Part shown: piece after piece, positions 1 to 64,000 of the stretch
How the letters are laid out: each line of letters opens with the position of its first letter
Numbering within the stretch: position 1 is the first letter of the stretch
DNA from: Anaerovibrio lipolyticus LB2005
GTDB lineage: Bacteria > Bacillota > Negativicutes > Selenomonadales > Selenomonadaceae
DNA: 64,000 bases
Assembly (NCBI RefSeq): GCF_000621545.1
Contig: NZ_JHYA01000003.1
Location: 186,001 to 250,000 of the forward strand
Direction: 5' to 3'
Program-made: the position numbers and the translations under genes
The notes under the pieces: model-generated
Database searches by the model: none
What the model was told of the DNA's origin: nothing
The model's input: only the letters and a program-made list of their open reading frames with translations

Positions 1-45
1 GCCATCATTGGATGGATCCTTTTTTATATCAATAACTAGCTTCAT
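1..45 (-). CDS. N-terminal fragment of a CDS running off the left edge
   Basis: An ATG at 45 opens a frame that stays open to the window edge, giving 15 codons beginning MKLVIDIKKDPSND. A purine-rich AAGGGG lies upstream at about 56-61, somewhat far from the start. The fragment is too short to assign a family. It could equally be a chance frame; only sequence beyond the left edge would decide. Confidence 0.4.
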   Translation of the reverse strand, partial: MKLVIDIKKDPSNDG

Positions 46-164
46 AATCTTATTTCCCCTTTACATTATCTGCTAGTATATACGACTATTCTTCATAATT
101 ATAACGCCATTGTTCAAATTTTTCCCATTTTTCCCATGGAATTTTTTGCATATGGATGTAACTA

Positions 165-200
165 AAAAGGGCGACTGATGATTCAGCCGCCGATTTTTAT
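165..200. terminator. Bidirectional intrinsic terminator
   Basis: A 9-bp stem (GGCGACTGA at 170-178 with TCAGCCGCC at 183-191, one mismatch) has A residues before it and a T-run after it, so it could stop transcription in either direction. It separates the left-edge fragment from the degenerate frame at 211-432. Confidence 0.6.
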
Positions 201-210
201 GCTTCTCTAC

Positions 211-432
211 TTACCAGATTTCCTTCATCCAGCTTCGGTAATTTGCTTCCAAAAACTTTATGATTAAATCAAACATTCCGTAGATTTCATCACCCAGAGT
301 TGCAAAATCCTTCTCCTTCTCACCGATTGTCGTCAGGCACGCATCCATAATCAATAAAGGCTTCCACTGCCCAATATAAGTGCCGTCAATATAAGACTGG
401 TCAATTCCTTTTTGCTTTTCTTGTTTTTCATA
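211..432 (-). pseudogene. Orphan coding remnant, family unknown
   Basis: On the minus strand a frame without a proper start codon runs from about 432 to a stop at 211-213. It is coding-like in composition, with segments such as GQWKPLLIMDACLTTIGEKE and a C-terminus ending SWMKEIW. An ATG at 431 with a good AGGGGAG ribosome site opens a different frame that ends after 27 codons, so the intact gene would need a frameshift. An internal ATG within the frame might still start a peptide of about 40 residues. I do not recognise the family; it looks like debris of a broken gene. Confidence 0.35.
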
Positions 433-473
433 TTACTCCCCTCCCTGGGCTATTTACCGCTCAAAAACACAAA

Positions 474-533
474 AAGCCTTCCCCCAGAGCACAGGCAAGC
501 ATTAAAACTTGCCCATCCCCTAAGGAAAGGCTT
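474..533. repeat. Nested inverted repeat (two-stem hairpin)
   Basis: The outer arms AAGCCTTCC and GGAAAGGCTT enclose a second stem GGCAAG/CTTGCC. Read on the minus strand the structure is followed by TTTTTGTG, so it may act as a terminator for the small gene at 572-661. A 27-codon frame also passes through it (461-544, minus) but has no convincing ribosome site. Confidence 0.5.
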
Positions 534-571
534 GCTAATTTCATTATTCCGCTGTGTATAAGTATCCGATT

Positions 572-661
572 TTATTGGACAGATGTCCCCCCCGTAAGGA
601 CAGTATTAGGCACAAAAAAACCGCCCTGCACGTTGGTTGTCAATAGCTTCTGCGCTTTCAT
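572..661 (-). CDS. Small 29-residue peptide gene, function unknown
   Basis: An ATG at 661 is preceded at ideal spacing by AAAGGAGTGA and opens a 29-codon frame. The N-terminus is basic (MKAQKLL) and the rest is Gly/Thr/Val-rich with two GG pairs (NVQGGFF and LTGGTSV). There is no obvious membrane span. The size and GG motifs resemble small exported or RiPP-type precursors, but no transporter or maturase lies nearby, so that is speculation. The strong ribosome site is the main reason to annotate it. The flanking DNA otherwise holds only remnants. Confidence 0.4.
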   Translation of the reverse strand: MKAQKLLTTNVQGGFFVPNTVLTGGTSVQ

Positions 662-791
662 GCCCTGTCACTCCTTTCGGGGTAATTTTAAAATACACTT
701 ATTTTTGCACATCTTCGACATTGAAAACAAAAATCCTGCAAAGTTAATAACTATTATGTTTAATTATCGGAATAACGGCGGATTTTCTTAA

Positions 792-822
792 AAAAGCTCC
801 CAGCCAAAGCTGGGAGTCATTT
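792..822 (-). terminator. Terminator of the Rpn-type gene
   Basis: CTCCCAGC and GCTGGGAG form a stem that, on the minus strand, is followed by CTTTTTT. It lies 13 nt beyond the stop of the gene at 835-1785. Confidence 0.75.
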
Positions 823-834
823 GAAATCCAAATA

Positions 835-1785
835 TTAAATTAGGGCATTTTTCTTGCCAATCTCTTTTACCTGTTCAACAGTGAGCTTGGTAGCACGGGC
901 AATCATTTCTATAGATAGTTTTTCCTTGAGTAGCTCTATAGCTACTTCAGCTCTACCTTCAGCCCTGCCCTCAGCCAGTCCAAGGGCCATGCCTTTTTCT
1001 ATACCACGTCTTTCAACGCCTTCGCTTAAATTACACATTTCCGTTACACCCCTTTCAAGTCCCGGTGTTATTCTTATGGAAAATTCCTCTGCCAATTTGT
1101 TTTTCTTTTCCTGCTGATTAAGGCTATTGTCAACCAACACAAGATTTAACAGCCTCAAAAGGCCCTCCAGCTCGGTATACTGTTTTTGCCCCAGACAAAT
1201 CATCACCACTGACAACAAATCATAATGGGATTCTTTGGCCTTCGCCTTGCCAATAATATTTTCTTCTATTATACCATACCGGGCAATATTGTATTCCCAT
1301 TCTTTGCTGGAATTAGTACAAACCCAAATGGAATATACCTTTTTGATTTTTTCATAATGGGATTTGGTGAACACCGTTCCATATTGGCTGGAGATCATGC
1401 GGCTGCAATAATATATGCCCCGCTTCAAAAGCGGATAGCCTGGATAAAAGTCGTTCTGGGCCTCAATATTAATTATCAGCTCAATAAGCTCCTCTGTATC
1501 CGGTACCACCGCAGTAAATCTAACATCGAAGAATACTGCATTATCCTCGCTTTTATCCTCTGTATGCTTACTTTCTATACGTAAAATATTATCATCAGGC
1601 TGAACCAGGGTCCTTTCCACCTCAGGAGTGCCTTGAATGTACTTATTCACTATATCCTCTACAGGAACATCTTTATATTCCTTGACACAGGTTTTTAGAA
1701 TATGACCTATTATCCCCTTTTCAGATAAAACATCCTTGCAGGCCTTATCATATAGCATCTTCCGTCGCTTATCCGCATTATCCAT
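835..1785 (-). CDS. Rpn-family PD-(D/E)XK nuclease / putative transposase
   Basis: A 316-residue protein of the PD-(D/E)XK nuclease family (Rpn/YhgA-like), members of which promote RecA-independent recombination and are often annotated as transposases. Visible core elements are FFDVRF (about residues 85-90), supplying the metal-binding Asp, and INIEAQNDFYPGYPLLKRG (about 105-123), supplying the E-x-Q motif and following helix. The C-terminus is rich in Glu/Ala/Gly repeats (LGLAEGRAEGRAEV) and ends in a helical KLTVEQVKEI segment typical of the family. The start ATG at 1785 has GAGGAGAG four bases upstream. Near-identical terminator-containing sequences flank the gene, suggesting acquisition or recombination. 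A second, diverged family member lies at 55173-55997. Confidence 0.85.
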   Translation of the reverse strand: MDNADKRRKMLYDKACKDVLSEKGIIGHILKTCVKEYKDVPVEDIVNKYIQGTPEVERTLVQPDDNILRIESKHTEDKSEDNAVFFDVRFTAVVPDTEELIELIINIEAQNDFYPGYPLLKRGIYYCSRMISSQYGTVFTKSHYEKIKKVYSIWVCTNSSKEWEYNIARYGIIEENIIGKAKAKESHYDLLSVVMICLGQKQYTELEGLLRLLNLVLVDNSLNQQEKKNKLAEEFSIRITPGLERGVTEMCNLSEGVERRGIEKGMALGLAEGRAEGRAEVAIELLKEKLSIEMIARATKLTVEQVKEIGKKNALI

Positions 1786-1921
1786 ATTTCTCTCCTCAAC
1801 TTTATGCTTTTAAAATCTCTAATTATATTAATATAATATCATATATTACTTTATAAATCCATATAACATTAAGTTATTTATTAATATTATTTATATTACT
1901 TTCAGCTTGGTAATATGGAAT

Positions 1922-2161
1922 TTAATGTAAAAATAAAAAGCTCCCAGCCGAAGCCGGGAGCCATAAAATATTAAATATCATGTCTACTGATAATTTATTG
2001 TCTATGATGCAGCTCCACCTTTTAGAGCTAAAGAACACCCCATAACACTTTTCCTGCCCCGTCACATCAATTACCCGCAGAGCCTTTTCTATATTCATAA
2101 GCTCGGTAAATTTCGTCATTTCAAAGATATCGTAAACATCCTTGGACACAAAATGATGCAC
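1922..2161 (-). pseudogene. Remnant of a STAS-domain (probably STAS-kinase) gene
   Basis: The frame begins MHHFVSKDVYDIFEMTKFTE and continues to KALRVIDVTGQEK. This matches the C-terminal helix of a STAS (anti-sigma-factor antagonist) domain followed by the RxIDVTG junction seen in STAS-plus-aminoglycoside-kinase-like fusions. After that the frame turns into low-quality sequence and reads through a terminator hairpin. The N-terminal STAS strands are missing and the start lies directly after the stop of the SpoIIE-like phosphatase. I read it as the stump of a deleted partner gene rather than a functional protein. Confidence 0.5.
1929..1968 (-). terminator. Intrinsic terminator
   Basis: CTCCCAGCC-GAA-GCCGGGAG forms a stem with a CTTTTTATTT tail on the minus strand. 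It terminates transcripts arriving from the phosphatase gene, and the remnant frame at 1922-2161 runs straight through it. It is nearly identical to the terminator at 792-822. Confidence 0.75.
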
Positions 2162-2164
2162 TGG

Positions 2165-4399
2165 TTATTTTCCTTCGCCGTTCTCATAGCTGTCTTTCCT
2201 TTCTTGCATTGAACCATGATATATCAATTCCAGCATGGTAATATCATCTGACTGAGGCTCACTGCCGGCATATTCCTTTACAGCCTCATATACCCTCTGT
2301 ATCTCCTGCTCAGCATTGTCGCCAGGCACATACAGAGTCCTTAGCAAAAGCTGGGTACCAAACATTTTGTTTTCATTATTTTTGGCTTCAGTAACACCAT
2401 CCGTGTAAAGGAAAATGGCATCCCCTCTGTCTAATTGCATACGGGACACACCGAAGGTAAGGTCCTCCAATGCTCCCAATATAGGATAATGTCCCATTTC
2501 CAGATAACGGCATCTGCCATTCTGACGGATAACAGGTGGATTGTGTCCAGCATTCACATAGGTGAATTCTCCCGTAAGGGTATCCAGCACACCACAGAAT
2601 ACCGTCACAAACATATTTTCCTTGTTGCTCCTGATAAGAGCATTATTGGTCTTGGCAAATACCTCCCCAAGTCTTTCCGGATCACCGACAAACAGGAGAT
2701 TTTCCTTCAACAAGGTCTTGGAAATAACCATAAAGAGAGCCGCGGGAACCCCCTTGTCCGACACATCTGCCACTGTCAGAACCAAATAACGGTCATCCAG
2801 AAAATAGAAATCATAAAAATCTCCACCCACTTCCCGGGCCGTCTGCATCATAGCCGCCAAGTCAAAATCTTGACGCTCCGGGAAAGGATTGTGTCCATCA
2901 GGCAGCATACCAGTCTGAATACGGGTGGCCACGGAAAGCTCCGTTTCAATGTGCTCCTTTTGGGCGGTAGTTTTGGCCAAGCTATCCATGTAGAGGGTTA
3001 GCTCCTCCGTCATGTGGTTAAAGCTCTCCGCCAAGGTTTCCAGCTCATCACCGGTTTTGATGGACAGCTTGCGGTTCAGATTACCCCCAGCAATTTCCTT
3101 GACTCCATCTATAAGGGTATTTATAGGCTCAGCAAAGCCCTGGGCCATTTTTACATTTCGCCGCAAAATCGGATACAGGGTTATAATAAACAGCACTATG
3201 GCTCCAATAACCTTAATCAGGAAATATTTCCCCAGCTCAGCATCGTACCTACGGAAAATCTCCTTTACATACGCCTCAGCATTGTCGCCGCTGGCGGTGA
3301 TCTTTGTAGTATCAATAACTGTGCCAATACTCCAGCCTACTTCTGGCACAGGAGCATAAACCAAATAGTATTCATTTCCATCGGCATTGACCAGAGCAAT
3401 CCCCTGTTCCCCTGCCATCATCCGCTCAGCAGTTTCAGCCAAAACCTTGTCCTCTGCCTGCCTCAGATTCAGATCCATATCTGTGGCAGCAAAGGCTCCA
3501 TCCGGGCGTGGAGAAATTATGACATTCCCCTTACCATCCATAATAAAGCTGAAATCGGAACCATCAACATCAGAGCTTTCCAGCGACCGACATATATAGC
3601 TCGTATCAATATCCGCCACTGCCACACCGGCTACCCCTTTGTTATCATGATAGGGCGCGCAGATAGATATACAAGGCTGACCATAAGAGGCCATATATGG
3701 GCTGGTAAATATGAGCCTGTCTTCCTTAATGGTGGACTGAAACCATCCTTTATGTTGGTAATCATAGGTACTGCGCAGAGGTTCATGGCACAGCACCGCC
3801 CCTTTTCCATCAAAATCAAGCATATCCATGCGAATCATATAGCCTTTGGTGGATGCTACCAAAACACTGCCCTGATAACGACGGCTCATCCGCCTTATAT
3901 CATCCTCCACGGAGGACACAAGGGCAACCTCCTGGCGCAGCTCTGAAGAAAGTCCCTGTTTTAACAGATCCGGACTATAGTACAAGTAAGGCACATAGTC
4001 ATCCACTTCCTCAAAATTGGCCACTGGAAGTGATCTAACCCGGTATTCAGCATCATTTTGCAGGGTATCTGTCAAGGTATCAGCCAAATTTTCCACATTG
4101 AGGGAACAGTTCTTCAGCAGCCGTCCCACAATCTGGGCCCGCAATGCAGTTGTTTCCGTAAGCCTGACCTTTACTTCCTGCTGGAAATTTTCTTCCAGAT
4201 AGTCCCCCATTCTTCCCGAAACATCCCTGCCCTGCTCATGCAATTCATTATGCAATATGAATATGCTGACGAGGAAAATTCCCCCCATAACCATAAAGGT
4301 AACGCAGCTGCCCCACAAAGCGGTTCGGAGAATGCGGCGATATATATTCATTTCACCCCGTTGGAAGATAAGCTCCAAAAGTGTGTGTATTTTCTCCAT
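2165..4399 (-). CDS. Membrane SpoIIE/RsbU-like serine phosphatase with Cache and HAMP domains
   Basis: A 744-residue PPM-type (SpoIIE/RsbU) phosphatase, expected to dephosphorylate a STAS-type antagonist in a partner-switching pathway. One membrane span (about residues 28-52, GSCVTFMVMGGIFLVSIFIL) precedes a large extracytoplasmic double-Cache sensor domain and a second span near 395-415. A HAMP segment (PINTLIDGVKEIAGGNLN) and coiled coil lead to the catalytic domain, with motifs ATRIQTGMLP, REVGGDFYDF, VADVSDKGVPAALFM and YTDGVTEA. The ATG at 4399 is preferred because GGGGAG lies 7 nt upstream; a TTG 21 nt earlier is possible. STAS remnants lie on both sides, so its cognate antagonist genes here are broken and the target must be elsewhere, or the pathway is decaying. 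Confidence 0.9.
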   Translation of the reverse strand: MEKIHTLLELIFQRGEMNIYRRILRTALWGSCVTFMVMGGIFLVSIFILHNELHEQGRDVSGRMGDYLEENFQQEVKVRLTETTALRAQIVGRLLKNCSLNVENLADTLTDTLQNDAEYRVRSLPVANFEEVDDYVPYLYYSPDLLKQGLSSELRQEVALVSSVEDDIRRMSRRYQGSVLVASTKGYMIRMDMLDFDGKGAVLCHEPLRSTYDYQHKGWFQSTIKEDRLIFTSPYMASYGQPCISICAPYHDNKGVAGVAVADIDTSYICRSLESSDVDGSDFSFIMDGKGNVIISPRPDGAFAATDMDLNLRQAEDKVLAETAERMMAGEQGIALVNADGNEYYLVYAPVPEVGWSIGTVIDTTKITASGDNAEAYVKEIFRRYDAELGKYFLIKVIGAIVLFIITLYPILRRNVKMAQGFAEPINTLIDGVKEIAGGNLNRKLSIKTGDELETLAESFNHMTEELTLYMDSLAKTTAQKEHIETELSVATRIQTGMLPDGHNPFPERQDFDLAAMMQTAREVGGDFYDFYFLDDRYLVLTVADVSDKGVPAALFMVISKTLLKENLLFVGDPERLGEVFAKTNNALIRSNKENMFVTVFCGVLDTLTGEFTYVNAGHNPPVIRQNGRCRYLEMGHYPILGALEDLTFGVSRMQLDRGDAIFLYTDGVTEAKNNENKMFGTQLLLRTLYVPGDNAEQEIQRVYEAVKEYAGSEPQSDDITMLELIYHGSMQERKDSYENGEGK

Positions 4400-4420
4400 A
4401 GCAATACTCCCCAAAGCCAA

Positions 4421-4577
4421 CTATACTCCCTTAAGGTCCATAAAATGCTGAAAACCAGCCATTCTGAAAATATCCAATACATAATCGGAAATATTAATGA
4501 CGGAAATTTTGCCAGTCTGATTTTTTTGTATGGTCAAAAGAACCCGTAATCCGGCACTGGAATTATCGTTTTCACAT
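4421..4577 (-). pseudogene. C-terminal half of a disrupted STAS (anti-sigma antagonist) gene
   Basis: In the minus-strand frame ending with TAG at 4421-4423 the sequence reads SSAGLRVLLTIQ, then KISVINISDYVLDIFRMAGF, then LKGV. This is the second half of a STAS domain, including the conserved D/N-S-S-A-G-L-R phosphorylation loop. Upstream the frame runs straight into the 3' end of the DUF4143 ATPase gene (stop at 4572-4574), so the N-terminal half is gone. The stop lies 22 nt before the phosphatase start, the normal arrangement for a STAS-phosphatase operon. The ATPase gene appears to have replaced or inserted into the first half. Confidence 0.65.
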
Positions 4578-5912
4578 TCGTTCCTTTAGCCACCGTTTTA
4601 GCAGGAATGTTAATGCATAAGGGAAAGTATAAAATTTACCATTCCAGCCAATATTAGTATCACCCAATTTTATTCCGTATGTAATGTCAGAATATTTATC
4701 ATTGCCAACGAGAGCATTGAGTGACTTTGTAGCACCATTTGTTGCCTTTACCTCCAACGGTACTAAGCTATCAGCATCACGTAAGAAAAAATCCATTTCC
4801 ACAGTGGCACTATCATTGCGATAAAAATACAAATTATAGCCCTGCTGTTTAAGCATTTGGGCTACAACATTTTCTATCAATGCGCCTTTATATACACCAA
4901 AATTACGGTTAGCCCTTAAATCCGTCTGAGCCTCTTCGTCTAAACTGGCAATCAGTAACCCCGTATCACCATAATACAAACGATAATTATCTGGATTGTA
5001 ATTCCCCCGCAAAGGAAGTGACAAGGAATCCAGGCAATAACACACATTTACAATACCAGCATTTATAAGCCAATCGTTAACGCCAACGTACTCCCGGCTT
5101 CTTGCACCATGGGCAACCTTTGATATCTTAAACTTTTTATTATCCTGTCCAAGAAAAACCGGTATTATCCTGTAAACATTAAGAATTTTCCCCTTATCCA
5201 AACCACCAGCATATTTTGTAATATCTTCTTCATAATCAAGCAACAGCTGCCTTTGCATATTAAGGAGGCCACTATAGTTCTTTTGCTGAATAAAAAGCCA
5301 AACTACAGCCGGCATTCCACCTAGCATTAAGTATTCCTGAAAGTTTTGACGCAAGGAGGTCATCATACTGGCAGAAAGAGGCTGGAGAGCCTTCATGCAC
5401 TTATAAAGGATATCAATTTGCTTTGACGAATATCCCTTGCCCCACAAGTATTCCTCAAAATCCAACGAATGCATATAATAATCCTGCTTATATCCTACGC
5501 TGTTAGATTCTATTTCCTGATAATTTAATCCCATCAAAGAGCCTGAACAAATTATGTCATATCGGCCATCAATTTTAAATGCTTTCAAACTGGTAGCACA
5601 GCTTGGACAAGCCTGCATCTCATCAAAGAAAATCAGTGTTTCATGCGCTTCCAAAGTAAAATCAGGATTTATAAATGTGATATTTTGAATGATTCTATCT
5701 ATGTCAAACCCGTCAGCAAAAATCTGTTGGTACTCTGGCTGCAATATAAAATTTATTTCCACCACATATTTATAATTATTCTTGGCAAAATGCTCTATAG
5801 CTTCTGTTTTTCCTATCTGACGTGCTCCTCTTACGATGAGAGGCAAATGGCCAGCTGATTCCTTCCATTCAATCAAATATTGATCAATCTTACGTTTTAA
5901 CCGGTCAATCAC
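4572..5912 (-). CDS. AAA-type ATPase with DUF4143 domain
   Basis: A 446-residue ATPase of the large AAA_14/DUF4143 family, whose cellular role is generally unknown. The Walker A motif is RGARQIGKTEA (about residue 30) and the Walker B motif is LIFFDEMQAC (about 95). A C-terminal DUF4143 region carries the nuclease-like strand PLEVKATNGA near residue 390. GTG at 5912 is chosen as start because GAGGTGA lies 5 nt upstream; an in-frame GTG at 5921 lies inside that ribosome site. Three 32-bp-spaced direct repeats sit immediately upstream and reach the -10 region, suggesting self-contained regulation. The 3' end abuts a truncated STAS gene, consistent with acquisition. Confidence 0.85.
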   Translation of the reverse strand: MIDRLKRKIDQYLIEWKESAGHLPLIVRGARQIGKTEAIEHFAKNNYKYVVEINFILQPEYQQIFADGFDIDRIIQNITFINPDFTLEAHETLIFFDEMQACPSCATSLKAFKIDGRYDIICSGSLMGLNYQEIESNSVGYKQDYYMHSLDFEEYLWGKGYSSKQIDILYKCMKALQPLSASMMTSLRQNFQEYLMLGGMPAVVWLFIQQKNYSGLLNMQRQLLLDYEEDITKYAGGLDKGKILNVYRIIPVFLGQDNKKFKISKVAHGARSREYVGVNDWLINAGIVNVCYCLDSLSLPLRGNYNPDNYRLYYGDTGLLIASLDEEAQTDLRANRNFGVYKGALIENVVAQMLKQQGYNLYFYRNDSATVEMDFFLRDADSLVPLEVKATNGATKSLNALVGNDKYSDITYGIKLGDTNIGWNGKFYTFPYALTFLLKRWLKERM

Positions 5913-5940
5913 AGAAATCACCTCATTTCGCCTATATTAT

Positions 5941-6018
5941 ATCACATTTTTCTCAGGAATTTAGGCTTAAAAATCACATTTTTCTTATCAATTTGAGCTT
6001 TAAAATCACATTTTCTAC
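5941..6018 (-). repeat. Three direct repeats with 32-bp period upstream of the ATPase gene
   Basis: The motif ATCACATTTT (minus strand AAAATGTGAT) occurs at about 5941, 5973 and 6005, exactly 32 bp apart, with partly conserved sequence between copies (AAGC-YY-AAATT). The copy nearest the gene contains a -10-like TATAAT. The phasing of roughly three helical turns suggests binding sites for a regulator on one face of the DNA. This is inference. Confidence 0.6.
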
Positions 6019-6021
6019 ATA

Positions 6022-6056
6022 AATAAAAAGATATGCGCCGCAACAATGACGCATAC
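6022..6056 (-). terminator. Terminator after the single-domain response regulator
   Basis: TATGCG and CGCATA arms enclose a loop, and the minus strand continues into CTTTTTATTT. It lies about 55 nt past the stop of the gene at 6111. Confidence 0.6.
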
Positions 6057-6110
6057 CCTTCATGGCTAAAATTTGTTCATATAGTTTGGGCACCCTTGCC
6101 TTTGCCCGCA

Positions 6111-6485
6111 TTACCCAAGCACCTTTGCCACCCTGCTCTGCACCTCTTGGGCATTCCAAAACGGCTTTTTCCAAAATTCCACAGCCCCCATTTCCAGTGT
6201 GGTCTGCTCCATCTGGCCTTGGGCACTCATAACAATCACGGGTATTTCCTTAAGCTGGTCATTATCCTTCATAAAGCGAAGCAGCTCCAGACCATTCATA
6301 TCCGGCAATACCAAATCCAGTATAATTAAATCCAGTCCTGTCCCATTTTCCTGCAAAAGCTCGAAGGCCTGCCCTCCATTATAAGCATTGAGGAGCTCAT
6401 AATCCGCTAAAATTCTTGACAGCAACAGCTGGTTTACCTCTGCATCATCAATAATAAGAATCTTTTTTTTAGACTGGTCACTCAT
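6111..6485 (-). CDS. Stand-alone CheY-like response regulator receiver
   Basis: A 124-residue receiver domain with no output domain. The acidic pair IIDDAE (about residues 11-16), phospho-acceptor Asp in LIILDLVLPD (about 56), the Ser of VIVMSAQ (about 87) and the Lys of FWKKPFW (about 107) are all present, so it should be phosphorylated normally. It may act as a phosphorelay intermediate for the hybrid kinases in this window, or may once have belonged with the neighbouring STAS/SpoIIE partner-switching genes. An additional Lys-Pro-Phe switch region is intact. It is transcribed alone, with a terminator downstream and AT-rich spacer upstream. Confidence 0.9.
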   Translation of the reverse strand: MSDQSKKKILIIDDAEVNQLLLSRILADYELLNAYNGGQAFELLQENGTGLDLIILDLVLPDMNGLELLRFMKDNDQLKEIPVIVMSAQGQMEQTTLEMGAVEFWKKPFWNAQEVQSRVAKVLG

Positions 6486-6679
6486 AATACCGCCCCCATA
6501 TGCCCTATATTACAATTATAATATCACAATGCACATTTCGCTACAATTACTGTTATTAAAAATAATTCACATATAAATTTAATGGAATTATAACTGTTTT
6601 TTAAGAAGGAATACTCCCCAAAAAATCGAATATAGAGATATAAATAATTTTGATATTTCCCTTGAAAGGAGGGTTTCCC

Positions 6680-7336
6680 ATGTTTCGGTTTTTAAACCCT
6701 GTTCTGAGCGGAGTGATGTTCCTGCTTTTGATGCTATGCCCACTGGCAACCCATGCAGAAAAGGTTCACTGGGAAGACAAAGCCTATGATTTTTCCTGTA
6801 TCCAGCGGGCCATTGTCTACGACATAGAAATAGTTGACACCTCTGAAATACCAAGTGATCTGACGGAAAAGGTTGTGCAGGAGGAATATTGGAAGACCGC
6901 CTCAAAGCCGCCTTACAAGCTCATGCATCCAGACAAGGATGCAGTCCTCTATCCTCAGGATATGGCTGACATTTATGTAAAGGCAGCGATTTTAAAGTGG
7001 CATGACGATTACTACATCAAGCCGGCCTACACCGATTGGGAAACCAGATCCGCCACCCGAAAGGTGAAGCGTTCCGATGGCAGCTGGTACGATGAGACCT
7101 ATTACTACACCGTTCCCGTTTATCACCCTGAAAAGACCATTTACACATCCACTGTACGGGTGAAGTTCGATGTGTATGACAACAAGACCAACAAACTGAT
7201 TATGTCTCGGGATGAGCTGCGTGAACGGGATGATTCCTACCACGGACAGCAGGGTATCTTTGGTCGCATAAGCAAATCATTCTTTGATGATTTGGGCAAA
7301 AAAATAAAAACAAGCAAGGAAAGTAAGGAGAATTAA
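6680..7336 (+). CDS. Exported protein of unknown function
   Basis: A 218-residue protein with a clear signal peptide (MFRFLNPVLSGVMFLLLMLC, cleavage near THA-EK). The start ATG at 6680 has a near-perfect AAAGGAGG 10 nt upstream. The mature part is rich in Tyr, Asp and Lys, with no membrane span and no cysteine pair beyond one Cys. I do not recognise the family. The gene ends 2 nt before the DJ-1/PfpI gene and the ribosome site of that gene lies within its last codons, so the two are co-transcribed and probably translationally coupled. Confidence 0.75.
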   Translation: MFRFLNPVLSGVMFLLLMLCPLATHAEKVHWEDKAYDFSCIQRAIVYDIEIVDTSEIPSDLTEKVVQEEYWKTASKPPYKLMHPDKDAVLYPQDMADIYVKAAILKWHDDYYIKPAYTDWETRSATRKVKRSDGSWYDETYYYTVPVYHPEKTIYTSTVRVKFDVYDNKTNKLIMSRDELRERDDSYHGQQGIFGRISKSFFDDLGKKIKTSKESKEN

Positions 7337-7338
7337 GC

Positions 7339-7848
7339 ATGAAGAAAGTTTTACAGCTTGTCAGTGATGACTTTGAGGATTTGGAGTTATGGTGCCCAGT
7401 AATGAGGCTGAGAGAAGCTGGCGTTCAGGTGGATCTTGTGGCCGAAAAGGCTGGTGTATACCATGGCAAATACGGTGTTCCCTGCGAGGTAGCCATGTCA
7501 TTTGATGAGGTAGATGCCAAGGATTATGACGGCATACTGGTACCTGGGGGCTGGGCACCAGACAAGCTCAGAAGATTTCCTAAGGTATTAAAGCTGGTAG
7601 CTGATATGGACCGGGAGGGTAAGCTCATCGGTCAAATATGCCATGCTGGCTGGGTGTTGGTATCAGCGAATGTCTTAAATGGACGAAAGGTTACCAGTAC
7701 CCCAGGCATAAAGGACGATATGAAAAATGCCGGGGCCACCTGGCTGGATGAGCCATGCGTAGTAGACAAGAATATTGTCTCCGCCAGAAGACCACCGGAT
7801 ATTCCTGAATATATGAAGGCTTTGGTAGAGGTACTTAATAAACAATAA
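7339..7848 (+). CDS. DJ-1/PfpI family protein
   Basis: A 169-residue protein of the DJ-1/PfpI superfamily, which includes general-stress proteins, glyoxalase III-like enzymes and putative proteases. The family nucleophile is visible in the elbow motif IGQICHAGW (Cys about residue 100) and the conserved VPGGWAPD loop lies at about residues 71-78. Its length is normal for the single-domain family. AAGGAG lies 8 nt before the ATG, overlapping the end of the upstream exported-protein gene. A strong terminator follows at 7876. The substrate cannot be told from sequence. Confidence 0.9.
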   Translation: MKKVLQLVSDDFEDLELWCPVMRLREAGVQVDLVAEKAGVYHGKYGVPCEVAMSFDEVDAKDYDGILVPGGWAPDKLRRFPKVLKLVADMDREGKLIGQICHAGWVLVSANVLNGRKVTSTPGIKDDMKNAGATWLDEPCVVDKNIVSARRPPDIPEYMKALVEVLNKQ

Positions 7849-7875
7849 AAAAAGCCATTTTACACCATCAAATCA

Positions 7876-7918
7876 AAGGCATTCTGCATTTTTTGCAGGG
7901 TGCCTTATTAATTTTTTT
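7876..7918 (+). terminator. Terminator of the exported protein-PfpI operon
   Basis: AAGGCA/TGCCTT and an inner CTGCA/TGCAG stem are followed by ATTAATTTTTTT. Confidence 0.75.
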
Positions 7919-8079
7919 ACGTTCATATAGGCTATTCCACCAAAACATGGTATAATATGAGTGAATTATAGTCTAAATTTTTCTACAATTCATACATTTT
8001 TCCCATAAATAAAATTTTTATTAACTTTAGTGGTAAAATACGAGGGGGAAAAAAGGAGAGGTACAAGGAGGTGTTTTCA

Positions 8080-8949
8080 ATGCTGGAAGCTATCGGGCGT
8101 GTTGGTACGAGCTCCAGGCAGCGCAATTATCAGTTGGTTGCCCAGTACCGTGCCAATTTAGGACGGAACCTGATGCCCTCAAATACATCACAGCTGCAAC
8201 TATCCGTTAAGAAGAATCATACCAGTCATTCTTCCGGAATAAGCTCCAGTGATGCGATTGAAACTGCCAGCATCAGGTCCAAATTGCAGGAGGGACAAAG
8301 GCTTTCCTCTATTGAAATGGACCATCTCAGTTTAAAGAATCCCGCACTCCACCGCAAGGCAGAAGATGTGGAGGAAGCCAGAGTAAGCTTCGAAAATTCG
8401 CTGGCTGGCTGTCACACCAAGCAGGAGGCCCGGGATACTCTTATGAAGGCTCTCAACAGGGATGCCAATACCGCAATAAGGGCTTCTGCTACAGAGAGCT
8501 CTGAAGATAATGATATTATCGATGAGCAGGAGGCTGAGGCCTCAACAGTACAGCAGATGGTAACCAGCCTTATGACTCAGATTAAGGCAAGCCTTGGAAA
8601 CAGCACAAAGGCCGGCAAAACTGCTGAAATCGCAGCATCCGCCAAGGCCATCAAGGCTGATGTGGAAACTGCCTCTGAGACATCAATGCCGTTACCACCA
8701 TTAAAGGACACCAATCCTGGAGCCAATGATCAGGATATTTTGGAAACATTTCTCTTTAAGATTAGGGCATTACAAAATGCCTGGGATAAATTCGTTCATA
8801 CACAAGATTATAAGACTATGCCGGAGGGTATTAAAGAAGCCGGAAAGCAGCAGCCAGATAGTCGTGTAATGGATATGATTAAGCGTTATAGTCCTTATAA
8901 AATTCAAGCACAGATGGCTACTGCGTCCAATGTGGATATTGCACAGTAA
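8080..8949 (+). CDS. Hypothetical cytoplasmic protein, Ala/Ser/Thr-rich
   Basis: A 289-residue protein with no signal peptide or membrane span. The ATG at 8080 is chosen because AAGGAGG lies 9 nt upstream; an in-frame GTG at 8071 lies within that ribosome site. The sequence is rich in Ala, Ser, Lys and Gln, with low-complexity helical stretches (for example TAEIAASAKAIKADVETASE) and predicted disorder. I cannot assign a family. Its composition resembles flagellar hook-length or chaperone-like proteins, but no flagellar genes lie nearby. It is monocistronic, between terminators. Confidence 0.65.
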   Translation: MLEAIGRVGTSSRQRNYQLVAQYRANLGRNLMPSNTSQLQLSVKKNHTSHSSGISSSDAIETASIRSKLQEGQRLSSIEMDHLSLKNPALHRKAEDVEEARVSFENSLAGCHTKQEARDTLMKALNRDANTAIRASATESSEDNDIIDEQEAEASTVQQMVTSLMTQIKASLGNSTKAGKTAEIAASAKAIKADVETASETSMPLPPLKDTNPGANDQDILETFLFKIRALQNAWDKFVHTQDYKTMPEGIKEAGKQQPDSRVMDMIKRYSPYKIQAQMATASNVDIAQ

Positions 8950-8984
8950 CTAATATTCTGTAAAGCATTCTCCCGTAGAACTGG

Positions 8985-9030
8985 AAAAGCCGGGCGTCAC
9001 TTATGTGGCGTCCGGCCTTTCTGCTTTTTT
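8985..9030. terminator. Terminator between convergent genes
   Basis: The stem GCCGGGCGTCAC / GTGGCGTCCGGC is followed on the plus strand by CTTT...CTTTTTT and preceded by AAAA. It serves the gene at 8080 and possibly the opposing kinase gene. Confidence 0.75.
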
Positions 9031-9062
9031 GCGTTTTATTATTTTATTAATCTATCTTGTGG

Positions 9063-12035
9063 CTATGCCTCTGCCTTCTTAAACAGATAGGTCAGAGTAT
9101 CCATCATTTTCTTTACATCAATAGGCTTGGCCAGGTGGTCATTCATACCAACCTCCAGGGCTCTCTCCTTATCCTCCTTAAAGGCATTGGCCGTCATGGC
9201 AACGATAATGATACCAGCCTTTGCCTTGTCGTCCAGATTGCGGATTTTTCTGGTGGCCTCATAACCATTAAGATTTGGCATCTGTATATCCATAAGAATC
9301 ATATCATAATAGCCAGCCTCGGCCTTGGTAAGCATATCAACACACTCAACGCCATCACAGGCATGCTCCACCTTAAAGCCGCTGTCCTCCAAAATAGCTG
9401 TGGCAATTTCTGCATTGAGTTCATTATCCTCAGCCAAAAGAATACGCTTGCCGGAAAAATCCGGTGCCGCCTCCTGAACATTGTTGTCCACTGCAGCAGA
9501 CGGTTCCTCCCCAATTCTGTGAGGGGTCCGAAAAACTATTTCGGTGCCTTCTCCCAGTTTACTGTGGACTTCAATTTCACCATTCATCATCTCCACGAGA
9601 TTCTTAACGATGGCCATACCAAGTCCAGTACCCTGGATACCGCTCTGTGATGTGTTACGGGCTCTGGAGAACTGCTCGAAAATCTCCGCCACAAACTCCT
9701 CTGACATACCGATGCCGGTGTCCCTGATGGATACCTCCACCAAACACTGCTCCGCCTTTTTTCCAGGCAATTCCTTAACCCGAATCTGAATCATACCGCC
9801 CTCAGGGGTATACTTCACAGAATTGCTTACAATGTTCATAACCACCTCAGACAAATGGGTTTTGTCAAGGTAAAGATAGCGATGCTGTAGGTCACAGGAA
9901 ACCTCCAGCTTGAGATTCTTCTTCTTTATTTCTCCCTCAAATACTGCAACACAGGCATTTAACAGCTTTATGCCATCCTCCAGCTCTTCATCAATAACAA
10001 CCTTTTTGTTTTCGATACGGGACATTTCCAAGACATTATTCAGTATGTCCAAAAGCTGATAGCTGGCCAGCTTAACCTTTTTGCGGTACTCCTTGTTCAG
10101 TTCAACATTATCAGGGTCCCTTTCCTCCAGCTCCGTAAAGCCAATAATAGCGTTGAGCGGTGTACGAATATCGTGGGACATATTAAACAGGAAGGAGGTT
10201 TTGGCCTGATTTGCCACATCGGCAGCTTCACGGGCTTCCTCCAGCTTTTTGTGCTGACTCTGAAGCATTTCGTTAAGCACCTGGGTTTTCTCCAGCTGAA
10301 TATCCTGAGCAGCAGTAAGCTCCTCAAGACGTAATTGTCTGTCCTGCAAAATGCTATTAAGGGTGGTGATTTCCTGTATCTGCTTTTCCGACTCATCCAA
10401 ATGCTCACGATTACGCCTGTTTTCTCTGGAAATAAAGAATAATATCAGGCTGAAAACCACAACAATGGCACCAATTGGAATCCATATATTTTGTTTCAAA
10501 AATTCACCGGGATTCATATCCAAATGGGGCATATAGGAATAGGACCGTGTCAGGGTAAAATCCTTGTCCATAAGAGTTATACCGTGATTCAACACGCTGA
10601 TTCCTATAGCATCCACATTCATTCCGTCAAATCCAACAGCTGCATCATCCGGCAGCTGGACTGCGTGAAGAACATTATAGCTGGTTTTTTTGGGCAAAAG
10701 TGAATCTGTTCTCAGACCACTTACAATAGCTACATCCGCCTCTCCCTTAACGACTGCATCCATGGCCTCCTCGTCGGTATCGTAATAAATAACTGGATTA
10801 TTAGGATAATAAACCGCCCTGAAGTCATCCAGCATCCCCAAACGACCGGCAACGGCAATTTTTACCTTGCTCATGTCTGGGTAATCCCCTTTATACAGTA
10901 CATTAAAGTATGAGTTTATTACGGGATCACTTGGCAGCATATCATATTCCTCAGCAATCCAGTAGTTAGAAATTTCAGGAAATATAGAATCTACCTCATT
11001 TTCCTGCAGAGCCTTGACCAAGGCTTCAAATGTATCATAGCCCTTGTACTCTATATTAATTTCAGTGTACCCCAACGCCTTAAAAATTTCGGGAACAAGA
11101 TCCTTTACAACACCGGTTACCTCACCATTGGAATCCGTATCACTATATGGCAAATAATTATTGAGATAACCCACCCTATAAGTATCATGAGTTTCCAGCC
11201 ATTGGCACTCCTCCTGGGAAAGGGCAGTTGTAAAAACCGTACGTTTAAACCATTTTTTACTCAGATCGTTAATATAATTCTGATTTTCTTTATAAAGTCT
11301 GTGCTGGGCCCTATTCAAATCCTCAAGAATATCCGGACGGAACTTGCTGACCGTAAGATAGAAATCCGTTACGCCGGCTTCCATGCAAACCTCAAACCCC
11401 ATATTGCGAAAAGTGTTGTACGCCTCCGCAATTATAACGTCTACATAGCCACTTTTAAGGGCATTATCCCGGTCTTTAATATCATCATAGATTACTAATG
11501 TCGCATTAATGTTATGCGTGGCGATATATTGCTCCGCCACCTTGGTATGGGCACCTGTCAACGTGCCTATCCGCTTTCCGTTCAGTGACTCCGGTTCCGT
11601 GGTCACATGAGGATTGGTAATGCGTTTGAAAAATAAATACTGGCTTTCCCCCATAGGATCCTTGGGATAGCTGATAACCGCCTCTCGCTCCGGTCTGTAG
11701 GCCAGCCCCCCCAGCATGTCGATCTCTCCACGCAACAGCTTCTCATACAGTTCTCCATAAGGGCCATAGACATATTCATATTTCCAGTTTGTATAGAGCT
11801 TTAATCGCTGCAAATAATCGTAGCCATAGCCACTTTTAACCGAGCCATCATGATCACCCAGCTGAAAGTTTTCTTCGGAAAAATAACCTACACGAACTAC
11901 CTTTTCGGCATTAGCCTCCACAGGCACCGCAGAATATAACCTAAAAGCCCCCACAAGGCAAGCAAAAAACGCCACAAGGCAAAACAGCAGCTTTATTTTG
12001 TTTAAAAATATTCTTTGGTCACGTCGCATTCTCAT
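9063..12035 (-). CDS. Hybrid sensor histidine kinase with two periplasmic substrate-binding domains
   Basis: A 990-residue membrane kinase. An N-terminal hydrophobic signal/anchor (about residues 12-32) leads to two consecutive SBP_bac_3-type solute-binding domains (about 45-270 and 285-515) predicted to lie in the periplasm. A membrane span at about 527-547 and a coiled coil follow. The HisKA motif NMSHDIRTPLNAI has its phospho-acceptor at about His621, and the HATPase contains the GTGLGMAI box. A C-terminal receiver has its Asp near 916 (LMDIQMPNLNGYEA). The first sensor domain is clearly homologous to that of the GGDEF protein at 40362-42557 (shared VRVGY, KSG-YDYLQ, YTNW-Y-YVYG). It probably senses an amino-acid-like ligand and needs a separate HPt partner. 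No DNA-binding regulator is adjacent. Confidence 0.95.
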   Translation of the reverse strand: MRMRRDQRIFLNKIKLLFCLVAFFACLVGAFRLYSAVPVEANAEKVVRVGYFSEENFQLGDHDGSVKSGYGYDYLQRLKLYTNWKYEYVYGPYGELYEKLLRGEIDMLGGLAYRPEREAVISYPKDPMGESQYLFFKRITNPHVTTEPESLNGKRIGTLTGAHTKVAEQYIATHNINATLVIYDDIKDRDNALKSGYVDVIIAEAYNTFRNMGFEVCMEAGVTDFYLTVSKFRPDILEDLNRAQHRLYKENQNYINDLSKKWFKRTVFTTALSQEECQWLETHDTYRVGYLNNYLPYSDTDSNGEVTGVVKDLVPEIFKALGYTEINIEYKGYDTFEALVKALQENEVDSIFPEISNYWIAEEYDMLPSDPVINSYFNVLYKGDYPDMSKVKIAVAGRLGMLDDFRAVYYPNNPVIYYDTDEEAMDAVVKGEADVAIVSGLRTDSLLPKKTSYNVLHAVQLPDDAAVGFDGMNVDAIGISVLNHGITLMDKDFTLTRSYSYMPHLDMNPGEFLKQNIWIPIGAIVVVFSLILFFISRENRRNREHLDESEKQIQEITTLNSILQDRQLRLEELTAAQDIQLEKTQVLNEMLQSQHKKLEEAREAADVANQAKTSFLFNMSHDIRTPLNAIIGFTELEERDPDNVELNKEYRKKVKLASYQLLDILNNVLEMSRIENKKVVIDEELEDGIKLLNACVAVFEGEIKKKNLKLEVSCDLQHRYLYLDKTHLSEVVMNIVSNSVKYTPEGGMIQIRVKELPGKKAEQCLVEVSIRDTGIGMSEEFVAEIFEQFSRARNTSQSGIQGTGLGMAIVKNLVEMMNGEIEVHSKLGEGTEIVFRTPHRIGEEPSAAVDNNVQEAAPDFSGKRILLAEDNELNAEIATAILEDSGFKVEHACDGVECVDMLTKAEAGYYDMILMDIQMPNLNGYEATRKIRNLDDKAKAGIIIVAMTANAFKEDKERALEVGMNDHLAKPIDVKKMMDTLTYLFKKAEA

Positions 12036-12275
12036 GAGTCTCCCATATTTTTATACAAAGAAAAGAAATATTACTATCATAATCTCTGATTTGGATACAT
12101 TATACGTTAGTATATTCGCTAATATTATATCAAAAATTAGCCTGCATATTAACTAAAAAATACCAAAATAGAGAATTTTTTGCCAATTTGCTTCAATAAA
12201 GAGAGGTTCCTATTGGACTATGTGACGCAAAAGTTGTATTATGAAAAAGAAAGTTTCACAGCAGGAGGATTCACA

Positions 12276-12575
12276 ATGCTTAATAAAAACTACATGGCTG
12301 GCAATGCCCACCTCTCCTCAGAGGCAGCAGAGCCCTTTGAAGTACGAATCAAAAGAGATAAGCCTGAGCTGGCTCAGGGGGTAGACAAGCTACTGGAGCT
12401 TGTGCCGGAGGAAATATACAAACGGGCTTTCAAAAATATTCAAACCTTTAACAAACGGGGAGATACACTGCTCATAGTCAGCGGAGGCATATTGGAGCGC
12501 ACATTTCTGGAGCGTGACTGTATTCCTGCATTGAAGGAAGCCTTTGGTGTGACCAAGGTTCAGATTATCGGATAA
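12276..12575 (+). CDS. Small hypothetical protein
   Basis: A 99-residue protein beginning MLNKNYMAGNAHLSSEAAEP. ATG 12276 is preferred over earlier in-frame codons because GGAGG lies 8 nt upstream. There is no signal peptide or membrane span. The C-terminal half is hydrophobic and compact (NKRGDTLLIVSGGILERTF), suggesting a folded domain. I do not recognise the family. It is followed directly by tRNA-Glu. Confidence 0.65.
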   Translation: MLNKNYMAGNAHLSSEAAEPFEVRIKRDKPELAQGVDKLLELVPEEIYKRAFKNIQTFNKRGDTLLIVSGGILERTFLERDCIPALKEAFGVTKVQIIG

Positions 12576-12638
12576 TGGTGCTTTTTTAATTTTTCCTTGA
12601 CTCAGGGCGTTTTTTGTAGTAGTATATTTCTTGTTCAC

Positions 12639-12713
12639 GGCGCGTTGGTCAAGTGGTTAAGACTCCGCCCTCTCACGGCGGCTTCAGGGGTTCGAATCCC
12701 CTACGCGTCACCA
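12639..12713 (+). tRNA. tRNA-Glu (anticodon CTC)
   Basis: The 75-nt cloverleaf has acceptor arms GGCGCGT and ACGCGTC (one G-U pair), anticodon stem CGCC/GGCG with loop CTCTCAC, and the T-arm GGGGTTCGAATCCCC. The discriminator base and CCA are encoded. The CTC anticodon decodes GAG. Its presence supports a chromosome-like or chromid nature for this replicon. Confidence 0.93.
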
Positions 12714-12720
12714 GAAATCA

Positions 12721-12749
12721 CAGCCCAGGATTTTGTCCTGGGCTTTTTT
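12721..12749 (+). terminator. Terminator after tRNA-Glu
   Basis: AGCCCAGGA and TCCTGGGCT form a 9-bp stem followed by TTTTTT. Confidence 0.85.
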
Positions 12750-12773
12750 GTTAGCTTTGGGAGTTTTGTATAA

Positions 12774-14537
12774 ATGGATAGGAAAAAAATAGGAACATAT
12801 ATTATCAACAGCATTATCTGCTGGGCACTTATGAACGTGTTGTTTTATGCCACCACAGGGGATAGCAGTATCAGCTTTAACTTGATATTTACCGCTGAAT
12901 CATTAATATGTGGTTTGCTTATTTTTATTACCCAGTTCACCAGCGGATATCCTTTATTTCATAAGAAATGGGCGCCCTTCCTTTTTATCACCGGTTGGTG
13001 GTATATTTATGCCCTTTATAAATATATGTTCATCGATGCAGGGCCTGCTTCCCACGAAAGCGAAATAATTGCCGGCATGGGAGGTGCTGCCAGCTTTATG
13101 ATGGTACAATTTCTGCTGGAAAAATATACCAACAAAAAAGCCCTTCTGTACCTTTTGGACGGCCTGCAATTCATCTATTGCCTGCCTCCTGTTTTGTCCC
13201 TTATACACTATCAGTTATATGGCACCCTCATAACCTACGAGGAAGCCACAGCCATACGTAACACAAATCTTAGGGAAACCCTTGAATGGATAATGACCTA
13301 TATGGGGCCTCTTTACATTGGCCTTGTAGCAATAGCCCTTGCAGGACTTTTTCTTCTTATAAACAGGCTGAGGACCCTGCTTTCATCCCAGCAAAAAGAG
13401 GACAGAAAGCCTCCCGTATTGATTGCCTCCATAGGTATAACCCTGGCGGTTTCCCTTCTGCCATGGAATATGTGGAGCCAAACGGATTTTATGGGGCCAT
13501 ATATTAAGGCTGTCCGCTACAGTATGGGTTTAAGCCAATATTACAGAAATATTGAAGCCAAAAAAGACAGCATTGCCATTTCTGACGATACCCCTATTAC
13601 CAGCTCTCCCCACACTATTATTATGGTTATTGGTGAATCTGCCACCCGTGACAAAATGAAGGCCTACACCCCTGATTACAAATACGATGATACACCATGG
13701 CTAAGCCGGCAGCTAAATAACCCTAATTTTATTATCTTCAATAACGCCTATGCTTGTCAGAGTCTCACCCAGCAGGTGCTGGAAAGCGCTCTTACGGAAA
13801 AGAGTGCCTACCATGAAAAGGATTTTCTGGACAGCATGAACATTATTGATATTGCCAAAAAGAAGGGCTACAAAACCTATTGGATCACCAATCTGGGGAA
13901 AAACAACAATGAATCCTCCTTCTTCAATGTGGCCTCCCGGGCAGATTACCTCCTGAATACGGGAAATGATGACGACCACAGTATGTTGGCAGAGCTAAGC
14001 CAGATTAATCCTCAGGAAAATAACCTTGTTATACTTCACGGCAACGGCAGCCATGCCGCCTACAAGGAGCGCTATCCAAAGGAAAAGGCTGTATTCACTG
14101 AGGATTCCAAGGAAGCAGAATACGCCAACAGCATCCGCTACACAGATGAATTTTTACAGTCCATATACGAATATGCAAAGGATAATCTGAATCTTCAGGT
14201 CATGCTGTATTTTTCCGACCATGGTGAGCACATGAGAACCGGCCATACTCCTAATGACCAGAATTATGTGAAGGTCCGCATCCCCATGTTTATTTATTTA
14301 GGTGATGAATACCTTAAAAATAATTCGTCAAAATCCAAAATTCTTATGGACAGGAAAAATACCTTCTTCACCAACGATATGATGTATAACACCCTTAGTG
14401 GAATTATGAACGCAGAATCCAATTATTATATTTCCAACGAGGATTTAACCAACCCTGCTTACGATTTTACTGCTGACACCCTATGGACCTTCGGCAACAC
14501 CATAAAGGTCTCCGAAGACCCATTTTTAAAAGAATAA
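12774..14537 (+). CDS. EptA-like phosphoethanolamine transferase (sulfatase fold)
   Basis: A 587-residue inner-membrane enzyme of the alkaline-phosphatase/sulfatase superfamily. About five transmembrane helices occupy residues 8-220. A periplasmic catalytic domain follows, with the metal-binding motif VIGESATRDKM (about 280), a candidate Thr nucleophile in ACQSLTQQVLESA (about 325) and the C-terminal YFSDHGEHM motif (about 480). These match lipid A or core phosphoethanolamine transferases, which modify LPS and confer cationic-peptide resistance. This implies an outer membrane. The substrate could be another envelope glycan or a glycerophosphate donor. GGGAG lies upstream of the ATG, just after the tRNA terminator. 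Confidence 0.85.
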   Translation: MDRKKIGTYIINSIICWALMNVLFYATTGDSSISFNLIFTAESLICGLLIFITQFTSGYPLFHKKWAPFLFITGWWYIYALYKYMFIDAGPASHESEIIAGMGGAASFMMVQFLLEKYTNKKALLYLLDGLQFIYCLPPVLSLIHYQLYGTLITYEEATAIRNTNLRETLEWIMTYMGPLYIGLVAIALAGLFLLINRLRTLLSSQQKEDRKPPVLIASIGITLAVSLLPWNMWSQTDFMGPYIKAVRYSMGLSQYYRNIEAKKDSIAISDDTPITSSPHTIIMVIGESATRDKMKAYTPDYKYDDTPWLSRQLNNPNFIIFNNAYACQSLTQQVLESALTEKSAYHEKDFLDSMNIIDIAKKKGYKTYWITNLGKNNNESSFFNVASRADYLLNTGNDDDHSMLAELSQINPQENNLVILHGNGSHAAYKERYPKEKAVFTEDSKEAEYANSIRYTDEFLQSIYEYAKDNLNLQVMLYFSDHGEHMRTGHTPNDQNYVKVRIPMFIYLGDEYLKNNSSKSKILMDRKNTFFTNDMMYNTLSGIMNAESNYYISNEDLTNPAYDFTADTLWTFGNTIKVSEDPFLKE

Positions 14538-14597
14538 TAACACGAAATCTAAAGTTCATCTTCATCTTTCAGATTTGATTCACTAAGATTTCATAAT

Positions 14598-14660
14598 AAA
14601 AAGAGATTGCCCATTACGAGATATGGCTTGGCAAAGTCCCGTAGAATGCAATCTCTTTTT
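14598..14660. terminator. Long bidirectional hairpin between convergent genes
   Basis: Perfect 13-bp arms AAAAAGAGATTGC and GCAATCTCTTTTT enclose a loop of 37 nt that can form an inner stem (CATTACG with CGTAGAATG). The A and T tracts on either side let it terminate both the EptA-like gene and copA. A small stable RNA from this locus is also possible. Confidence 0.7.
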
Positions 14661-14690
14661 CGTATACATTTTTTAGTTTTCTTTTACCTA

Positions 14691-14894
14691 CTAACCTACT
14701 AGTTCATAGCCAGCTTCTTCGATTACGGCCTTAAATTCTGCCTGTGGAATGTCACGACCTGCCTTTACCACTGCAGTTTTTGCCTCCAGATTCACATTAA
14801 CCTCGGTAACCCCGTCCATTTTGGACAGCGCCTCAGTAACATGCTTCTGGCAATGCATACACATCATACCCTCAATTTTTAAAGTCTTTTCCAT
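14691..14894 (-). CDS. Possible internal CopZ-like chaperone start within copA
   Basis: Inside copA, in frame, ATG at 14894 begins MEKTLKIEGMMCMHC and runs to the common stop, giving a 67-residue HMA domain typical of free CopZ copper chaperones. A perfect AAGGAGG (14903-14909) lies 8 nt upstream, far stronger than expected by chance within a coding region. The same DNA could therefore yield a fused ATPase and a separate chaperone. Alternatively, a separate copZ was recently fused to copA and its ribosome site is a relic. Confidence 0.5.
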   Translation of the reverse strand: MEKTLKIEGMMCMHCQKHVTEALSKMDGVTEVNVNLEAKTAVVKAGRDIPQAEFKAVIEEAGYELVG

Positions 14895-17243
14895 AATTTT
14901 TTCCTCCTTAAAATCTTCACTGGTTGTTTCAGCTGGTTTTTCTGATATATTTAATAGGGCTTCCGGCTTAAAAAATCTCAGCCGCAAAGCGTTTAAACAA
15001 ACGCAAACACTGGACATACTCATGGCAGCTGCCCCCATTACCGGAGATAGCTTAATTCCAAAGGTGGTGTACAAAGCCCCTGCTGCCACCGGGATACATA
15101 TCACATTATAAAAGAAGGCCCAAAAAAGATTTTCCTTAATATTGCGCATAACCGCCTTACTTAATTTAACGGCACTGACCGCATCCAGTAGGTCATTTCT
15201 TATCAATACTGCATCGGCACTTTCAATGGCGATATCAGTACCTGCCCCAATGGCAATACCCAAATCAGCCCGTGCCAATGCAGGCGCGTCGTTGATTCCG
15301 TCACCTATCATGGCCACCCGATGGCCATTGCCCTGAAGCGCAGCAATATGAGCCTCCTTATGCTCCGGCAAAACTCCCGCGATGGCCCTTGGTATATCCA
15401 GTCTGCGCCGTATGGCCTCGCCAGTCCGCTGATTATCCCCGGTAAGCATAACCACCTCAATACCCATTTCCTTAAAGAGTCCTATGGCCTCAGCACTGGT
15501 GGACTTTTCACTATCCGCCGCCCCCAGAATGCCAATTAATACATTATTCTGGGCAAATAACAACGGGGTACGGCCCTGATCCGCCAGCTCATCCAGATAC
15601 TCCTGATATGGTGCAGTATTAATACCCTGTTCCTCCATGAAGCTCTGACTTCCGGCCAAATACTGGCCATCAGCCTCCAGTCCCCGACCAAATACAGCCT
15701 TAATATTTGTCATGGACATGGCCTCAATACCCTTGGCATCCGCATAATTCAAAACTGCCTCTGCCAAAGGATGCTCGCTGCCCTTTTCCATTCCTGCAGC
15801 TATGGAAATAAGCTCCCTTTCGGTTACGTCAATGGCCTTTACATCCGTAATCACAGGCTTTCCATCAGTAATGGTACCCGTTTTATCCATTACCACCGTA
15901 TCAATATTGTGAGCAATTTCCAATGCTTCCCCGGATTTTATCAAAATTCCGTTTTCCGCCCCCTTGCCAGTGCCCACCATAATGGCCACAGGAGTTGCCA
16001 ATCCCAAAGCACATGGGCAGGAAATAACCAGAATGGATATTACAATTGAAAAAACGAATTCCACACTGGCTCCCATAATCAGCCAAATAAGGCCGGCGGT
16101 ACAGGCTATCATAATAACCACGGGAACGAAAATTCCCGCTATTTTATCCGCCATGCGGGCAATAGGGGCCTTGGAGGCACTGGCTTCATCCACCAGCCTG
16201 ATTATCTGGCTAATGGTGGTATCCTCCCCCACCCGCAACGCCTTAAATTTAATGAATCCATTTTTATTGATGGTGGCGGAAATAACCTTATCCCCCACTG
16301 TCTTTTCCACAGGAATACTTTCCCCGGAAATAGCTGATTCGTCAATACTGGTGGAGCCTTCGGTAATCACACCATCCACAGGAATCCTTTCCCCTGGCCG
16401 CACCACCACAATATCGCCAATAACAAGGCTCTCCACAGCCACCAGCTGCTCAGCTCCGTCTCTTATAACAGTAGCCTGCTTTGGCGCCAAATCCATGAGC
16501 TTTTCCAGAGCTCGACTGGTCTGTCCCTTGGCCCGGGCCTCCAAATATTTTCCCAGGGTTATCAGGGTCACAATCATGCCCGCCGACTCAAAATACAAAT
16601 TGGTACTGTACTCGGTCACCAAGGCCATATCACCATGTCCCAGACCATATCCCATACGGAAAATGGCAAAGGCACCAAACAGGGCTGACGCCATAGAGCC
16701 CATTCCCACAAGGGTATCCATATTTGGCGCTCCCTGGACCATGGTACGAAACCCCACAATATAGAAATGGCGATTAAGATACATAATCGGCAGCACCAAA
16801 AGCAGCTGGGCAAAGGCAAAGGTTATGGCATTTTCGGGCCCGTCAAAAAGCTCCTTTATAACCTCTGGAACCGGGATTCCCAGCATATTCTCCAGCATCC
16901 CATGCATGGCAATATACATAACGGGAATTAAAAAAGCAAAGGACAATATAAGCCGCTGTAAAATTTCTCTGGCCTGTTTATCCGCCACCTTTTCACTGTT
17001 GTCAGCCCGTTCTGCAGCCTTTTTTTGCTGTCCCTTTACGCTGGCTCCATAGCCGGCCTGCTCCACTGCGGCAATAATAGCCTCCGGATTCGTCACAGAC
17101 TCATCGTATTCCAGCTGCATACTGTTGGTTAATAAATTAACGGCAACCTCCCGTGTACCAGCCACCTTTTCCACGGCCCGTTGCACCCGTGCCGAGCAGG
17201 CTGAGCAGGTCATGCCCGTTACATCAAACTTCTCTTTTTTCAA
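14691..17243 (-). CDS. copA: Copper-exporting P1B-type ATPase with C-terminal CopZ-like domain
   Basis: An 850-residue Cu(I)-exporting ATPase. An N-terminal heavy-metal-associated domain has GMTCSACSARV; the membrane region contains the ion-binding SCPCALGLATP; the phosphorylation site is VMDKTGTITDGKP; the HP motif is KGSEHPLAEA and the hinge GDGINDAPAL. A second metal-binding domain with GMMCMHCQKHV is fused at the C-terminus (last ~67 residues), which is unusual. The TTG at 17243 is chosen as start because AGGGGG lies 6 nt upstream, 14 nt after the csoR stop; longer frames would overlap csoR. It is co-transcribed with csoR from a promoter carrying two CsoR sites. Confidence 0.95.
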   Translation of the reverse strand: MKKEKFDVTGMTCSACSARVQRAVEKVAGTREVAVNLLTNSMQLEYDESVTNPEAIIAAVEQAGYGASVKGQQKKAAERADNSEKVADKQAREILQRLILSFAFLIPVMYIAMHGMLENMLGIPVPEVIKELFDGPENAITFAFAQLLLVLPIMYLNRHFYIVGFRTMVQGAPNMDTLVGMGSMASALFGAFAIFRMGYGLGHGDMALVTEYSTNLYFESAGMIVTLITLGKYLEARAKGQTSRALEKLMDLAPKQATVIRDGAEQLVAVESLVIGDIVVVRPGERIPVDGVITEGSTSIDESAISGESIPVEKTVGDKVISATINKNGFIKFKALRVGEDTTISQIIRLVDEASASKAPIARMADKIAGIFVPVVIMIACTAGLIWLIMGASVEFVFSIVISILVISCPCALGLATPVAIMVGTGKGAENGILIKSGEALEIAHNIDTVVMDKTGTITDGKPVITDVKAIDVTERELISIAAGMEKGSEHPLAEAVLNYADAKGIEAMSMTNIKAVFGRGLEADGQYLAGSQSFMEEQGINTAPYQEYLDELADQGRTPLLFAQNNVLIGILGAADSEKSTSAEAIGLFKEMGIEVVMLTGDNQRTGEAIRRRLDIPRAIAGVLPEHKEAHIAALQGNGHRVAMIGDGINDAPALARADLGIAIGAGTDIAIESADAVLIRNDLLDAVSAVKLSKAVMRNIKENLFWAFFYNVICIPVAAGALYTTFGIKLSPVMGAAAMSMSSVCVCLNALRLRFFKPEALLNISEKPAETTSEDFKEEKIMEKTLKIEGMMCMHCQKHVTEALSKMDGVTEVNVNLEAKTAVVKAGRDIPQAEFKAVIEEAGYELVG
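14903..14909 (-). promoter_or_regulatory. Internal ribosome binding site for the CopZ-like segment
   Basis: AAGGAGG on the minus strand, 8 nt before an in-frame ATG within copA. It encodes part of the linker DFKEEK. Confidence 0.6.
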
Positions 17244-17257
17244 AATATACCCCCTGG

Positions 17258-17608
17258 TTATTTCATAACCTTCTGTAAAAGGCAGCAAAGCTCATCCACA
17301 ACTGCGTCATTACCACTACGGATGTCCTCCACCACACAGCTATGAATATGTTGATTCAACAGCTCCTTGGTAAAGGCATTTAATGCGGACTGCACCGCAC
17401 TGACCTGGGTAAGAATATCCACACAATACCTGTCCTCATCCACCATATTGTGAATCCCCCGGATCTGTCCTTCAATACGGTTGAGGCGACGAATCAGTCC
17501 CTTATATTCCTCCCCATCCTTATCCCGGAATTTATGCTTATGAATGCCATCAGCCTCTGCACTTCCACAGCAACAGCAATGCTTTTCCTCTGTATTTATA
17601 TCACTCAT
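17258..17608 (-). CDS. csoR: Copper-sensing transcriptional repressor, CsoR family
   Basis: A 116-residue all-helical repressor (CsoR/RcnR family) that releases DNA on binding Cu(I). The Cys-His-Cys copper ligands are visible in RYCVDILTQ (first Cys, about residue 62) and NQHIHSC (about 85-91). The N-terminal extension carries an unusual Cys-rich CCCCGS run plus His residues that might bind extra metal. It is the first gene of a csoR-copA operon and should repress its own promoter through the tandem sites at 17641-17677. Confidence 0.93.
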   Translation of the reverse strand: MSDINTEEKHCCCCGSAEADGIHKHKFRDKDGEEYKGLIRRLNRIEGQIRGIHNMVDEDRYCVDILTQVSAVQSALNAFTKELLNQHIHSCVVEDIRSGNDAVVDELCCLLQKVMK

Positions 17609-17640
17609 TGTAAACTCTCCTCATCGCACACGGCATTAAT

Positions 17641-17684
17641 ATACCTTATGGGGGTATAATATACCTTATGGGGGTATATGTCAA
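17641..17684 (-). promoter_or_regulatory. csoR-copA promoter with tandem CsoR operators
   Basis: Two identical copies of ATACCTTATGGGGGTAT lie at 17641-17657 and 17661-17677, 20 bp apart. Each matches the CsoR palindrome (G-rich core flanked by TA-rich arms). On the minus strand a -35 TTGACA (17679-17684) and a -10 TATTAT (17656-17661) are 17 bp apart. The upstream operator fills the spacer and the downstream one covers the start site, so binding would block polymerase. Confidence 0.85.
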
Positions 17685-17743
17685 CATCCTTTTCCCTATT
17701 TTTCTATGTCATAAAATTATCCAAAAAAGTTTTCTATACCCTA

Positions 17744-17771
17744 TTGACATAGTTTAAAAAATGAGTATACT
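17744..17771 (+). promoter_or_regulatory. Predicted sigma-70-type promoter of amtB-glnK
   Basis: TTGACA (17744-17749) and TATACT (17766-17771) are separated by 16 bp. Transcription would begin near 17778, leaving a leader of about 280 nt before amtB. Confidence 0.65.
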
Positions 17772-17789
17772 ATGAAGCAACAACATACA

Positions 17790-18023
17790 TGGCAATGACG
17801 CCCTATGAAATCAGGTACCGGGTTTCGTGGGGTATTTTTGTTCTCCTGTAGGTTGTATTTCTCACAAAACCAAATAGAAAATGCCTATACTGTCACACAA
17901 GAAATAAGATCTCCTAGCTTTTTCTTCAGTATAGGTATAAGACAATGGCGTCTTATGGTTCTTCCTTTAAAAAAGGGGGGGATTATGAGACGCCATTCTA
18001 TTTGGGAAACATTATTGGAATAA
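17790..18023 (+). ncRNA. Structured leader upstream of amtB with a 12-codon minigene
   Basis: The leader contains a perfect 9-bp inverted repeat (CCTATACTG 17884-17892 with CAGTATAGG 17927-17935) and a 13-bp near-perfect one (17944-17956 with 17985-17997). The second pairs over an AGGGGGGG ribosome site. Just after it, ATG 17985 opens a minigene of 12 codons (MRRHSIWETLLE) ending at 18023, 36 nt before amtB. Hidden ribosome site plus minipeptide suggests a riboswitch or attenuation control of ammonium uptake. No known riboswitch class is recognised. Confidence 0.5.
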
Positions 18024-18059
18024 TCTATTTTTTATTTAAAGTGGAAAGGACTGATTATT

Positions 18060-19370
18060 ATGATTAATACCGGTGATACAGCCTGGGTCCTCATCAGTGC
18101 GGCCCTGGTATTTCTAATGACTCCCGGCCTTGCCTTCTTCTACGGTGGCATGGTCCGCAGCAAAAATGTACTTACCACAATAATGCAGAGTTTTTTTATA
18201 GTTGCATTAATTTCCGTTGAATGGGTACTTATCGGCTATGCCATGACCTTTGGCGCTGATATCAACGGCTTTATTGGCGCTTTGGATAAGGTGGGGCTCG
18301 TAGGTGTAGGCTACAATGTCCTTGAAAATGGCACCATCCCGGAGCTGGCCTTCGTAGCCTTCCAGTGTATGTTTGCCGTTATTACCCCTGCTCTTATTAC
18401 AGGTGCTTTTGCTGAACGCATGAAGTTCGCAGCCTTCGCTCTCTTTATTCTCCTTTGGGCCATCTTCATTTATAATCCAATGGCTCACTGGGTATGGGGC
18501 GGTGGCTTCCTGGCTGAGCTTGGTGCCCTTGACTTTGCAGGAGGTCTGGTAATTCACATTCTCTCCGGTGTATCCGGCCTCACTCTTTGTATTCTCCTTG
18601 GCAAGCGCGCCGGCTATGGCCGTACTGCCATGATTCCTCATAATCTTCCAATGACCGTTCTTGGTGCAGCCCTTCTCTGGTTTGGCTGGTTTGGCTTTAA
18701 TGCCGGCAGTGCCCTTGGTGCAAATGAGCTGGCTGCCAATGCCTTTGTTACCTCCCAGGCCGCAGCTGCCGCTGCAACCCTTTCCTGGGTAGTAACTGAA
18801 TGGCGGATCAGTGGCAAACCAACCATCCTTGGAGCCGCCTCTGGCTGTATCGCCGGCTTGGTAGCCATTACCCCAGCCGCTGGCTTCGTGGCCCCTCTCC
18901 CATCCGTTATTATCGGCCTTGTAGGCGGTGTGGTTTGCTACTTTGCCGTTGCTGTTCTCAAGGAAAAGCTGGGCTACGACGATGCCCTTGATGCCTTTGG
19001 TGTTCACGGTATCGGCGGTATGTGGGGTGCTATTGCAACTGGTATTTGGGCCACTACAGAAATTAATCCTGATGGTGCCAACGGTCTTTTCTATGGTGAA
19101 AGCCATCTCTTTATTGCTCAGCTCATTTCCATTGGTGTTGCAGTCGTGCTGGCAGTGGTTGGTACCACTATTCTCTACATGCTGGTTACTTTGGTGACCG
19201 AAGCCCGTGCTTCCGAGGCCGAGGAGCTTACTGGCCTTGACATCATTGAACATGGTGAGCGGGGCTATGCCCGTTCCATTCTTGGTGGCAGCCCTATTAT
19301 GGGCAGCTTTGAGGATTCCTCTGAAATGCTGGCCAACACTGTATTGAATGCCACCGCCAACAAGGCGTGA
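18060..19370 (+). CDS. amtB: Ammonium transporter
   Basis: A 436-residue Amt/MEP/Rh family channel with about eleven transmembrane helices. Conserved signatures include the N-terminal FFYGGMVRSKNVL, FAFAERM (as GAFAERMKF), the pore region FNPMAHWVWGGGF-like segment (YNPMAHWVWGGG) and DDALDAFGVHGIGGMWGA, which contains the conserved twin-His pathway. It conducts ammonium/ammonia into the cell under nitrogen limitation and is gated by GlnK, encoded immediately downstream. No cleaved signal sequence is apparent. GGAAAGGA lies upstream of the ATG after a long leader. Confidence 0.96.
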   Translation: MINTGDTAWVLISAALVFLMTPGLAFFYGGMVRSKNVLTTIMQSFFIVALISVEWVLIGYAMTFGADINGFIGALDKVGLVGVGYNVLENGTIPELAFVAFQCMFAVITPALITGAFAERMKFAAFALFILLWAIFIYNPMAHWVWGGGFLAELGALDFAGGLVIHILSGVSGLTLCILLGKRAGYGRTAMIPHNLPMTVLGAALLWFGWFGFNAGSALGANELAANAFVTSQAAAAAATLSWVVTEWRISGKPTILGAASGCIAGLVAITPAAGFVAPLPSVIIGLVGGVVCYFAVAVLKEKLGYDDALDAFGVHGIGGMWGAIATGIWATTEINPDGANGLFYGESHLFIAQLISIGVAVVLAVVGTTILYMLVTLVTEARASEAEELTGLDIIEHGERGYARSILGGSPIMGSFEDSSEMLANTVLNATANKA

Positions 19371-19388
19371 GAAAGGACAGGTGATATT

Positions 19389-19769
19389 ATGAAAATGACC
19401 AAAATTGAAATTATTACCCGTTCCAATAAGCTGGATGACCTTATGGGTGCCCTTAATGACATTGGGGTTCTCGGCATGACCGTAAGTCAGGTCTTTGGCT
19501 GCGGCCTTCAGAAGGGCCACGAGGAGGTATATCGGGGCAAGAAATACGATATAAACCTTGTACCAAAAATCAAGTTGGAAACCGTGGTCTGCGAAGTGCC
19601 TGTGGACAAGGTTCTTGAAGCCGCCCAGAAGGTCCTGCGCACCGGCAACTACGGCGACGGCAAGATCTTTGTATATGAGCTTACTGATGCGGTCCGTATC
19701 CGCACCGGCCAGAGAGGCGCCACCGCCATCATGGACATTCCTGGTGAAAAGAAAGAAGGCAAGAAATAA
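19389..19769 (+). CDS. glnK: Nitrogen regulatory PII protein
   Basis: A 126-residue PII signalling protein that senses ATP/ADP and 2-oxoglutarate and blocks AmtB when nitrogen is sufficient. Typical features are KIEIITRSNKLDDL, the T-loop GHEEVYRGKKYDI with its apical Tyr, and the C-terminal VRIRTGQRG. It is about 14 residues longer than most PII proteins because of a Lys/Glu-rich tail (GEKKEGKK). The gene starts 18 nt after the amtB stop with GAAAGGACAGG upstream, the standard amtB-glnK pairing. Confidence 0.95.
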   Translation: MKMTKIEIITRSNKLDDLMGALNDIGVLGMTVSQVFGCGLQKGHEEVYRGKKYDINLVPKIKLETVVCEVPVDKVLEAAQKVLRTGNYGDGKIFVYELTDAVRIRTGQRGATAIMDIPGEKKEGKK

Positions 19770-19868
19770 ATTCTTTAACAGCTAAATAATATTATATAAA
19801 TATTATATAATTATTATTTAACAATTATTAAAATGTTATTCTAGATTGTGTTAACCTAAACAATCTCA

Positions 19869-19910
19869 ATAAAAATGCTGGAGCCTCTTTTGAGATTCCA
19901 GTATTTTTAT
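19869..19910. terminator. Bidirectional terminator between glnK and dinB
   Basis: AAAAATGCTGGA and TTCCAGTATTTTT form the stem, with T tracts in both directions. The upstream spacer (19770-19860) is nearly pure A/T. Confidence 0.75.
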
Positions 19911-21052
19911 TTTTTAAGCAAGCTTCCCCGGGTTACTCCCAGCTTGCCAAATTTATTATTTATATCATCTATGGCCTGATAGAGCTTGTCCTTTTTCTCG
20001 TCATGGAACAGGGACACAGCCTCCATTTCCCCAAAGCCTGTGGTGGAAACACCCAACAGCCTTATATTATTAGTAATATTTAAATGTTTAAATAACTCTT
20101 TTATAGCTGTATAAATATCATTGTCGAAATTTGATGCCTCAAAAAGCTGCTTCTGCCTGGTGTAGGTGGTAAAATCCCTTGTCCGTAGCTTTAGCTGTAT
20201 GGTCTTGGCCTTAAATCCAGCTTTTCTCAGCCGCCAGCCCACCTTTACGGACAGCTCCAATAACACCTGTAAAGCATCCTCAGCGGTCTGCAGATCCTCC
20301 CCAAAGGTTACCTCATTGCCAATGGATTTGGCTCTGCCCCTTGGTGCCACCGGCCGCTCATCCTTCCCCTGGGCCAGCATAAACAAATGGGAGGCTGTTT
20401 TATCACCGAAGGTTTTATGAAGCTCCTCATAGGTCATTTTTCTAAGGTCGGCAATGGTCTTAATACGAAGTCTGTCCATTACCATGGCTGTTTTGGCCCC
20501 TACACCCCATATTCTCCTTACGGGCAACGGATCCAGAAACTCCTGCACCCTATCCCTGTCCACCACCACCAGTCCATCCGGCTTATCCAGATCCGAGGCT
20601 ATCTTTGCCAGAAACTTGTTGGGAGCAATGCCCACAGAGGCCACAATTCCCGTTTTTTCCTTTATCTCCTGCTTCAGCTTCATGGCATATTGGAGGGGAT
20701 TTTCCATAAGGCGCTCCATGCCGCTGATATCCAAAAAGGCCTCATCGATGGATAATGGCTCAATAAGAGGGGAGTAATGTTCAAAAATATCAAAAATCTG
20801 CTGGGAAACCTCACTGTAGCGGGGATAATTGCCCCGAATAAAAATTCCCTGGGGGCACAGCTTCATGGCCTTGGCAGTGGGCATGGCAGAATGGACTCCA
20901 AATTTTCTGGCCTCGTATGAGCAGGTAGACACCACTCCCCGGCCTCCAATACCGCCAACTATCAGAGGCTTTCCACGGTATTCCTTATGATCCAGCTGCT
21001 CCACCGATGCAAAGAAAGCATCCATATCCACATGCATAATGAGTCTGTCCAT
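19907..21052 (-). CDS. dinB: DNA polymerase IV (Y-family)
   Basis: A 381-residue error-prone translesion polymerase. The catalytic acidic residues are in MHVDMDAFFASVE (about residues 6-18) and PLSIDEAFLDISG (about 98-110), with the conserved STCSYEARKFGVHSAMP segment between them. The helix-hairpin-helix thumb (RRIWGVGAKTAM) and little-finger domain follow. Length is normal, though the extreme C-terminus lacks an obvious clamp-binding QLxLF motif. No LexA box was seen upstream. Confidence 0.95.
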   Translation of the reverse strand: MDRLIMHVDMDAFFASVEQLDHKEYRGKPLIVGGIGGRGVVSTCSYEARKFGVHSAMPTAKAMKLCPQGIFIRGNYPRYSEVSQQIFDIFEHYSPLIEPLSIDEAFLDISGMERLMENPLQYAMKLKQEIKEKTGIVASVGIAPNKFLAKIASDLDKPDGLVVVDRDRVQEFLDPLPVRRIWGVGAKTAMVMDRLRIKTIADLRKMTYEELHKTFGDKTASHLFMLAQGKDERPVAPRGRAKSIGNEVTFGEDLQTAEDALQVLLELSVKVGWRLRKAGFKAKTIQLKLRTRDFTTYTRQKQLFEASNFDNDIYTAIKELFKHLNITNNIRLLGVSTTGFGEMEAVSLFHDEKKDKLYQAIDDINNKFGKLGVTRGSLLKK

Positions 21053-21338
21053 AAAATTCTCCAGAAATAATTACAAACATATCTTCTAAATGTTAATTTT
21101 ATATGCTTTTCCCCAAAAAGTCGACCAAAACAGCTAAATTTATGTATATACTACAATTCCAAAAAACTTTTTAGGTATAGCCTCCTCCTTCGCCAATCAC
21201 CATGAGTTTTATATGAGCTTGGTTAATTTTTTGATAATCTTTTTCAATATTTTCTCTTTAAACTATTGTATTTGCATATTACTGTGATATAATATGATAA
21301 AAATGTTATACTAAGTTATGTTTAAGGGGTGTTTTTAT

Positions 21339-22574
21339 TTGGCTACTGTAAACGAAAACTATTTGAAATTACCAGGAAGCTATCTCTTTGCAGAAATTGG
21401 CCGCCGCGTGGCTGCCTTTAAGGAGGCCCATCCTGAGGCTGATGTTATCCGTCTGGGTATTGGTGACGTTACCCAGCCTTTGCCTGCTGTCTGCATTGAG
21501 GCCATGCACAAGGCCGTAGACGAAATGGCCCAGGCCGAAACCTTCCGGGGCTATGGCCCGGAGCAGGGCTATGACTTCCTTATTGAGGCCATCAGACAGA
21601 CCAATTATGTAGGTCGTGGCATTGATATTGCGGCAGATGAAATCTTTGTCAGCGATGGCTCCAAGAGTGACTGTGGCAATATTCAGGAGATTTTCGGCAC
21701 TGATAACAAGGTAGCCATTACTGACCCTGTATATCCTGTATATCTGGATACCAATGTTATGGCAGGCCGTACCGGTGAAATTATGGAAGACGGTCATTTT
21801 GAAGGTATTACCTACCTTCCTTGTGATGCCAGCAACAATTTCTCCCCTGACCTACCAAACGAGCGGGTAGATATGATTTATCTCTGCTGCCCAAATAACC
21901 CTACTGGCACTACCCTTTCCAAGGAGGAACTGACCAAGTGGGTAAAATACGCCAAGGATAATAAATCCGTTATTCTCTTTGATGCGGCTTATGCGGCCTA
22001 CATTACCGAGGAAGATGTGCCCCGCTCCATTTATGAAATTGAAGGTGCAAAAGAGGTGGCCATTGAGTTCCGCTCCTTCTCCAAGACTGCGGGCTTTACA
22101 GGCACCCGTTGCGGTTATACTGTAATTCCTAAGACAGTTAAAGGCTTTACAAAAGAAGGCAAGGCAGTGGAATTTAACAAGCTGTGGAACCGCCGTCACA
22201 CCACCAAATTCAATGGTACTGCCTATATAATTCAGCGTGGTGCAGCTGCCATCTACACTCCTGAGGGCCAGAAGCAGGTGAAGGAGCTGGTGGGCTACTA
22301 CATGGAAAATGCCCGCATTATCCGTGAAGGTCTTGAAGCCGCCGGCATTGAGGCCTACGGTGGCATAAATGCACCATATATCTGGCTGAAGACCCCAAAT
22401 AATATGCCATCCTGGGACTTCTTTGACAAGCTCTTAACAGAGGTAAATATTGTGGGCACCCCAGGTGCAGGCTTCGGCCCATGCGGCGAAGGCTATTTCC
22501 GCCTAACCTCCTTCGGAGACAGGGAAAACACCCTCCGTGCCGTAGAACGCATAAAAAACAAGCTTCATTTTTAA
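21339..22574 (+). CDS. dapL: LL-diaminopimelate aminotransferase
   Basis: A 411-residue PLP enzyme converting tetrahydrodipicolinate directly to LL-diaminopimelate for lysine and peptidoglycan synthesis. The start is the TTG at 21339: AAGGGG lies upstream and the family N-terminus (A[15 protein letters not shown]) begins right there; an ATG at 21318 overlaps the ribosome site. Family features include [29 protein letters not shown] and the PLP lysine in [11 protein letters not shown]. Essential cell-wall biosynthesis genes are uncommon on plasmids. Terminator at 22588. Confidence 0.95.
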
Positions 22575-22587
22575 ATTCAATATATTA

Positions 22588-22620
22588 AAATGGGGGCTAC
22601 ATTCTGTAGCCCCATTTATT
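22588..22620. terminator. Bidirectional terminator between dapL and usp
   Basis: AAATGGGGGCTAC and GTAGCCCCATTT form a strong stem flanked by A/T runs. Confidence 0.8.
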
Positions 22621-22669
22621 TAACGCTATTTTAATATTTATTAATCACTAAAATATTGTTTTAAAATTG

Positions 22670-23083
22670 TTATTTTGCTATTAAAACAGAGCATGGTGCC
22701 TGCTCAAGTACATTGCGGCTGACGCTGCCCATGAGGATACCTTCCACCAGACTCAGGCCGCGACTGCCCATAACAATCAAATCAGTGGCGTTATCCTTGG
22801 CATAATCCACAATCTTCTCATAAGGAATACCCACATCAAGGACAGTTTCACACTCCAGCCCCTCTGGCAGGCTTTCCTTGATTTCCCCAAGGATTCTGTT
22901 CCCCTCCTCTGTTAGAGAATCGATTATCTCCTGACAAAGGTGTACAGAAATAGCCGCCTGCTGAATATTCACCACATACATAAAAATCAACTTACCAGGC
23001 TCCAGCTTGGCCAAACGTACAGCCTGCTCTATGGCCTTCTCGGATTCTTCGGATCCATCTACTGGTACTAAAATCTTGCACAT
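22670..23083 (-). CDS. Universal stress protein, UspA family
   Basis: A 137-residue single-domain Usp. The N-terminal ILVPVDGSEESEKA and the C-terminal nucleotide-binding signature LIVMGSRGLSLVEGILMGSV with following SVLIAK match the ATP-binding subclass (G-2x-G-9x-G-S/T). Cytoplasmic; role in stress adaptation inferred from family. It has its own AGGGGG ribosome site (TTAAGGGGGAATAAAT before the ATG) and lies 39 nt downstream of the DUF4867 gene, which is transcribed in the same direction, so the two may form an operon. Confidence 0.9.
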   Translation of the reverse strand: MCKILVPVDGSEESEKAIEQAVRLAKLEPGKLIFMYVVNIQQAAISVHLCQEIIDSLTEEGNRILGEIKESLPEGLECETVLDVGIPYEKIVDYAKDNATDLIVMGSRGLSLVEGILMGSVSRNVLEQAPCSVLIAK

Positions 23084-23122
23084 ATTTATTCCCCCTTAAA
23101 TTACCACAGAATTAATGGGTAT

Positions 23123-23749
23123 TTATTCAAAATCCCTTACACTTAAATTTTTACCCTTCAGCAGCCCTACCCGGCCTGTTTCGCCACTTTCAGGATGAAC
23201 CAGCAGCCACTTGTTGATGGCAAAAAGCATTGCCGACTCCCCCTTGGCCTCCGGCACCACATCCAAAGCCTCGTTGGTACCACCAGGAAGCACTACCCCA
23301 CTACGGAATTCCTTCCCATCCACACCACACGGTGCGTAATGCAGGGTTGTGGCAAATATCTCCACCACTGTACCCTTGGGTACAAAGAAGGCCTCCACCT
23401 TTGAGGTATCGTATGAATTATCCTCATAATCAATATCCCAGCGGTGCCCCACCATCAATATCATATCCGTTCCTGCAATATTGATTTCCGAATCCCTGTG
23501 GTACTCCAGACCGTTCAGTTTATCGTTAAAGCCATGGCAGCAGCCAAACTCTATTGGCATTCCCCCATATATCTCATCCATGAACTTTAAGAACAGCTTT
23601 GTTTGCTCAAAGGATGGAATAGATGCCTCATAAAGCACCTGACCCTGGGGAGCCGCTGGCAGCTTCTGAACCTCATCCATGAATTCAGTTGCATCCACAT
23701 CCAGCACCCGGCCATACATCTTGAAGCCTTCATCCAATACACTTTTCAT
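23123..23749 (-). CDS. DUF4867 family cupin-like protein
   Basis: A 208-residue protein that I recognise as DUF4867 (cupin-like beta barrel). Visible cupin-type residues include GLEYHRDSEINIAG (His/Glu, about residues 79-92), LMVGHRWDIDY and the second motif FATTLHYAPCGVDGKEFRSG. Family members occur beside sugar-isomerase genes in other Firmicutes, so a sugar or sugar-acid isomerase role is plausible but not shown by this context, which is a stress protein and thiD. A GGAGT ribosome site precedes the ATG. Confidence 0.8.
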   Translation of the reverse strand: MKSVLDEGFKMYGRVLDVDATEFMDEVQKLPAAPQGQVLYEASIPSFEQTKLFLKFMDEIYGGMPIEFGCCHGFNDKLNGLEYHRDSEINIAGTDMILMVGHRWDIDYEDNSYDTSKVEAFFVPKGTVVEIFATTLHYAPCGVDGKEFRSGVVLPGGTNEALDVVPEAKGESAMLFAINKWLLVHPESGETGRVGLLKGKNLSVRDFE

Positions 23750-23913
23750 TACGTAACTCCTCCGATTCTCTTTATGCCTTTAAAATTCGCCAAAATACTT
23801 TTCAAATCCTGCCAATCATATAAACTTTTGTTGCCAGAGGCCCTTCTTGGTTCTATACTTAAAAATGTATGTGCTTGGGATTTGAAACTTATCCCAGAGA
23901 GAGAGGGTTTATT

Positions 23914-24693
23914 ATGCAATCTGTATTAACTATTGCCGGGTCGGATTCCAGCGGGGGAGCTGGTATTCAGGCCGATATCAAGACCATTACCGCCCACAAG
24001 CTCTATGCCACCAGTGCAATTACGGCCCTGACAGCCCAAAATACCACTGGGGTGCGGGCCATTCACAACGCGCCGGCGGAATTTGTAGGGCAGCAATTAG
24101 ATGCTATTTTTGAGGATATTTCCCCTGATGCGGTAAAAATCGGCATGGTATCCTCTCCTGATATTATTCAGATTATTTCTGAAAAGCTGCGGAATTACGG
24201 GGCCATGAATATTGTGGTAGATCCTGTTATGGTATCCACCAGCGGTTCCAAGCTCCTTGAGGATGAGGCCCAGGATAATCTCTGTCGTTTGCTGCTTCCT
24301 ATTGCCAGTGTCATTACTCCTAATATCCCGGAGGCTCAGGTGCTTTCGGGCATGGAAATCAATAGTCTGGAGGATATGGAGGAGGCTGCAAAAATAATCG
24401 GCTCCAAAATCTATGGTGGTGTTCTCATAAAGGGTGGCCATTTATCTTCTACTGCCACAGATCTTCTGTACTATGATGGAGAATTTAACTGGTACCGCCA
24501 GGAGCATATTGATAATCCAAACACCCACGGCACAGGCTGTACCCTGTCCTCGGCTATTGCCTGCAATCTGGCCATGGGCTATGATTTGCCAGAGGCCATT
24601 GCCAATGCCAAGAAGTATATTACCGGTGCATTAAAGGACGGGCTGAATCTAGGAAAAGGATCCGGGCCTCTTAATCATATGTATGCGCTTTAA
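23914..24693 (+). CDS. thiD: Hydroxymethylpyrimidine/phosphomethylpyrimidine kinase
   Basis: A 259-residue ribokinase-fold kinase that phosphorylates HMP and HMP-P in thiamine biosynthesis. Diagnostic segments are LTIAGSDSSGGAGIQADIKT (N-terminus), DPVMVSTSGSKLL and the C-terminal NTHGTGCTLSSAIA anion hole with the catalytic Asp replaced in the usual GTGC context (Cys-type, as in ThiD/PdxK-like enzymes). ATG 23914 has GAGAGAGGG upstream. There are no other thi genes in the window and no TPP riboswitch was seen upstream, so it may serve salvage. Confidence 0.93.
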   Translation: MQSVLTIAGSDSSGGAGIQADIKTITAHKLYATSAITALTAQNTTGVRAIHNAPAEFVGQQLDAIFEDISPDAVKIGMVSSPDIIQIISEKLRNYGAMNIVVDPVMVSTSGSKLLEDEAQDNLCRLLLPIASVITPNIPEAQVLSGMEINSLEDMEEAAKIIGSKIYGGVLIKGGHLSSTATDLLYYDGEFNWYRQEHIDNPNTHGTGCTLSSAIACNLAMGYDLPEAIANAKKYITGALKDGLNLGKGSGPLNHMYAL

Positions 24694-24766
24694 AAGCATT
24701 TTTTAAATATTTAATTAGACTCAATATAATGTTATTTTAATATTGATTTAACATTTTATTAAAATT

Positions 24767-24970
24767 AAAAGGCAGTGACTATGTCTGTAGCGCCGCTCAT
24801 GGGTCTAAAACTTTTTGTCCTAATTAAATAGTGAAAAAAATCATAACTCGCTCACCATTAAATGGTTCGCTCAAACAAATGATTTTTTCCACTAATATTA
24901 AGGTACGGACAAAAGAGTTTCTTAACGACCCATTCGCTAATTGCTACAGACATTAGCCCCTGCCTTTTTT
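24767..24970. repeat. Very long imperfect inverted repeat (about 200 nt)
   Basis: The arms pair along most of their length: AAAGGCAG with CTGCCTTT, TGTCTGTAGC with GCTACAGACA, ATGGGTC with GACCCAT, AAAACTTTTTGTCC with GGACAAAAGAGTTT, AATCAT with ATGATT, and a central ACCATTAAATGGT. It lies between convergent genes. It may be a MITE, a structured RNA or an exaggerated bidirectional terminator. No coding sequence is present. Confidence 0.75.
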
Positions 24971-25040
24971 ATTGTTCTATAATGCCAATACTATTAATTG
25001 TAGTATCACTAGCGCTACAGCCATAGCCCCTGCTTTTATT

Positions 25041-26705
25041 TTATCTTATTGGCTTAAATTCCAGATTATGCCTTATGCCCCAGTCCACCACTGCATCCTT
25101 AATTTCGCCCTTCAATATATGATTATGGTCTCCCAGAGCCTGGGTAATAACACCCTTTACCACTTCAATGCAGGCCACAGGCTGGCCATTCTTTTCCAGA
25201 TAATAAATGGCGCATTCCCTGTTGTTCATCTTCTCTGTATAGAGATAAAAAACGCAGTTATGGAAAATCTCCGACAGCTCAAAAAGCTCCTTGCCATTGC
25301 GGGCAATCTTAAAAGAGCCCTGTGGTGTATCCTCCTCCTTCATGAGGTCACCCTTGGCCAATGTAAATTCTATTTCCATATAATGCTTATGACGGGCATT
25401 TTTTTCACGGCGCATCTGCTCAATGTCCTGCTCATACCGACGGCGCTGCTCCGCTGTCCACACATCATGGGTTTCCTTGGAAAATCCCGTGCGATAAATG
25501 GCCTGAACAAACTCATCCGTGAGTTCATCACTGGTATAGCTGTTAAACCACATATTCAGGCAGTCACGAATATCAGATGAACCGCCCTCCATGGCACTGT
25601 GGAGGATTTCTGCCACCCGTACTGGCTCCCACTTGTCCATAAGCCAGCTGCAAAGCATCTGCCACCCCACATAGGCAGGATCATACTCAGATCGCACATC
25701 CTTCTCCTGCTTTTTCCACCACCATGATATTTCGAAATTGCTTACATCTCCCCACCAATATCGCTGCCAGGCCCCTTTACGCTTGTAAAAGGCTCCAACT
25801 CGGTCAATTCCAAGCCTATCCAGATTTTGCCCCAAAAGGTGGTTAATATTATAGAAATGGGGCCATAAATTTATATCCGTAATGCCAATTTTCTGCAAAA
25901 AGAAGCATATAGCCAGTGACCGTCCATTTTCCCGATAGGCTTTCTGAAGCCCCTTGGTTTTAGGAAGCTGGAGATAATCGCAAATTAGATCAAAGTTTGT
26001 ATCATTGGTCCTTATGATTTTACGGGCAAAATCGTAGCCAAGCATATCCACATACCAGCCCACATTCACATCCAGAGGGAACTGGGTAAAATACTTCATG
26101 AGCTTGGCTGGAGGTATATCCTCCGGCACAGTGGGAATGAAGCCAAATTCCTCCTGTGAAAGCTCCTTCAAGAAGGTCATAACCCTGTCCGCAACGATTT
26201 GAGGAATTTCCACAGAAAAATCAAAGCCCTCATCGGTCCAGTCGTATTTGTAATTAAAAACACTGCCACCGGACTCCGCCTGCTCTGACTTGGACGGAAT
26301 TGCAGTGTACTGCCACTTACCATAGTCCAGCCGCAATGAATACTGCTTGCTTCCCCTTCTATGAAGCTCCACCCCATCAGGAGTGCCCATAACACTAAAA
26401 ACATCCACCAAAATAATGGCCGTTTTTTGGGGTCTATATAGCTGTAAACGCCATCTGGCCGCGGCCTTCTTATATACACAGCTGTATCGGTAATCAAAAT
26501 CACCTATATCCACATAGGCCAGAAGATGATCTGGGGACTGCTGCTCTGCCAGGGCATCAAGCTGCCTTTCACCCATTCCCTTATCAACTATGCTTAATGA
26601 AAATTTCTCAATATCCTTTTCTATCCAAGGCTCCTGGCACTCCACCCAGGCCCTGGATTTCCCGTCAAAATAATAATAGCTCTGTTCCACAAATATCCCG
26701 CCCAT
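25041..26705 (-). CDS. PcfJ-like protein
   Basis: A protein of about 554 residues with a C-terminal PcfJ-type domain, visible as LFELSEIFHNCVFYL, CAIYYLEKNGQPVACIEV and TQALGDHNH. PcfJ was first named on the enterococcal conjugative plasmid pCF10 and is widespread on mobile elements and plasmids; its biochemical role is unknown. The N-terminal half is Trp/Tyr-rich. The start is uncertain: an in-frame TTG at 26759 would lie upstream of a perfect-looking hairpin (26718-26739), so the ATG at 26705 is preferred, although its ribosome site is weak. Confidence 0.7.
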   Translation of the reverse strand: MGGIFVEQSYYYFDGKSRAWVECQEPWIEKDIEKFSLSIVDKGMGERQLDALAEQQSPDHLLAYVDIGDFDYRYSCVYKKAAARWRLQLYRPQKTAIILVDVFSVMGTPDGVELHRRGSKQYSLRLDYGKWQYTAIPSKSEQAESGGSVFNYKYDWTDEGFDFSVEIPQIVADRVMTFLKELSQEEFGFIPTVPEDIPPAKLMKYFTQFPLDVNVGWYVDMLGYDFARKIIRTNDTNFDLICDYLQLPKTKGLQKAYRENGRSLAICFFLQKIGITDINLWPHFYNINHLLGQNLDRLGIDRVGAFYKRKGAWQRYWWGDVSNFEISWWWKKQEKDVRSEYDPAYVGWQMLCSWLMDKWEPVRVAEILHSAMEGGSSDIRDCLNMWFNSYTSDELTDEFVQAIYRTGFSKETHDVWTAEQRRRYEQDIEQMRREKNARHKHYMEIEFTLAKGDLMKEEDTPQGSFKIARNGKELFELSEIFHNCVFYLYTEKMNNRECAIYYLEKNGQPVACIEVVKGVITQALGDHNHILKGEIKDAVVDWGIRHNLEFKPIR

Positions 26706-26717
26706 ATATATTACAAA

Positions 26718-26739
26718 GCGCACCTCAAAAGAAGTGCGC
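26718..26739 (-). promoter_or_regulatory. Hairpin just upstream of the PcfJ-like start
   Basis: GCGCACCTC and GAAGTGCGC arms around AAAA form a compact stem within the probable 5' untranslated region. On the minus strand the right arm contains GAGGTG, the best candidate ribosome site, so folding would hide it. Confidence 0.4.
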
Positions 26740-26872
26740 AATTTAACCTTGACAATCAAAACATTATTTTAACATTAATATAATATTAATAAATATTTTA
26801 TTAAATACTAATAAAGCGATTATTAAATGTTTATGTAACTTTTATTAAAGCCAATGGTTCTTTATGGAAAGC

Positions 26873-27379
26873 TTATTCCGTAAATTCGATTTTCTCCAGC
26901 TCCAGTAAAAACTTTTTCTTATCAATACCACCGGAATAACCCGTTATAGCCTTGCCAGAACCCAAAACGCGATGACATGGCACCATTATAGGTATTGGAT
27001 TATTACCTACAGCTCCCCCTACAGCCTGAGCCGACGCCCGCTTGCCACGCTTTTCGCTTACCAGCTTGGCAATTTCACCATAGGTCATGGTTTTTCCATA
27101 AGGGATTTCCTTAACAACATTCCATACATCCATACGAAAATCAGTGCCCTCCAGAGATAGGACAGGCATAAAATCCGGGTTGCAGCCACTAAAATATAGG
27201 CTTAACCACAATTTTGCATCCTGAATAATGGGCAAATCATCACTAAACTCAATATCCTTGACATTAATAGGGAGCTGATTGCCCTCCTCCTGTTCAAAGA
27301 TGATGTTAGTCAAGCCGTCCTCATGGGCCATAATATAAAGTTTTCCCAAAGGTGAATCATAGTACGACATGTATTGCAC
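26873..27379 (-). CDS. ogt: Methylated-DNA-protein cysteine methyltransferase
   Basis: A 168-residue suicide alkyltransferase repairing O6-alkylguanine. The active site PCHRVLGSGKAITGYSGG (Cys about residue 137) and the helix-turn-helix region (GKTMTYGEIAKLVSEKRG) are intact. GTG 27379 is taken as start because GAGGTGA lies 8 nt upstream; MSYYDSPLG nine bases later is an alternative. A -10-like TATAAT lies within the loop of the terminator hairpin just upstream, so it can be transcribed separately from bioB. Confidence 0.93.
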   Translation of the reverse strand: MQYMSYYDSPLGKLYIMAHEDGLTNIIFEQEEGNQLPINVKDIEFSDDLPIIQDAKLWLSLYFSGCNPDFMPVLSLEGTDFRMDVWNVVKEIPYGKTMTYGEIAKLVSEKRGKRASAQAVGGAVGNNPIPIMVPCHRVLGSGKAITGYSGGIDKKKFLLELEKIEFTE

Positions 27380-27410
27380 GGTGGTTATCACCTCGATTGG
27401 CTTCAATAAA

Positions 27411-27483
27411 AAATCCCACGTTTATTTTATTATAACCCAAGCGTGGATTTTTTTCACTTGGTTATGAAATAATCGTGGGATAT
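27411..27483 (-). terminator. Long terminator hairpin after bioB
   Basis: Arms ATCCCACG...TATAACCCAAG and CTTGGTTATGA...CGTGGGAT form an extended stem of about 25 bp with a small asymmetric loop, followed on the minus strand by ATTTTTTATT. Confidence 0.75.
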
Positions 27484-27498
27484 TTCAAAATATTCTTT

Positions 27499-28476
27499 TT
27501 AATGATTTGTCATGCCTAATTTCTTAAGCAGTCCCATATCTTCTTTTATGGTGGTGCCGGAGGTTGTCAGCATATTACCGGTGATGGAAGCGGATGCGCC
27601 CCCCTGAAATGCGGTTGCACCGTTTTCCGGCAACACCTTTCGTCCCGCAGCCATACGGATATTTGCTGATGGGTTTATAAATCTGAAAATAGCCAATGTC
27701 CTTAGTGCATCATCTGATGATATAGGGGCTTGATGCTCCATGCCTGTTCCCGGAATAGGTACCAAAATATTGATTGGAATGGACTGAATACCTAACTCCT
27801 GTAAGGCAAAGGCCATATCTATACGATCCTGCCAGCCTTCCCCCATGCCAATAATTCCCCCGGAGCAAACCTCCAAGCCTTCAGCCTGGGCCGCTTTGAT
27901 AGTCCTTATCCTATCTTCATAGGTATGGGAGGTACAAATTTCCGGAAAATAACGCTCACTAGTTTCTATGTTATGGTGATAACGGGTCACTCCAGCTTCA
28001 CGAAGTTTTTTGAACTGCTCTCTGGAAATTATCCCATGGGATGCACAGAGTTTAATCGTAAGCTTATCCTTCATCAATCTATAGGTGGCCAAGGCTTTTT
28101 CAAAGTCCTTACCGCTTAATGCCCTGCCAGAGGTTACCAAAGCAATTCTGTTTACTCCTACGGCTTCATTGGCTTTGGCATTTTCCAGAATTTCCTCAGT
28201 GGATAAAAAATCGTACTCATCTACACCAGTTTTATGGCATGCTGCCTGGGCACAATAACGGCAATTCTCGCCACAACGTCCGCTGCGGGCGTTTATTATT
28301 GTACAAAGATCTACGTGGTTGCCACAGAAATGCTGCTGAAGCTTCAATGCCCCCTGTTGTAATTTTTCTAATGGTGTATTTAAGAGGAAGGATGTATCAT
28401 CTTCGTTTTTTATCCTTTTTCCCCCTATAATTTCTTCTACAATTCTATCTATGTTATCAAAATTAACCTCACCCAT
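27499..28476 (-). CDS. bioB: Biotin synthase
   Basis: A 325-residue radical-SAM enzyme that inserts sulfur into dethiobiotin. The SAM-cluster motif is CGENCRYCAQ (about residues 72-81); further conserved segments are YHHNIETS and CSGGIIGMGE, and the Arg ligand region NIRMAAGRK for the auxiliary cluster. ATG 28476 has GTGAGGGGC upstream. The other biotin genes are not in this window, but a BirA-type operator overlaps its promoter, so expression should respond to biotin. Confidence 0.96.
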   Translation of the reverse strand: MGEVNFDNIDRIVEEIIGGKRIKNEDDTSFLLNTPLEKLQQGALKLQQHFCGNHVDLCTIINARSGRCGENCRYCAQAACHKTGVDEYDFLSTEEILENAKANEAVGVNRIALVTSGRALSGKDFEKALATYRLMKDKLTIKLCASHGIISREQFKKLREAGVTRYHHNIETSERYFPEICTSHTYEDRIRTIKAAQAEGLEVCSGGIIGMGEGWQDRIDMAFALQELGIQSIPINILVPIPGTGMEHQAPISSDDALRTLAIFRFINPSANIRMAAGRKVLPENGATAFQGGASASITGNMLTTSGTTIKEDMGLLKKLGMTNH

Positions 28477-28523
28477 TATATGCCCCTCACTTTATTTCGA
28501 CATTTAATTTAACCAACGTCAAT

Positions 28524-28577
28524 ATTGTATGCCTGTGTTATTTTATTGTCAACCAGATATTGGATACTGGTTAACAT
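28524..28577 (-). promoter_or_regulatory. bioB promoter with BirA-type operator
   Basis: TTGTCAACC (28546-28554) and GGTTAACAT (28569-28577), separated by 14 bp, match the bacterial BirA operator consensus. On the minus strand TTGACA (28547-28552) and TACAAT (28524-28529) form a promoter with 17-bp spacing, so the operator overlaps the -35 element. BirA with biotinyl-AMP would shut off bioB when biotin is plentiful. Confidence 0.85.
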
Positions 28578-28715
28578 ATATCCTTTTCTGCCAATGAAAC
28601 CTTGATATTATTTAAACATTATTTTTATGTTATTTTATTGTTATTAATTTGTTATTTTATACTTTATTTATTGTTTTTTTTTTGTTAATTATCCACTATT
28701 TTAATACTGCCAAAT

Positions 28716-28758
28716 AAAAAGCTGACCTTGACTGCGAACAATCAAAATCAGCTTTAAA
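28716..28758 (-). terminator. Terminator after the sirtuin gene
   Basis: AAAGCTGA and TCAGCTTT arms with a 22-nt loop, followed by TTTTTATTTGG on the minus strand. Confidence 0.6.
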
Positions 28759-28777
28759 AATTGCATTATTCTACATA

Positions 28778-29512
28778 TTATTCAATACAGGCTTTTAACA
28801 CCTTTCCTGCAGCATCGTGAATCACCAGATCGCACCACTCGTCAGCCGGGGTTGCGGTCTTGTTTATCACAATAAGGTTCATGCCACGGAAATATCTTAC
28901 CAGACTGGCCGCAGGATAAACCATAAGAGAGGTGCCCCCTACTATCATGGTATCTGCCTTGGTAATTGCTTCCTCTGCATCAATAAGGTCCTGACGATTT
29001 AGGGCCTCCTCGTAAAGCACCACATCAGGCCTTACCATGCCACCACATTTCGGACAGGTAGGAATCCCATCACTGTTTACTATAAATTCTGCATCATAGG
29101 TGGCGTGGCATTTCACGCAGAAATTACGGTGAACAGAGCCGTGGAGCTCAATGACCCGCTTGGAGCCTGCCATCTGGTGCAGTCCATCAATATTCTGGGT
29201 AACCACAGCCTTCAGCTTTCCCATTTCCTCCAGCTTGGCCAGAGCTTTATGGGCATTATTTGGCTTGGCATCCAGATAAATAAGATTTTTCTTATAATAA
29301 TCAAAGAATTCCTTTGGGTGATCCTCCAAAAATGTATGGGAAACCATTTCCTCAGGAGTGAATTTTTGCTTTAGTCTTCTGTTATATAAGCCCTTGGCGC
29401 TACGGAAATCCGGAATCCCGGACTCGGTGGAAATTCCGGCCCCACCCAAAAAGACCATGGAACGGCTCTTGTCTATTATTTCCTTCAATTTCTTTATCTC
29501 TACAGCACCCAT
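28778..29512 (-). CDS. cobB: NAD-dependent protein deacylase, sirtuin family
   Basis: A 244-residue class U/III-type bacterial sirtuin removing acyl groups from lysine using NAD. Motifs: GAGISTESGIPDFRS (NAD-binding), TQNIDGLHQMAGS, catalytic His in ELHGS, and a four-cysteine zinc site (CVKCHATYD ... CPKCGG). ATG 29512 is preferred because GAGGTGG lies 6 nt upstream; an ATG 21 nt earlier lacks a ribosome site. Monocistronic between terminators. Confidence 0.94.
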   Translation of the reverse strand: MGAVEIKKLKEIIDKSRSMVFLGGAGISTESGIPDFRSAKGLYNRRLKQKFTPEEMVSHTFLEDHPKEFFDYYKKNLIYLDAKPNNAHKALAKLEEMGKLKAVVTQNIDGLHQMAGSKRVIELHGSVHRNFCVKCHATYDAEFIVNSDGIPTCPKCGGMVRPDVVLYEEALNRQDLIDAEEAITKADTMIVGGTSLMVYPAASLVRYFRGMNLIVINKTATPADEWCDLVIHDAAGKVLKACIE

Positions 29513-29663
29513 CCAAAACCACCTCACATTCATTGGATATTTGCGTATGCTATTAGCTTTTTCCGGTGAATCTTAATTTTAGTTTATTCTGCAAAATATA
29601 ATAAAAATCCTGCTGAAAATTTCGCAATATAAGGAATATAATTTTTACAACACTCGCAATTTC

Positions 29664-29700
29664 TAAAAAAGAAAACACCTGCTGGCAGGCAGCAGGTGCT
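29664..29700 (-). terminator. Terminator of the exported RelA/SpoT-like gene
   Basis: CACCTGCTG/CAGCAGGTG perfect 9-bp stem followed on the minus strand by TTTTCTTTTTT. Confidence 0.8.
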
Positions 29701-29825
29701 TCCCTCTAGGAAGGTCTTATGGGTTTATCAAAAATGGGATTATCTTTTAATGATATTATTATAATGTTATTTAAACATTTTTACAACTTTTATATAACCA
29801 TTATATATATTTATTTTAATTATTA

Positions 29826-30761
29826 TTAAACAGCACGCTTATAATTTTCAAGCTGCTCTATTCCCCTTGGCAAAGGCAGGCTGTCATAGGTGCTCTTAAT
29901 GGAAGTATAAAGCTCCGCCTTTCTTTCAGTAGAGGTCTCCGGATTTCTCCATTCCTCGTACATCTTATGGGTTGCACGACTGGCTGCCAGAGTTTCCTGG
30001 GAATGAACCTGTATTTCAAAGGCCTGCCCGGATGGGCTGGTAGCATTCAGATGAACTGCCTTGTAGCGGCCATCCTTGTTGAGATATTTATTGTCAATTT
30101 CATCCAAAGTGTAGCCCTTCTCCTCAAGGAGCGCCACAGTGTCACGAACCTTATCTGCCATTTCATCGTGGTTTACCACCTCAGTATATCTGAGGAGATC
30201 ACCGGTTTCAGAAACATATTCAAAATCCTGCTTTGGGGTTTCCCCTGCTTCCAGGGCCTTGTTGGTCTTGCGATCAATTTTGCTCTTGATACTGGAGGCT
30301 GTCTTAACGGAATACTCCAGCCCCTCCATGGAGGTACCCAGTCTATTGGCAATATCCAGCATATCCATAGTAATACGTGGTTCATTGGCCCGTGCCATAT
30401 TATACGCCACCTGAGCCCGCTGCTGACATCCTTCCAGAATATTATCCCCCTGGGATGCACTGCCGGAAATTACAACCTTGCCGTTTCTGTTACGATAAGG
30501 AATACCACCAAGGCGCATACTGTCTGTCAGGGCAGTTGCTGTGCTCATAAGGCCCAGCTGTGCCGCCGAGGCACTATTTACATTACCAAAGCTGCATGTA
30601 AATGCAGACCAGGCAACCACGCCGGCAACGAGAAATGCCTTCCCTCTGCCAAGGTTGTCCAGCTTGGTTATTTCAATCATCCGTGATAAATCGTTGAGCT
30701 TGGTATTTTTCAAATATCTTCTCACCTTTTTCATGTAATTATTAACATCGTTTGTATCCAT
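29826..30761 (-). CDS. Exported protein with RelA/SpoT-like nucleotidyltransferase domain
   Basis: A 311-residue protein. A basic N-terminal region is followed by a hydrophobic segment (about residues 39-58) and an SASAA cleavage-like site near 66, so it is probably exported. The C-terminal half (about 155-272) resembles the RelA/SpoT synthetase fold: SIKSK (Lys159/161), TGDLLRYT (Asp188), GRYKAVHL (Tyr233, His237), FEIQVHS (Glu249, Gln251) and THKMYEEW (His265). These line up in order with the K/R, D, Y-x-x-x-H, E-x-Q and H of ppGpp synthetases and of secreted toxin domains with YKAVH / FEIQ-H signatures. No HD hydrolase or TGS domain is present. An immunity gene is not evident. GAGGGGAAGTG precedes the ATG. 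Confidence 0.7.
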   Translation of the reverse strand: MDTNDVNNYMKKVRRYLKNTKLNDLSRMIEITKLDNLGRGKAFLVAGVVAWSAFTCSFGNVNSASAAQLGLMSTATALTDSMRLGGIPYRNRNGKVVISGSASQGDNILEGCQQRAQVAYNMARANEPRITMDMLDIANRLGTSMEGLEYSVKTASSIKSKIDRKTNKALEAGETPKQDFEYVSETGDLLRYTEVVNHDEMADKVRDTVALLEEKGYTLDEIDNKYLNKDGRYKAVHLNATSPSGQAFEIQVHSQETLAASRATHKMYEEWRNPETSTERKAELYTSIKSTYDSLPLPRGIEQLENYKRAV

Positions 30762-30805
30762 ACAGCTTCACTTCCCCTCTGTAATAAAATAGCTGAGATA
30801 CATTG

Positions 30806-30825
30806 CAATAGCTTTAATGCTATTG
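30806..30825. promoter_or_regulatory. Inverted repeat in the divergent promoter region
   Basis: CAATAGC and GCTATTG flank six bases; a third related TATAGCAATG follows 20 bp later. The position between divergently transcribed exported-protein genes suggests an operator, but no regulator is known. Confidence 0.4.
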
Positions 30826-31028
30826 TCTATGGTTATACTATAGCAATGAATTATGAATTTTAGTTGAAAGATATCACCAAATAAATAAATTTTTCATTGC
30901 ATCTTATTTTACAAGAATTAAGAGTCTAACATTTTATTTTTAATTAATACAGTATTAATTTAAATATAATGTATCCCATATTTAATAGTGATATGATGTT
31001 TCATATATAATATGATGAGGTGATGGGA

Positions 31029-32810
31029 TTGAAAAAAATGGATTTGAAGAAAAAGGTAATGTACACTCTGAGCACTGGTCTGCTGGCGTGTACCTTTTCA
31101 TTTGCTCCCCTTTCTGCGCCTTCAGTAGCAGAGGCTGCAGACTGGGGTTTAATCGGCAACATCTTTGGCACTGTTTCACAGGCTGCCATGGAATACGATC
31201 AAGTACAGACCTATTTGCTGAATTGGGGCAACAGCCCTGAAACCCAGCAAAAGACCCTGAATGAAACCGTTGAAAAATATGGTCTTGATACCTCTGTAGA
31301 GCACAACGAGCGGGTATCCCGGGTTCTGAACCAGCTTATAGACCACGGCCATTACGCCATGGAGCCAAACAGCCTGCCATTCAGATGGCGTGTTATCAAT
31401 AATGATGAGTGGAATGCGGCCTGCTATCCAAATGATTTTATTGAAGTAAATAGTGGCCTTCTGAATGATCTCCACAGTGATGACGCACTGGCAGCAGTAA
31501 TGTCCCATGAGATGATTCATGGCCTTCATCAGCACATTGCAAAGGATGCCCCAAAGCAGGTCCTTTATAAATACGGTACAGCACTTCTCACCATGAAAGC
31601 AGATGTGCTCCAGGCTACTTTGGGATCTTATATTGGAAATTACATTTCCGTAAAAAACACCACCAACCTGTCTGAGGCTGATGCAGATGAATATGGCTTC
31701 TATCTCCACTGCAGTGCTGGCTTTAACCCTGGTGGCTTCTCTGCCATGACCCTAAATATGGCCAAGGGGGATAATACTGATCGCAACATTATAAAGGAAA
31801 TTTTTACGGGAGCCTATAACCATCCAGCTTCTCAAAAGCGCTTTGAGCAAGCCCAGCAGCGTATGGAAGAATATGGCTACAACCATGTAAAGGTAAAAAA
31901 TGGTACTGAAATTTTCATTGATGACAAGCATTTCATGACTGCAGGGGAAACACCTGAGCTGGCTGACTGGGAAAATGCTTATCTTATTGCCGGTGGTATC
32001 TGCAAGGGTATCCACGACTATTCCACCGTTGAGGCTTGGGGCTTTGGCACTCCTGATTTCCTCAGTGACATTGCCTATAAGGATCTGAAAAATGCCCTGA
32101 ATGATCCTTCTCTTTCTGCCAGTCTTCAGACCATGCTTACTAATGCTTATGCCTTAGATATCCATGATAATGATTACAGGAGCACCAAGGCAAAGCTGAG
32201 AAAGGCTGAAAAGGAGCGCAATGACAAGATTACCAAGCGCCAAAAGGAGGTAATGTCCGCTGAAAATGCTTCCTCCTATGAAGGTCATTTTGAAGGTTAC
32301 ACCAAGCTTGGGCTTAATGTTTTGGCCTACAAGGAGGCTGAAAAGGCCTACAAGGCAGATCCAAACAGCTATATTCAAACTGGAAATATGTCCCGTGCCT
32401 TGAATGCCCTTAATGCCGAATACAGGGAAAAGCATAACACCTGGAATGATGATTATACCCAGAAGGCTATTGAATATACTGATAAGGCCCTTAAAATCTG
32501 CCAGGACAACTCCATTGATGATACCTACTGGCTTTACAGCAATATGGCTTACTATCAGATGCAGGCTCAGAACTACGCAACCTCCAACGAGGCAGCATTA
32601 AAAGCCATCAGCCTTAAGCCTGATGAAAAGAGCAACTATCGTTTTGTTGGTTACAATAGCTTAATGCTGGGGGATAAGGGCAGTGCAGTTAAGTATTATT
32701 CTCTCTATCTGAACCACGGTGGTGATAGGGAAATGGTGCCATCAGAGCTTTCCAATGAAGTTCAGGCAAATGCCAGAACCCTTGAAGAAATTTACGACGC
32801 CAACGAGTAA
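31029..32810 (+). CDS. Exported M48-family metalloprotease with TPR region
   Basis: A protein of about 593 residues resembling BepA/YfgC-like periplasmic proteases. A signal peptide (about residues 8-38, ending SVAEAA-DW) precedes an M48 domain with the zinc motif SHEMIHGLHQH (about 160) and the third ligand in LSEADADEYGF (about 220). The C-terminal half contains several TPR-like helical repeats (for example YATSNEAALKAISLKPDE). Likely role: quality control of outer-membrane or secreted proteins. The start is uncertain; TTG 31029 fits the GAGGTGATGG ribosome site best, with ATG 31038 and GTG 31020 as alternatives. Confidence 0.85.
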   Translation: MKKMDLKKKVMYTLSTGLLACTFSFAPLSAPSVAEAADWGLIGNIFGTVSQAAMEYDQVQTYLLNWGNSPETQQKTLNETVEKYGLDTSVEHNERVSRVLNQLIDHGHYAMEPNSLPFRWRVINNDEWNAACYPNDFIEVNSGLLNDLHSDDALAAVMSHEMIHGLHQHIAKDAPKQVLYKYGTALLTMKADVLQATLGSYIGNYISVKNTTNLSEADADEYGFYLHCSAGFNPGGFSAMTLNMAKGDNTDRNIIKEIFTGAYNHPASQKRFEQAQQRMEEYGYNHVKVKNGTEIFIDDKHFMTAGETPELADWENAYLIAGGICKGIHDYSTVEAWGFGTPDFLSDIAYKDLKNALNDPSLSASLQTMLTNAYALDIHDNDYRSTKAKLRKAEKERNDKITKRQKEVMSAENASSYEGHFEGYTKLGLNVLAYKEAEKAYKADPNSYIQTGNMSRALNALNAEYREKHNTWNDDYTQKAIEYTDKALKICQDNSIDDTYWLYSNMAYYQMQAQNYATSNEAALKAISLKPDEKSNYRFVGYNSLMLGDKGSAVKYYSLYLNHGGDREMVPSELSNEVQANARTLEEIYDANE

Positions 32811-32830
32811 AATTTTATACACAGGCAACT

Positions 32831-32866
32831 TAAAAGGACGCAACTGAGTTTGCGTCCTTTTTTTGC
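32831..32866 (+). terminator. Terminator of the M48 protease gene
   Basis: AAAGGACGCAA/TTGCGTCCTTT stem with a run of seven Ts. Confidence 0.85.
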
Positions 32867-32883
32867 TTTAAAATATTAAATTA

Positions 32884-32965
32884 ATCCACAGTTTTCTTGG
32901 GAAATCCACAATTTATCAAAGGGTTATACAGAGTTATTCACAGGATATCTGTGGACTGTGTGGAT
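32884..32965. other. DnaA-box-like cluster next to rep
   Basis: TTATTCACA (32934-32942) matches the DnaA box consensus TTATNCACA. Related AATCCACA, TTATACAGA, ATCTGTGGA and TGTGTGGAT sequences surround it, just beyond the 3' end of the initiator gene. A TTTTCCACA also lies within the iteron region at 35385-35393. Host DnaA may take part in opening this origin. Confidence 0.5.
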
Positions 32966-34521
32966 TACTCAAGGATATCCGCTATGGATGTTTTACCAAC
33001 GATGCTCTGAATCTCGGAAATATTCAGCTTGGCATCAAGACACTGCTGTAAAAATTCCTTGCTGATTTTCTGGCCATTAACCAGCACAGTAAGCACCAGC
33101 TGGTTTTTCAGAGCTTCCTTGACAGAGCTGCTGTGTTCCTCAACTGGAACCATTTCAGCCTCAGGCACATCCTCAACAGCATCAAGGATAGCTGCATCAT
33201 CTGCCTCAAATGTATCATTATCCTCAGCATCTGGTGTTGCCTTAACTGCTTCAGCCTCAACCCTCTCCTGGGCTGCTGAAAATTCTGATACATTTTGGTC
33301 ATATATAGACCCAACATTATCCATAAGGGAAGAAAAATCTCCCTTTTGATAGCATTTTATAAACTGGGCCTTGTCAATATCGCCCAATAATTTATCCACA
33401 ACCTCGTCCATATCCCCAGCCTTGGCTTTGGCCATAATAACCTCCCGGGACATTTCACCAATGCCACGGGAAATAAGGAATTCCTCGCATGCCTTGTCGC
33501 TGCTGTCTTCCGCCATTTTATTCTGTTCGAACAAATCAAACTGCATGACAGCCTTCTTGGCATTACCAGCATAATCCTGCTCAATGGCCTTGCGCATATA
33601 GGCGGGAATATTCTTCACCCCGTGCTGGGTAAGGGTATACTGCACATTGTCCCTGATGCGTTTGGCGTCATAGTTCCTTATTAGACGGTTGGCCACGATT
33701 TTGCCAATACCATATTTAAGGAGAATATCCACCAGATCATCCTCAGCAACGGTAATATTGTCCTCAACATCCGGAGAATCGCTCTTTTTGCTGAGGTAGA
33801 ACTTGAAGCCGGTAATGGTGCGGCTTGGCTTGATTTTATCATATTCGATATAATAGCCGGTATGGCTGTTTATATCATTAACGGAATAGTTTATAACGGA
33901 CCTTATAAATACGGATACATTCTGGTATCTGTCTTCAACTCCCATATATTCACGCAGCTGTTCCAAAGAAAATTCACGCTCTATGACCCCAGAGTTTTTA
34001 AATTTCTCAAAGCCCTGGTACTGCAAAAGAAGCTCCAACAGCTTTATTGAATGGGTGGACTTCAGGGAAAAGATAGAGCTGGCTGAAATCTGGGTATAAG
34101 GCTTGCCCGCCAGTTCCAGTACATAAGGGGCAAAATCCTTATGCAGCTCAATGGAAAGCATACCCTTGGCCTTATCAAATTCAAATTTTGGAAAAGGCAC
34201 CACAGATATGTATTTTCCTTCTTCCTCGTTGTCCTTCAGCACAGCCTGCATACCCTGAAGGTTACGACAAAAACCCTTCAGACGTGAATAGTACACGTTG
34301 TTGCCACCAAACATCTTGATGACCTCAACTGAAGGAATACTTACTACTTTGTTTTCAGTAGGCTCACCAGCCTTGAGCTGGGGCCTCAGACTGGCCAAGG
34401 CCAGATAGAATAGCCTGGCCTCCATGAGATTTGAAAAGATGGAGGGGGACTCTATCAGGGTGTTGGCCTGAAGTATTATTTGCTTGGTCTTTTTCTTATG
34501 ACTGCTAAGTTTTGTATTCAT
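32965..34521 (-). CDS. Replication initiator, Rep_3 (RepB/Pi-like) family
   Basis: A 518-residue initiator. The N-terminal ~260 residues show the paired winged-helix layout of Rep_3 iteron-binding proteins: QANTLIESPSIFSNLMEARL at the start, the loop ISASSIFSLKSTHSIKLLEL typical of WH1, and the WH2 region SVNDINSHTGYYIEYDKIKP followed by ITGFKFYLSKK. The ~250-residue C-terminal extension is unusual: a helical segment, then an acidic linker and a small conserved-looking end domain. ATG 34521 has AAGGAAAG upstream; a GTG 78 nt earlier would lie over iterons, making it less likely. The stretch between holds iterons at 34558 and 34599, suggesting Rep represses itself. An exact iteron is embedded in the coding sequence at 33286-33302. 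Confidence 0.9.
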   Translation of the reverse strand: MNTKLSSHKKKTKQIILQANTLIESPSIFSNLMEARLFYLALASLRPQLKAGEPTENKVVSIPSVEVIKMFGGNNVYYSRLKGFCRNLQGMQAVLKDNEEEGKYISVVPFPKFEFDKAKGMLSIELHKDFAPYVLELAGKPYTQISASSIFSLKSTHSIKLLELLLQYQGFEKFKNSGVIEREFSLEQLREYMGVEDRYQNVSVFIRSVINYSVNDINSHTGYYIEYDKIKPSRTITGFKFYLSKKSDSPDVEDNITVAEDDLVDILLKYGIGKIVANRLIRNYDAKRIRDNVQYTLTQHGVKNIPAYMRKAIEQDYAGNAKKAVMQFDLFEQNKMAEDSSDKACEEFLISRGIGEMSREVIMAKAKAGDMDEVVDKLLGDIDKAQFIKCYQKGDFSSLMDNVGSIYDQNVSEFSAAQERVEAEAVKATPDAEDNDTFEADDAAILDAVEDVPEAEMVPVEEHSSSVKEALKNQLVLTVLVNGQKISKEFLQQCLDAKLNISEIQSIVGKTSIADILE

Positions 34522-34539
34522 CCCTTTGCTTTCCTTATA

Positions 34540-35580
34540 TGTAAAGTTTAGGTAATCCGACCGTCTTGTATCAAACTTTTCATTTGGAAAAGGATACACG
34601 ACCTCAATGTATCAATCTTACGCGACCATTATAACATTATATGAGTAAAATGTATAATACTTTTTGATATTTTTTTCATAAATGTTACATTTATGTCGTG
34701 TGTCGTATCGTCCCGTGTTGTGTGGCTTCGTGCAGCTTCGTGTCGTGTTGTTTCATGATTTTTCATTAATACATAACCTTATTGTATAAAAAACTTCTAA
34801 AATCTATGATACAATTAGGTCATATATGAACTAAAATGTAACAAAATTTCATATAGATGACTGAATTGTATCTTTAAATTTAATTACATGACTTGATTGT
34901 ATCATAATCTTCAGCTTATAACACTAATATTTATGTTACAATTCAGTCATGTATTCTAAATTCATGATACAATACAGTCATATATAGGTTATACATTACC
35001 TAATTGTATCTTTTTTTAGTGATTTCATTTAAAACTAATGATACATTTCAGTAACCTATTGTTACAATTAGGTCATTTATACTCTTTTTTATCATTTTTC
35101 TTCTATATTATATGATACAATCCGGTCATGTTTTACTGATTTTAGCCTTGCAGCCAGTCTTTTCAGGCCGAGCCAGCTCTATATTACACAAAAAATGGTA
35201 ACTATAACCTCCTTTTTTTCTGTCTGCTGAAATTATGCTACACTCTTAATACTAGAATAGGGGATGAAATTACATTTAAATAGATGACCATAATGTATCA
35301 TCTGTTTAAATTTCCTTTTCTGAAAAGGACTATAGGAGACCAAATTGTATCTAAGCTTCACCTGTATCCCTGATAACTACTGACTTTTCCACAGATACAT
35401 GACCTAATTGTATAGTTCATTGGTATTTTTCACAGTCAATTATGTTATATATGATACAATTCAGTCATGTAATACTACAATAAGGTAATCTTTAAGATAC
35501 AATTCCGTCATCTATATGATACATTTTGGTACGGCTTATGATACAATTACATCAGCTAAAGTATACATTTCAGTCGCATA
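34540..35580. other. Iteron-rich replication origin
   Basis: About 20 copies of a roughly 17-bp iteron, consensus TGATACAATTNNGTCAT, lie in this AT-rich region. In that orientation they start near 34807, 34934, 34965, 35039, 35060, 35113, 35452, 35495, 35517, 35539 and 35561. In the inverse orientation (ATGACNNAATTGTATCA) they start near 34558, 34599, 34773, 34857, 34888, 34995, 35284, 35336 and 35399. Degenerate copies occur near 34641, 34826 and 35473. It lies between divergent rep and parA genes and holds no gene. Mixed orientation and irregular spacing differ from classic tandem iteron arrays. Confidence 0.85.
34695..34750 (+). repeat. Degenerate TCGTG/GTGTTG pentamer patch in the origin
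   Basis: A 55-bp G/T/C-rich run with repeated TCGTG units (GTCGTG, TCGTATCG, TCCCGTG, CTTCGTG, CTTCGTGTCGTG) stands out inside otherwise A/T-rich DNA. The sequence is strand-asymmetric, with almost no A. Confidence 0.55.
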
Positions 35581-35660
35581 TAATGGCTGTAACCCTTGAT
35601 ATATAAGGATTTACCGCCAGGTAAAAACTATAAAAACATATAAAATACATATAAAGAAAT

Positions 35661-35730
35661 AAAACACACAGATATCAACAGAAATCTCTGGATAAGAAGA
35701 TGGGGGAGTGGTTGCTGTGTGTTTTTTTTT
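35661..35730 (+). terminator. Terminator with long loop between origin and parA
   Basis: AAAACACACAG and CTGTGTGTTTT form an 11-bp stem with a 43-nt loop, followed by TTTTTTTTT. No gene precedes it on this strand, so it may end a short untranslated transcript from the origin (a candidate regulatory RNA) or insulate parA. Confidence 0.6.
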
Positions 35731-35877
35731 ATTATTTGTAGTAAGTAATGTAATTAGGGACTTGCTTTATTTTTAAAAAAATACTAATATAACAGTATTA
35801 TAGTAATATTAAAGTTATAAATTAACATTTATCTAACATTATATAAATGTTTAATTACTGTAAAATGAGGTGTATAA

Positions 35878-36636
35878 ATGGAAATAATTGCGTTTTCAAA
35901 CAAGAAGGGTGGTACAGGAAAAACCACCTCTGCCATTAATTTTTGTGCAGCACTGGGAAGAAAAGGATATAAGGTATTGGCCATAGATCTCGATCCCCAG
36001 GCAAACTTCACAGCTGATTCCGGGGGAGAGGCTATTGGTACAGTAGCAGGAACCTTTGATTTTATTTTGGGAGCCCCTTTGGAGGATGTGGTACAGCACA
36101 ATGAGTATTATGACTTTATGGGTGCCGATAAGCGCATTGAGAACCAGAGAAATAAGTTTGAGGAAAAGGGCTCAGATTTCTTATTAAAGAAAGCCTTGGC
36201 TAAGGTAGAGGGCTATGATTTCGTGGTTCTGGATACAGCTCCTAGTATGTCCGGTATCGTATTTTTGGCACTGGTGGCCTGCAACCGGGTTATTGGCGTA
36301 TGTGATGCTGATCAGCGAAGTGTTACCGGGCTTGGTGATTTGTATTCTGCAATTCAAAGTGCAGCTGATTATAATCCAGGACTGAAAATTGACGGTATTC
36401 TTATTACGAGGGATGTTCCCCGGACCCAGGCAAACAAGTTTGCAGTGGATGTATTCCATCAGGCTGCAGCCCAAATCAACAGTATTGTTTTTAATACACA
36501 TATAAAGGAGCGTACAGTATTCCATCAGTGTACTGCCCTTCATACCAATGTATTTAATGTGGACGCCAGATCTGATGGTGCCAAGGATTATGAGGCATTT
36601 ACCGATGAGGTCCTGGAGCTGTTTAAAAAAGATTAA
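35878..36636 (+). CDS. parA: ParA-family partition ATPase
   Basis: A 252-residue Walker-type ATPase for replicon segregation. The deviant Walker A is NKKGGTGKTTSA (about residues 10-21), Walker A' is AIDLDPQANF and Walker B VVLDTAPS. There is no N-terminal helix-turn-helix, so it is a short (type Ib-like) ParA that relies on its small partner for DNA binding. The ATG follows GAGGTG by 6 nt. The adjacent ribbon-helix-helix gene and origin define a typical plasmid/chromid rep-par module. Confidence 0.95.
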   Translation: MEIIAFSNKKGGTGKTTSAINFCAALGRKGYKVLAIDLDPQANFTADSGGEAIGTVAGTFDFILGAPLEDVVQHNEYYDFMGADKRIENQRNKFEEKGSDFLLKKALAKVEGYDFVVLDTAPSMSGIVFLALVACNRVIGVCDADQRSVTGLGDLYSAIQSAADYNPGLKIDGILITRDVPRTQANKFAVDVFHQAAAQINSIVFNTHIKERTVFHQCTALHTNVFNVDARSDGAKDYEAFTDEVLELFKKD

Positions 36637-36717
36637 AAAAGCAATATATTAATTTTTAATAAATGTTAAAAAAATGCTAATTTAAAGATAGAATAACATT
36701 AAATTGAGGTGAAAATA

Positions 36718-37080
36718 ATGGCAAAGAAATTAGACCTTAATAATACTGCAGCGGCATTGGGAGATTTTACCGGCAGAGCAAAACCAGTTGTTCCACTTCA
36801 GCAGGAAGAAGAAAAAATTACTGAACCAGTGGTGCAGGCTGCTTCTATAGCTACTATAAATGAAGAACAGACACATGACCAAAATGTATCAGAAAATAAT
36901 GTGGCACCTAAAAGACGTGGACGGCCAACAAAGGCAATAAAAAAAGATTCCAGGCTGTCCGTCTATATGACTGAGGAATTAAAAGGACGTTTGGAAGCAT
37001 TGGCAGATAAAAAGAGTATGAGCATGAATACCATAATAACAGCTGCTCTTATGGATTATTGTGAAAGCAATGGAATGTAA
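36718..37080 (+). CDS. Ribbon-helix-helix centromere-binding protein (ParB-like)
   Basis: A 120-residue protein. The N-terminal ~65 residues are flexible and include ALGDFTGRAKP, probably the ParA-contacting part. An RGRPTKAIKK hook and a C-terminal ribbon-helix-helix domain follow (DSRLSVYMTEELKGRLEALA, then SMNTIITAALMDYCE). This is the standard partner of a short ParA. ATG 36718 has GAGGTG upstream. The linker codons at 36875-36891 form an exact copy of the origin iteron, in the same frame (DQNVSE) as the iteron copy inside rep. Confidence 0.85.
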   Translation: MAKKLDLNNTAAALGDFTGRAKPVVPLQQEEEKITEPVVQAASIATINEEQTHDQNVSENNVAPKRRGRPTKAIKKDSRLSVYMTEELKGRLEALADKKSMSMNTIITAALMDYCESNGM

Positions 37081-37169
37081 TATCAATGCTATATAAAATG
37101 TAAATAAATATTAAAATAATGTTATTAAAATATTTATTTAAGAATAAAATAATGGTTTTATAGCAAAAC

Positions 37170-37202
37170 AAAAGGCTCGTCCCCAACAGGGCGAGCCTTT
37201 TA
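37170..37202. terminator. Bidirectional terminator after the par operon
   Basis: AAAGGCTCG/CGAGCCTTT stem between convergent genes, with A and T runs on both sides. Confidence 0.8.
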
Positions 37203-37218
37203 AAATACCCACAATTTA

Positions 37219-37377
37219 CTAATACTTTTTGCCATATACATCTTCTTCCTGTCCAATTTCTTCTTCTTCATCAGGAAAATGGCGATCATCAATATCAGGA
37301 TGCAGAGGGTCTGCGTCCTGCCAGGCTTCCTTTTCCGAACCGTCATATTCCTGCCACCATTTCTTAGGCCCTTTCAT
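37219..37377 (-). CDS. Small acidic 52-residue protein
   Basis: ATG 37377 is preceded by AAAGGAGGGGAG at good spacing. The product begins MKGPKKWWQEYDGSEKEAWQ, has an acidic centre (FPDEEEEIGQEED) and ends VYGKKY. Composition is strongly protein-like (two adjacent Trp, Pro-His-Pro, no low-complexity DNA). There is no signal peptide or membrane helix. I do not recognise the family. It sits alone beside the par operon, convergent to it, so a role in replicon maintenance is possible but unproven. Confidence 0.65.
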   Translation of the reverse strand: MKGPKKWWQEYDGSEKEAWQDADPLHPDIDDRHFPDEEEEIGQEEDVYGKKY

Positions 37378-37564
37378 ATCGCTCCCCTCCTTTCCAAAAT
37401 TTTTCTTATCTAATTATACCATTTTCAAAACAAAAAATATCAGAAGTTTTTGAAAATTCAGAGGTACTAAAAAAGAAGGATTTTGATAAGAAATGTAAAA
37501 TATATTTAAAGTAAAGTATTAATGTGATTGAGTCCATCTTCCTTCTGTACAGGAGGCGAATATC

Positions 37565-39937
37565 ATGGATAAAGCTGGTTCATTACAAAAGCAGGTAATG
37601 GCTTTTCTGATAATTACCCTGGTGCTTTTAACGGCATTGCTTAGTTTTGCCGCCTTTGAGATAGTGGGCAATGAAAAAGACAGGGATATCGCCATCGAGA
37701 TGAACACCCTCACCGCCACCGAAGCTGAGAAACTTAATCATGACTATATCAGATTTGAAGATGCAGTAAACCACATGGTAGGAATCACGGATTTTTACAT
37801 AACCAGTGTGGATGATGTTATGGATCCAGTAAAAAGGGAAGAAATTAACAAAAATCTTCAAAAAATATATGATATATTCTCCCAAACGACTAATATGTCG
37901 CTGAGCTATTATTGCGTATATAATCCGGATTTGGTAGGAAAGCAGCAGGGATTTTTTTATACCCGTAATGCAGCTGATAATATGGAAAAACGTGAGATGA
38001 CGATTATCAGTGATTTTAATCCGGAGGATATTGAGCGGGTGGGGTGGTACACGGTTCCGATAAAGGAAAGGAAAGCTGTTTGGCTGCCACCTTATTACAA
38101 CAAAAATACAAGGCGTTATACTATATCCTATTGCGTGCCATATTATAAAAATGATGTTTTGATAGCAGTAATAGGTATGGATTTTAATTTCGAAATATTG
38201 CTGAACATGGTGGATCAGATTCATTTCAGCAAGAATGGTTACGCTTATTTAAAGAGTGCTGATGGCACGGTTCATTATCATGCCCATGATTTTATGTTGG
38301 GAAATGTACATGGTGATGAAATTCTTAAGAAGGTTAAAAATTCTGATTTACTTTCCAATAATAATTCTGGAAATAATGTAATTCAGTATGAGATGAAGGG
38401 TAGTGAACGGGTACAGACCTTTGAAACTTTAAGATGCGGACTAAAGCTGGTACTTTGTGATGATTATGATGAAATATACAAGGACAGGTACGAGCTGGTG
38501 ACCATGGATATTATAGTTATTGTTACCTGTGGATTTTTCATTATTATAATGATGGTGTATTATACCAACCGTATAATGCATCCCGTCAGAATGCTTACCA
38601 GAGCGGTGTATGCAATAAAGGATGGCAACTACGATGTGGAGCTTCCTAAAAATGCTCCGGGGGAGATTGGTGTACTTTCTCAGGGTGTGGCCATGGCAGC
38701 GGCAGCCCTTGAGGAGAAGCAACGTTTGAATGCCTCGGCCTTGGCGGCACAAAACAGAAAACTGGAGAAGGCCGTAAAAAAGGCAAAGGAAGCCAGCAGG
38801 GCAAAAAGTGATTTTTTGTCCCGGATGAGCCACGACATACGTACGCCAATGAATGCCATTGTGGGTATGGGGATGATAGCAGATTCCCATAAGGACGATC
38901 CGGAAAAGCTGTCGGAATGTTTGCGTAAAATATCCAATTCAAGCAAATATTTGCTTAATCTTATTAATGAAGTATTGGATATGAGCCGTATAGAAAGCGG
39001 TAATCTAAGTATCAATAAGGCAAATGTGAATCTTACGGACCTTATCGGAAGTATTGTTGCCATGTTAGCCCCTCAATTTGATGCCCATGATCATCATATC
39101 CAGACAAACCTGGATAACATCATACACGAAAATGTAATCAGTGACTCCCTGAGAATACAACAGGTGTTTATTAATATTTTAGGTAACTCAATTAAATACA
39201 CTCCTGACGGAGGGGAGATAAGCCTTTCCGTTAGAGAAGAACACGTATCGGCCAATAGGAGCCTGTACATTTTTAGCTTCAAGGATAATGGAATAGGCAT
39301 GTCAAAGGAATTCCAGGAAAAATTGTTCCAGCCTTTTGCCAGGGAGCAGGATGATCATGAAACTGAGGTAAAGGGCACTGGTCTGGGAATGTCTATTACC
39401 AAGGCCGTAGTGGATTTACTTGGGGGAACAATCCGAGTAAACAGTGCTCTGCAAAAGGGAACGGAAATTATTGTTCAGCTGGATCTGGAATTTGTTGAGG
39501 ATGTTGTATCCGACAAGAAACAACATAGGCAGATGGATTTTTCAGAAATCAGATTGGATGGGAAGCGGATTCTCCTTGTTGATGATATATCCCTGAATCT
39601 GGAGATAGCAGAAAACCTTCTGGAAATGACGGGAGCTGTAATGGACAAGGCCATCAATGGCAAGGAAGCAGTGGATATATTCAAGGAAAAGGGAGAGGGC
39701 TACTATGATTTGATTTTCATGGATGCCAGAATGCCGATAATGGATGGTTATGAAGCCACAAGGACTATCAGAGGTTTGGGTTCTGAATATGCAGCAAAGC
39801 TTCCTATTATTGCCATGAGCGCTGATGCCTTTGCAGAGGATATTGAGAATTTCAAAAAGTGTGGCATGAATGACTATGTATCAAAGCCGATAGATCTTAA
39901 AAACCTGGCCAGAGTTTTACAGAAGTACTTGCTTTAA
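37565..39937 (+). CDS. Cache-HAMP hybrid sensor histidine kinase
   Basis: A 790-residue membrane kinase. One span near residues 13-33, an extracytoplasmic Cache-type sensor (about 40-305; PWYxxP-like VGWYTVPIKERKAVWLPPYY), a second span (about 317-340) and HAMP precede HisKA with SHDIRTPMNAI (phospho-acceptor His423). HATPase (GTGLGMSI) and a receiver with Asp720 (FMDARMPIMDGYEA) follow. It should sense a small extracellular molecule and pass phosphate to its own receiver, then to an unlinked HPt. CAGGAGG lies 9 nt before the ATG. Confidence 0.95.
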   Translation: MDKAGSLQKQVMAFLIITLVLLTALLSFAAFEIVGNEKDRDIAIEMNTLTATEAEKLNHDYIRFEDAVNHMVGITDFYITSVDDVMDPVKREEINKNLQKIYDIFSQTTNMSLSYYCVYNPDLVGKQQGFFYTRNAADNMEKREMTIISDFNPEDIERVGWYTVPIKERKAVWLPPYYNKNTRRYTISYCVPYYKNDVLIAVIGMDFNFEILLNMVDQIHFSKNGYAYLKSADGTVHYHAHDFMLGNVHGDEILKKVKNSDLLSNNNSGNNVIQYEMKGSERVQTFETLRCGLKLVLCDDYDEIYKDRYELVTMDIIVIVTCGFFIIIMMVYYTNRIMHPVRMLTRAVYAIKDGNYDVELPKNAPGEIGVLSQGVAMAAAALEEKQRLNASALAAQNRKLEKAVKKAKEASRAKSDFLSRMSHDIRTPMNAIVGMGMIADSHKDDPEKLSECLRKISNSSKYLLNLINEVLDMSRIESGNLSINKANVNLTDLIGSIVAMLAPQFDAHDHHIQTNLDNIIHENVISDSLRIQQVFINILGNSIKYTPDGGEISLSVREEHVSANRSLYIFSFKDNGIGMSKEFQEKLFQPFAREQDDHETEVKGTGLGMSITKAVVDLLGGTIRVNSALQKGTEIIVQLDLEFVEDVVSDKKQHRQMDFSEIRLDGKRILLVDDISLNLEIAENLLEMTGAVMDKAINGKEAVDIFKEKGEGYYDLIFMDARMPIMDGYEATRTIRGLGSEYAAKLPIIAMSADAFAEDIENFKKCGMNDYVSKPIDLKNLARVLQKYLL

Positions 39938-40018
39938 GAGTAAAAAAATACCAAATAAGTGGTATTTAAACATTTAATAAATATTTGATAAATACTAAAA
40001 CAACAATAAAATAACATT

Positions 40019-40070
40019 AAAAAAGCACTGATTAAGCGGTAAAAATACCACCTAATCAGTGTTTTTATTT
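40019..40070. terminator. Terminator after the Cache hybrid kinase
   Basis: AAAAGCACTGATTAAG / CTAATCAGTGTTTTT long stem with an inner GGTA/TACC; T tract on the plus strand. Confidence 0.75.
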
Positions 40071-40118
40071 CATCCTATAAATCTGACTTATCCAGACATC
40101 ATAGTAGACATAAAAAAT

Positions 40119-40224
40119 GCCGCTAACACCATAAGGGGTAGTGTCGGCGGCCATGGGTGAAATGCTCTGGGGAAGAGCAAATCGAGAGAGGGGTTATGGG
40201 GGATATAATTGAATCCATATATCC
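40119..40224. repeat. Three consecutive hairpins in a gene-free stretch
   Basis: Stems GCCGCTAACACC/GGTAGTGTCGGCGGC (40119-40151), GCTCT/AGAGC (40164-40178) and GGATATA/TATATCC (40201-40224) follow one another in the 39938-40361 gap between convergent genes. On the minus strand the last stem is followed by ATTTTTTATG and could end the GGDEF transcript. The rest of the gap is A/T-rich spacer. Confidence 0.5.
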
Positions 40225-40361
40225 ACCTAGAAACAACATTAGCAGAATAACATTATTTCTTTAGAGCATTATATATTAAAATACAGTTTGTGTAAACAAC
40301 CATTAACTTAAAATACTGTATACTTAATGAAACACCCTAAATTGTAAACCTACCTCCCTAT

Positions 40362-42557
40362 TCACCGCTTGCGTCTGTCAATACCCGCTCTGTAGTAATA
40401 AGCAGCCTTGTCCTTATACATTTCCTGGTCTGCAACGGAAACCATATCGTTAAGACTATTATAAGAGCCTTCATGATTATTGGCATAACCAATGGCTACA
40501 GACAGGTTCTTTACGAGCTTACCGGACCATCCGTTAAATGATTCCTTAAGACGCTGCAGAATATCTGGCCAATCATCAATATCATGGTACAAAATGGCCA
40601 TAAATTCATCGCCACCAACCCTGTAGACGTTGCCGTAAGGGTTCAGCACCTTCTTCATACAATCTGCGGCACCAATAATGAGCTCATCACCAGCCTCGTG
40701 CCCCTGCTCATCGTTGGCTTTTTTCAAACCATTAAGATCCATGGCTACAACAATTACATTTTTTTCTTTAAGCTCCGAGTTCATATTATCAACATCATCG
40801 TTAAAGCTGCGTCGGTTGAAAAGTCCCGTAAGCCCGTCGTGATGGGCAATATATTCCATTTGGGCACGATTTTTGTGGATGAGATATATATAAGCCAGAA
40901 GTCCACTTACGGTGGCAACAATAATGCCAACTATTATTGTAAAAAGAATAAAGTGCTGTAAAATAAAATCCTTAAGGGTCATGGAGGTCATTTGGCTGGT
41001 GTAGGTATAGGTGGAGGTAAAACCAAAATCTGAAGGCAGATTGGTAATTCCCCGATTAAGTATTGATAAAAGCTCATTGTTGCCCCGTTTTACTGCAAAA
41101 CAACGACTGCTGTAATCCCTCATTGGAGCAGTCTGAAGCATACTGTAGCTTGGATGGATGAGGAAACCGTCTTTACGGAACTGGTTCAGGATACAGCCAT
41201 CCACATCACCATTTTTTACAGCCTCCAGCATGTCATCAATTTTATCATAATACAGGATTTCCGAATCAGGGAAATGACTGCGAATATAAATATCAGCAAT
41301 GGAATTGCCCTGCTTGGCGGCCAAACGTCTCAGCTGAAGATGTGAATAATCTCCCTTGTATACGAGATACATAGGGGTAGAAATAACCTCTGTGGTCAGG
41401 AATATATTGTTCTCCTCGGCCCGGGCCACATCATAATTAATAGGAAAAGCCATATCGATGGTACCGGCCTGAAGAGAAGCAACTAAGGCCTCATAGGTTT
41501 TATATGAGGTAAATTGAAACCTCACATCATCCTTTATTCTTATTTTTTTGCAAATCTCATTAAGCAAATCTGTGATGATACCGTATACTTGTCCTTCCGC
41601 ATTTGTGTCAGAAAATGGCAGATAGTCGTCCAGATAGCCAACGGTTATTACGGGATGCTCCCTAAGCCAGATAATTTCATCTTCCTGGAGTTTACCGCTG
41701 ACGGCCAGCTCAGAAAAATAGGTATTGGATAGCTTTTTTGTAAAATATGGATCTGTGGAGGTGATTTTACTAAGGGCAGAATTAAGCTCCTGTACCAGAT
41801 CAGGTCTGCGATGGTTAAAGGCCAAATAATATTCGGTCTGTCCAATTCTGGTAATAGGAACCATGTAATTGTCACGATTTACATTGTTATCGGTATCCAC
41901 CGTGGCATCTGTTTTGCGGGAGTCGAAATCCCTGTAACGGGAATCATTGCCACTGTAGGTGACAATGTTAACTTGATGGTTTCCATCATTATTCCACTGG
42001 TGCAGCATGTCCTCCATAACAGTATTGCGGTTGACACTGATGGTACGGTTCATAAGGCCGGCAATCCCTTTGGAGGCCAAAGGACTATCGGAATAAACGT
42101 AAATGTAATAATTTTCCAGCCCCATGGAATAATCAGGGAAAAGCAGCTTTTCCATACGTTCGGGAGTCTTGGATACTCCTGCCATAACGTCAATTTCCCC
42201 ATTGTAGAGCTTTTGGAGCATAGTGTTCCAGTCACCATATACGTAGTCGTAATCCCAGTTGGTATAGTAGGAAACCTTTTGGAGATAATCGTAGGCAAGT
42301 CCTGATTTTACAGCATTATCATCCATGCCCTCCATAAAGTTTCGGCTTTCCACATAGCCCACTCTAACTATTTTTGAAGTGTGCAAATGTGGAATCTGGG
42401 CAGCAGAAGCAGTGCTGCCGGTAGATAGACAGGTATTGTTGGTTTCAGGAACACAGATCTGTACTAAAAAAAGGCACAAAAAAGTAACCAGAAAATAGCA
42501 GCTTCTGGTATAATTTTTTAGCCTTTTACGTGTATTTTTTATGGACAGATATTTCAT
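40362..42557 (-). CDS. Diguanylate cyclase with two periplasmic substrate-binding domains
   Basis: A 731-residue membrane protein. After an N-terminal signal/anchor (about residues 18-38) come two SBP_bac_3-type domains (about 60-285 and 300-535), one membrane span (about 548-570) and a C-terminal GGDEF domain with intact YRVGGDEFM (about 646-654), so it should make c-di-GMP. An RxxD inhibitory site is not seen at the usual place. The first sensor domain is a paralogue of that in the hybrid kinase at 9063-12035. No EAL domain. Confidence 0.93.
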   Translation of the reverse strand: MKYLSIKNTRKRLKNYTRSCYFLVTFLCLFLVQICVPETNNTCLSTGSTASAAQIPHLHTSKIVRVGYVESRNFMEGMDDNAVKSGLAYDYLQKVSYYTNWDYDYVYGDWNTMLQKLYNGEIDVMAGVSKTPERMEKLLFPDYSMGLENYYIYVYSDSPLASKGIAGLMNRTISVNRNTVMEDMLHQWNNDGNHQVNIVTYSGNDSRYRDFDSRKTDATVDTDNNVNRDNYMVPITRIGQTEYYLAFNHRRPDLVQELNSALSKITSTDPYFTKKLSNTYFSELAVSGKLQEDEIIWLREHPVITVGYLDDYLPFSDTNAEGQVYGIITDLLNEICKKIRIKDDVRFQFTSYKTYEALVASLQAGTIDMAFPINYDVARAEENNIFLTTEVISTPMYLVYKGDYSHLQLRRLAAKQGNSIADIYIRSHFPDSEILYYDKIDDMLEAVKNGDVDGCILNQFRKDGFLIHPSYSMLQTAPMRDYSSRCFAVKRGNNELLSILNRGITNLPSDFGFTSTYTYTSQMTSMTLKDFILQHFILFTIIVGIIVATVSGLLAYIYLIHKNRAQMEYIAHHDGLTGLFNRRSFNDDVDNMNSELKEKNVIVVAMDLNGLKKANDEQGHEAGDELIIGAADCMKKVLNPYGNVYRVGGDEFMAILYHDIDDWPDILQRLKESFNGWSGKLVKNLSVAIGYANNHEGSYNSLNDMVSVADQEMYKDKAAYYYRAGIDRRKR

Positions 42558-42798
42558 GTCATATACCAGTCCTTTTTATGTGATAATTCGTCGTTATAAT
42601 TTATTCTTATGATTATTATAAATGAATTTCTATTAAATTGTAAGCGTTATTAGGAAATATTTTTAAAATATTTTAACTGTTAATGAATGTGGTGATAGAT
42701 AGAGGAATTTTCATTGTTAATGAAGAATAATACACCATTGAAGTGTTGGGAAAAACGATTTTTGTAATTATTTTTGTAGTTTTTAAGGCGGGTTTATT

Positions 42799-45243
42799 AT
42801 GAAGAAAGATTCAAGCAGTATAGTGAAAATGCGTTCCGGAACATGGTATGGAGAATTGGATGAAAATGCCCGCGTGGAAAAAGCTACTTTTTCCGAAGAA
42901 TTACGACAGATGCTGGGCTATGACCAAATTGATTTTCCAGGAACCTTTGACATCATGCTGGAAATAGTGCATCCAGATGACAGACAGAAAATGTTAGATG
43001 CAACAGGTGCCACCATTAGAGGCGAGGTCAGTTCCTTTGATACGGAATTTCGCCTAAAAAAACAGGATGGCAGCTATATGACGGTGAATGCTACTGGTAC
43101 GGTCACTAAAAACGATGATGGTATCCCTTTTATTATGCATGGCACAATTTTTGATATATCAGCGCTAGTGGAAAACCGTATGGCTTATGAGCAAGCTATG
43201 CATCGTTTGGAAGCTTCCCAAAAATTGGAGAATGATTTAAAACAGTTTGGTCCTATAGCGGCCATTTATGAAACGGCCAGGTTCCGCCTCGAATATGATG
43301 AGCATGGAAGACGGGTATCAGTAAGCTGGAATGATGCTTATCGGGAGCTCTTGGGCTATGACAGTGATGAGGAGTTTCCTCAAACGCTACAGAGCTTTTA
43401 TAATCGTATTGTGGCTGAGGATTTGGAGAATGTGGGCCATGCCATGGACCTGTTGGAAAATGATGTACATTCTGATTCAACCTATGATGTGGAATTTCGC
43501 ATGTATAAAAAGGATCGGTCCATTGTATGGATACGGGCCGCGGCCAAGCGCATTATCGGGTCTGATGGCAAAGCGATGCATTCTATCGGCCTTTTGACGG
43601 ATATTACAGCACAGAAAAATCTGGAGCTGCAAAAAACCATATATGAGGTCTTTTCCCAGGAGTTTCTGACGGTAGGTATTATCGATATTTTCCATAATCA
43701 AATATGGCTGTTACGGGATAATATGATAAATGATACCTTTATCCAGTCCTATGAAAAGGGTGCCCATAATTATGACAATTTCCTCAAGGAATATGTCAGC
43801 AAGCATGTGGCAGAGGAAGATCGGGACCGGGTGTATCGTGGTAGTCGGGTTTTCCATATAGTTATTGAGCTAAAGAAAAATGACGTATATCGTATCAGAT
43901 ATAAGTTCCAAAAAGAAAATGGGGCTATACAATATGTTCAGGGAACATATTTGTGGCTTAACAAGGATGGGGACAAGCGAAAGGTAATATGTGGCTTTCG
44001 TGATGTAACGGACCTTATACGCCGGGAGCAGGAAAAGCAGGAGGTATTGCGTAAGGCCCAGGAAGAAGCCGAACTGGCCCGCTATGAGGCTGAGTCAGCC
44101 AATCAGGCCAAGACCTCCTTCTTGTTCAACATGTCCCATGATATCAGGACTCCGATGAATGCCATTACGGGGTATAGGGAGCTGCTGGAACGGGAGCAGG
44201 AGGACCCGGAAAAGCGCCAGTATTATCTGGACAAGATGGACGATGCCTGTAAGGTACTGATATCAATCATAAATAATGTATTGGAAATGGCCCGTATAGA
44301 AAAGGGCGTATTGAAGCTGGATGAGATACTATGGAATACTGATCAGTTTAATGATGGCCTGTATTCAATTATAAAGCCAATGATGGACAAGAAGAATATC
44401 AAGTTTACCCAGGAAATGGTTGTTTATCACCAATATTTCTTTGGTGATGGGGATAAGCTACGTGATATATTCCTGAATATTTTGTCCAATAGCTACAAAT
44501 ACACTAAGCCAGGTGGTTCAGTTCATATGAAGCTGGAGGAGCTGCCTCATGAAAAGCTTGGTTGGGCTTGGTATAGAACCACGATTAGCGATACGGGAAT
44601 CGGTATGAGTGAGGAATTTTTACCTCATATTTTTGACTCCTTTACCAGGGAAAACAATACCACCAGCAATAAAATTGAGGGAACTGGCTTAGGAATGTCC
44701 ATTGTAAAGCGGCTGACGGATTTTTTAGGTGGCAAAATTGAGGTAAAGAGCAAAAAGGGTGAGGGTACAACCTTTATTGTAGATATGCCACACCGCTTGG
44801 GGCAAAAGCCCGATGAAGGATATTCAGTGAGTGAGCATATGGAGGTTGACCCTGGTGTATTTGTGGGGAAACGGGTTTTGCTGGCTGAGGATAATGAGAT
44901 TAATGCCGAAATTGCCCTGGAGATTTTGTCTTTGGCTGGTATGACGGTGGAACATGCCAAGGATGGTCAGGAATGCGTGGCCATGCTGGAAAATACAGAT
45001 GGAAACTATTATGATTTGATCCTTATGGATGTGCAAATGCCAAGAATGAACGGCTATGAGGCCACTCGGGCTATACGTGGGTTAGCGGATGAAAAAAAGG
45101 CGCATATTCCGATTGTAGCCATGACCGCCAACGCCTTTGAAGAGGACAGAAAGGAAGCCTTTAAGGCGGGGATGGATGGCCACTTATCGAAGCCAATCGA
45201 TATAAGGGAATTAATGCGGGGTATGGCTAAGGTGTTCAGATAG
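42799..45243 (+). CDS. PAS-containing cytoplasmic hybrid histidine kinase
   Basis: An 814-residue kinase without signal peptide or membrane helices. Two PAS/PAC units (about residues 15-125 and 155-275; HPDDRQKM and WIRAAAKRI), a third PAS-like region (about 280-410), then HisKA with MSHDIRTPMNAI (phospho-acceptor His447), HATPase (GTGLGMSIVKR) and a receiver with Asp744 (LILMDVQMPRMNGYEA). It would sense an intracellular cue such as redox, metabolite or light-insensitive cofactor state. GGCGGG lies upstream of the ATG. The kinase/receiver half closely resembles the one at 9063-12035. Confidence 0.94.
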   Translation: MKKDSSSIVKMRSGTWYGELDENARVEKATFSEELRQMLGYDQIDFPGTFDIMLEIVHPDDRQKMLDATGATIRGEVSSFDTEFRLKKQDGSYMTVNATGTVTKNDDGIPFIMHGTIFDISALVENRMAYEQAMHRLEASQKLENDLKQFGPIAAIYETARFRLEYDEHGRRVSVSWNDAYRELLGYDSDEEFPQTLQSFYNRIVAEDLENVGHAMDLLENDVHSDSTYDVEFRMYKKDRSIVWIRAAAKRIIGSDGKAMHSIGLLTDITAQKNLELQKTIYEVFSQEFLTVGIIDIFHNQIWLLRDNMINDTFIQSYEKGAHNYDNFLKEYVSKHVAEEDRDRVYRGSRVFHIVIELKKNDVYRIRYKFQKENGAIQYVQGTYLWLNKDGDKRKVICGFRDVTDLIRREQEKQEVLRKAQEEAELARYEAESANQAKTSFLFNMSHDIRTPMNAITGYRELLEREQEDPEKRQYYLDKMDDACKVLISIINNVLEMARIEKGVLKLDEILWNTDQFNDGLYSIIKPMMDKKNIKFTQEMVVYHQYFFGDGDKLRDIFLNILSNSYKYTKPGGSVHMKLEELPHEKLGWAWYRTTISDTGIGMSEEFLPHIFDSFTRENNTTSNKIEGTGLGMSIVKRLTDFLGGKIEVKSKKGEGTTFIVDMPHRLGQKPDEGYSVSEHMEVDPGVFVGKRVLLAEDNEINAEIALEILSLAGMTVEHAKDGQECVAMLENTDGNYYDLILMDVQMPRMNGYEATRAIRGLADEKKAHIPIVAMTANAFEEDRKEAFKAGMDGHLSKPIDIRELMRGMAKVFR

Positions 45244-45249
45244 CACAGT

Positions 45250-45307
45250 AAAAAAGCAGTGATATTAAAGGCTGATGTAGCCCGTCATATCACTGCTTTT
45301 ATTTTTT
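45250..45307. terminator. Bidirectional terminator
   Basis: AAAAGCAGTGATAT/ATATCACTGCTTTT long stem between convergent genes. Confidence 0.8.
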
Positions 45308-45311
45308 GACA

Positions 45312-45863
45312 TTATTTCGTGGTCTTATTGGCGCCGGCCAATGGTTTGGCCAATTCAGGGTGCTCACAATAGAACTGCACAGTGGTCCAGTAGTTTTCAT
45401 AGGCCTGGCTGTAGCTAGTTTCACCGATTTCAACCCAGCCCTGACGGTCTCCTGGCTGAACATTTGCCATCGTAAGAGGATCTGGATAAATCACCTGCGG
45501 AGTCTTGGCAGCCTTCTCCAGCTTTTTCTTTTCAGCCTTTGCCATTGCCTCTGCCACAGTATCATCTACGTCCTCAACTACAGGAGGAAGCACAGTCCAG
45601 ATGGATACGGTTACGGTATCATCCAACTCAGGGGTAAAACGGAAACGGGCATTTTCAAAGGATTTGTTCTTTATGGCAATTTTTATCCACGCATAATAGG
45701 AACCTCCGGCCTTGCGGACGGTTTCAGTCTCAAGGTAGTGCATGGTATTGTCGTCACCGTACACCAGCACCTCATGGGCCTGTGTATTATTTGGAGCCAA
45801 AGCCTGGCTGCCGCAAAAGAGGGCCAGGGCGGCCACAGCAATAGCAAAAAAACGCTTAAACAT
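45312..45863 (-). CDS. Exported protein of unknown function
   Basis: A 183-residue protein with a clear signal peptide (MFKRFFAIAVAALALFCGSQ, cleavage near AQA-HE). The mature part begins EVLVYGDDNTMHYLETETV, contains a beta-rich segment (YYAWIKIAIKNKSFENARF) and a Glu/Ala/Lys helix near the middle, and ends in a Tyr-rich region. Such SP-plus-'Y-x-W-I/V-K' proteins are common in Selenomonadales but have no known function. AAGGGAGAA precedes the ATG. The structured RNA at 45924-46238 ends 60 nt upstream on the same strand. Confidence 0.75.
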   Translation of the reverse strand: MFKRFFAIAVAALALFCGSQALAPNNTQAHEVLVYGDDNTMHYLETETVRKAGGSYYAWIKIAIKNKSFENARFRFTPELDDTVTVSIWTVLPPVVEDVDDTVAEAMAKAEKKKLEKAAKTPQVIYPDPLTMANVQPGDRQGWVEIGETSYSQAYENYWTTVQFYCEHPELAKPLAGANKTTK

Positions 45864-45923
45864 AATATAATTCTCCCTTCAAGTTCACTATATAACATTA
45901 TACTATCAAGTTTGGATTTTGCA

Positions 45924-46238
45924 AAATTAAAAGGCCACCTTTTCAGATGGCCACTACACACACAACATCGGCTTCAATCAACTACTTACTACATCTCTCT
46001 TAGTATAGAAAAGAGGTACCTGACGTCGTCGGACATCCCAATCGGGAGTGAAGCATTGATTAATATTCGGGTACTAACGCTACCACACAATCCACTGTCA
46101 CTAACATCTACTACCAGACAAATCTACTACCAGATAACTAAGTGAGATTAATGAATATCGGCGCATCAACGTCAGCTGGGAAACCGTTTCTAATATGTCA
46201 AAGCGCTGACGGTGCAAACATCAAGTACCTCTCTATTT
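45924..46238 (-). ncRNA. Candidate structured RNA of about 315 nt, class unknown
   Basis: A stretch without a supported gene has a complete transcription unit on the minus strand. A closing stem pairs AGAGGTACTTGA (46221-46232) with TCAGGTACCTCT (46012-46023). Inside are a CGTCAGC/GCTGACG hairpin and a 13-nt direct repeat (TCTGGTAGTAGAT twice). The unit ends with a GGCCA/TGGCC terminator stem at 45931-45953 and a TTTTAATTTT tail. I could not match it to tmRNA, RNase P, SRP, 6S or a known riboswitch. It could be a stand-alone RNA or a leader of the exported-protein gene downstream. Confidence 0.6.
45931..45953 (-). terminator. Terminator of the candidate structured RNA
   Basis: GGCCATCTG/AAAAGGTGGCC stem-loop (minus strand) followed by TTTTAATTTT. 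Confidence 0.75.
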
Positions 46239-46244
46239 GTGTAT

Positions 46245-46273
46245 ATTATATTACGGATGGAAAAACTTTGCAA
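46245..46273 (-). promoter_or_regulatory. Promoter of the candidate structured RNA
   Basis: On the minus strand TTGCAA (46268-46273) and a perfect TATAAT (46245-46250) are separated by exactly 17 bp, predicting a start at about 46238. It overlaps the gap before the opposing end of the CHASE-GGDEF gene. Confidence 0.7.
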
Positions 46274-46315
46274 CAATATTTTGAATTGTCTGACAATAAT
46301 TTTGGGCTATGTAAT

Positions 46316-47656
46316 TTATTCCATTTCAGCATGATAGGCTTCCTTCATGTTATACATACGCTGGTCGGCAATTTCCCTCAGCTGCTGTGGATCTGTTCCG
46401 TCATCAGGGTAGAAGGCATAGCCTATACTGATGCTGACCATCATATTATTGGACCCGCTGACAATGGAGCGATTAAAGGCCTTGGTCATTTTAGCTGTTA
46501 TGGTTTCATAGGCGCTCTTTTTTATGTCCTGATTTACCAGAATGGCAAATTCATCGCCGCCTAAGCGGTAAACATTGAATTCGCAGGCACCCTTCATCCT
46601 TAAGGCCACTTCCTTCAGCACATCATCCCCGGCTCTATGGCCATAGGTGTCATTAATGTGCTTGAACTTGTTTACATCAATATAGAAAATACCGTGTAGC
46701 TTGTTGGTGCGGACCAGAGTAGCCATATCCTCCTCAAAACAGCGGACATTGTAGAGTCCGGTCAGCTGATCCCTGAGGGAGATATTGGAAAACAGGGCTC
46801 TGTCCTCTGCCAAAAGCAGCACCATGTAGGTGAGCAGGGTGAGCAGCAGCACCAAAAACAGACCAAATAAGGCATAAGGAAGTAAAACAGAAGGGTGGAT
46901 CCAGCCTTCCTCAGGGGCAATGGCCAATCTCCAGGATACCCCGGCAGCATCAAAATCCGCCACTACAGGGTCCTCCAGCATTCCTTTGGAGGAGGAGATA
47001 GGGCGCATTTCTTCGTCGAAGGGGTTGGTTTTGTATAGGGTATAATCATAGCCAAAGGTTTTTAAGTTGTCGGTGGAAATCTGGAATACATCCGGCACCT
47101 TAATTATGGCAATGGCGAAGCCCCAGAATTGTTTTATTCCGTTACTGTCACGGACGTATACAGGTTCCCGCAGCTCCATGCCGATTTCCTTGTGCTGGAT
47201 TTCAAAAGGACCCTGGAGAGTCATGGTGCCTGTATTTTTACTGTAGGCAGCTAAGGAGCCGTAATGCTTTTCCTCAAAAAGGTTTATGAGATCACCCTCG
47301 TAGCCCTCCATAGGGTAAATGGAGGTTACAGTTCCCATAGGTGCCAGCTGGAGGCAGGAAATATATTTCCGGTCCTTCATAATGTGTCTGGCCACATTGT
47401 TGAAGTCTTCCATGGTTCCTTCAGCATTTTGCTGTAAAATGAGATTCATGGTTTCAGTAATGCCACAGCATTCGTTAATTGCGTATTTTATCTCGCTGAC
47501 ACGGTTTTGAATATTTTGTTTGGCCAGTGTCTGTTCCTGGGTGGTCTGCTGTCTCCAAATGCCGTTTATGACAAGGCTCAGTACCAGCATACTTAGCAGG
47601 AAAACTGCCGAGACAATGGTTATGCGGCTTGTTTTACTAACATTATTTATGTTCAT
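46316..47656 (-). CDS. CHASE-domain diguanylate cyclase
   Basis: A 446-residue membrane protein. A span at about residues 12-32, an extracytoplasmic CHASE-type sensor (about 70-240; contains LQLAPMGTVTSIYPMEGYEG), a second span (about 262-285) and a GGDEF domain with intact YRLGGDEFAIL (about 364-374). An RxxD inhibitory site is not apparent. It should synthesise c-di-GMP in response to a small external molecule. The gene is separated from the structured RNA locus by a short spacer. Confidence 0.93.
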   Translation of the reverse strand: MNINNVSKTSRITIVSAVFLLSMLVLSLVINGIWRQQTTQEQTLAKQNIQNRVSEIKYAINECCGITETMNLILQQNAEGTMEDFNNVARHIMKDRKYISCLQLAPMGTVTSIYPMEGYEGDLINLFEEKHYGSLAAYSKNTGTMTLQGPFEIQHKEIGMELREPVYVRDSNGIKQFWGFAIAIIKVPDVFQISTDNLKTFGYDYTLYKTNPFDEEMRPISSSKGMLEDPVVADFDAAGVSWRLAIAPEEGWIHPSVLLPYALFGLFLVLLLTLLTYMVLLLAEDRALFSNISLRDQLTGLYNVRCFEEDMATLVRTNKLHGIFYIDVNKFKHINDTYGHRAGDDVLKEVALRMKGACEFNVYRLGGDEFAILVNQDIKKSAYETITAKMTKAFNRSIVSGSNNMMVSISIGYAFYPDDGTDPQQLREIADQRMYNMKEAYHAEME

Positions 47657-47844
47657 GCCTTATCTCCTCAATAAATAAATCTTTTCTTAATTATAACGCA
47701 AATGTTCAATTTTTTCTTTATAATTGGAAAGAAAAATTTCCAATTAATGTATTTCTAATAAAGTTCTAATTGTGGGGAAAAGGGGCTGGTGGTAGAATGA
47801 AAGAGCATTATTATAACTAGCATTATTATTAAAGAGAGGAATTT

Positions 47845-49275
47845 GTGAAATCCATTATGAGAAATCTTAATAAGTTAAGTAAGAATATAGGCAAAAAAAT
47901 AGTTAAAAATATAAGTAAGAAAATGGGCAGAAAGGTTATAGCTCCTTTAATGGCAGCTGCCTTTTTGATGACGCCTGCCTTTGCTCTGGCGGCAGAGGAT
48001 TTTAGTGGCCTTACAGATTCTCAGGTGTATGAGCTGGGAAATTCCTTTATGGAAAAGCGTGACTACGGACGTGCTATGGAGGCTTATAACCATGTGCTGA
48101 GTGAAAACAGTGGGTGGGCTGTGGTATATACCAGCCGTGCCAGAACCAAATTCATACTTGGGGACAGGGAAGGGGCAGAGGCAGATCTGAACACTGCTCT
48201 CAGCTACGATCCTAATCTTCCTGATGCCTACTATGTAAAGGGCAGCTTCCTCTATATGGAAAATGATTTTGCAGGAGCAGAGGAAAATTTCAATCACGCT
48301 TTGGAGCTGTATCCTGATTATGTGGATGCAATTACCATATTGGGAAAGCTGTATTTCGATACGGGGCGGGAAAATGAAGCGGTTAAGGCCATGAGTCTGG
48401 CCGTGGAGAAGGCCCCTTCTGCAGCGACCTATGTAAACCGGGCCATTATTTACTCTAAAATACCGGATGCCTCTGCGGCCAACCTTGATTACAACAAGGC
48501 CTTGGAGCTGGACCCAAATTGCGTGACGGCCTATTTGAACCGTGGCATGCTGTTTGTGGAGCAGGGGAAATTCACCGCGGCCCGTAGCGATTTTGACAGT
48601 GCCATTAAGGCGGATCCGAAAAATGCCAGTGCCTATATAAATAGAGGCTACTTGTCCATGGAGTCAAAGCAGTATGAGGATGCCATGGCAGATTTCAACA
48701 AGGCTGTTGAGCTACAGCCGGATAATGCCCTGGCTTACAATGCCAGAGGCCTGGCCAATCGCAAGGTAGGCAGCTCTGATGAGGCATTACGTGATTTTGA
48801 CAAATGTATTGAGCTGGCTCCGGATTATGAGGTGGGGTACCAGTCACGGGCCATGCTTCACAGGGATATGGGAGAATATGATAAGGCCCTGCCGGATTTT
48901 GAAAAAATAATTGAGCTAAATCCAGATAATCCTTTGGCACATTATGACAAGGGGTGTCTTTATTTGGAGATGCAGCAGCCGGATAAGGCTTTGGAGCTTT
49001 TCAACAAGGCCATCGAGCTGGACGGTGGAAATACATACCAGTTTATTATGAATAAGGCTGTGGCCGAAGCATATCTGGGACAAAATGAAGCCGCGGTGGC
49101 TGATTTTACAAAGGTTATTGATATGACTGGTAATTATGTAATGGCCTACCTTTATCGTGGGATTGTCTACAACACTATGGGTATGAAGGCTGAGGCCAAG
49201 GCGGATATTGACAAGGTGCTTATGCTGGAACCTGAAAATCAGCAGGCCAAGGAACTGATGAAAAAGCTTAAATGA
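47845..49275 (+). CDS. Exported tetratricopeptide-repeat protein
   Basis: A 476-residue protein: a long basic N-terminus, hydrophobic signal segment (PLMAAAFLMTPAFALAA, about residues 33-49) and about twelve tandem TPR units (34 residues each; for example YINRGYLSMESKQYEDAMAD and YNARGLANRKVGSSDEALRD). Such all-TPR proteins are protein-interaction scaffolds, here probably periplasmic. The GTG at 47845 follows GAGAGGA by 5 nt; an ATG four codons later is an alternative. Confidence 0.9.
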   Translation: MKSIMRNLNKLSKNIGKKIVKNISKKMGRKVIAPLMAAAFLMTPAFALAAEDFSGLTDSQVYELGNSFMEKRDYGRAMEAYNHVLSENSGWAVVYTSRARTKFILGDREGAEADLNTALSYDPNLPDAYYVKGSFLYMENDFAGAEENFNHALELYPDYVDAITILGKLYFDTGRENEAVKAMSLAVEKAPSAATYVNRAIIYSKIPDASAANLDYNKALELDPNCVTAYLNRGMLFVEQGKFTAARSDFDSAIKADPKNASAYINRGYLSMESKQYEDAMADFNKAVELQPDNALAYNARGLANRKVGSSDEALRDFDKCIELAPDYEVGYQSRAMLHRDMGEYDKALPDFEKIIELNPDNPLAHYDKGCLYLEMQQPDKALELFNKAIELDGGNTYQFIMNKAVAEAYLGQNEAAVADFTKVIDMTGNYVMAYLYRGIVYNTMGMKAEAKADIDKVLMLEPENQQAKELMKKLK

Positions 49276-49382
49276 TATTTCTTAAATGACATTAATGGTG
49301 TGAATTTTTTAACTGGAAATGACGATATAGTATATGATATAATACCGATGTTATTTTTGGTATTGCTTGGAGGTTCACGTTG

Positions 49383-49640
49383 ATGGATCCAATTTATTTA
49401 TCAATTATTATTCTTGTGGCATCCCTGGTGGTCTTTTTCCTGATTTTCAAAGCCTACAGAGATGAAGGCAAGACGCCAATGTTTCACAGAAAGGCTGCTA
49501 TTTTGTTTGGTGTTCTTACAGTGCTGAATGTTGCCGAAGCAATGGTGCGAGGTGGAGCTGACATCATGCTCATAGTTTGTACTGTACTAACCTCAGTGGC
49601 TGCTGCAGTGAATTGGCGTATATACAAGAAAGGGGAGTGA
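49383..49640 (+). CDS. Small membrane protein
   Basis: An 85-residue protein with three predicted membrane helices (LSIIILVASLVVFFLIF, AAILFGVLTVLNVAEAMV, IMLIVCTVLTSVAAAV). Family not recognised. GGAGG lies 9 nt before ATG 49383; a TTG directly before it is also possible. It ends 5 nt before the YjfB-like gene, so the two form an operon. Confidence 0.75.
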   Translation: MDPIYLSIIILVASLVVFFLIFKAYRDEGKTPMFHRKAAILFGVLTVLNVAEAMVRGGADIMLIVCTVLTSVAAAVNWRIYKKGE

Positions 49641-49645
49641 ATCCT

Positions 49646-49840
49646 ATGGATATAATGAGCATTGCTTCTATGTCAGTAGAAATGCATCAGCAAGAGGATG
49701 CAATGAATATTGGCACAGCTGTAATGAAAATGGCCATGGATACCCAGACTGAAATGATGGATGGAATGCTGGATGCAATGGGTGCTGCTGAAGTGGCAGC
49801 TATGACCGGCGTTGGTCAGAACATTGATATCATGGCATAA
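49646..49840 (+). CDS. YjfB-like putative motility protein
   Basis: A 64-residue Met-rich helical protein (MDIMSIASMSVEMHQQEDAM, then VMKMAMDTQTEMMDGML) resembling the YjfB family, in which MD-I-x-S-x-S and V-x-K-x-x-MD patterns are conserved. YjfB-type proteins are SigD-linked in Bacillus but their role is unknown. ATG 49646 is preceded by AGGGGAGTGA. It contains 13 methionines in 64 residues. No flagellar genes are nearby. Confidence 0.75.
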   Translation: MDIMSIASMSVEMHQQEDAMNIGTAVMKMAMDTQTEMMDGMLDAMGAAEVAAMTGVGQNIDIMA

Positions 49841-49856
49841 GACTGCCATAAGGTGA

Positions 49857-49893
49857 AAAGTCCACTACCTACCTATTAGGTGGTGGATTTTTT
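49857..49893 (+). terminator. Terminator after the YjfB-like gene
   Basis: AAAGTCCACTACCT/AGGTGGTGGATTTTTT strong stem and T tract. Confidence 0.85.
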
Positions 49894-50049
49894 ATGGCGA
49901 ATATTAGCAAATTAGCCAGATATTGCTTGCTATATAGGGTTATTTAATGGCAAAATAATAGGGTATCTGGGAAATTATAACGGATAAAATAAAACTATAC
50001 TATTTTTGATAGGTTTTAAACGCCGGTCAGTATAGAAAAAGGAGTTATT

Positions 50050-50565
50050 ATGAGTACAAAAAAGACGGTGTTTGCGGGATTTTTTGTGGCATTAGGTGTG
50101 CTTTTGCCCATAGCTTTTCATGCTTTTGGGCCCGTGGCCAGGATTTTATCCCCCATGCATATTCCCGTGTTTTTGGGTGGTCTGATTTTAGGCCCTGTAT
50201 ATGGACTTATCATAGGTGTGGTTACACCAATTATCAGCAGCTTTTTGACGGGGATGCCTCCATTGATGCCTATGCTGCCAATGATGGTGGCAGAGCTGGG
50301 AGTGTACGGCCTGGTTTCCGGGCTTTTGAGCCGTAAGCTGAATCCATGGCTGGCCATGCTGGGGGCCATTATCTGCGGTCGTGCTATGATTGTATTGGTT
50401 TTGCTGTTATTTGGGGAAATGCTGCAGATTAAGGCAGAGCCAATAGCTTATGTGTGGGGCGGTATTGCAGCAGGAGCACCTGGTATTTTGATACAGCTTT
50501 TGCTGATTCCGTTTATCGTAAAGCAGTTGAAAATGGCCTTTTCTCACCATGAGTTATTTAAATAG
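50050..50565 (+). CDS. ECF transporter S component
   Basis: A 171-residue membrane protein with about six helices and the typical ECF S-component layout: KTVFAGFFVALGVLLPIAFH at the start and a HIPVFLGGLILGPVYGLIIG segment. It would bind a vitamin in the inner membrane and work with a shared EcfAAT module encoded elsewhere. The gene immediately downstream encodes a TonB-dependent receptor, suggesting that both carry the same ligand through outer and inner membranes. The ligand is unknown; no riboswitch was recognised in the 150-nt leader. Confidence 0.8.
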   Translation: MSTKKTVFAGFFVALGVLLPIAFHAFGPVARILSPMHIPVFLGGLILGPVYGLIIGVVTPIISSFLTGMPPLMPMLPMMVAELGVYGLVSGLLSRKLNPWLAMLGAIICGRAMIVLVLLLFGEMLQIKAEPIAYVWGGIAAGAPGILIQLLLIPFIVKQLKMAFSHHELFK

Positions 50566-50611
50566 GAAATAATTGCATTTTAGAAATGATGCAACTTGAA
50601 GGAGCAAGGAA

Positions 50612-52636
50612 ATGAGCAAGTGGAAGATTTTAAGTGGGTTGTTGTGCCTTAGTCTGGTTACTGGCAGTGCATTTGCCGCGGAGGTAGCGAATTACGGCGA
50701 TGAAGAAGTGGTGGTATATGGTGATGAGACGACTGATAATCATGTGGATACCATCATAGATTTGAAGGATTATAAGGGCGAGGTTAAATCAGTGCCTGAG
50801 CTGCTGCGTGGTACAGCGGGCATTCAGATTCAGGAAAGGCCTGTAGGTGGTGCCGAGGACCAGAGTGTTAAGCTCCGTGGCCATGACAGCCGTCGTTTTC
50901 TTGTATTGGTGGATGGTGTACCCCAGAAAAATTCCGGTGTAATGGGCGGCAGCTATTTCAGCTGGGACGCCATGCCAATGGATATGATTGAGAAAATTGA
51001 GATTATTAAGGGTGCTAAGTCCTTTAAGTACGGCCAGACCGATGGCGGTGTAATCAATATTATCACCAAGCGCACCAACGGTGGACAGCTGAAGTTTGCC
51101 ATTGGCAGCAGAAGACTTCGCCAGACAGCCTTCAACTATAAGGGCTCTGCTGAAAATCTTGATTTTGGCATTAACTATTTCTTTGAATCCCAGGATGCTT
51201 ACCTCAGAAATGCTGATTATGGCAACAAGCTCTTTGGCTTGAGTCTGGGATACCATTTCAGCAAAACTGACACCTTAAAGGTGAATTTCCAGCATAACCG
51301 CACCCATGTGGGCCGTGTGGTTCAGAATATTCCAGGACAGCCGGGATATAATCCTTATTATCCTACTACTCTCTTTAATGATGCCTTTGGTAATGACAAT
51401 GGCGCAGCTCCAAAAGATGGTAGCCATACCATTGCTACTGGTAACCGTTTTGATATTTCTTATGAGTCTAAGAGAGATAGCGGTAGTGACCTACTTACCT
51501 ACTGGAAAAATAACGAGGACCTCCACGAGGTAAAAATAGCAGGTGCTGATTCCTACGATCGCCATAATTCCAGTGACAAGTCTTCCGGTTATATTTATCG
51601 TGGTACCCAGGTGCTGGATGACAAGCACGAGCTGGCCTTTGGCGGTGAGTACACCCGCCTCCGTTATGGCTATGGTTGGTATAACGGTAATAAGGGTTCG
51701 GGCAATGACCTTTATCCTTCCCAAAAGGCTGATGTTTGGGGCCTCTATGTGGGAGACACCTGGACCATGGACAAGCGCTGGACCTTGGAATATGGCCTTC
51801 GTTATGATACCATGCGGGCTGATCGGGATGATGCCAGAGCCACAGCCGTAAAATCCTACAGTGATAGTGGGTTTTCTCCAAAGCTGACTGCCACTGTGAA
51901 AAATGATGAAAAGACCACTACCAGCTTTTCCATTAATCGCATTTGGCGCAGCCCTTCCATGGCGGAGTTCTATTGGTATTATCAGGGTATGCAACTTCCA
52001 CCTGCTATGGGGAACCATAATAAGGATGCAGAATTGCGCCCGGAAAAGGGTTGGGGCTATGATTTGTCTGTGGCCCACAGCTTCAGTGACAAGTACGATA
52101 CCAAGGTGTCCTTGTACTATCAGAATTTCAGCTCCTTTATTAACTTTCTCCACACTAAGCCATTCAATGTTTATATGCTGAATGGAGTGAAGGTTTGGGG
52201 CTTTGAGTGGGAAAACAGCTATAAATTTGACGATTATTCCTCTGTTTATCTCAACTACACTAACCAGCATACTTCAAAGGATGGGACCAAGAACTATGAT
52301 AAGGTAGCTTTATCTGACGAGCTGGATTATCGTCCTCGCCACATGCTTTCCCTGGGCTATAAATTCCATAGGGACAGCTGGACCTTCCAGTATGATATGA
52401 ACTATGTGGGCAGCCAGAAGGCTGTTGCCGGTTATCCGTCAGCTGCTCCAATGGAGACCAAGGTGGCAGAGCTGGGAGGCTATGCTGTACACAATATTTC
52501 TATTACAAAAGAATTTGATAAGCAGACAAGCGCCAACTTTACGGTGTATAATCTATTTGATAAAGACTACAGCGAAATCTATGGCTATCCAATGGAGGGC
52601 CGCACCTATGTGCTGAGCTGCAGCTATAATTTCTAA
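50612..52636 (+). CDS. TonB-dependent outer-membrane receptor
   Basis: A 674-residue receptor. A signal peptide (residues 1-22, SAFA-AE) precedes a TonB-box-like EEVVVYGD, a plug domain (SVPELLRGTAGIQIQERPVG, VLVDGVPQ, IEKIEIIKGAKSFKYGQTDG, GGVINIITKR) and a 22-strand-type barrel ending in YVLSCSYNF with the terminal Phe. It is small for a siderophore receptor and close to BtuB-type length. Its presence shows the organism has an outer membrane. It is 46 nt downstream of the ECF S component; AAGGAG lies upstream. No TonB-ExbBD genes are here. Confidence 0.93.
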   Translation: MSKWKILSGLLCLSLVTGSAFAAEVANYGDEEVVVYGDETTDNHVDTIIDLKDYKGEVKSVPELLRGTAGIQIQERPVGGAEDQSVKLRGHDSRRFLVLVDGVPQKNSGVMGGSYFSWDAMPMDMIEKIEIIKGAKSFKYGQTDGGVINIITKRTNGGQLKFAIGSRRLRQTAFNYKGSAENLDFGINYFFESQDAYLRNADYGNKLFGLSLGYHFSKTDTLKVNFQHNRTHVGRVVQNIPGQPGYNPYYPTTLFNDAFGNDNGAAPKDGSHTIATGNRFDISYESKRDSGSDLLTYWKNNEDLHEVKIAGADSYDRHNSSDKSSGYIYRGTQVLDDKHELAFGGEYTRLRYGYGWYNGNKGSGNDLYPSQKADVWGLYVGDTWTMDKRWTLEYGLRYDTMRADRDDARATAVKSYSDSGFSPKLTATVKNDEKTTTSFSINRIWRSPSMAEFYWYYQGMQLPPAMGNHNKDAELRPEKGWGYDLSVAHSFSDKYDTKVSLYYQNFSSFINFLHTKPFNVYMLNGVKVWGFEWENSYKFDDYSSVYLNYTNQHTSKDGTKNYDKVALSDELDYRPRHMLSLGYKFHRDSWTFQYDMNYVGSQKAVAGYPSAAPMETKVAELGGYAVHNISITKEFDKQTSANFTVYNLFDKDYSEIYGYPMEGRTYVLSCSYNF

Positions 52637-52673
52637 ATTTGAATATGGGATTCCTTGGGAGGCTTTTTTACGC

Positions 52674-53591
52674 ATGAAAAACTTTATGAGAAAGTATCAT
52701 GTAAAGAGAAATATTTTAAAGTACGCTTTGATTGTTCTGGGCTGTTTTATCGCCAGTGTGGGCATCAATGCCTGTTATGTGCCGGCGCACCTTTTGACAG
52801 GAGGCGTTACGGGTATTTCCATGATTATGCTGTTCTCCTTTGGTTTTCCTCTGGGTATACAGTCCCTTCTATATAATATCCCACTTTTGATAGCCGCCTA
52901 TTTTTTCTTGGGGAAACGCTATCTTATGGATGTTTTTGTGGGAACCATGGTGTTTTCCTTCTGTCTGGACCTTACAAAATTTATGAATGACTTCCATCTG
53001 GTGCCTGATCATATGCTGTCTGCGATTTTTGGAGGCGTTTTGTGTGGTATCGGATATGGTATTGTCTTTAGAAATAATGCCAGTACCGGTGGCTTTGATA
53101 TTATCGGTGCCATTGTGAAGAAATACTATTCCTTCGATATGGGTGTGGTGATTTTTTCCTTTAACTGCATGCTGATGGTGGTGGCTGGAGCCCTCTTTGG
53201 CGTTACCCAGGCTATGTTCACCCTTATTGGTATGTTTGTGGCAGCCAATATAACAGATAAGGTTATTGCTGGTATTAACCACAGAAAGGCCATTCTTATC
53301 GTGTCCAACAAGTCCAGGGAAATTGCTGATGGTATTATCTATGAAGTTGGTAGGGGAGTTACCTTTATCCACGGTCAGGGCGCTTATAGTCAGGCCGAGC
53401 GGGATATTGTCTTTGTGGTGGTGAAAACTACCCAGATTGCCAAGATAAAAGCCATTGTAAATACGGTGGACAGAGCTGCCTTTATGCTGATTGTTTCCGC
53501 CAATGAGGTGCTGGGCAGAGGCTTTAGCCTGCCTGGTATCGAGCTGGATAAGCTGCGTCAGGGCAGAACACCTGTGGAGACAGATGACTAA
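52674..53591 (+). CDS. YitT family membrane protein
   Basis: A 305-residue protein with an N-terminal DUF161 membrane domain of five to six helices (contains GGVTGISMI and NNASTGGFDIIGAIV) and a cytoplasmic C-terminal DUF2179 domain (VGRGVTFIHGQGAYSQAERD, VVVKTTQIAKIKAIV). YitT proteins are widespread in Firmicutes and have no settled function. It starts 37 nt after the TonB receptor stop and may be co-transcribed with it. Confidence 0.9.
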   Translation: MKNFMRKYHVKRNILKYALIVLGCFIASVGINACYVPAHLLTGGVTGISMIMLFSFGFPLGIQSLLYNIPLLIAAYFFLGKRYLMDVFVGTMVFSFCLDLTKFMNDFHLVPDHMLSAIFGGVLCGIGYGIVFRNNASTGGFDIIGAIVKKYYSFDMGVVIFSFNCMLMVVAGALFGVTQAMFTLIGMFVAANITDKVIAGINHRKAILIVSNKSREIADGIIYEVGRGVTFIHGQGAYSQAERDIVFVVVKTTQIAKIKAIVNTVDRAAFMLIVSANEVLGRGFSLPGIELDKLRQGRTPVETDD

Positions 53592-53683
53592 TATGGCGGT
53601 TTTTGGTTTACAACTTTACACATATTTGCTATAGTTATGGGTAGAGTTTGTTAAATGAGACTCGTTTAGTAGGAGGTTTAAGT

Positions 53684-54094
53684 ATGCTACAACAGATTTC
53701 TCTTTTCACGGAAAACAAGCAGGGGGGATTGGTAAAGATTACCTCTGTTCTCGCCAAGTCAAATATAAACATTTATACCATGCTGGCTAATGACAGTGCT
53801 GAGTTTGGTATTATCCGCCTTATAGTGGACAGACCTGATGAGGCCATCAAGGCCCTGAAGGATGCCGGTTACCAGTGCCGTCTGGACAAGGTTATTGCAG
53901 TAACCATGGAGGATGTGCCGGGGTATCTGGACAAGATTTTGTCCTCCGTGGATGGAGCAAATATTGATATCTGTTACCTCTACATTTCCTTTGACCGTTC
54001 CACCGGCAAGCCAGTGGCCGTATTTAAAACCAACGAGCCGGAAACAGCCACCTTCCTTTTGGGCAAGGGCTTCAATCTGGTGGAAACCTTTTAA
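53684..54094 (+). CDS. Tandem ACT-domain protein
   Basis: A 136-residue protein composed of two ACT domains (LQQISLFTENKQGGLVKITS and IAVTMEDVPGYLDKILSSV). Family members bind amino acids and are thought to be regulatory. ATG 53684 has AGGAGG 8 nt upstream. The downstream terminator overlaps the start region of the ZIP gene. The regulated partner is not evident. Confidence 0.88.
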   Translation: MLQQISLFTENKQGGLVKITSVLAKSNINIYTMLANDSAEFGIIRLIVDRPDEAIKALKDAGYQCRLDKVIAVTMEDVPGYLDKILSSVDGANIDICYLYISFDRSTGKPVAVFKTNEPETATFLLGKGFNLVETF

Positions 54095-54134
54095 TTTTTT
54101 ATGTGTAGGTTTTAAAAAAACTATATGAAGTAAC

Positions 54135-54172
54135 AAAAAAGCAGAGTCATGGTTATTGGCTCTGCTTTTCTT
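54135..54172 (+). terminator. Terminator after the ACT-domain gene
   Basis: AAAAGCAGAG/CTCTGCTTTT stem with CTT tail, just before the ZIP gene ribosome site. Confidence 0.75.
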
Positions 54173-54187
54173 AAAAGAGGTGAAATA

Positions 54188-54976
54188 ATGTCAGTTGAAA
54201 TAATACAGGGTCTCCTGATTCCATTTTTGGGCACAAGTCTGGGAGCAGGCTGTGTATTTTTTATGAAGGAACAGCTAAATCCTCTGGTGCAGCGGGGCTT
54301 GCTGGGATTTGCGGCGGGTATAATGGTGGCAGCTTCTGTGTGGAGCCTCTTGATTCCTTCCATGGAGCAGGCCATTGACAGCTGGGGAGATGTGCTAAGC
54401 TGTATTCCTGCTGTAACGGGCTTTTGGGCGGGAATACTGTTTCTGTTGCTGTTGGACTATCTGATTCCCCATCAGCATTTAAACAGCGACGAAAGTGAGG
54501 GCATGAAATGCAAGGCTGCCAAATCTACAATGATGGTGCTGGCAGTGGTTCTTCATAACATTCCTGAGGGCATGGCAGTAGGCGTTTTATATGCAAGCTG
54601 GTACAACGGGGCAGCTGACATCACCTTGGGGGCGGCTATAGCCCTGTCTGTGGGTATTGCCATCCAAAATTTCCCCGAAGGAGCCATTATCTCCATGCCA
54701 CTTAGGGCAGAGGGGCTGTCAAAGGCCAGAGCCTTTGTATACGGTGTTCTTTCCGGTGTGGTGGAGCCAGTGGGAGCTGCCTTGACAATTATATTTGCCA
54801 GTATCATTATCCCGGTGTTGCCATTTTTGCTGAGCTTTGCCGCCGGGGCTATGCTGTATGTGGTGGTGGAGGAAATAATCCCCGAAATGTCCGAGGGTGA
54901 ACACTCCAACATAGGTACCATCATGTTCGCCGTAGGCTTTTCACTGATGATGGTTCTGGATACCACTTTGGGATAA
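54188..54976 (+). CDS. ZIP family divalent metal transporter
   Basis: A 262-residue transporter with about eight membrane helices. The two signature metal-site helices are HNIPEGMAVGV (about residues 123-133) and QNFPEGAIISM (about 158-168). It resembles the ZupT/GufA group, importing zinc, iron or manganese; the first His is Asn-Gln-type variant (QNFPEG) in the second motif. ATG 54188 follows AGAGGTG. No metal-responsive operator was recognised upstream. Confidence 0.92.
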   Translation: MSVEIIQGLLIPFLGTSLGAGCVFFMKEQLNPLVQRGLLGFAAGIMVAASVWSLLIPSMEQAIDSWGDVLSCIPAVTGFWAGILFLLLLDYLIPHQHLNSDESEGMKCKAAKSTMMVLAVVLHNIPEGMAVGVLYASWYNGAADITLGAAIALSVGIAIQNFPEGAIISMPLRAEGLSKARAFVYGVLSGVVEPVGAALTIIFASIIIPVLPFLLSFAAGAMLYVVVEEIIPEMSEGEHSNIGTIMFAVGFSLMMVLDTTLG

Positions 54977-55172
54977 AGTAGAAATCCACATTATGGATTC
55001 TTGCATTTATTTGTAGATTATATGCGAATTCAAAACAATATAAAGTATATTACTAAAATTTCATTGAAAAATTAGGAAAGCTGTAATATACTTATATATG
55101 CATAATGATGATATTGAGGATGCGCATCAATAATTGGTTATGCTATAATCTAAACAAGAATGAGGTGCAAGT

Positions 55173-55997
55173 TTGCCCATGAAATCTTATGATGAACTGA
55201 CCATACAGGATAATTTTATTTTTCAGAAGATAATGCGCAATAAGCGTATTTGCAAGCAGACCCTTGAGCGGTTGCTAAATATCGATATCAGGGATATTTC
55301 CTATCCGGAGGAGGAAAAGACCATCGATGTCCGTCTGGACAGCAAGAGTATCCGCATGGATGTGTATGTCAATGATGACAAGGGGACGATCTATAATATC
55401 GAGATGCAGACCAGCAAGGATATGGAGGAACTGGTAAAACGGGCCAGATATTATCAGGCCTTGATAGACATTGATTTGTTGGAAAAGGGGCAGGATTACG
55501 AAACTCTGAATAATACATTTGTTATTTTCATCTGCACCTTTGAGGTATTTAGTGGAAAGCTCCACAAATACACCTTTAGGAATTTATGCGTGGAAAATCA
55601 CGGCATCGAGCTTGAGGATGGGACCACAAAAATGTTCCTCAGCACCAAGGGTGAGGCTGATGATATAGCCGGACCACTTAAGATTTTCCTCGATTATATG
55701 GATGGCCACGCACCAGCTGACGATTTTACCAAGGAAATTGACAGCGAGGTGGTCGTGGCGAAAAAACGCGAAGAATGGAGGCGAGAGTACATGACTTTGG
55801 CTTTGGAAATAGAGAAAGAGAAAAAAGTGAGTAAAATGGAAGGACTAATTGAAGGGAAAAGCGAAGGAAAAAGCATAGTAAATCGCCTAAATCAGATACT
55901 ATTATCAGCAAATCGTTATGATGATTTAGAACGCGCAACAAATGATGCTGCTTATCAGGAGGAATTGATTAAAGAGTTACTTCCAGATGAACAATAA
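55173..55997 (+). CDS. Rpn-family PD-(D/E)XK nuclease / putative transposase
   Basis: A 274-residue relative of the protein at 835-1785, of the group with N-terminus YDELTIQDNFIFQKIM. Catalytic motifs are IRMDVYVND (Asp, about residue 68) and YNIEMQT (E-x-Q, about 80), and KRARYYQALIDIDLL follows. The C-terminus has the family's charged repeats (MEGLIEGKSEGKS). TTG 55173 or the ATG two codons later may be the start; GAGGTG lies upstream of both. Isolated, near transposon-like debris. Confidence 0.85.
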   Translation: MPMKSYDELTIQDNFIFQKIMRNKRICKQTLERLLNIDIRDISYPEEEKTIDVRLDSKSIRMDVYVNDDKGTIYNIEMQTSKDMEELVKRARYYQALIDIDLLEKGQDYETLNNTFVIFICTFEVFSGKLHKYTFRNLCVENHGIELEDGTTKMFLSTKGEADDIAGPLKIFLDYMDGHAPADDFTKEIDSEVVVAKKREEWRREYMTLALEIEKEKKVSKMEGLIEGKSEGKSIVNRLNQILLSANRYDDLERATNDAAYQEELIKELLPDEQ

Positions 55998-56029
55998 ATA
56001 TAGACGGGAGTTTATTACTTGAATAAATA

Positions 56030-56235
56030 CAAGGCGTGCTTTGGCACGCCTTGGACTGTAGACAAATAGAACAAGCGCCCTCGCTCATGTTATAATTATC
56101 ATGAACGGGGGTGCTTTTGTTATACAAGAAGAAAAACAGAGAGAAACAAACGCAGATTCAATTTATAACCAGTTGAAAAGATGAGAAGAACCCCTGAAGA
56201 GTGGCCGCTCTTCAGGGGTTCGTTTTTGTGTGCTA
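56030..56235 (+). mobile_element. Possible degenerate IS-derived remnant (IS1182-like)
   Basis: The gap 55998-56310 holds a hairpin AAGGCGTGC/GCACGCCTT (56030-56051), then a short frame near 56120 reading MLYKKKNREKQTQIQFIT that recalls the N-terminus of IS1182-type transposases before it ends. A strong terminator-like hairpin GAACCCCTGAAGAG/CTCTTCAGGGGTTC follows at 56187-56222. I see no clear terminal inverted repeats or target duplication, so this is a tentative reading. Confidence 0.3.
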
Positions 56236-56310
56236 TAGCTACACTAATCTCTTTTTGGCTGATTAAAGTATATCATCAGATATAGTATATTTCAAGCAAA
56301 GTAAATGCAC

Positions 56311-56871
56311 TTACTTCACCTTTTCAATCAAATACAGATAAGGTGCAGTGGAGTCGTGGTTGGTGAGCTGGGATTTTACTACGGAATACTCATCCTTTGG
56401 CAGCTCCTCCAACAGAATCATCAGGTGTACGCTTTCTTCCTTGCCGGCAGGGTGGCCGGGATAAACCATGATGGAAATAACACCGTTTACTGCCAGCTGC
56501 TTCATGGAATTTTCCACTGCCTTGACAGTTACCTTTGGTACAGTGGTAATGGAGTGGTCTCCACCAGGGAGGTAGCCTAAATTAAATACTACCAGATCCA
56601 GCTTTTCATTTACCACCTGGCTGATATTTTCATGACTGTCCAGTACATAGGTGATGCCATCCTTGAATTCCTCGGTGGTTTTCTTGGTTTTCAGCATGGC
56701 TGTTGGCTGAACATCAAAGGCGTAAATATGGGCATATGGCTTTTTGTGCTGGGCAAGATATAATGTGTCCTTGCCGGCACCGGAAGTGGCATCTACAATT
56801 ACCTTGGCTGTTTCCAGAGATTTTGACCATACACCCTGGGCGATGGTCAGCATATTTACCGCAGTCTGCAT
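56311..56871 (-). CDS. YtqB/MnmM-like class I methyltransferase
   Basis: A 186-residue SAM-dependent methyltransferase of the YtqB family (PF06962), members of which have been linked to tRNA wobble-uridine modification (MnmM). Motif I is VDATSGAGKDTLYLA (about residues 27-41); FNLGYLPGGDHS is the family-specific NLGYLPGG signature. ATG 56871 is chosen because GGAGGG lies 7 nt upstream. It follows the DAHP synthase gene by 41 nt and is probably co-transcribed with it. Confidence 0.9.
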   Translation of the reverse strand: MQTAVNMLTIAQGVWSKSLETAKVIVDATSGAGKDTLYLAQHKKPYAHIYAFDVQPTAMLKTKKTTEEFKDGITYVLDSHENISQVVNEKLDLVVFNLGYLPGGDHSITTVPKVTVKAVENSMKQLAVNGVISIMVYPGHPAGKEESVHLMILLEELPKDEYSVVKSQLTNHDSTAPYLYLIEKVK

Positions 56872-56912
56872 AGAAAGTCCCTCCATTAAAATTATTAAGC
56901 GTTTTTTATAAA

Positions 56913-57947
56913 TTAAAGCATATCTGCCAAATCCAGTAGCAGGCGTTCAGTCTTTTCCCATCCCAGACATGGGTCTGTAATGGATTTGCCGTATACGCCG
57001 CCATCCACCTTCTGACAGCCGTCCTCAATATAGCTTTCTATCATAAGTCCCTTTACGATATTTTTGATATCAGGGTTAAGATTGCGGGAATTAATAATAT
57101 CCTTGGCAATGCGTATCTGCTCCAGATATTTCTTGCCGGAGTTGGCATGGTTGGTGTCCACCACGATGGCTGGATTTTCCAGACCCCGTTCCTCGTACAT
57201 CTTTATGACCTTGGTCAAGGTTTCATAGTGGTAGTTTGGCAGGCTGTTTCCGGCGGCATCTACATATCCGCGGAGAATGGAGTGGGCGAAGGCATTACCT
57301 TTGGTGCGAACCTCCCAGCCACGGAAAAGGAATTCCTGGGAATGCTGGGCAGCTGCCACAGAGTTCAGCATAACGGACAAATCGCCGCTGGTAGGATTTT
57401 TTAGGCCCACCGGGATACCAACGCCACTGGCAATCATGCGGTGGAGCTGGTCCTCACTGGAACGGGCACCAACTGCTGCATAGCATAAAAGATCGGAGAG
57501 ATAGCGGAATACCTCAGGGTAAAGGATTTCCTCTGCGCCTGTAAGGCCTGTTTCTTCAATGACACGGACATTTAGCTTGCGGATGGCAATAATACCCTCC
57601 AGCATGTCCTCCTCTCCCTCAGGAGAAGGCTGATGCAGCATACCCTTGTAGCCCACGCCGATGGTGCGGGGCTTATTGGTGTACAGACGTGGTACGATGA
57701 AAATCTTGTCCTTGATTTTTTCCTGGAGCTTTGCCAAACGGGATACATAATCCACTACAGCATCCTCGTTGTCACTGGAGCACGGTCCGATAATAAGGGC
57801 CAGACGATGGTCCTCGCCGGAAAAGATATTCTTGATGGTTTCATCACGTTCCATCTTTATTTCCTTGTATTTCTTTTTGATAGGGTAATCCTCCATCAGA
57901 CTTTGAGGTGAAGGGAGGACCCTGATGAATTCCATTTCCATGCTCAT
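56913..57947 (-). CDS. 3-deoxy-7-phosphoheptulonate synthase, class I
   Basis: A 344-residue DAHP synthase of the AroF/AroG type, the entry step of aromatic amino-acid synthesis (PEP + erythrose-4-P). Signatures: IIGPCSSDNEDAV, VPRLYTNKPRT-I-GYKG, GARSSEDQLHR, VGLKNPTSGD and DTNHANSGKK. An N-terminal extension of the feedback-regulated enzymes is present. The ATG at 57947 is preferred (GAGTGATAA upstream); a GTG three codons earlier is possible. It and the YtqB-like gene form an operon. Confidence 0.94.
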   Translation of the reverse strand: MSMEMEFIRVLPSPQSLMEDYPIKKKYKEIKMERDETIKNIFSGEDHRLALIIGPCSSDNEDAVVDYVSRLAKLQEKIKDKIFIVPRLYTNKPRTIGVGYKGMLHQPSPEGEEDMLEGIIAIRKLNVRVIEETGLTGAEEILYPEVFRYLSDLLCYAAVGARSSEDQLHRMIASGVGIPVGLKNPTSGDLSVMLNSVAAAQHSQEFLFRGWEVRTKGNAFAHSILRGYVDAAGNSLPNYHYETLTKVIKMYEERGLENPAIVVDTNHANSGKKYLEQIRIAKDIINSRNLNPDIKNIVKGLMIESYIEDGCQKVDGGVYGKSITDPCLGWEKTERLLLDLADML

Positions 57948-58007
57948 ATTTATCACTCTTTTCTTGCAAAAATTACCAAAAAAACATCATACGAATATTG
58001 TAACATA

Positions 58008-58054
58008 GAAAAAGAGCTGCGTCCTAATAATATTTTAGGTCACAGCTTTTTCTC
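58008..58054. terminator. Terminator-like hairpin between the flavodoxin and DAHP synthase regions
   Basis: GAAAAAG-GCTG and CAGC-CTTTTTC arms enclose CCTAA...TTAGG. It lies downstream of the flavodoxin gene on the minus strand and upstream of the DAHP synthase promoter. Confidence 0.65.
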
Positions 58055-58100
58055 TTAGTAAGGCTTAAAAATTATAGAATGGTTAGAAGATAAAGATGTA

Positions 58101-58532
58101 TCAGAAGTTTTCTTTTACAAAGCTCTGGGCGAAATCCTGGCATTCCTTAAGACCGTCGGCATCAGGGGTGTTGTTTATCATAACCCCATCCTTGTATACC
58201 TTTGCCCCGTGCTCTTTGCAGCGCTGATGCCAGTCCTGAAGCCATTCCCCGGAGCCCCAGCCATAGGAACCAAAGAGTCCTACGGGGATATTGGCGATTT
58301 TATTTTCAGCCTCCTGGAAGAATGGCTCAAATTCAGCCTCCTCAAGTACCTCACAGCCCATGGCAGAGCATCCAAAAAGGAAGCCATCATAGCCATCCAT
58401 TTTGTCAGCGCTGAACTGGTCAACGGAATAAATGTCTGTTTCAGCCCCAGCAGCCTTGGCCCCATCCAGCATGGACTCAGCCATGGCCTTGGTATTTCCG
58501 GTCCCGGACCAGTAAACAACAGCAATTTTCAT
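58101..58532 (-). CDS. Flavodoxin
   Basis: A 143-residue flavodoxin carrying electrons in place of ferredoxin when iron is scarce. The FMN phosphate loop YWSGTGNTKAMAE (about residues 7-19) and the isoalloxazine-contacting SYGWGSGEW (about 89-97) are clear. It is the second gene of an operon with the DUF3793 protein, whose promoter carries a Fur box, supporting an iron-limitation role. Confidence 0.95.
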   Translation of the reverse strand: MKIAVVYWSGTGNTKAMAESMLDGAKAAGAETDIYSVDQFSADKMDGYDGFLFGCSAMGCEVLEEAEFEPFFQEAENKIANIPVGLFGSYGWGSGEWLQDWHQRCKEHGAKVYKDGVMINNTPDADGLKECQDFAQSFVKENF

Positions 58533-58592
58533 AAACTATCAACTCCTATGTAAACATTAAATAAATAAGCTAACTTAAAGATATTATCCAAT

Positions 58593-59183
58593 TTATGCGG
58601 CACCCATGACCTCCAAAAGGCTTTCCCCGGCCCTGAGTCGGTCACACATGGCATTTATACAATCGTTGTAGCACTGGAAAAGGTGCTTTTGGGCGGCTTC
58701 ATTGGTGTACACCTTCCAAAAACCGCTGTAGAGGAAATTCTGTCCCTTATTATCAATGAAGGCCTGTACATCTGCCGGCGGATATCCCAAAAAAATACCG
58801 ATTTCATGGGGAAAACCCTCACAATTAGCGATGCGGTTTTTAAGGTGCTCCAGCAGGGCAGGGAGAGTAGCCTCATCAATTCTCTTTTCCACAGGATAAT
58901 CAAAGCTTTTTAGAATATCTATAGCCAGGGGGCGACGAAGAAGGCGGGTCAGGAGCTGTGGCCTGTAAAAAAACATCAGGGTGTGATTCCTTTGCCGTGA
59001 AAGCTGGAGGTATGCTAACCCGTGGCACTGGAAGCATTTGGCGTGACTTTCCAGAAAATTCCGGAAGGAGTTATCAGAATCAACTGTAAAAGCCACCATA
59101 CTGCCACACTTAATTCCCTTAATGGTAGGGGCACAGTGATATGCCATCTGATGTTCATAATTATTGTAAATTGATTTATTCAT
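58593..59183 (-). CDS. DUF3793 family protein
   Basis: A 196-residue protein that I recognise as DUF3793, repeatedly found next to flavodoxin genes in anaerobic Firmicutes. Conserved features include HCAPTIKGIKCGSM near the N-terminus, FLGYPPADVQAFI (EIGIFLGYPP) and GFWKVYTNEAAQKHLFQCY. Function unknown; possibly linked to iron or flavodoxin metabolism or haem. ATG 59183 is preferred for its GGGGGTGA ribosome site. Fur box and promoter lie 50-80 nt upstream. Confidence 0.88.
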   Translation of the reverse strand: MNKSIYNNYEHQMAYHCAPTIKGIKCGSMVAFTVDSDNSFRNFLESHAKCFQCHGLAYLQLSRQRNHTLMFFYRPQLLTRLLRRPLAIDILKSFDYPVEKRIDEATLPALLEHLKNRIANCEGFPHEIGIFLGYPPADVQAFIDNKGQNFLYSGFWKVYTNEAAQKHLFQCYNDCINAMCDRLRAGESLLEVMGAA

Positions 59184-59231
59184 GGAAATCACCCCCTTGG
59201 CTATTTGATATCCTTTCTCAATTACAAGAAA

Positions 59232-59260
59232 AGTATAGCATATATGAGAATGGTTATCAA
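59232..59260 (-). promoter_or_regulatory. Fur-box promoter of the DUF3793-flavodoxin operon
   Basis: TGAGAATGGTTATCA (59245-59259) matches the 7-1-7 Fur box. On the minus strand -35 TTGATA (59255-59260) and -10 TATACT (59232-59237) are 17 bp apart, with the box covering the spacer and -35. Iron-loaded Fur would repress; the operon should be induced by iron starvation. Confidence 0.8.
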
Positions 59261-59432
59261 TAGCAAAAACAAAAATATATCAAAAATATTTTGTCTGTCC
59301 TTGATATTAAATACAGAAAAAAAGGATTCACCGGGTTGGTGTCGAAGTATACTCTAAAATACTATTGATTGTTGCCTTGAAAAATTAATCATGAAATATG
59401 AATAATTGTCAGCGCAAAGGAGGCTACCTTTG

Positions 59433-62240
59433 ATGCGAAATAATAAATTTTACATTATGCGAATATTAATAGCGGCACTTATGGTTTTTGTGCTGCTTCC
59501 TTCCCATGTGCTGTATGCGGACGAGATTCCCGATACCCGGGAGCCAGTTCATGTGGGCGTTGTTTTGCAGTCTGGTGTAGCCATGACTACGGATTCAGGG
59601 GTGTACTACGGCTTTGACGCAGAATTTATGTATAAAATTGCCCAGTATGCCAATCTTAAGCCAATTTTTCATCCATATAAGGACAATGTTGAAATGTTCA
59701 AGGGACTAGATGATGGGGACATACAGATGGCCCTCGGTATTTCACCTAATCCTGAAAGACTTGAGAGGTTTTTATTTGGCAGCCATGGATTATTTACCAG
59801 TCAGGCCAGCATTAGGGTGCGTGACGATGACCCACGATTCAGCTATGGCAATCCCACCGAATACAATGGCAAGGTTTTGGGTGTAGTGAAATCATCCATT
59901 ATGTATGATCGGGCCAGGGAGTGGGCCAGCAAGAACGATATTCATCCAATTTTTAAGACCTATGACAACGATGATGAACTGCAAGAGGCTATGGATAACG
60001 GAGAGTTGGATGGAATTGTGACCTATGGGTCGAAGCTGACCAACAATTATCGGGCTTCCTTTAATATTGTTGCAACTACCTATTATCCTATTTTTTCAAA
60101 GGACCAGATGGCTTTGAAAAATAAGGTGGATGCTGCCATGAGCAGGATTCTCTACGAGGATGTGCGCTATCCTGAAAAGCTCTACGATAAATACCGTCAT
60201 TTCCATTATCAGGATAGTATACCTCTTTCTGTTGAGGAAAAAGAATATATTGCCAATCATCCGGTGCTGAAGGTGGCAGTCCATGGAATGAATCCACCTA
60301 TTTCCTATGTGGACAGCAATGGGGATATCCGTGGTGTAGCACCTGACCTGTATAAGCAGATAGCTCATGAATTAAATTGGCAGGTGGAGTTTGTTGTTTT
60401 TAACGATCGTGAAGAGATAGCCAGGGCTCTTAAAGAGGGAGAGGTAGATGTTTATGGCGTGACCTCTCAGGACATAATTGGCAGTGAGAATATTGGCCTG
60501 GCCATAACAAAGACATATTTTACTCTTAGCATTTTATGCTTGCGACGTTCTGATGTGGCAGAAATCCATACAGCCGCTTTTGTGGGTATGGTACCGCCAA
60601 ATGTGGAAAATGCCATAAGGGAAGGGGCACCAAATATGGAGCTTATTTCCTTCCCAACCATTGAGGAATGCTATGAAGCCATGAGCTCCCATAAGGTGGA
60701 TGCGATATATTGTAATATGGCACAGCTGAACTGGCTGACGGCAAAGCATGGTTCCGGAAACTTTACGGTAGAAGGCGTGGATGATCTGGGGACCGAGTTC
60801 AGCGGTCAGCTCATGCCAGGTAATTCCGTCCTGAATTCTATTCTTAGCAAGACTGTCCAGGGTGGTAAAATTAATATTACCAATATCCTCAGCAAAAACC
60901 TGTATACTGATCAGACCGTTATGGACTATATCCGTTCAATACCAGCCAGACTGATATTGATATTATTTGCACTGTTTGCTGCTATTATTGGCATGGTTGG
61001 CTATACCATGTATAAAAACCACCAGAGCAGAGTCATAGCTGAGCTTAACGCTAAGCAGGCTGCTTTGGATGCTTCAGAGCAGGCCCGTAAGGCAGAGAGC
61101 AGCTTCCTGTCCACCATGAGCCATGATATGCGCACGCCGTTAAATGGTATTTTGGGATATACAAGATTGGCCCGTGGTTCTCATGATATGAATGAAATCC
61201 AGCAATATCTGGAGCGTATTGACAGCTCCAGTAAGCTGATGCTGGCCCTGGTAAATGATGTTCTTGACCTGTCCAAGCTGTCCAGTGGCAAGATGGAGCT
61301 TCGTGAGGATAGAATAGTGCCTCATGAGCTGTTTAACATTATCAAGGATGCCATTACCATGAATGCCAATAATCACCACATTGATTTTAAGGCTGATCTT
61401 CATGTGGATGATGGTGTAATAGTATATTCTGACCGTCTCCGTTTACAGCAATTGGCCATGAATCTTCTCAGCAACGCGGTGAAATACACCCCAGCAGGTG
61501 GTCATGTGGTATGGGATGTTCATGTCCAGGTAGAAGGGGATAAGTCCAGCCTTGTGGAAATAGTCCAGGATGACGGCATTGGCATGAGTGAGGAATTCCA
61601 ACAGCATATGTTTGAGGTTTTCAGCCAGGAAAATCGTGCAGAGACAGTCAACGCCCGAGGGACTGGATTGGGACTTTCCCTGGTACATAAGTTCATCAAC
61701 ATGATGGGAGGAACAATAGAAGTAGAAAGTAAGCTGGGAGAAGGTACTACCTTTATTTTTAGCGTGCCTATAAAAACCGTCAGAGAGGATGCAAGGGTAG
61801 TGGCTGCTGAGGGACAGCCTAATGCAAATAACATAGAGGCAATATCCAAGAATGTATTGCGGGATACGCCTATATTATTGGTGGAGGATAATGAAATCAA
61901 CGCAGAGCTGGCTCAGCTTATGCTGGCAGATTATGGGGCCAATATGATTGATTGGGCCCATAATGGTCAGGAGGCTGTGGAGATATATAGCGCCAGTGAG
62001 CCATCCCATTATAAGCTGATTCTCATGGATTTAAGGATGCCGGTTATGGACGGACTTACTGCCACCAGAAAGATTCGCATGCTTCATCGCCCTGATGCAG
62101 GCGTTGTGCCAATAATCGCCATGTCCGCAGATGCCTACGAGGAGGATGTTCGCAACTGCAGGGAGGCTGGTATGCAGAATCACATAAGTAAGCCGGTGGA
62201 TATTAATAGGCTTATGAGGGCTATTGTGGATGTGCTTTGA
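59433..62240 (+). CDS. Hybrid sensor histidine kinase with two periplasmic substrate-binding domains
   Basis: A 935-residue membrane kinase. Signal/anchor at about residues 8-26, two SBP_bac_3-type domains (about 38-265 and 280-500), one span (about 512-530), then HisKA with SHDMRTPLNGI (phospho-acceptor His564), HATPase (GTGLGLSLVHKF) and a receiver with Asp866 (LILMDLRMPVMDGLTA). The same layout as the kinase at 9063 but more distant in sequence. ATG 59433 is taken because AAAGGAGG lies 9 nt upstream; a TTG 27 nt earlier precedes that site. Confidence 0.95.
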   Translation: MRNNKFYIMRILIAALMVFVLLPSHVLYADEIPDTREPVHVGVVLQSGVAMTTDSGVYYGFDAEFMYKIAQYANLKPIFHPYKDNVEMFKGLDDGDIQMALGISPNPERLERFLFGSHGLFTSQASIRVRDDDPRFSYGNPTEYNGKVLGVVKSSIMYDRAREWASKNDIHPIFKTYDNDDELQEAMDNGELDGIVTYGSKLTNNYRASFNIVATTYYPIFSKDQMALKNKVDAAMSRILYEDVRYPEKLYDKYRHFHYQDSIPLSVEEKEYIANHPVLKVAVHGMNPPISYVDSNGDIRGVAPDLYKQIAHELNWQVEFVVFNDREEIARALKEGEVDVYGVTSQDIIGSENIGLAITKTYFTLSILCLRRSDVAEIHTAAFVGMVPPNVENAIREGAPNMELISFPTIEECYEAMSSHKVDAIYCNMAQLNWLTAKHGSGNFTVEGVDDLGTEFSGQLMPGNSVLNSILSKTVQGGKINITNILSKNLYTDQTVMDYIRSIPARLILILFALFAAIIGMVGYTMYKNHQSRVIAELNAKQAALDASEQARKAESSFLSTMSHDMRTPLNGILGYTRLARGSHDMNEIQQYLERIDSSSKLMLALVNDVLDLSKLSSGKMELREDRIVPHELFNIIKDAITMNANNHHIDFKADLHVDDGVIVYSDRLRLQQLAMNLLSNAVKYTPAGGHVVWDVHVQVEGDKSSLVEIVQDDGIGMSEEFQQHMFEVFSQENRAETVNARGTGLGLSLVHKFINMMGGTIEVESKLGEGTTFIFSVPIKTVREDARVVAAEGQPNANNIEAISKNVLRDTPILLVEDNEINAELAQLMLADYGANMIDWAHNGQEAVEIYSASEPSHYKLILMDLRMPVMDGLTATRKIRMLHRPDAGVVPIIAMSADAYEEDVRNCREAGMQNHISKPVDINRLMRAIVDVL

Positions 62241-62319
62241 TTTTTAAGGGAACTTTAGAAATTTTTGTGATATACTTAATAATTGGAATGGTTGTATAGA
62301 GATTTCAAGGAGAATATTT

Positions 62320-63135
62320 ATGGATGAGATAAGGATGCCGGTCATTTTTTCCGGACATGGAAGCCCCATGACAGCTCTGGATTTGAATGACATTACCGCA
62401 GGGATGCGGGCTGTAGGAGAATCTGTCCTTAGAATATTTGGCAGGCCTAAGGCAATATTGGCTATTTCTGCCCATTGGTTTACAGAGGGTACTTATATTC
62501 AGAGTGCCCCTCAGCCAAAGCAGGAATACGATTTTCAGGGGTTCCCGGAGGAGCTTTCCCAGGTTGCCTATCCCGTAACGGGATGCGGTGATTTGACTCA
62601 GCGGGTGCAGGAGCTGTTGGGGGACAAGGTGTCTGTTAATGATGACTGGGGTATTGACCACGGGACCTGGTCTGTGCTGGTTCACATGTTTCCAAAGGCA
62701 GATGTTCCTGTGGTACAGCTGTCTGTAAATAAAAGCTTCACTGCCCAGGACTGCTATGATTTGGGCAAAGCCCTTGTCCAGCTTCGCAGCGAAGGCTATC
62801 TTATTTTCGGCAGCGGCAATATTGTATATGATCCAGAAAAGGTAGGCTATACAGCTGATAAGGCGGCCCTCAGAAATCGTGAGGGCACTCAGGAGGCTAT
62901 TGCCTTTAACAACTACATTTGCCGTGCTGTTGAGTACCACCACGAGGATAGGGCTCTTAATTGGGAAATTGGTCCAAATTCTGAGTATGCGGTTCCAACG
63001 GTTGACCATTATTGGCCGCTACTCTATACCCTTGGGGCGGCAGATGGCGATGACGGTGTGGCAGTAAACAGGGTATTTACCATGGGTTCTGTGGCAATGA
63101 CCATGTTTGCCTTTGGTATGTTCCCGAAGCAGTAA
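62320..63135 (+). CDS. LigB-type extradiol dioxygenase (YgiD-like)
   Basis: A 271-residue member of the 4,5-DOPA extradiol dioxygenase family. Metal-binding His residues are visible in FSGHGSPMTAL (about residue 14) and ISAHWFTEGTY (about 52), and in DHGTWSVLVHMFP and the C-terminal PTVDHYWPLLYTLGA. The natural substrate in anaerobes is unclear, and E. coli YgiD acts on L-DOPA. AAGGAG precedes the ATG. Monocistronic, after the kinase gene. Confidence 0.92.
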   Translation: MDEIRMPVIFSGHGSPMTALDLNDITAGMRAVGESVLRIFGRPKAILAISAHWFTEGTYIQSAPQPKQEYDFQGFPEELSQVAYPVTGCGDLTQRVQELLGDKVSVNDDWGIDHGTWSVLVHMFPKADVPVVQLSVNKSFTAQDCYDLGKALVQLRSEGYLIFGSGNIVYDPEKVGYTADKAALRNREGTQEAIAFNNYICRAVEYHHEDRALNWEIGPNSEYAVPTVDHYWPLLYTLGAADGDDGVAVNRVFTMGSVAMTMFAFGMFPKQ

Positions 63136-63189
63136 GAAGAAAAATCGGAACAATGGAGAGAGAGCACCTTAAAAGGGATGGGGTTGTAT

Positions 63190-64000
63190 ATGAAAAAATG
63201 TAAGCTCCTGCTTTTGGCCGTTTCCATGGTGTGGGGAGGTCTTTGCCTTTCCTTGGGGACTAATCATGTAATGGCGGCAGAAGCATTGGATAAGGCCGAA
63301 ACGGTGGAAATGGAGGAAAACACCTATGCCGTGTCTGATACGGCATATCTGAATCTTGATTGGTTGGCCGGGGCCGGCAATGAGGATGCAGCTACCATTT
63401 TGAAGCTAATCGGCAATCGTACTATTGCTGTGGACAGCAGTTTGCCGGATTTTAAGCGCATAAATAACATGAATCAGACCCTTCGGCGGATAAACTACGA
63501 TGCCCTTAATCTGTATTGTCTGGCCAACGGCTATACGGAAATAATGGAGCTGGGCTGTGGTTATTCCCCAAGGGGAATTTATATGTGTGAGCGGGGAAAA
63601 AATTACACGGGCTGTGATTTTGCCTCGGTGGTAAGGGATATGAGAAAGCTTACTTCCTATCTGACTCCCCAGGAGAAGAAATTCCTCCATTACAAGATGG
63701 CGGGGGTAACCAGTGAGGCGGAAATGCAGCAGGCTGTCCAGGATATCAAGGCCCCTATGTGCATGGTTTCAGAAGGTCTTTGGATGTTTTTGGGCAATGG
63801 GGAAAAGAAGAAGGCCCTTGAAAATATTAAAAAGATTTTAGATGCCAAGGGTGGTTGTCTTATTACTACGGATTTTAGCTTTAAGGAATATGGCTGGAAT
63901 GTGGCGGAGGCCCTGTACCCGGGTCATGGGGATGCCATAATGGATGAAACCATGGAGCTTTACGATGTGGTTTCCAGAGATGATATAGGAAAGAACCTCT
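63190..64000 (+). CDS. Exported methyltransferase-like protein (3' end outside window)
   Basis: The first 270 codons of a gene that runs off the right edge. A typical signal peptide (MKKCKLLLLAVSMVWGG...HVMAA-EA) is followed by a domain resembling leucine-carboxymethyltransferase-type class I methyltransferases: MELGCGYSPRGIYM (motif I, about residues 119-132), YTGCDFASVVRDM (acidic motif II) and VSEGLWMFLGNGEKKKALEN. SAM is not expected outside the cytoplasm, so an exported enzyme of this fold is odd; the signal segment might be a membrane anchor with inward topology, or the domain may have another ligand. Confidence 0.7.
   Translation, partial: MKKCKLLLLAVSMVWGGLCLSLGTNHVMAAEALDKAETVEMEENTYAVSDTAYLNLDWLAGAGNEDAATILKLIGNRTIAVDSSLPDFKRINNMNQTLRRINYDALNLYCLANGYTEIMELGCGYSPRGIYMCERGKNYTGCDFASVVRDMRKLTSYLTPQEKKFLHYKMAGVTSEAEMQQAVQDIKAPMCMVSEGLWMFLGNGEKKKALENIKKILDAKGGCLITTDFSFKEYGWNVAEALYPGHGDAIMDETMELYDVVSRDDIGKNL

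Follow-up and report, generated by a model that had tools for sequence, protein, structure and literature searches.

A gene for a structured RNA was located on the minus strand of the chromosome of Anaerovibrio lipolyticus LB2005, in a window of 64,000 nucleotides (the whole stretch of DNA that was analysed). The predicted RNA extends from about position 46238 to 45924. It is nearly certain that this is a real, standalone structured RNA gene, and its transcription is predicted from its promoter and terminator. Sequence comparison supports a 5' end shared with the antitoxin RNAs of one class (GAGGC) of the BsrG/TxpA-like type I toxin-antitoxin modules that the genus carries. The best explanation, which may well be the correct one, is that of an orphan antitoxin RNA that has been retained and reshaped by its host. 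The gene would link a lineage-specific structured RNA to type I toxin-antitoxin modules. It would also be a concrete example of an antitoxin-like RNA kept under strong selection with no toxin adjacent to it; the matching toxin modules, one of them in the same genome, are direct candidate targets. No description of this RNA was found in the open-licence PMC literature.

Gene Organization and Transcription Signals

The features of the RNA gene and its surroundings are detailed in Table 1. The near-consensus promoter, the internal hairpins, the 13-nt direct repeat and the terminator reported in the initial annotation were all present on the minus strand. Considered as scans of a single sequence, these signals were modest: 12 promoter-like sites were found in the region against 7.6 ± 2.5 in shuffled sequences, and four terminators against 3.9 ± 2.0, neither number being beyond chance by the scan alone. 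The promoter and the terminator of the window are credible because they are conserved across the orthologues. The 17-nt spacing and TATAAT were present in all nine and TTGCAA in seven of them, and a terminator-like hairpin, differing in sequence, was present in all nine, in both cases according to our own scan, without a shuffle control.

Table 1. Coordinates of the RNA gene, its conserved elements, the neighbouring kinase gene and the related modules of the genus (window positions unless a locus is named).
Feature	Position	Strand	Basis
Predicted RNA, about 315 nt	45924-46238	-	Ends inferred from promoter and terminator
Promoter TTGCAA-17-TATAAT	46245-46273	-	Promoter scan and conservation in orthologues
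Terminator (hairpin 45952-45933, then T-rich tail)	45924-45952	-	Terminator scan and hairpins of orthologues
Antitoxin-like 5' segment, 28 nt	46205-46232	-	In-register match to 7 of 15 module stretches, 0/200 shuffles as high
P1 closing helix, 5' arm	46217-46233	-	149/150 cells paired, 9 sequences
P1 closing helix, 3' arm	46011-46027	-	3 of 17 pairs altered on both sides
P2 hairpin (arms 46205-46216 and 46162-46176)	46162-46216	-	108/108 cells paired, one pair changed on both sides
Conserved segment GTTGATGCGCCGAT	46157-46170	-	14 invariant columns, 9 sequences
Middle domain with 13-nt repeat	46048-46156	-	Approximate limits, columns chosen by hand
P3 hairpin TCCC-NNNN-GGGA	46036-46047	-	36/36 cells paired, no variation
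Conserved segment GTCCGACGAC	46025-46034	-	Invariant, 9 sequences
Hybrid sensor kinase gene, conserved neighbour outside the RNA	42799-45243	+	Orthologue near the RNA in 9/9 genomes
Type I toxin-antitoxin modules of the genus	L031-L033, L052-L057, L085, L086, L126, L128-L130		

The fold energy of 317 nt corresponded to a z value of -2.48, and none of 100 shuffles was as low. The nine orthologue cores gave z values from -2.1 to -4.2 on the strand equivalent to minus; for L037 and L038 the complement folded equally well or better, the strand being less clear there by energy alone. The two copies of the 13-nt direct repeat are placed at 46106-46118 and 46122-46134 in the window, one copy is present in L003 and three, one of them degenerate, in L004; the repeat is no fixed element of the RNA.

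The earlier proposal, a structured RNA of one lineage that stands alone and has a length of about 315 nt, was borne out by the helices, promoter and terminator conserved in nine orthologues, the length being a prediction. It had also been suggested that the RNA matches none of the common housekeeping RNAs and could be a new class, in accordance with the Rfam search: no family was matched at the gathering score, and a search up to E 10 gave five matches (best E 1.1), all far below the cut-offs.

Distribution in the Genus Anaerovibrio

The RNA is single-copy in the window genome and was found in nine of the 16 Anaerovibrio genomes searched (G000, G002, G004, G006, G008, G009, G011, G013 and G014). 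The named relatives of the window genome belong to Anaerovibrio: A. lipolyticus DSM 3074, the source of L003, Anaerovibrio sp. RM50 and JC8, and several MAGs. In each of the nine genomes the RNA is found within about 2.6 kb of a hybrid sensor kinase orthologue, past the 3' end of that gene; the distance is below 1 kb in eight and about 2.5 kb in G013. These kinases show 50 to 96% amino-acid identity to that of the window. In the remaining seven genomes the kinase matches were partial and lower-scoring, and no match to the RNA was judged real; the absence is not firm in three of the seven, since they are only 81 to 86% complete.

A model of the 5' domain (R1, with the RNAalifold structure and not our P2) was searched against 189 genomes of the family under stricter filters. 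Matches were obtained in 16 genomes at E ≤ 0.1, the nine orthologues having E 7e-19 or better. Eight further matches, from seven more genomes and from another locus of G013, were weak (E between 1.6e-4 and 0.084) and were set aside: the five inspected by eye (L118, L119, L123, L124 and L125) showed neither the 5' motif nor the closing helix, and L120-L122 were discarded along with them. The exact 5' pattern was present in 12 stretches of the named genomes, 11 of them in Anaerovibrio records; the twelfth (L069, from a Muribaculaceae MAG) looks like coding sequence and was also discarded. This pattern was not found in viral contigs, and BLAST of phage and plasmid collections gave no match to the RNA. 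The data are best explained by a chromosomal RNA gene that is inherited with its neighbourhood and restricted to some of the rumen bacteria of the genus Anaerovibrio.

Other candidates were rejected. Weak DNA matches at G010:C166 and G005:C89 look like coding sequence, the matches L035 and L039 were inspected and dismissed, and the other low-scoring matches among relatives, most of them short and spread over a search in which 39 of 60 genomes gave a match at E ≤ 1, were attributed to chance, for the most part as a group.

Conserved Helices and Strand

For the study of the helices the nine sequences were aligned, clade A being formed by the window and L002-L006, and clade B by L036-L038. The closing stem, initially annotated with 12 bp, was found to have 17 pairs, G-U included (P1), and the expected covariation was detected in it. 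P2 has 12 pairs and P3 four; P1 and P2 together are paired in 257 of 258 cells, and P3, being invariant, provides no evidence of covariation. Changes on both sides affect four pairs, three in P1 and one in P2, with a total of 10 cells. None of 500 shuffles reached the observed number of such cells, the percentage paired or the covariation score, while the number of pairs changed on both sides was matched by 25 of 500; further pair types, matched by 494 of 500, add nothing to the covariation case. The independent covariation events are few, as most changes divide clade A from clade B. On the complement strand pairing falls to 124 of 150 cells for P1 and to 96 of 108 for P2; given these lower values and the G-U pairs, the structure was assigned to the minus strand.

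The initial annotation had also contemplated a long leader for the exported protein encoded downstream, and a related possibility is an attenuator acting through a short leader peptide (MFAPSA...). A frame with this start, with GAGG ahead, is present in all nine orthologues, with 7 aa in clade A and 21 aa in clade B; in the window it reads MFAPSAL (46198-46221, minus strand) and is located inside the conserved 5' segment. Its start changes stay usable, to TTG in L038 and to GTG in module L085. Nevertheless, the bases concerned are kept as pairing partners in the helices, and in module L086 an extra T shifts the frame. The exported-protein gene, for its part, is separated from the RNA by the terminator, has a promoter-like site of its own (45924-45897) and was not found beside the RNA in three of the nine loci (L036-L038), so that the leader proposal did not hold up and, in either form, is very improbable.

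Type I Toxin-Antitoxin Modules Related to the 5' End

The search of relatives revealed additional matches to the 28-nt segment at further loci, where the same 5' end is found downstream of a promoter-like site and the opposite strand bears a small hydrophobic frame, a ribosome site and a facing promoter (promoters read by eye). These modules are present in many copies in the genus and constitute two classes, with GAGGC and GAGAC starts. A toxin-like frame was detected by script in 14 of the 15 module stretches, and that of the fifteenth (L055) was seen in a separate reading. The modules are called Hol_Tox on the basis of Pfam searches, in which one of two module peptides gave a weak match (E 0.027, below the cut-off) and the other none; the Hol_Tox search of the window genome found nothing, though module L126 is present in it. 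This module lies on the same contig, outside the window (G000:C3, about 38795-39170), and its hydrophobic peptide has 25 aa (MSLYEQLSLLIALLTLAVTIYSIKR). Modules of sister genera match the Rfam BsrG model below the gathering score (L061, 851-963, E 4.1e-5; L059, 822-1094, E 0.0011), so the BsrG family probably extends to this bacterial class.

The core of the window RNA was compared with the 15 module stretches by local alignment, with 200 shuffles each. For L031, L032, L085, L086, L033, L126 and L128 no shuffle scored as high as the RNA, and each of the seven alignments is in register with the promoter, beginning with base 1 of the core opposite base 2 of the module stretch. L129 was equalled by two of 200 shuffles, and the seven modules of the GAGAC class gave no signal. 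The clade B RNA L036 was unmatched by any of 200 shuffles for five of the 15 modules, with one shuffle as high for L126, four for L128 and one for L057 (out of register). Alignment scores with the toxin strand were 16 to 23, values given without shuffle comparison. The similarity is confined to the 5' segment: the 3' part of the RNA had no significant match among the 15 stretches (best, eight of 200 shuffles as high), and the module search matched the RNA solely at this segment and not at the middle domain. Sharing of the 5' end is thus supported, and this end is probably derived from an antitoxin, a type I antitoxin-like trait that the initial annotation had missed; that the RNA as a whole descends from a module is a hypothesis.

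A module of the GAGGC class was found in seven of the nine RNA-bearing genomes and in one of the seven others (G001, L129), a contrast that is confounded by kinship. In G009 and G013, which have the RNA, a module of the matching class was looked for and not found.

Absence of a Cognate Toxin and Selective Constraint

Comparison of the frames of the orthologues indicated that the RNA locus has no cognate toxin gene: frames with a motif similar to a ribosome site exist on the complement, but they are not shared among orthologues and do not resemble the toxins. No plus-strand site was found near 45950-46010 at 9/12 promoter matches, the facing toxin promoter having been looked for in the window only. 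The RNA did not match the Rfam BsrG model at gathering or relaxed thresholds.

Conservation was measured in identity blocks that we chose around the helices, with the variable P2 loop omitted and gap columns uncounted, and was compared with that of the 4-fold sites of the neighbouring kinase. In the distant members of clade A, L004, L005 and L006, the 5' block was identical to that of the window (46/46 each), the 3' block had 38/38, 38/38 and 36/38 identities, and the middle domain 96/98, 89/98 and 92/98, while the 4-fold kinase sites agreed at 0.43, 0.49 and 0.53, in the same order. For the near relatives L002 and L003 the 4-fold sites agreed at 0.85 and 0.86. Clade B showed 40-41/46 in the 5' block, 30-32/38 in the 3' block and 45-47/98 in the middle domain, with 4-fold sites at 0.37-0.38. 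The middle domain, with identities from 82/82 to 89/98 within clade A, aligns poorly to clade B (gap columns excluded). With helix blocks near-identical while the silent kinase sites have diverged, the RNA is under strong purifying selection.

This result bears directly on the idea of a functionless, decaying remnant of a toxin-antitoxin module. Such remnants would not be foreign to the genus, in which damaged module copies exist (L034, L127, L131 and L132), and the lack of both toxin frame and toxin promoter at the locus would agree with decay. The near-identical blocks against diverged silent sites, the compensatory changes, and a promoter and a terminator in nine of nine orthologues are contrary to it, and this explanation is strongly disfavoured, the least credible of those considered.

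Proposed Function

As an orphan antitoxin, the RNA would most likely pair through its 5' segment with related toxin mRNAs in their 3' part, like antitoxins of the BsrG/TxpA type. It would then act from an unlinked locus as a second silencer, against the toxins of modules already resident or incoming, with an anti-addiction effect. P1 and P2 would compete with an antitoxin-like 5' hairpin and set when the seed is free, and the transcript would run through the structured body to the terminator beyond the closing stem P1. For each of the seven matching modules, the duplex predicted between the first 80 nt and the 3' part of the toxin mRNA was more stable than in any of 200 shuffles, with energies of -55 to -69 kcal/mol against -154 to -167 for the cognate pairs. 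The values for the other eight of the 15 were within the shuffle range (L129, -51.0; the seven GAGAC modules, -37 to -44), and the cognate duplexes between antitoxin and toxin mRNA were far stronger (-154 to -171 kcal/mol). The predicted duplexes follow from sequence similarity and thus indicate feasibility only. A trans-acting antitoxin function is plausible and is our preferred mechanism, though less likely than not; the bases of the loop are tied up in P1/P2, and the conserved middle domain is left unexplained by an antitoxin role.

The chief reason to consider a function other than or beyond that of an antitoxin is this middle domain, for which the search showed no relation to the modules. 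An exapted RNA, whose promoter and 5' hairpin would come from an antitoxin and which would now have another role, as a regulator of host mRNAs or in an RNA-protein complex, and whose closing stem and body would be its functional parts, is a serious though minority possibility. The preservation of the domain in L004-L006 despite their diverged 4-fold sites points in this direction, as do the retention of the RNA in G009 and G013 with no module of the matching class found, and the fact that P1/P2, and not the antitoxin hairpin, form the conserved fold: a change in L038 keeps P1 and, read by eye, breaks the 5' hairpin. On the other side, the 28 nt are still close to the modules, and any partner or target of such an RNA is hypothetical.

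Returning to the orphan antitoxin, its most complete formulation would be a new RNA family. A host lineage would have fused a type I antitoxin's recognition end onto a conserved structured body and so obtained a fixed chromosomal RNA that silences the toxins of related modules in trans, as anti-addiction at the level of RNA, access to the recognition end being governed by a long-range helix. We put this forward tentatively and consider it rather unlikely in its entirety.

Comparison with Known Systems

In the BsrG/SR4 and TxpA/RatA systems of Bacillus subtilis, base pairing joins the 3' ends of antitoxin and toxin mRNA, and the antitoxin thereby favours decay of the mRNA (PMC6562991, PMC3531473). 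The modules of the genus with the 28-nt 5' end are similar to these systems in bearing, on the strand that faces the antitoxin RNA, a small hydrophobic frame like that of a toxin. The window RNA differs from them in the lack of an opposite toxin frame and of a BsrG match, in a longer structured body and in a fixed chromosomal place. Retention of a type I antitoxin RNA without its toxin has a precedent in strains of Escherichia coli that keep the orz antitoxin without zor, where, in the portion of PMC11264685 considered here, the RNA was shown by Northern blot and OrzPmg is described as 100% identical to the known OrzP antitoxin. In contrast to OrzPmg, the Anaerovibrio RNA resembles the module antitoxins in no more than the 28 nt at its 5' end; it possesses a conserved fold of its own and has been kept across deep divergence in part of the genus; we infer that it represents an older and more altered case than the orz-only loci. 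The anti-addiction antitoxins presented in part of PMC10305079 counteract CcdB-F and AtaT, protein against protein. They resemble the Anaerovibrio RNA in the proposed role only, protection in trans from homologous toxins, whereas the latter would act as RNA against mRNA. Finally, the TTTG loop was read by eye as a YUNR U-turn motif, and this motif is discussed for bsrG/SR4 and bsrE/SR5 in a section of PMC6562991.
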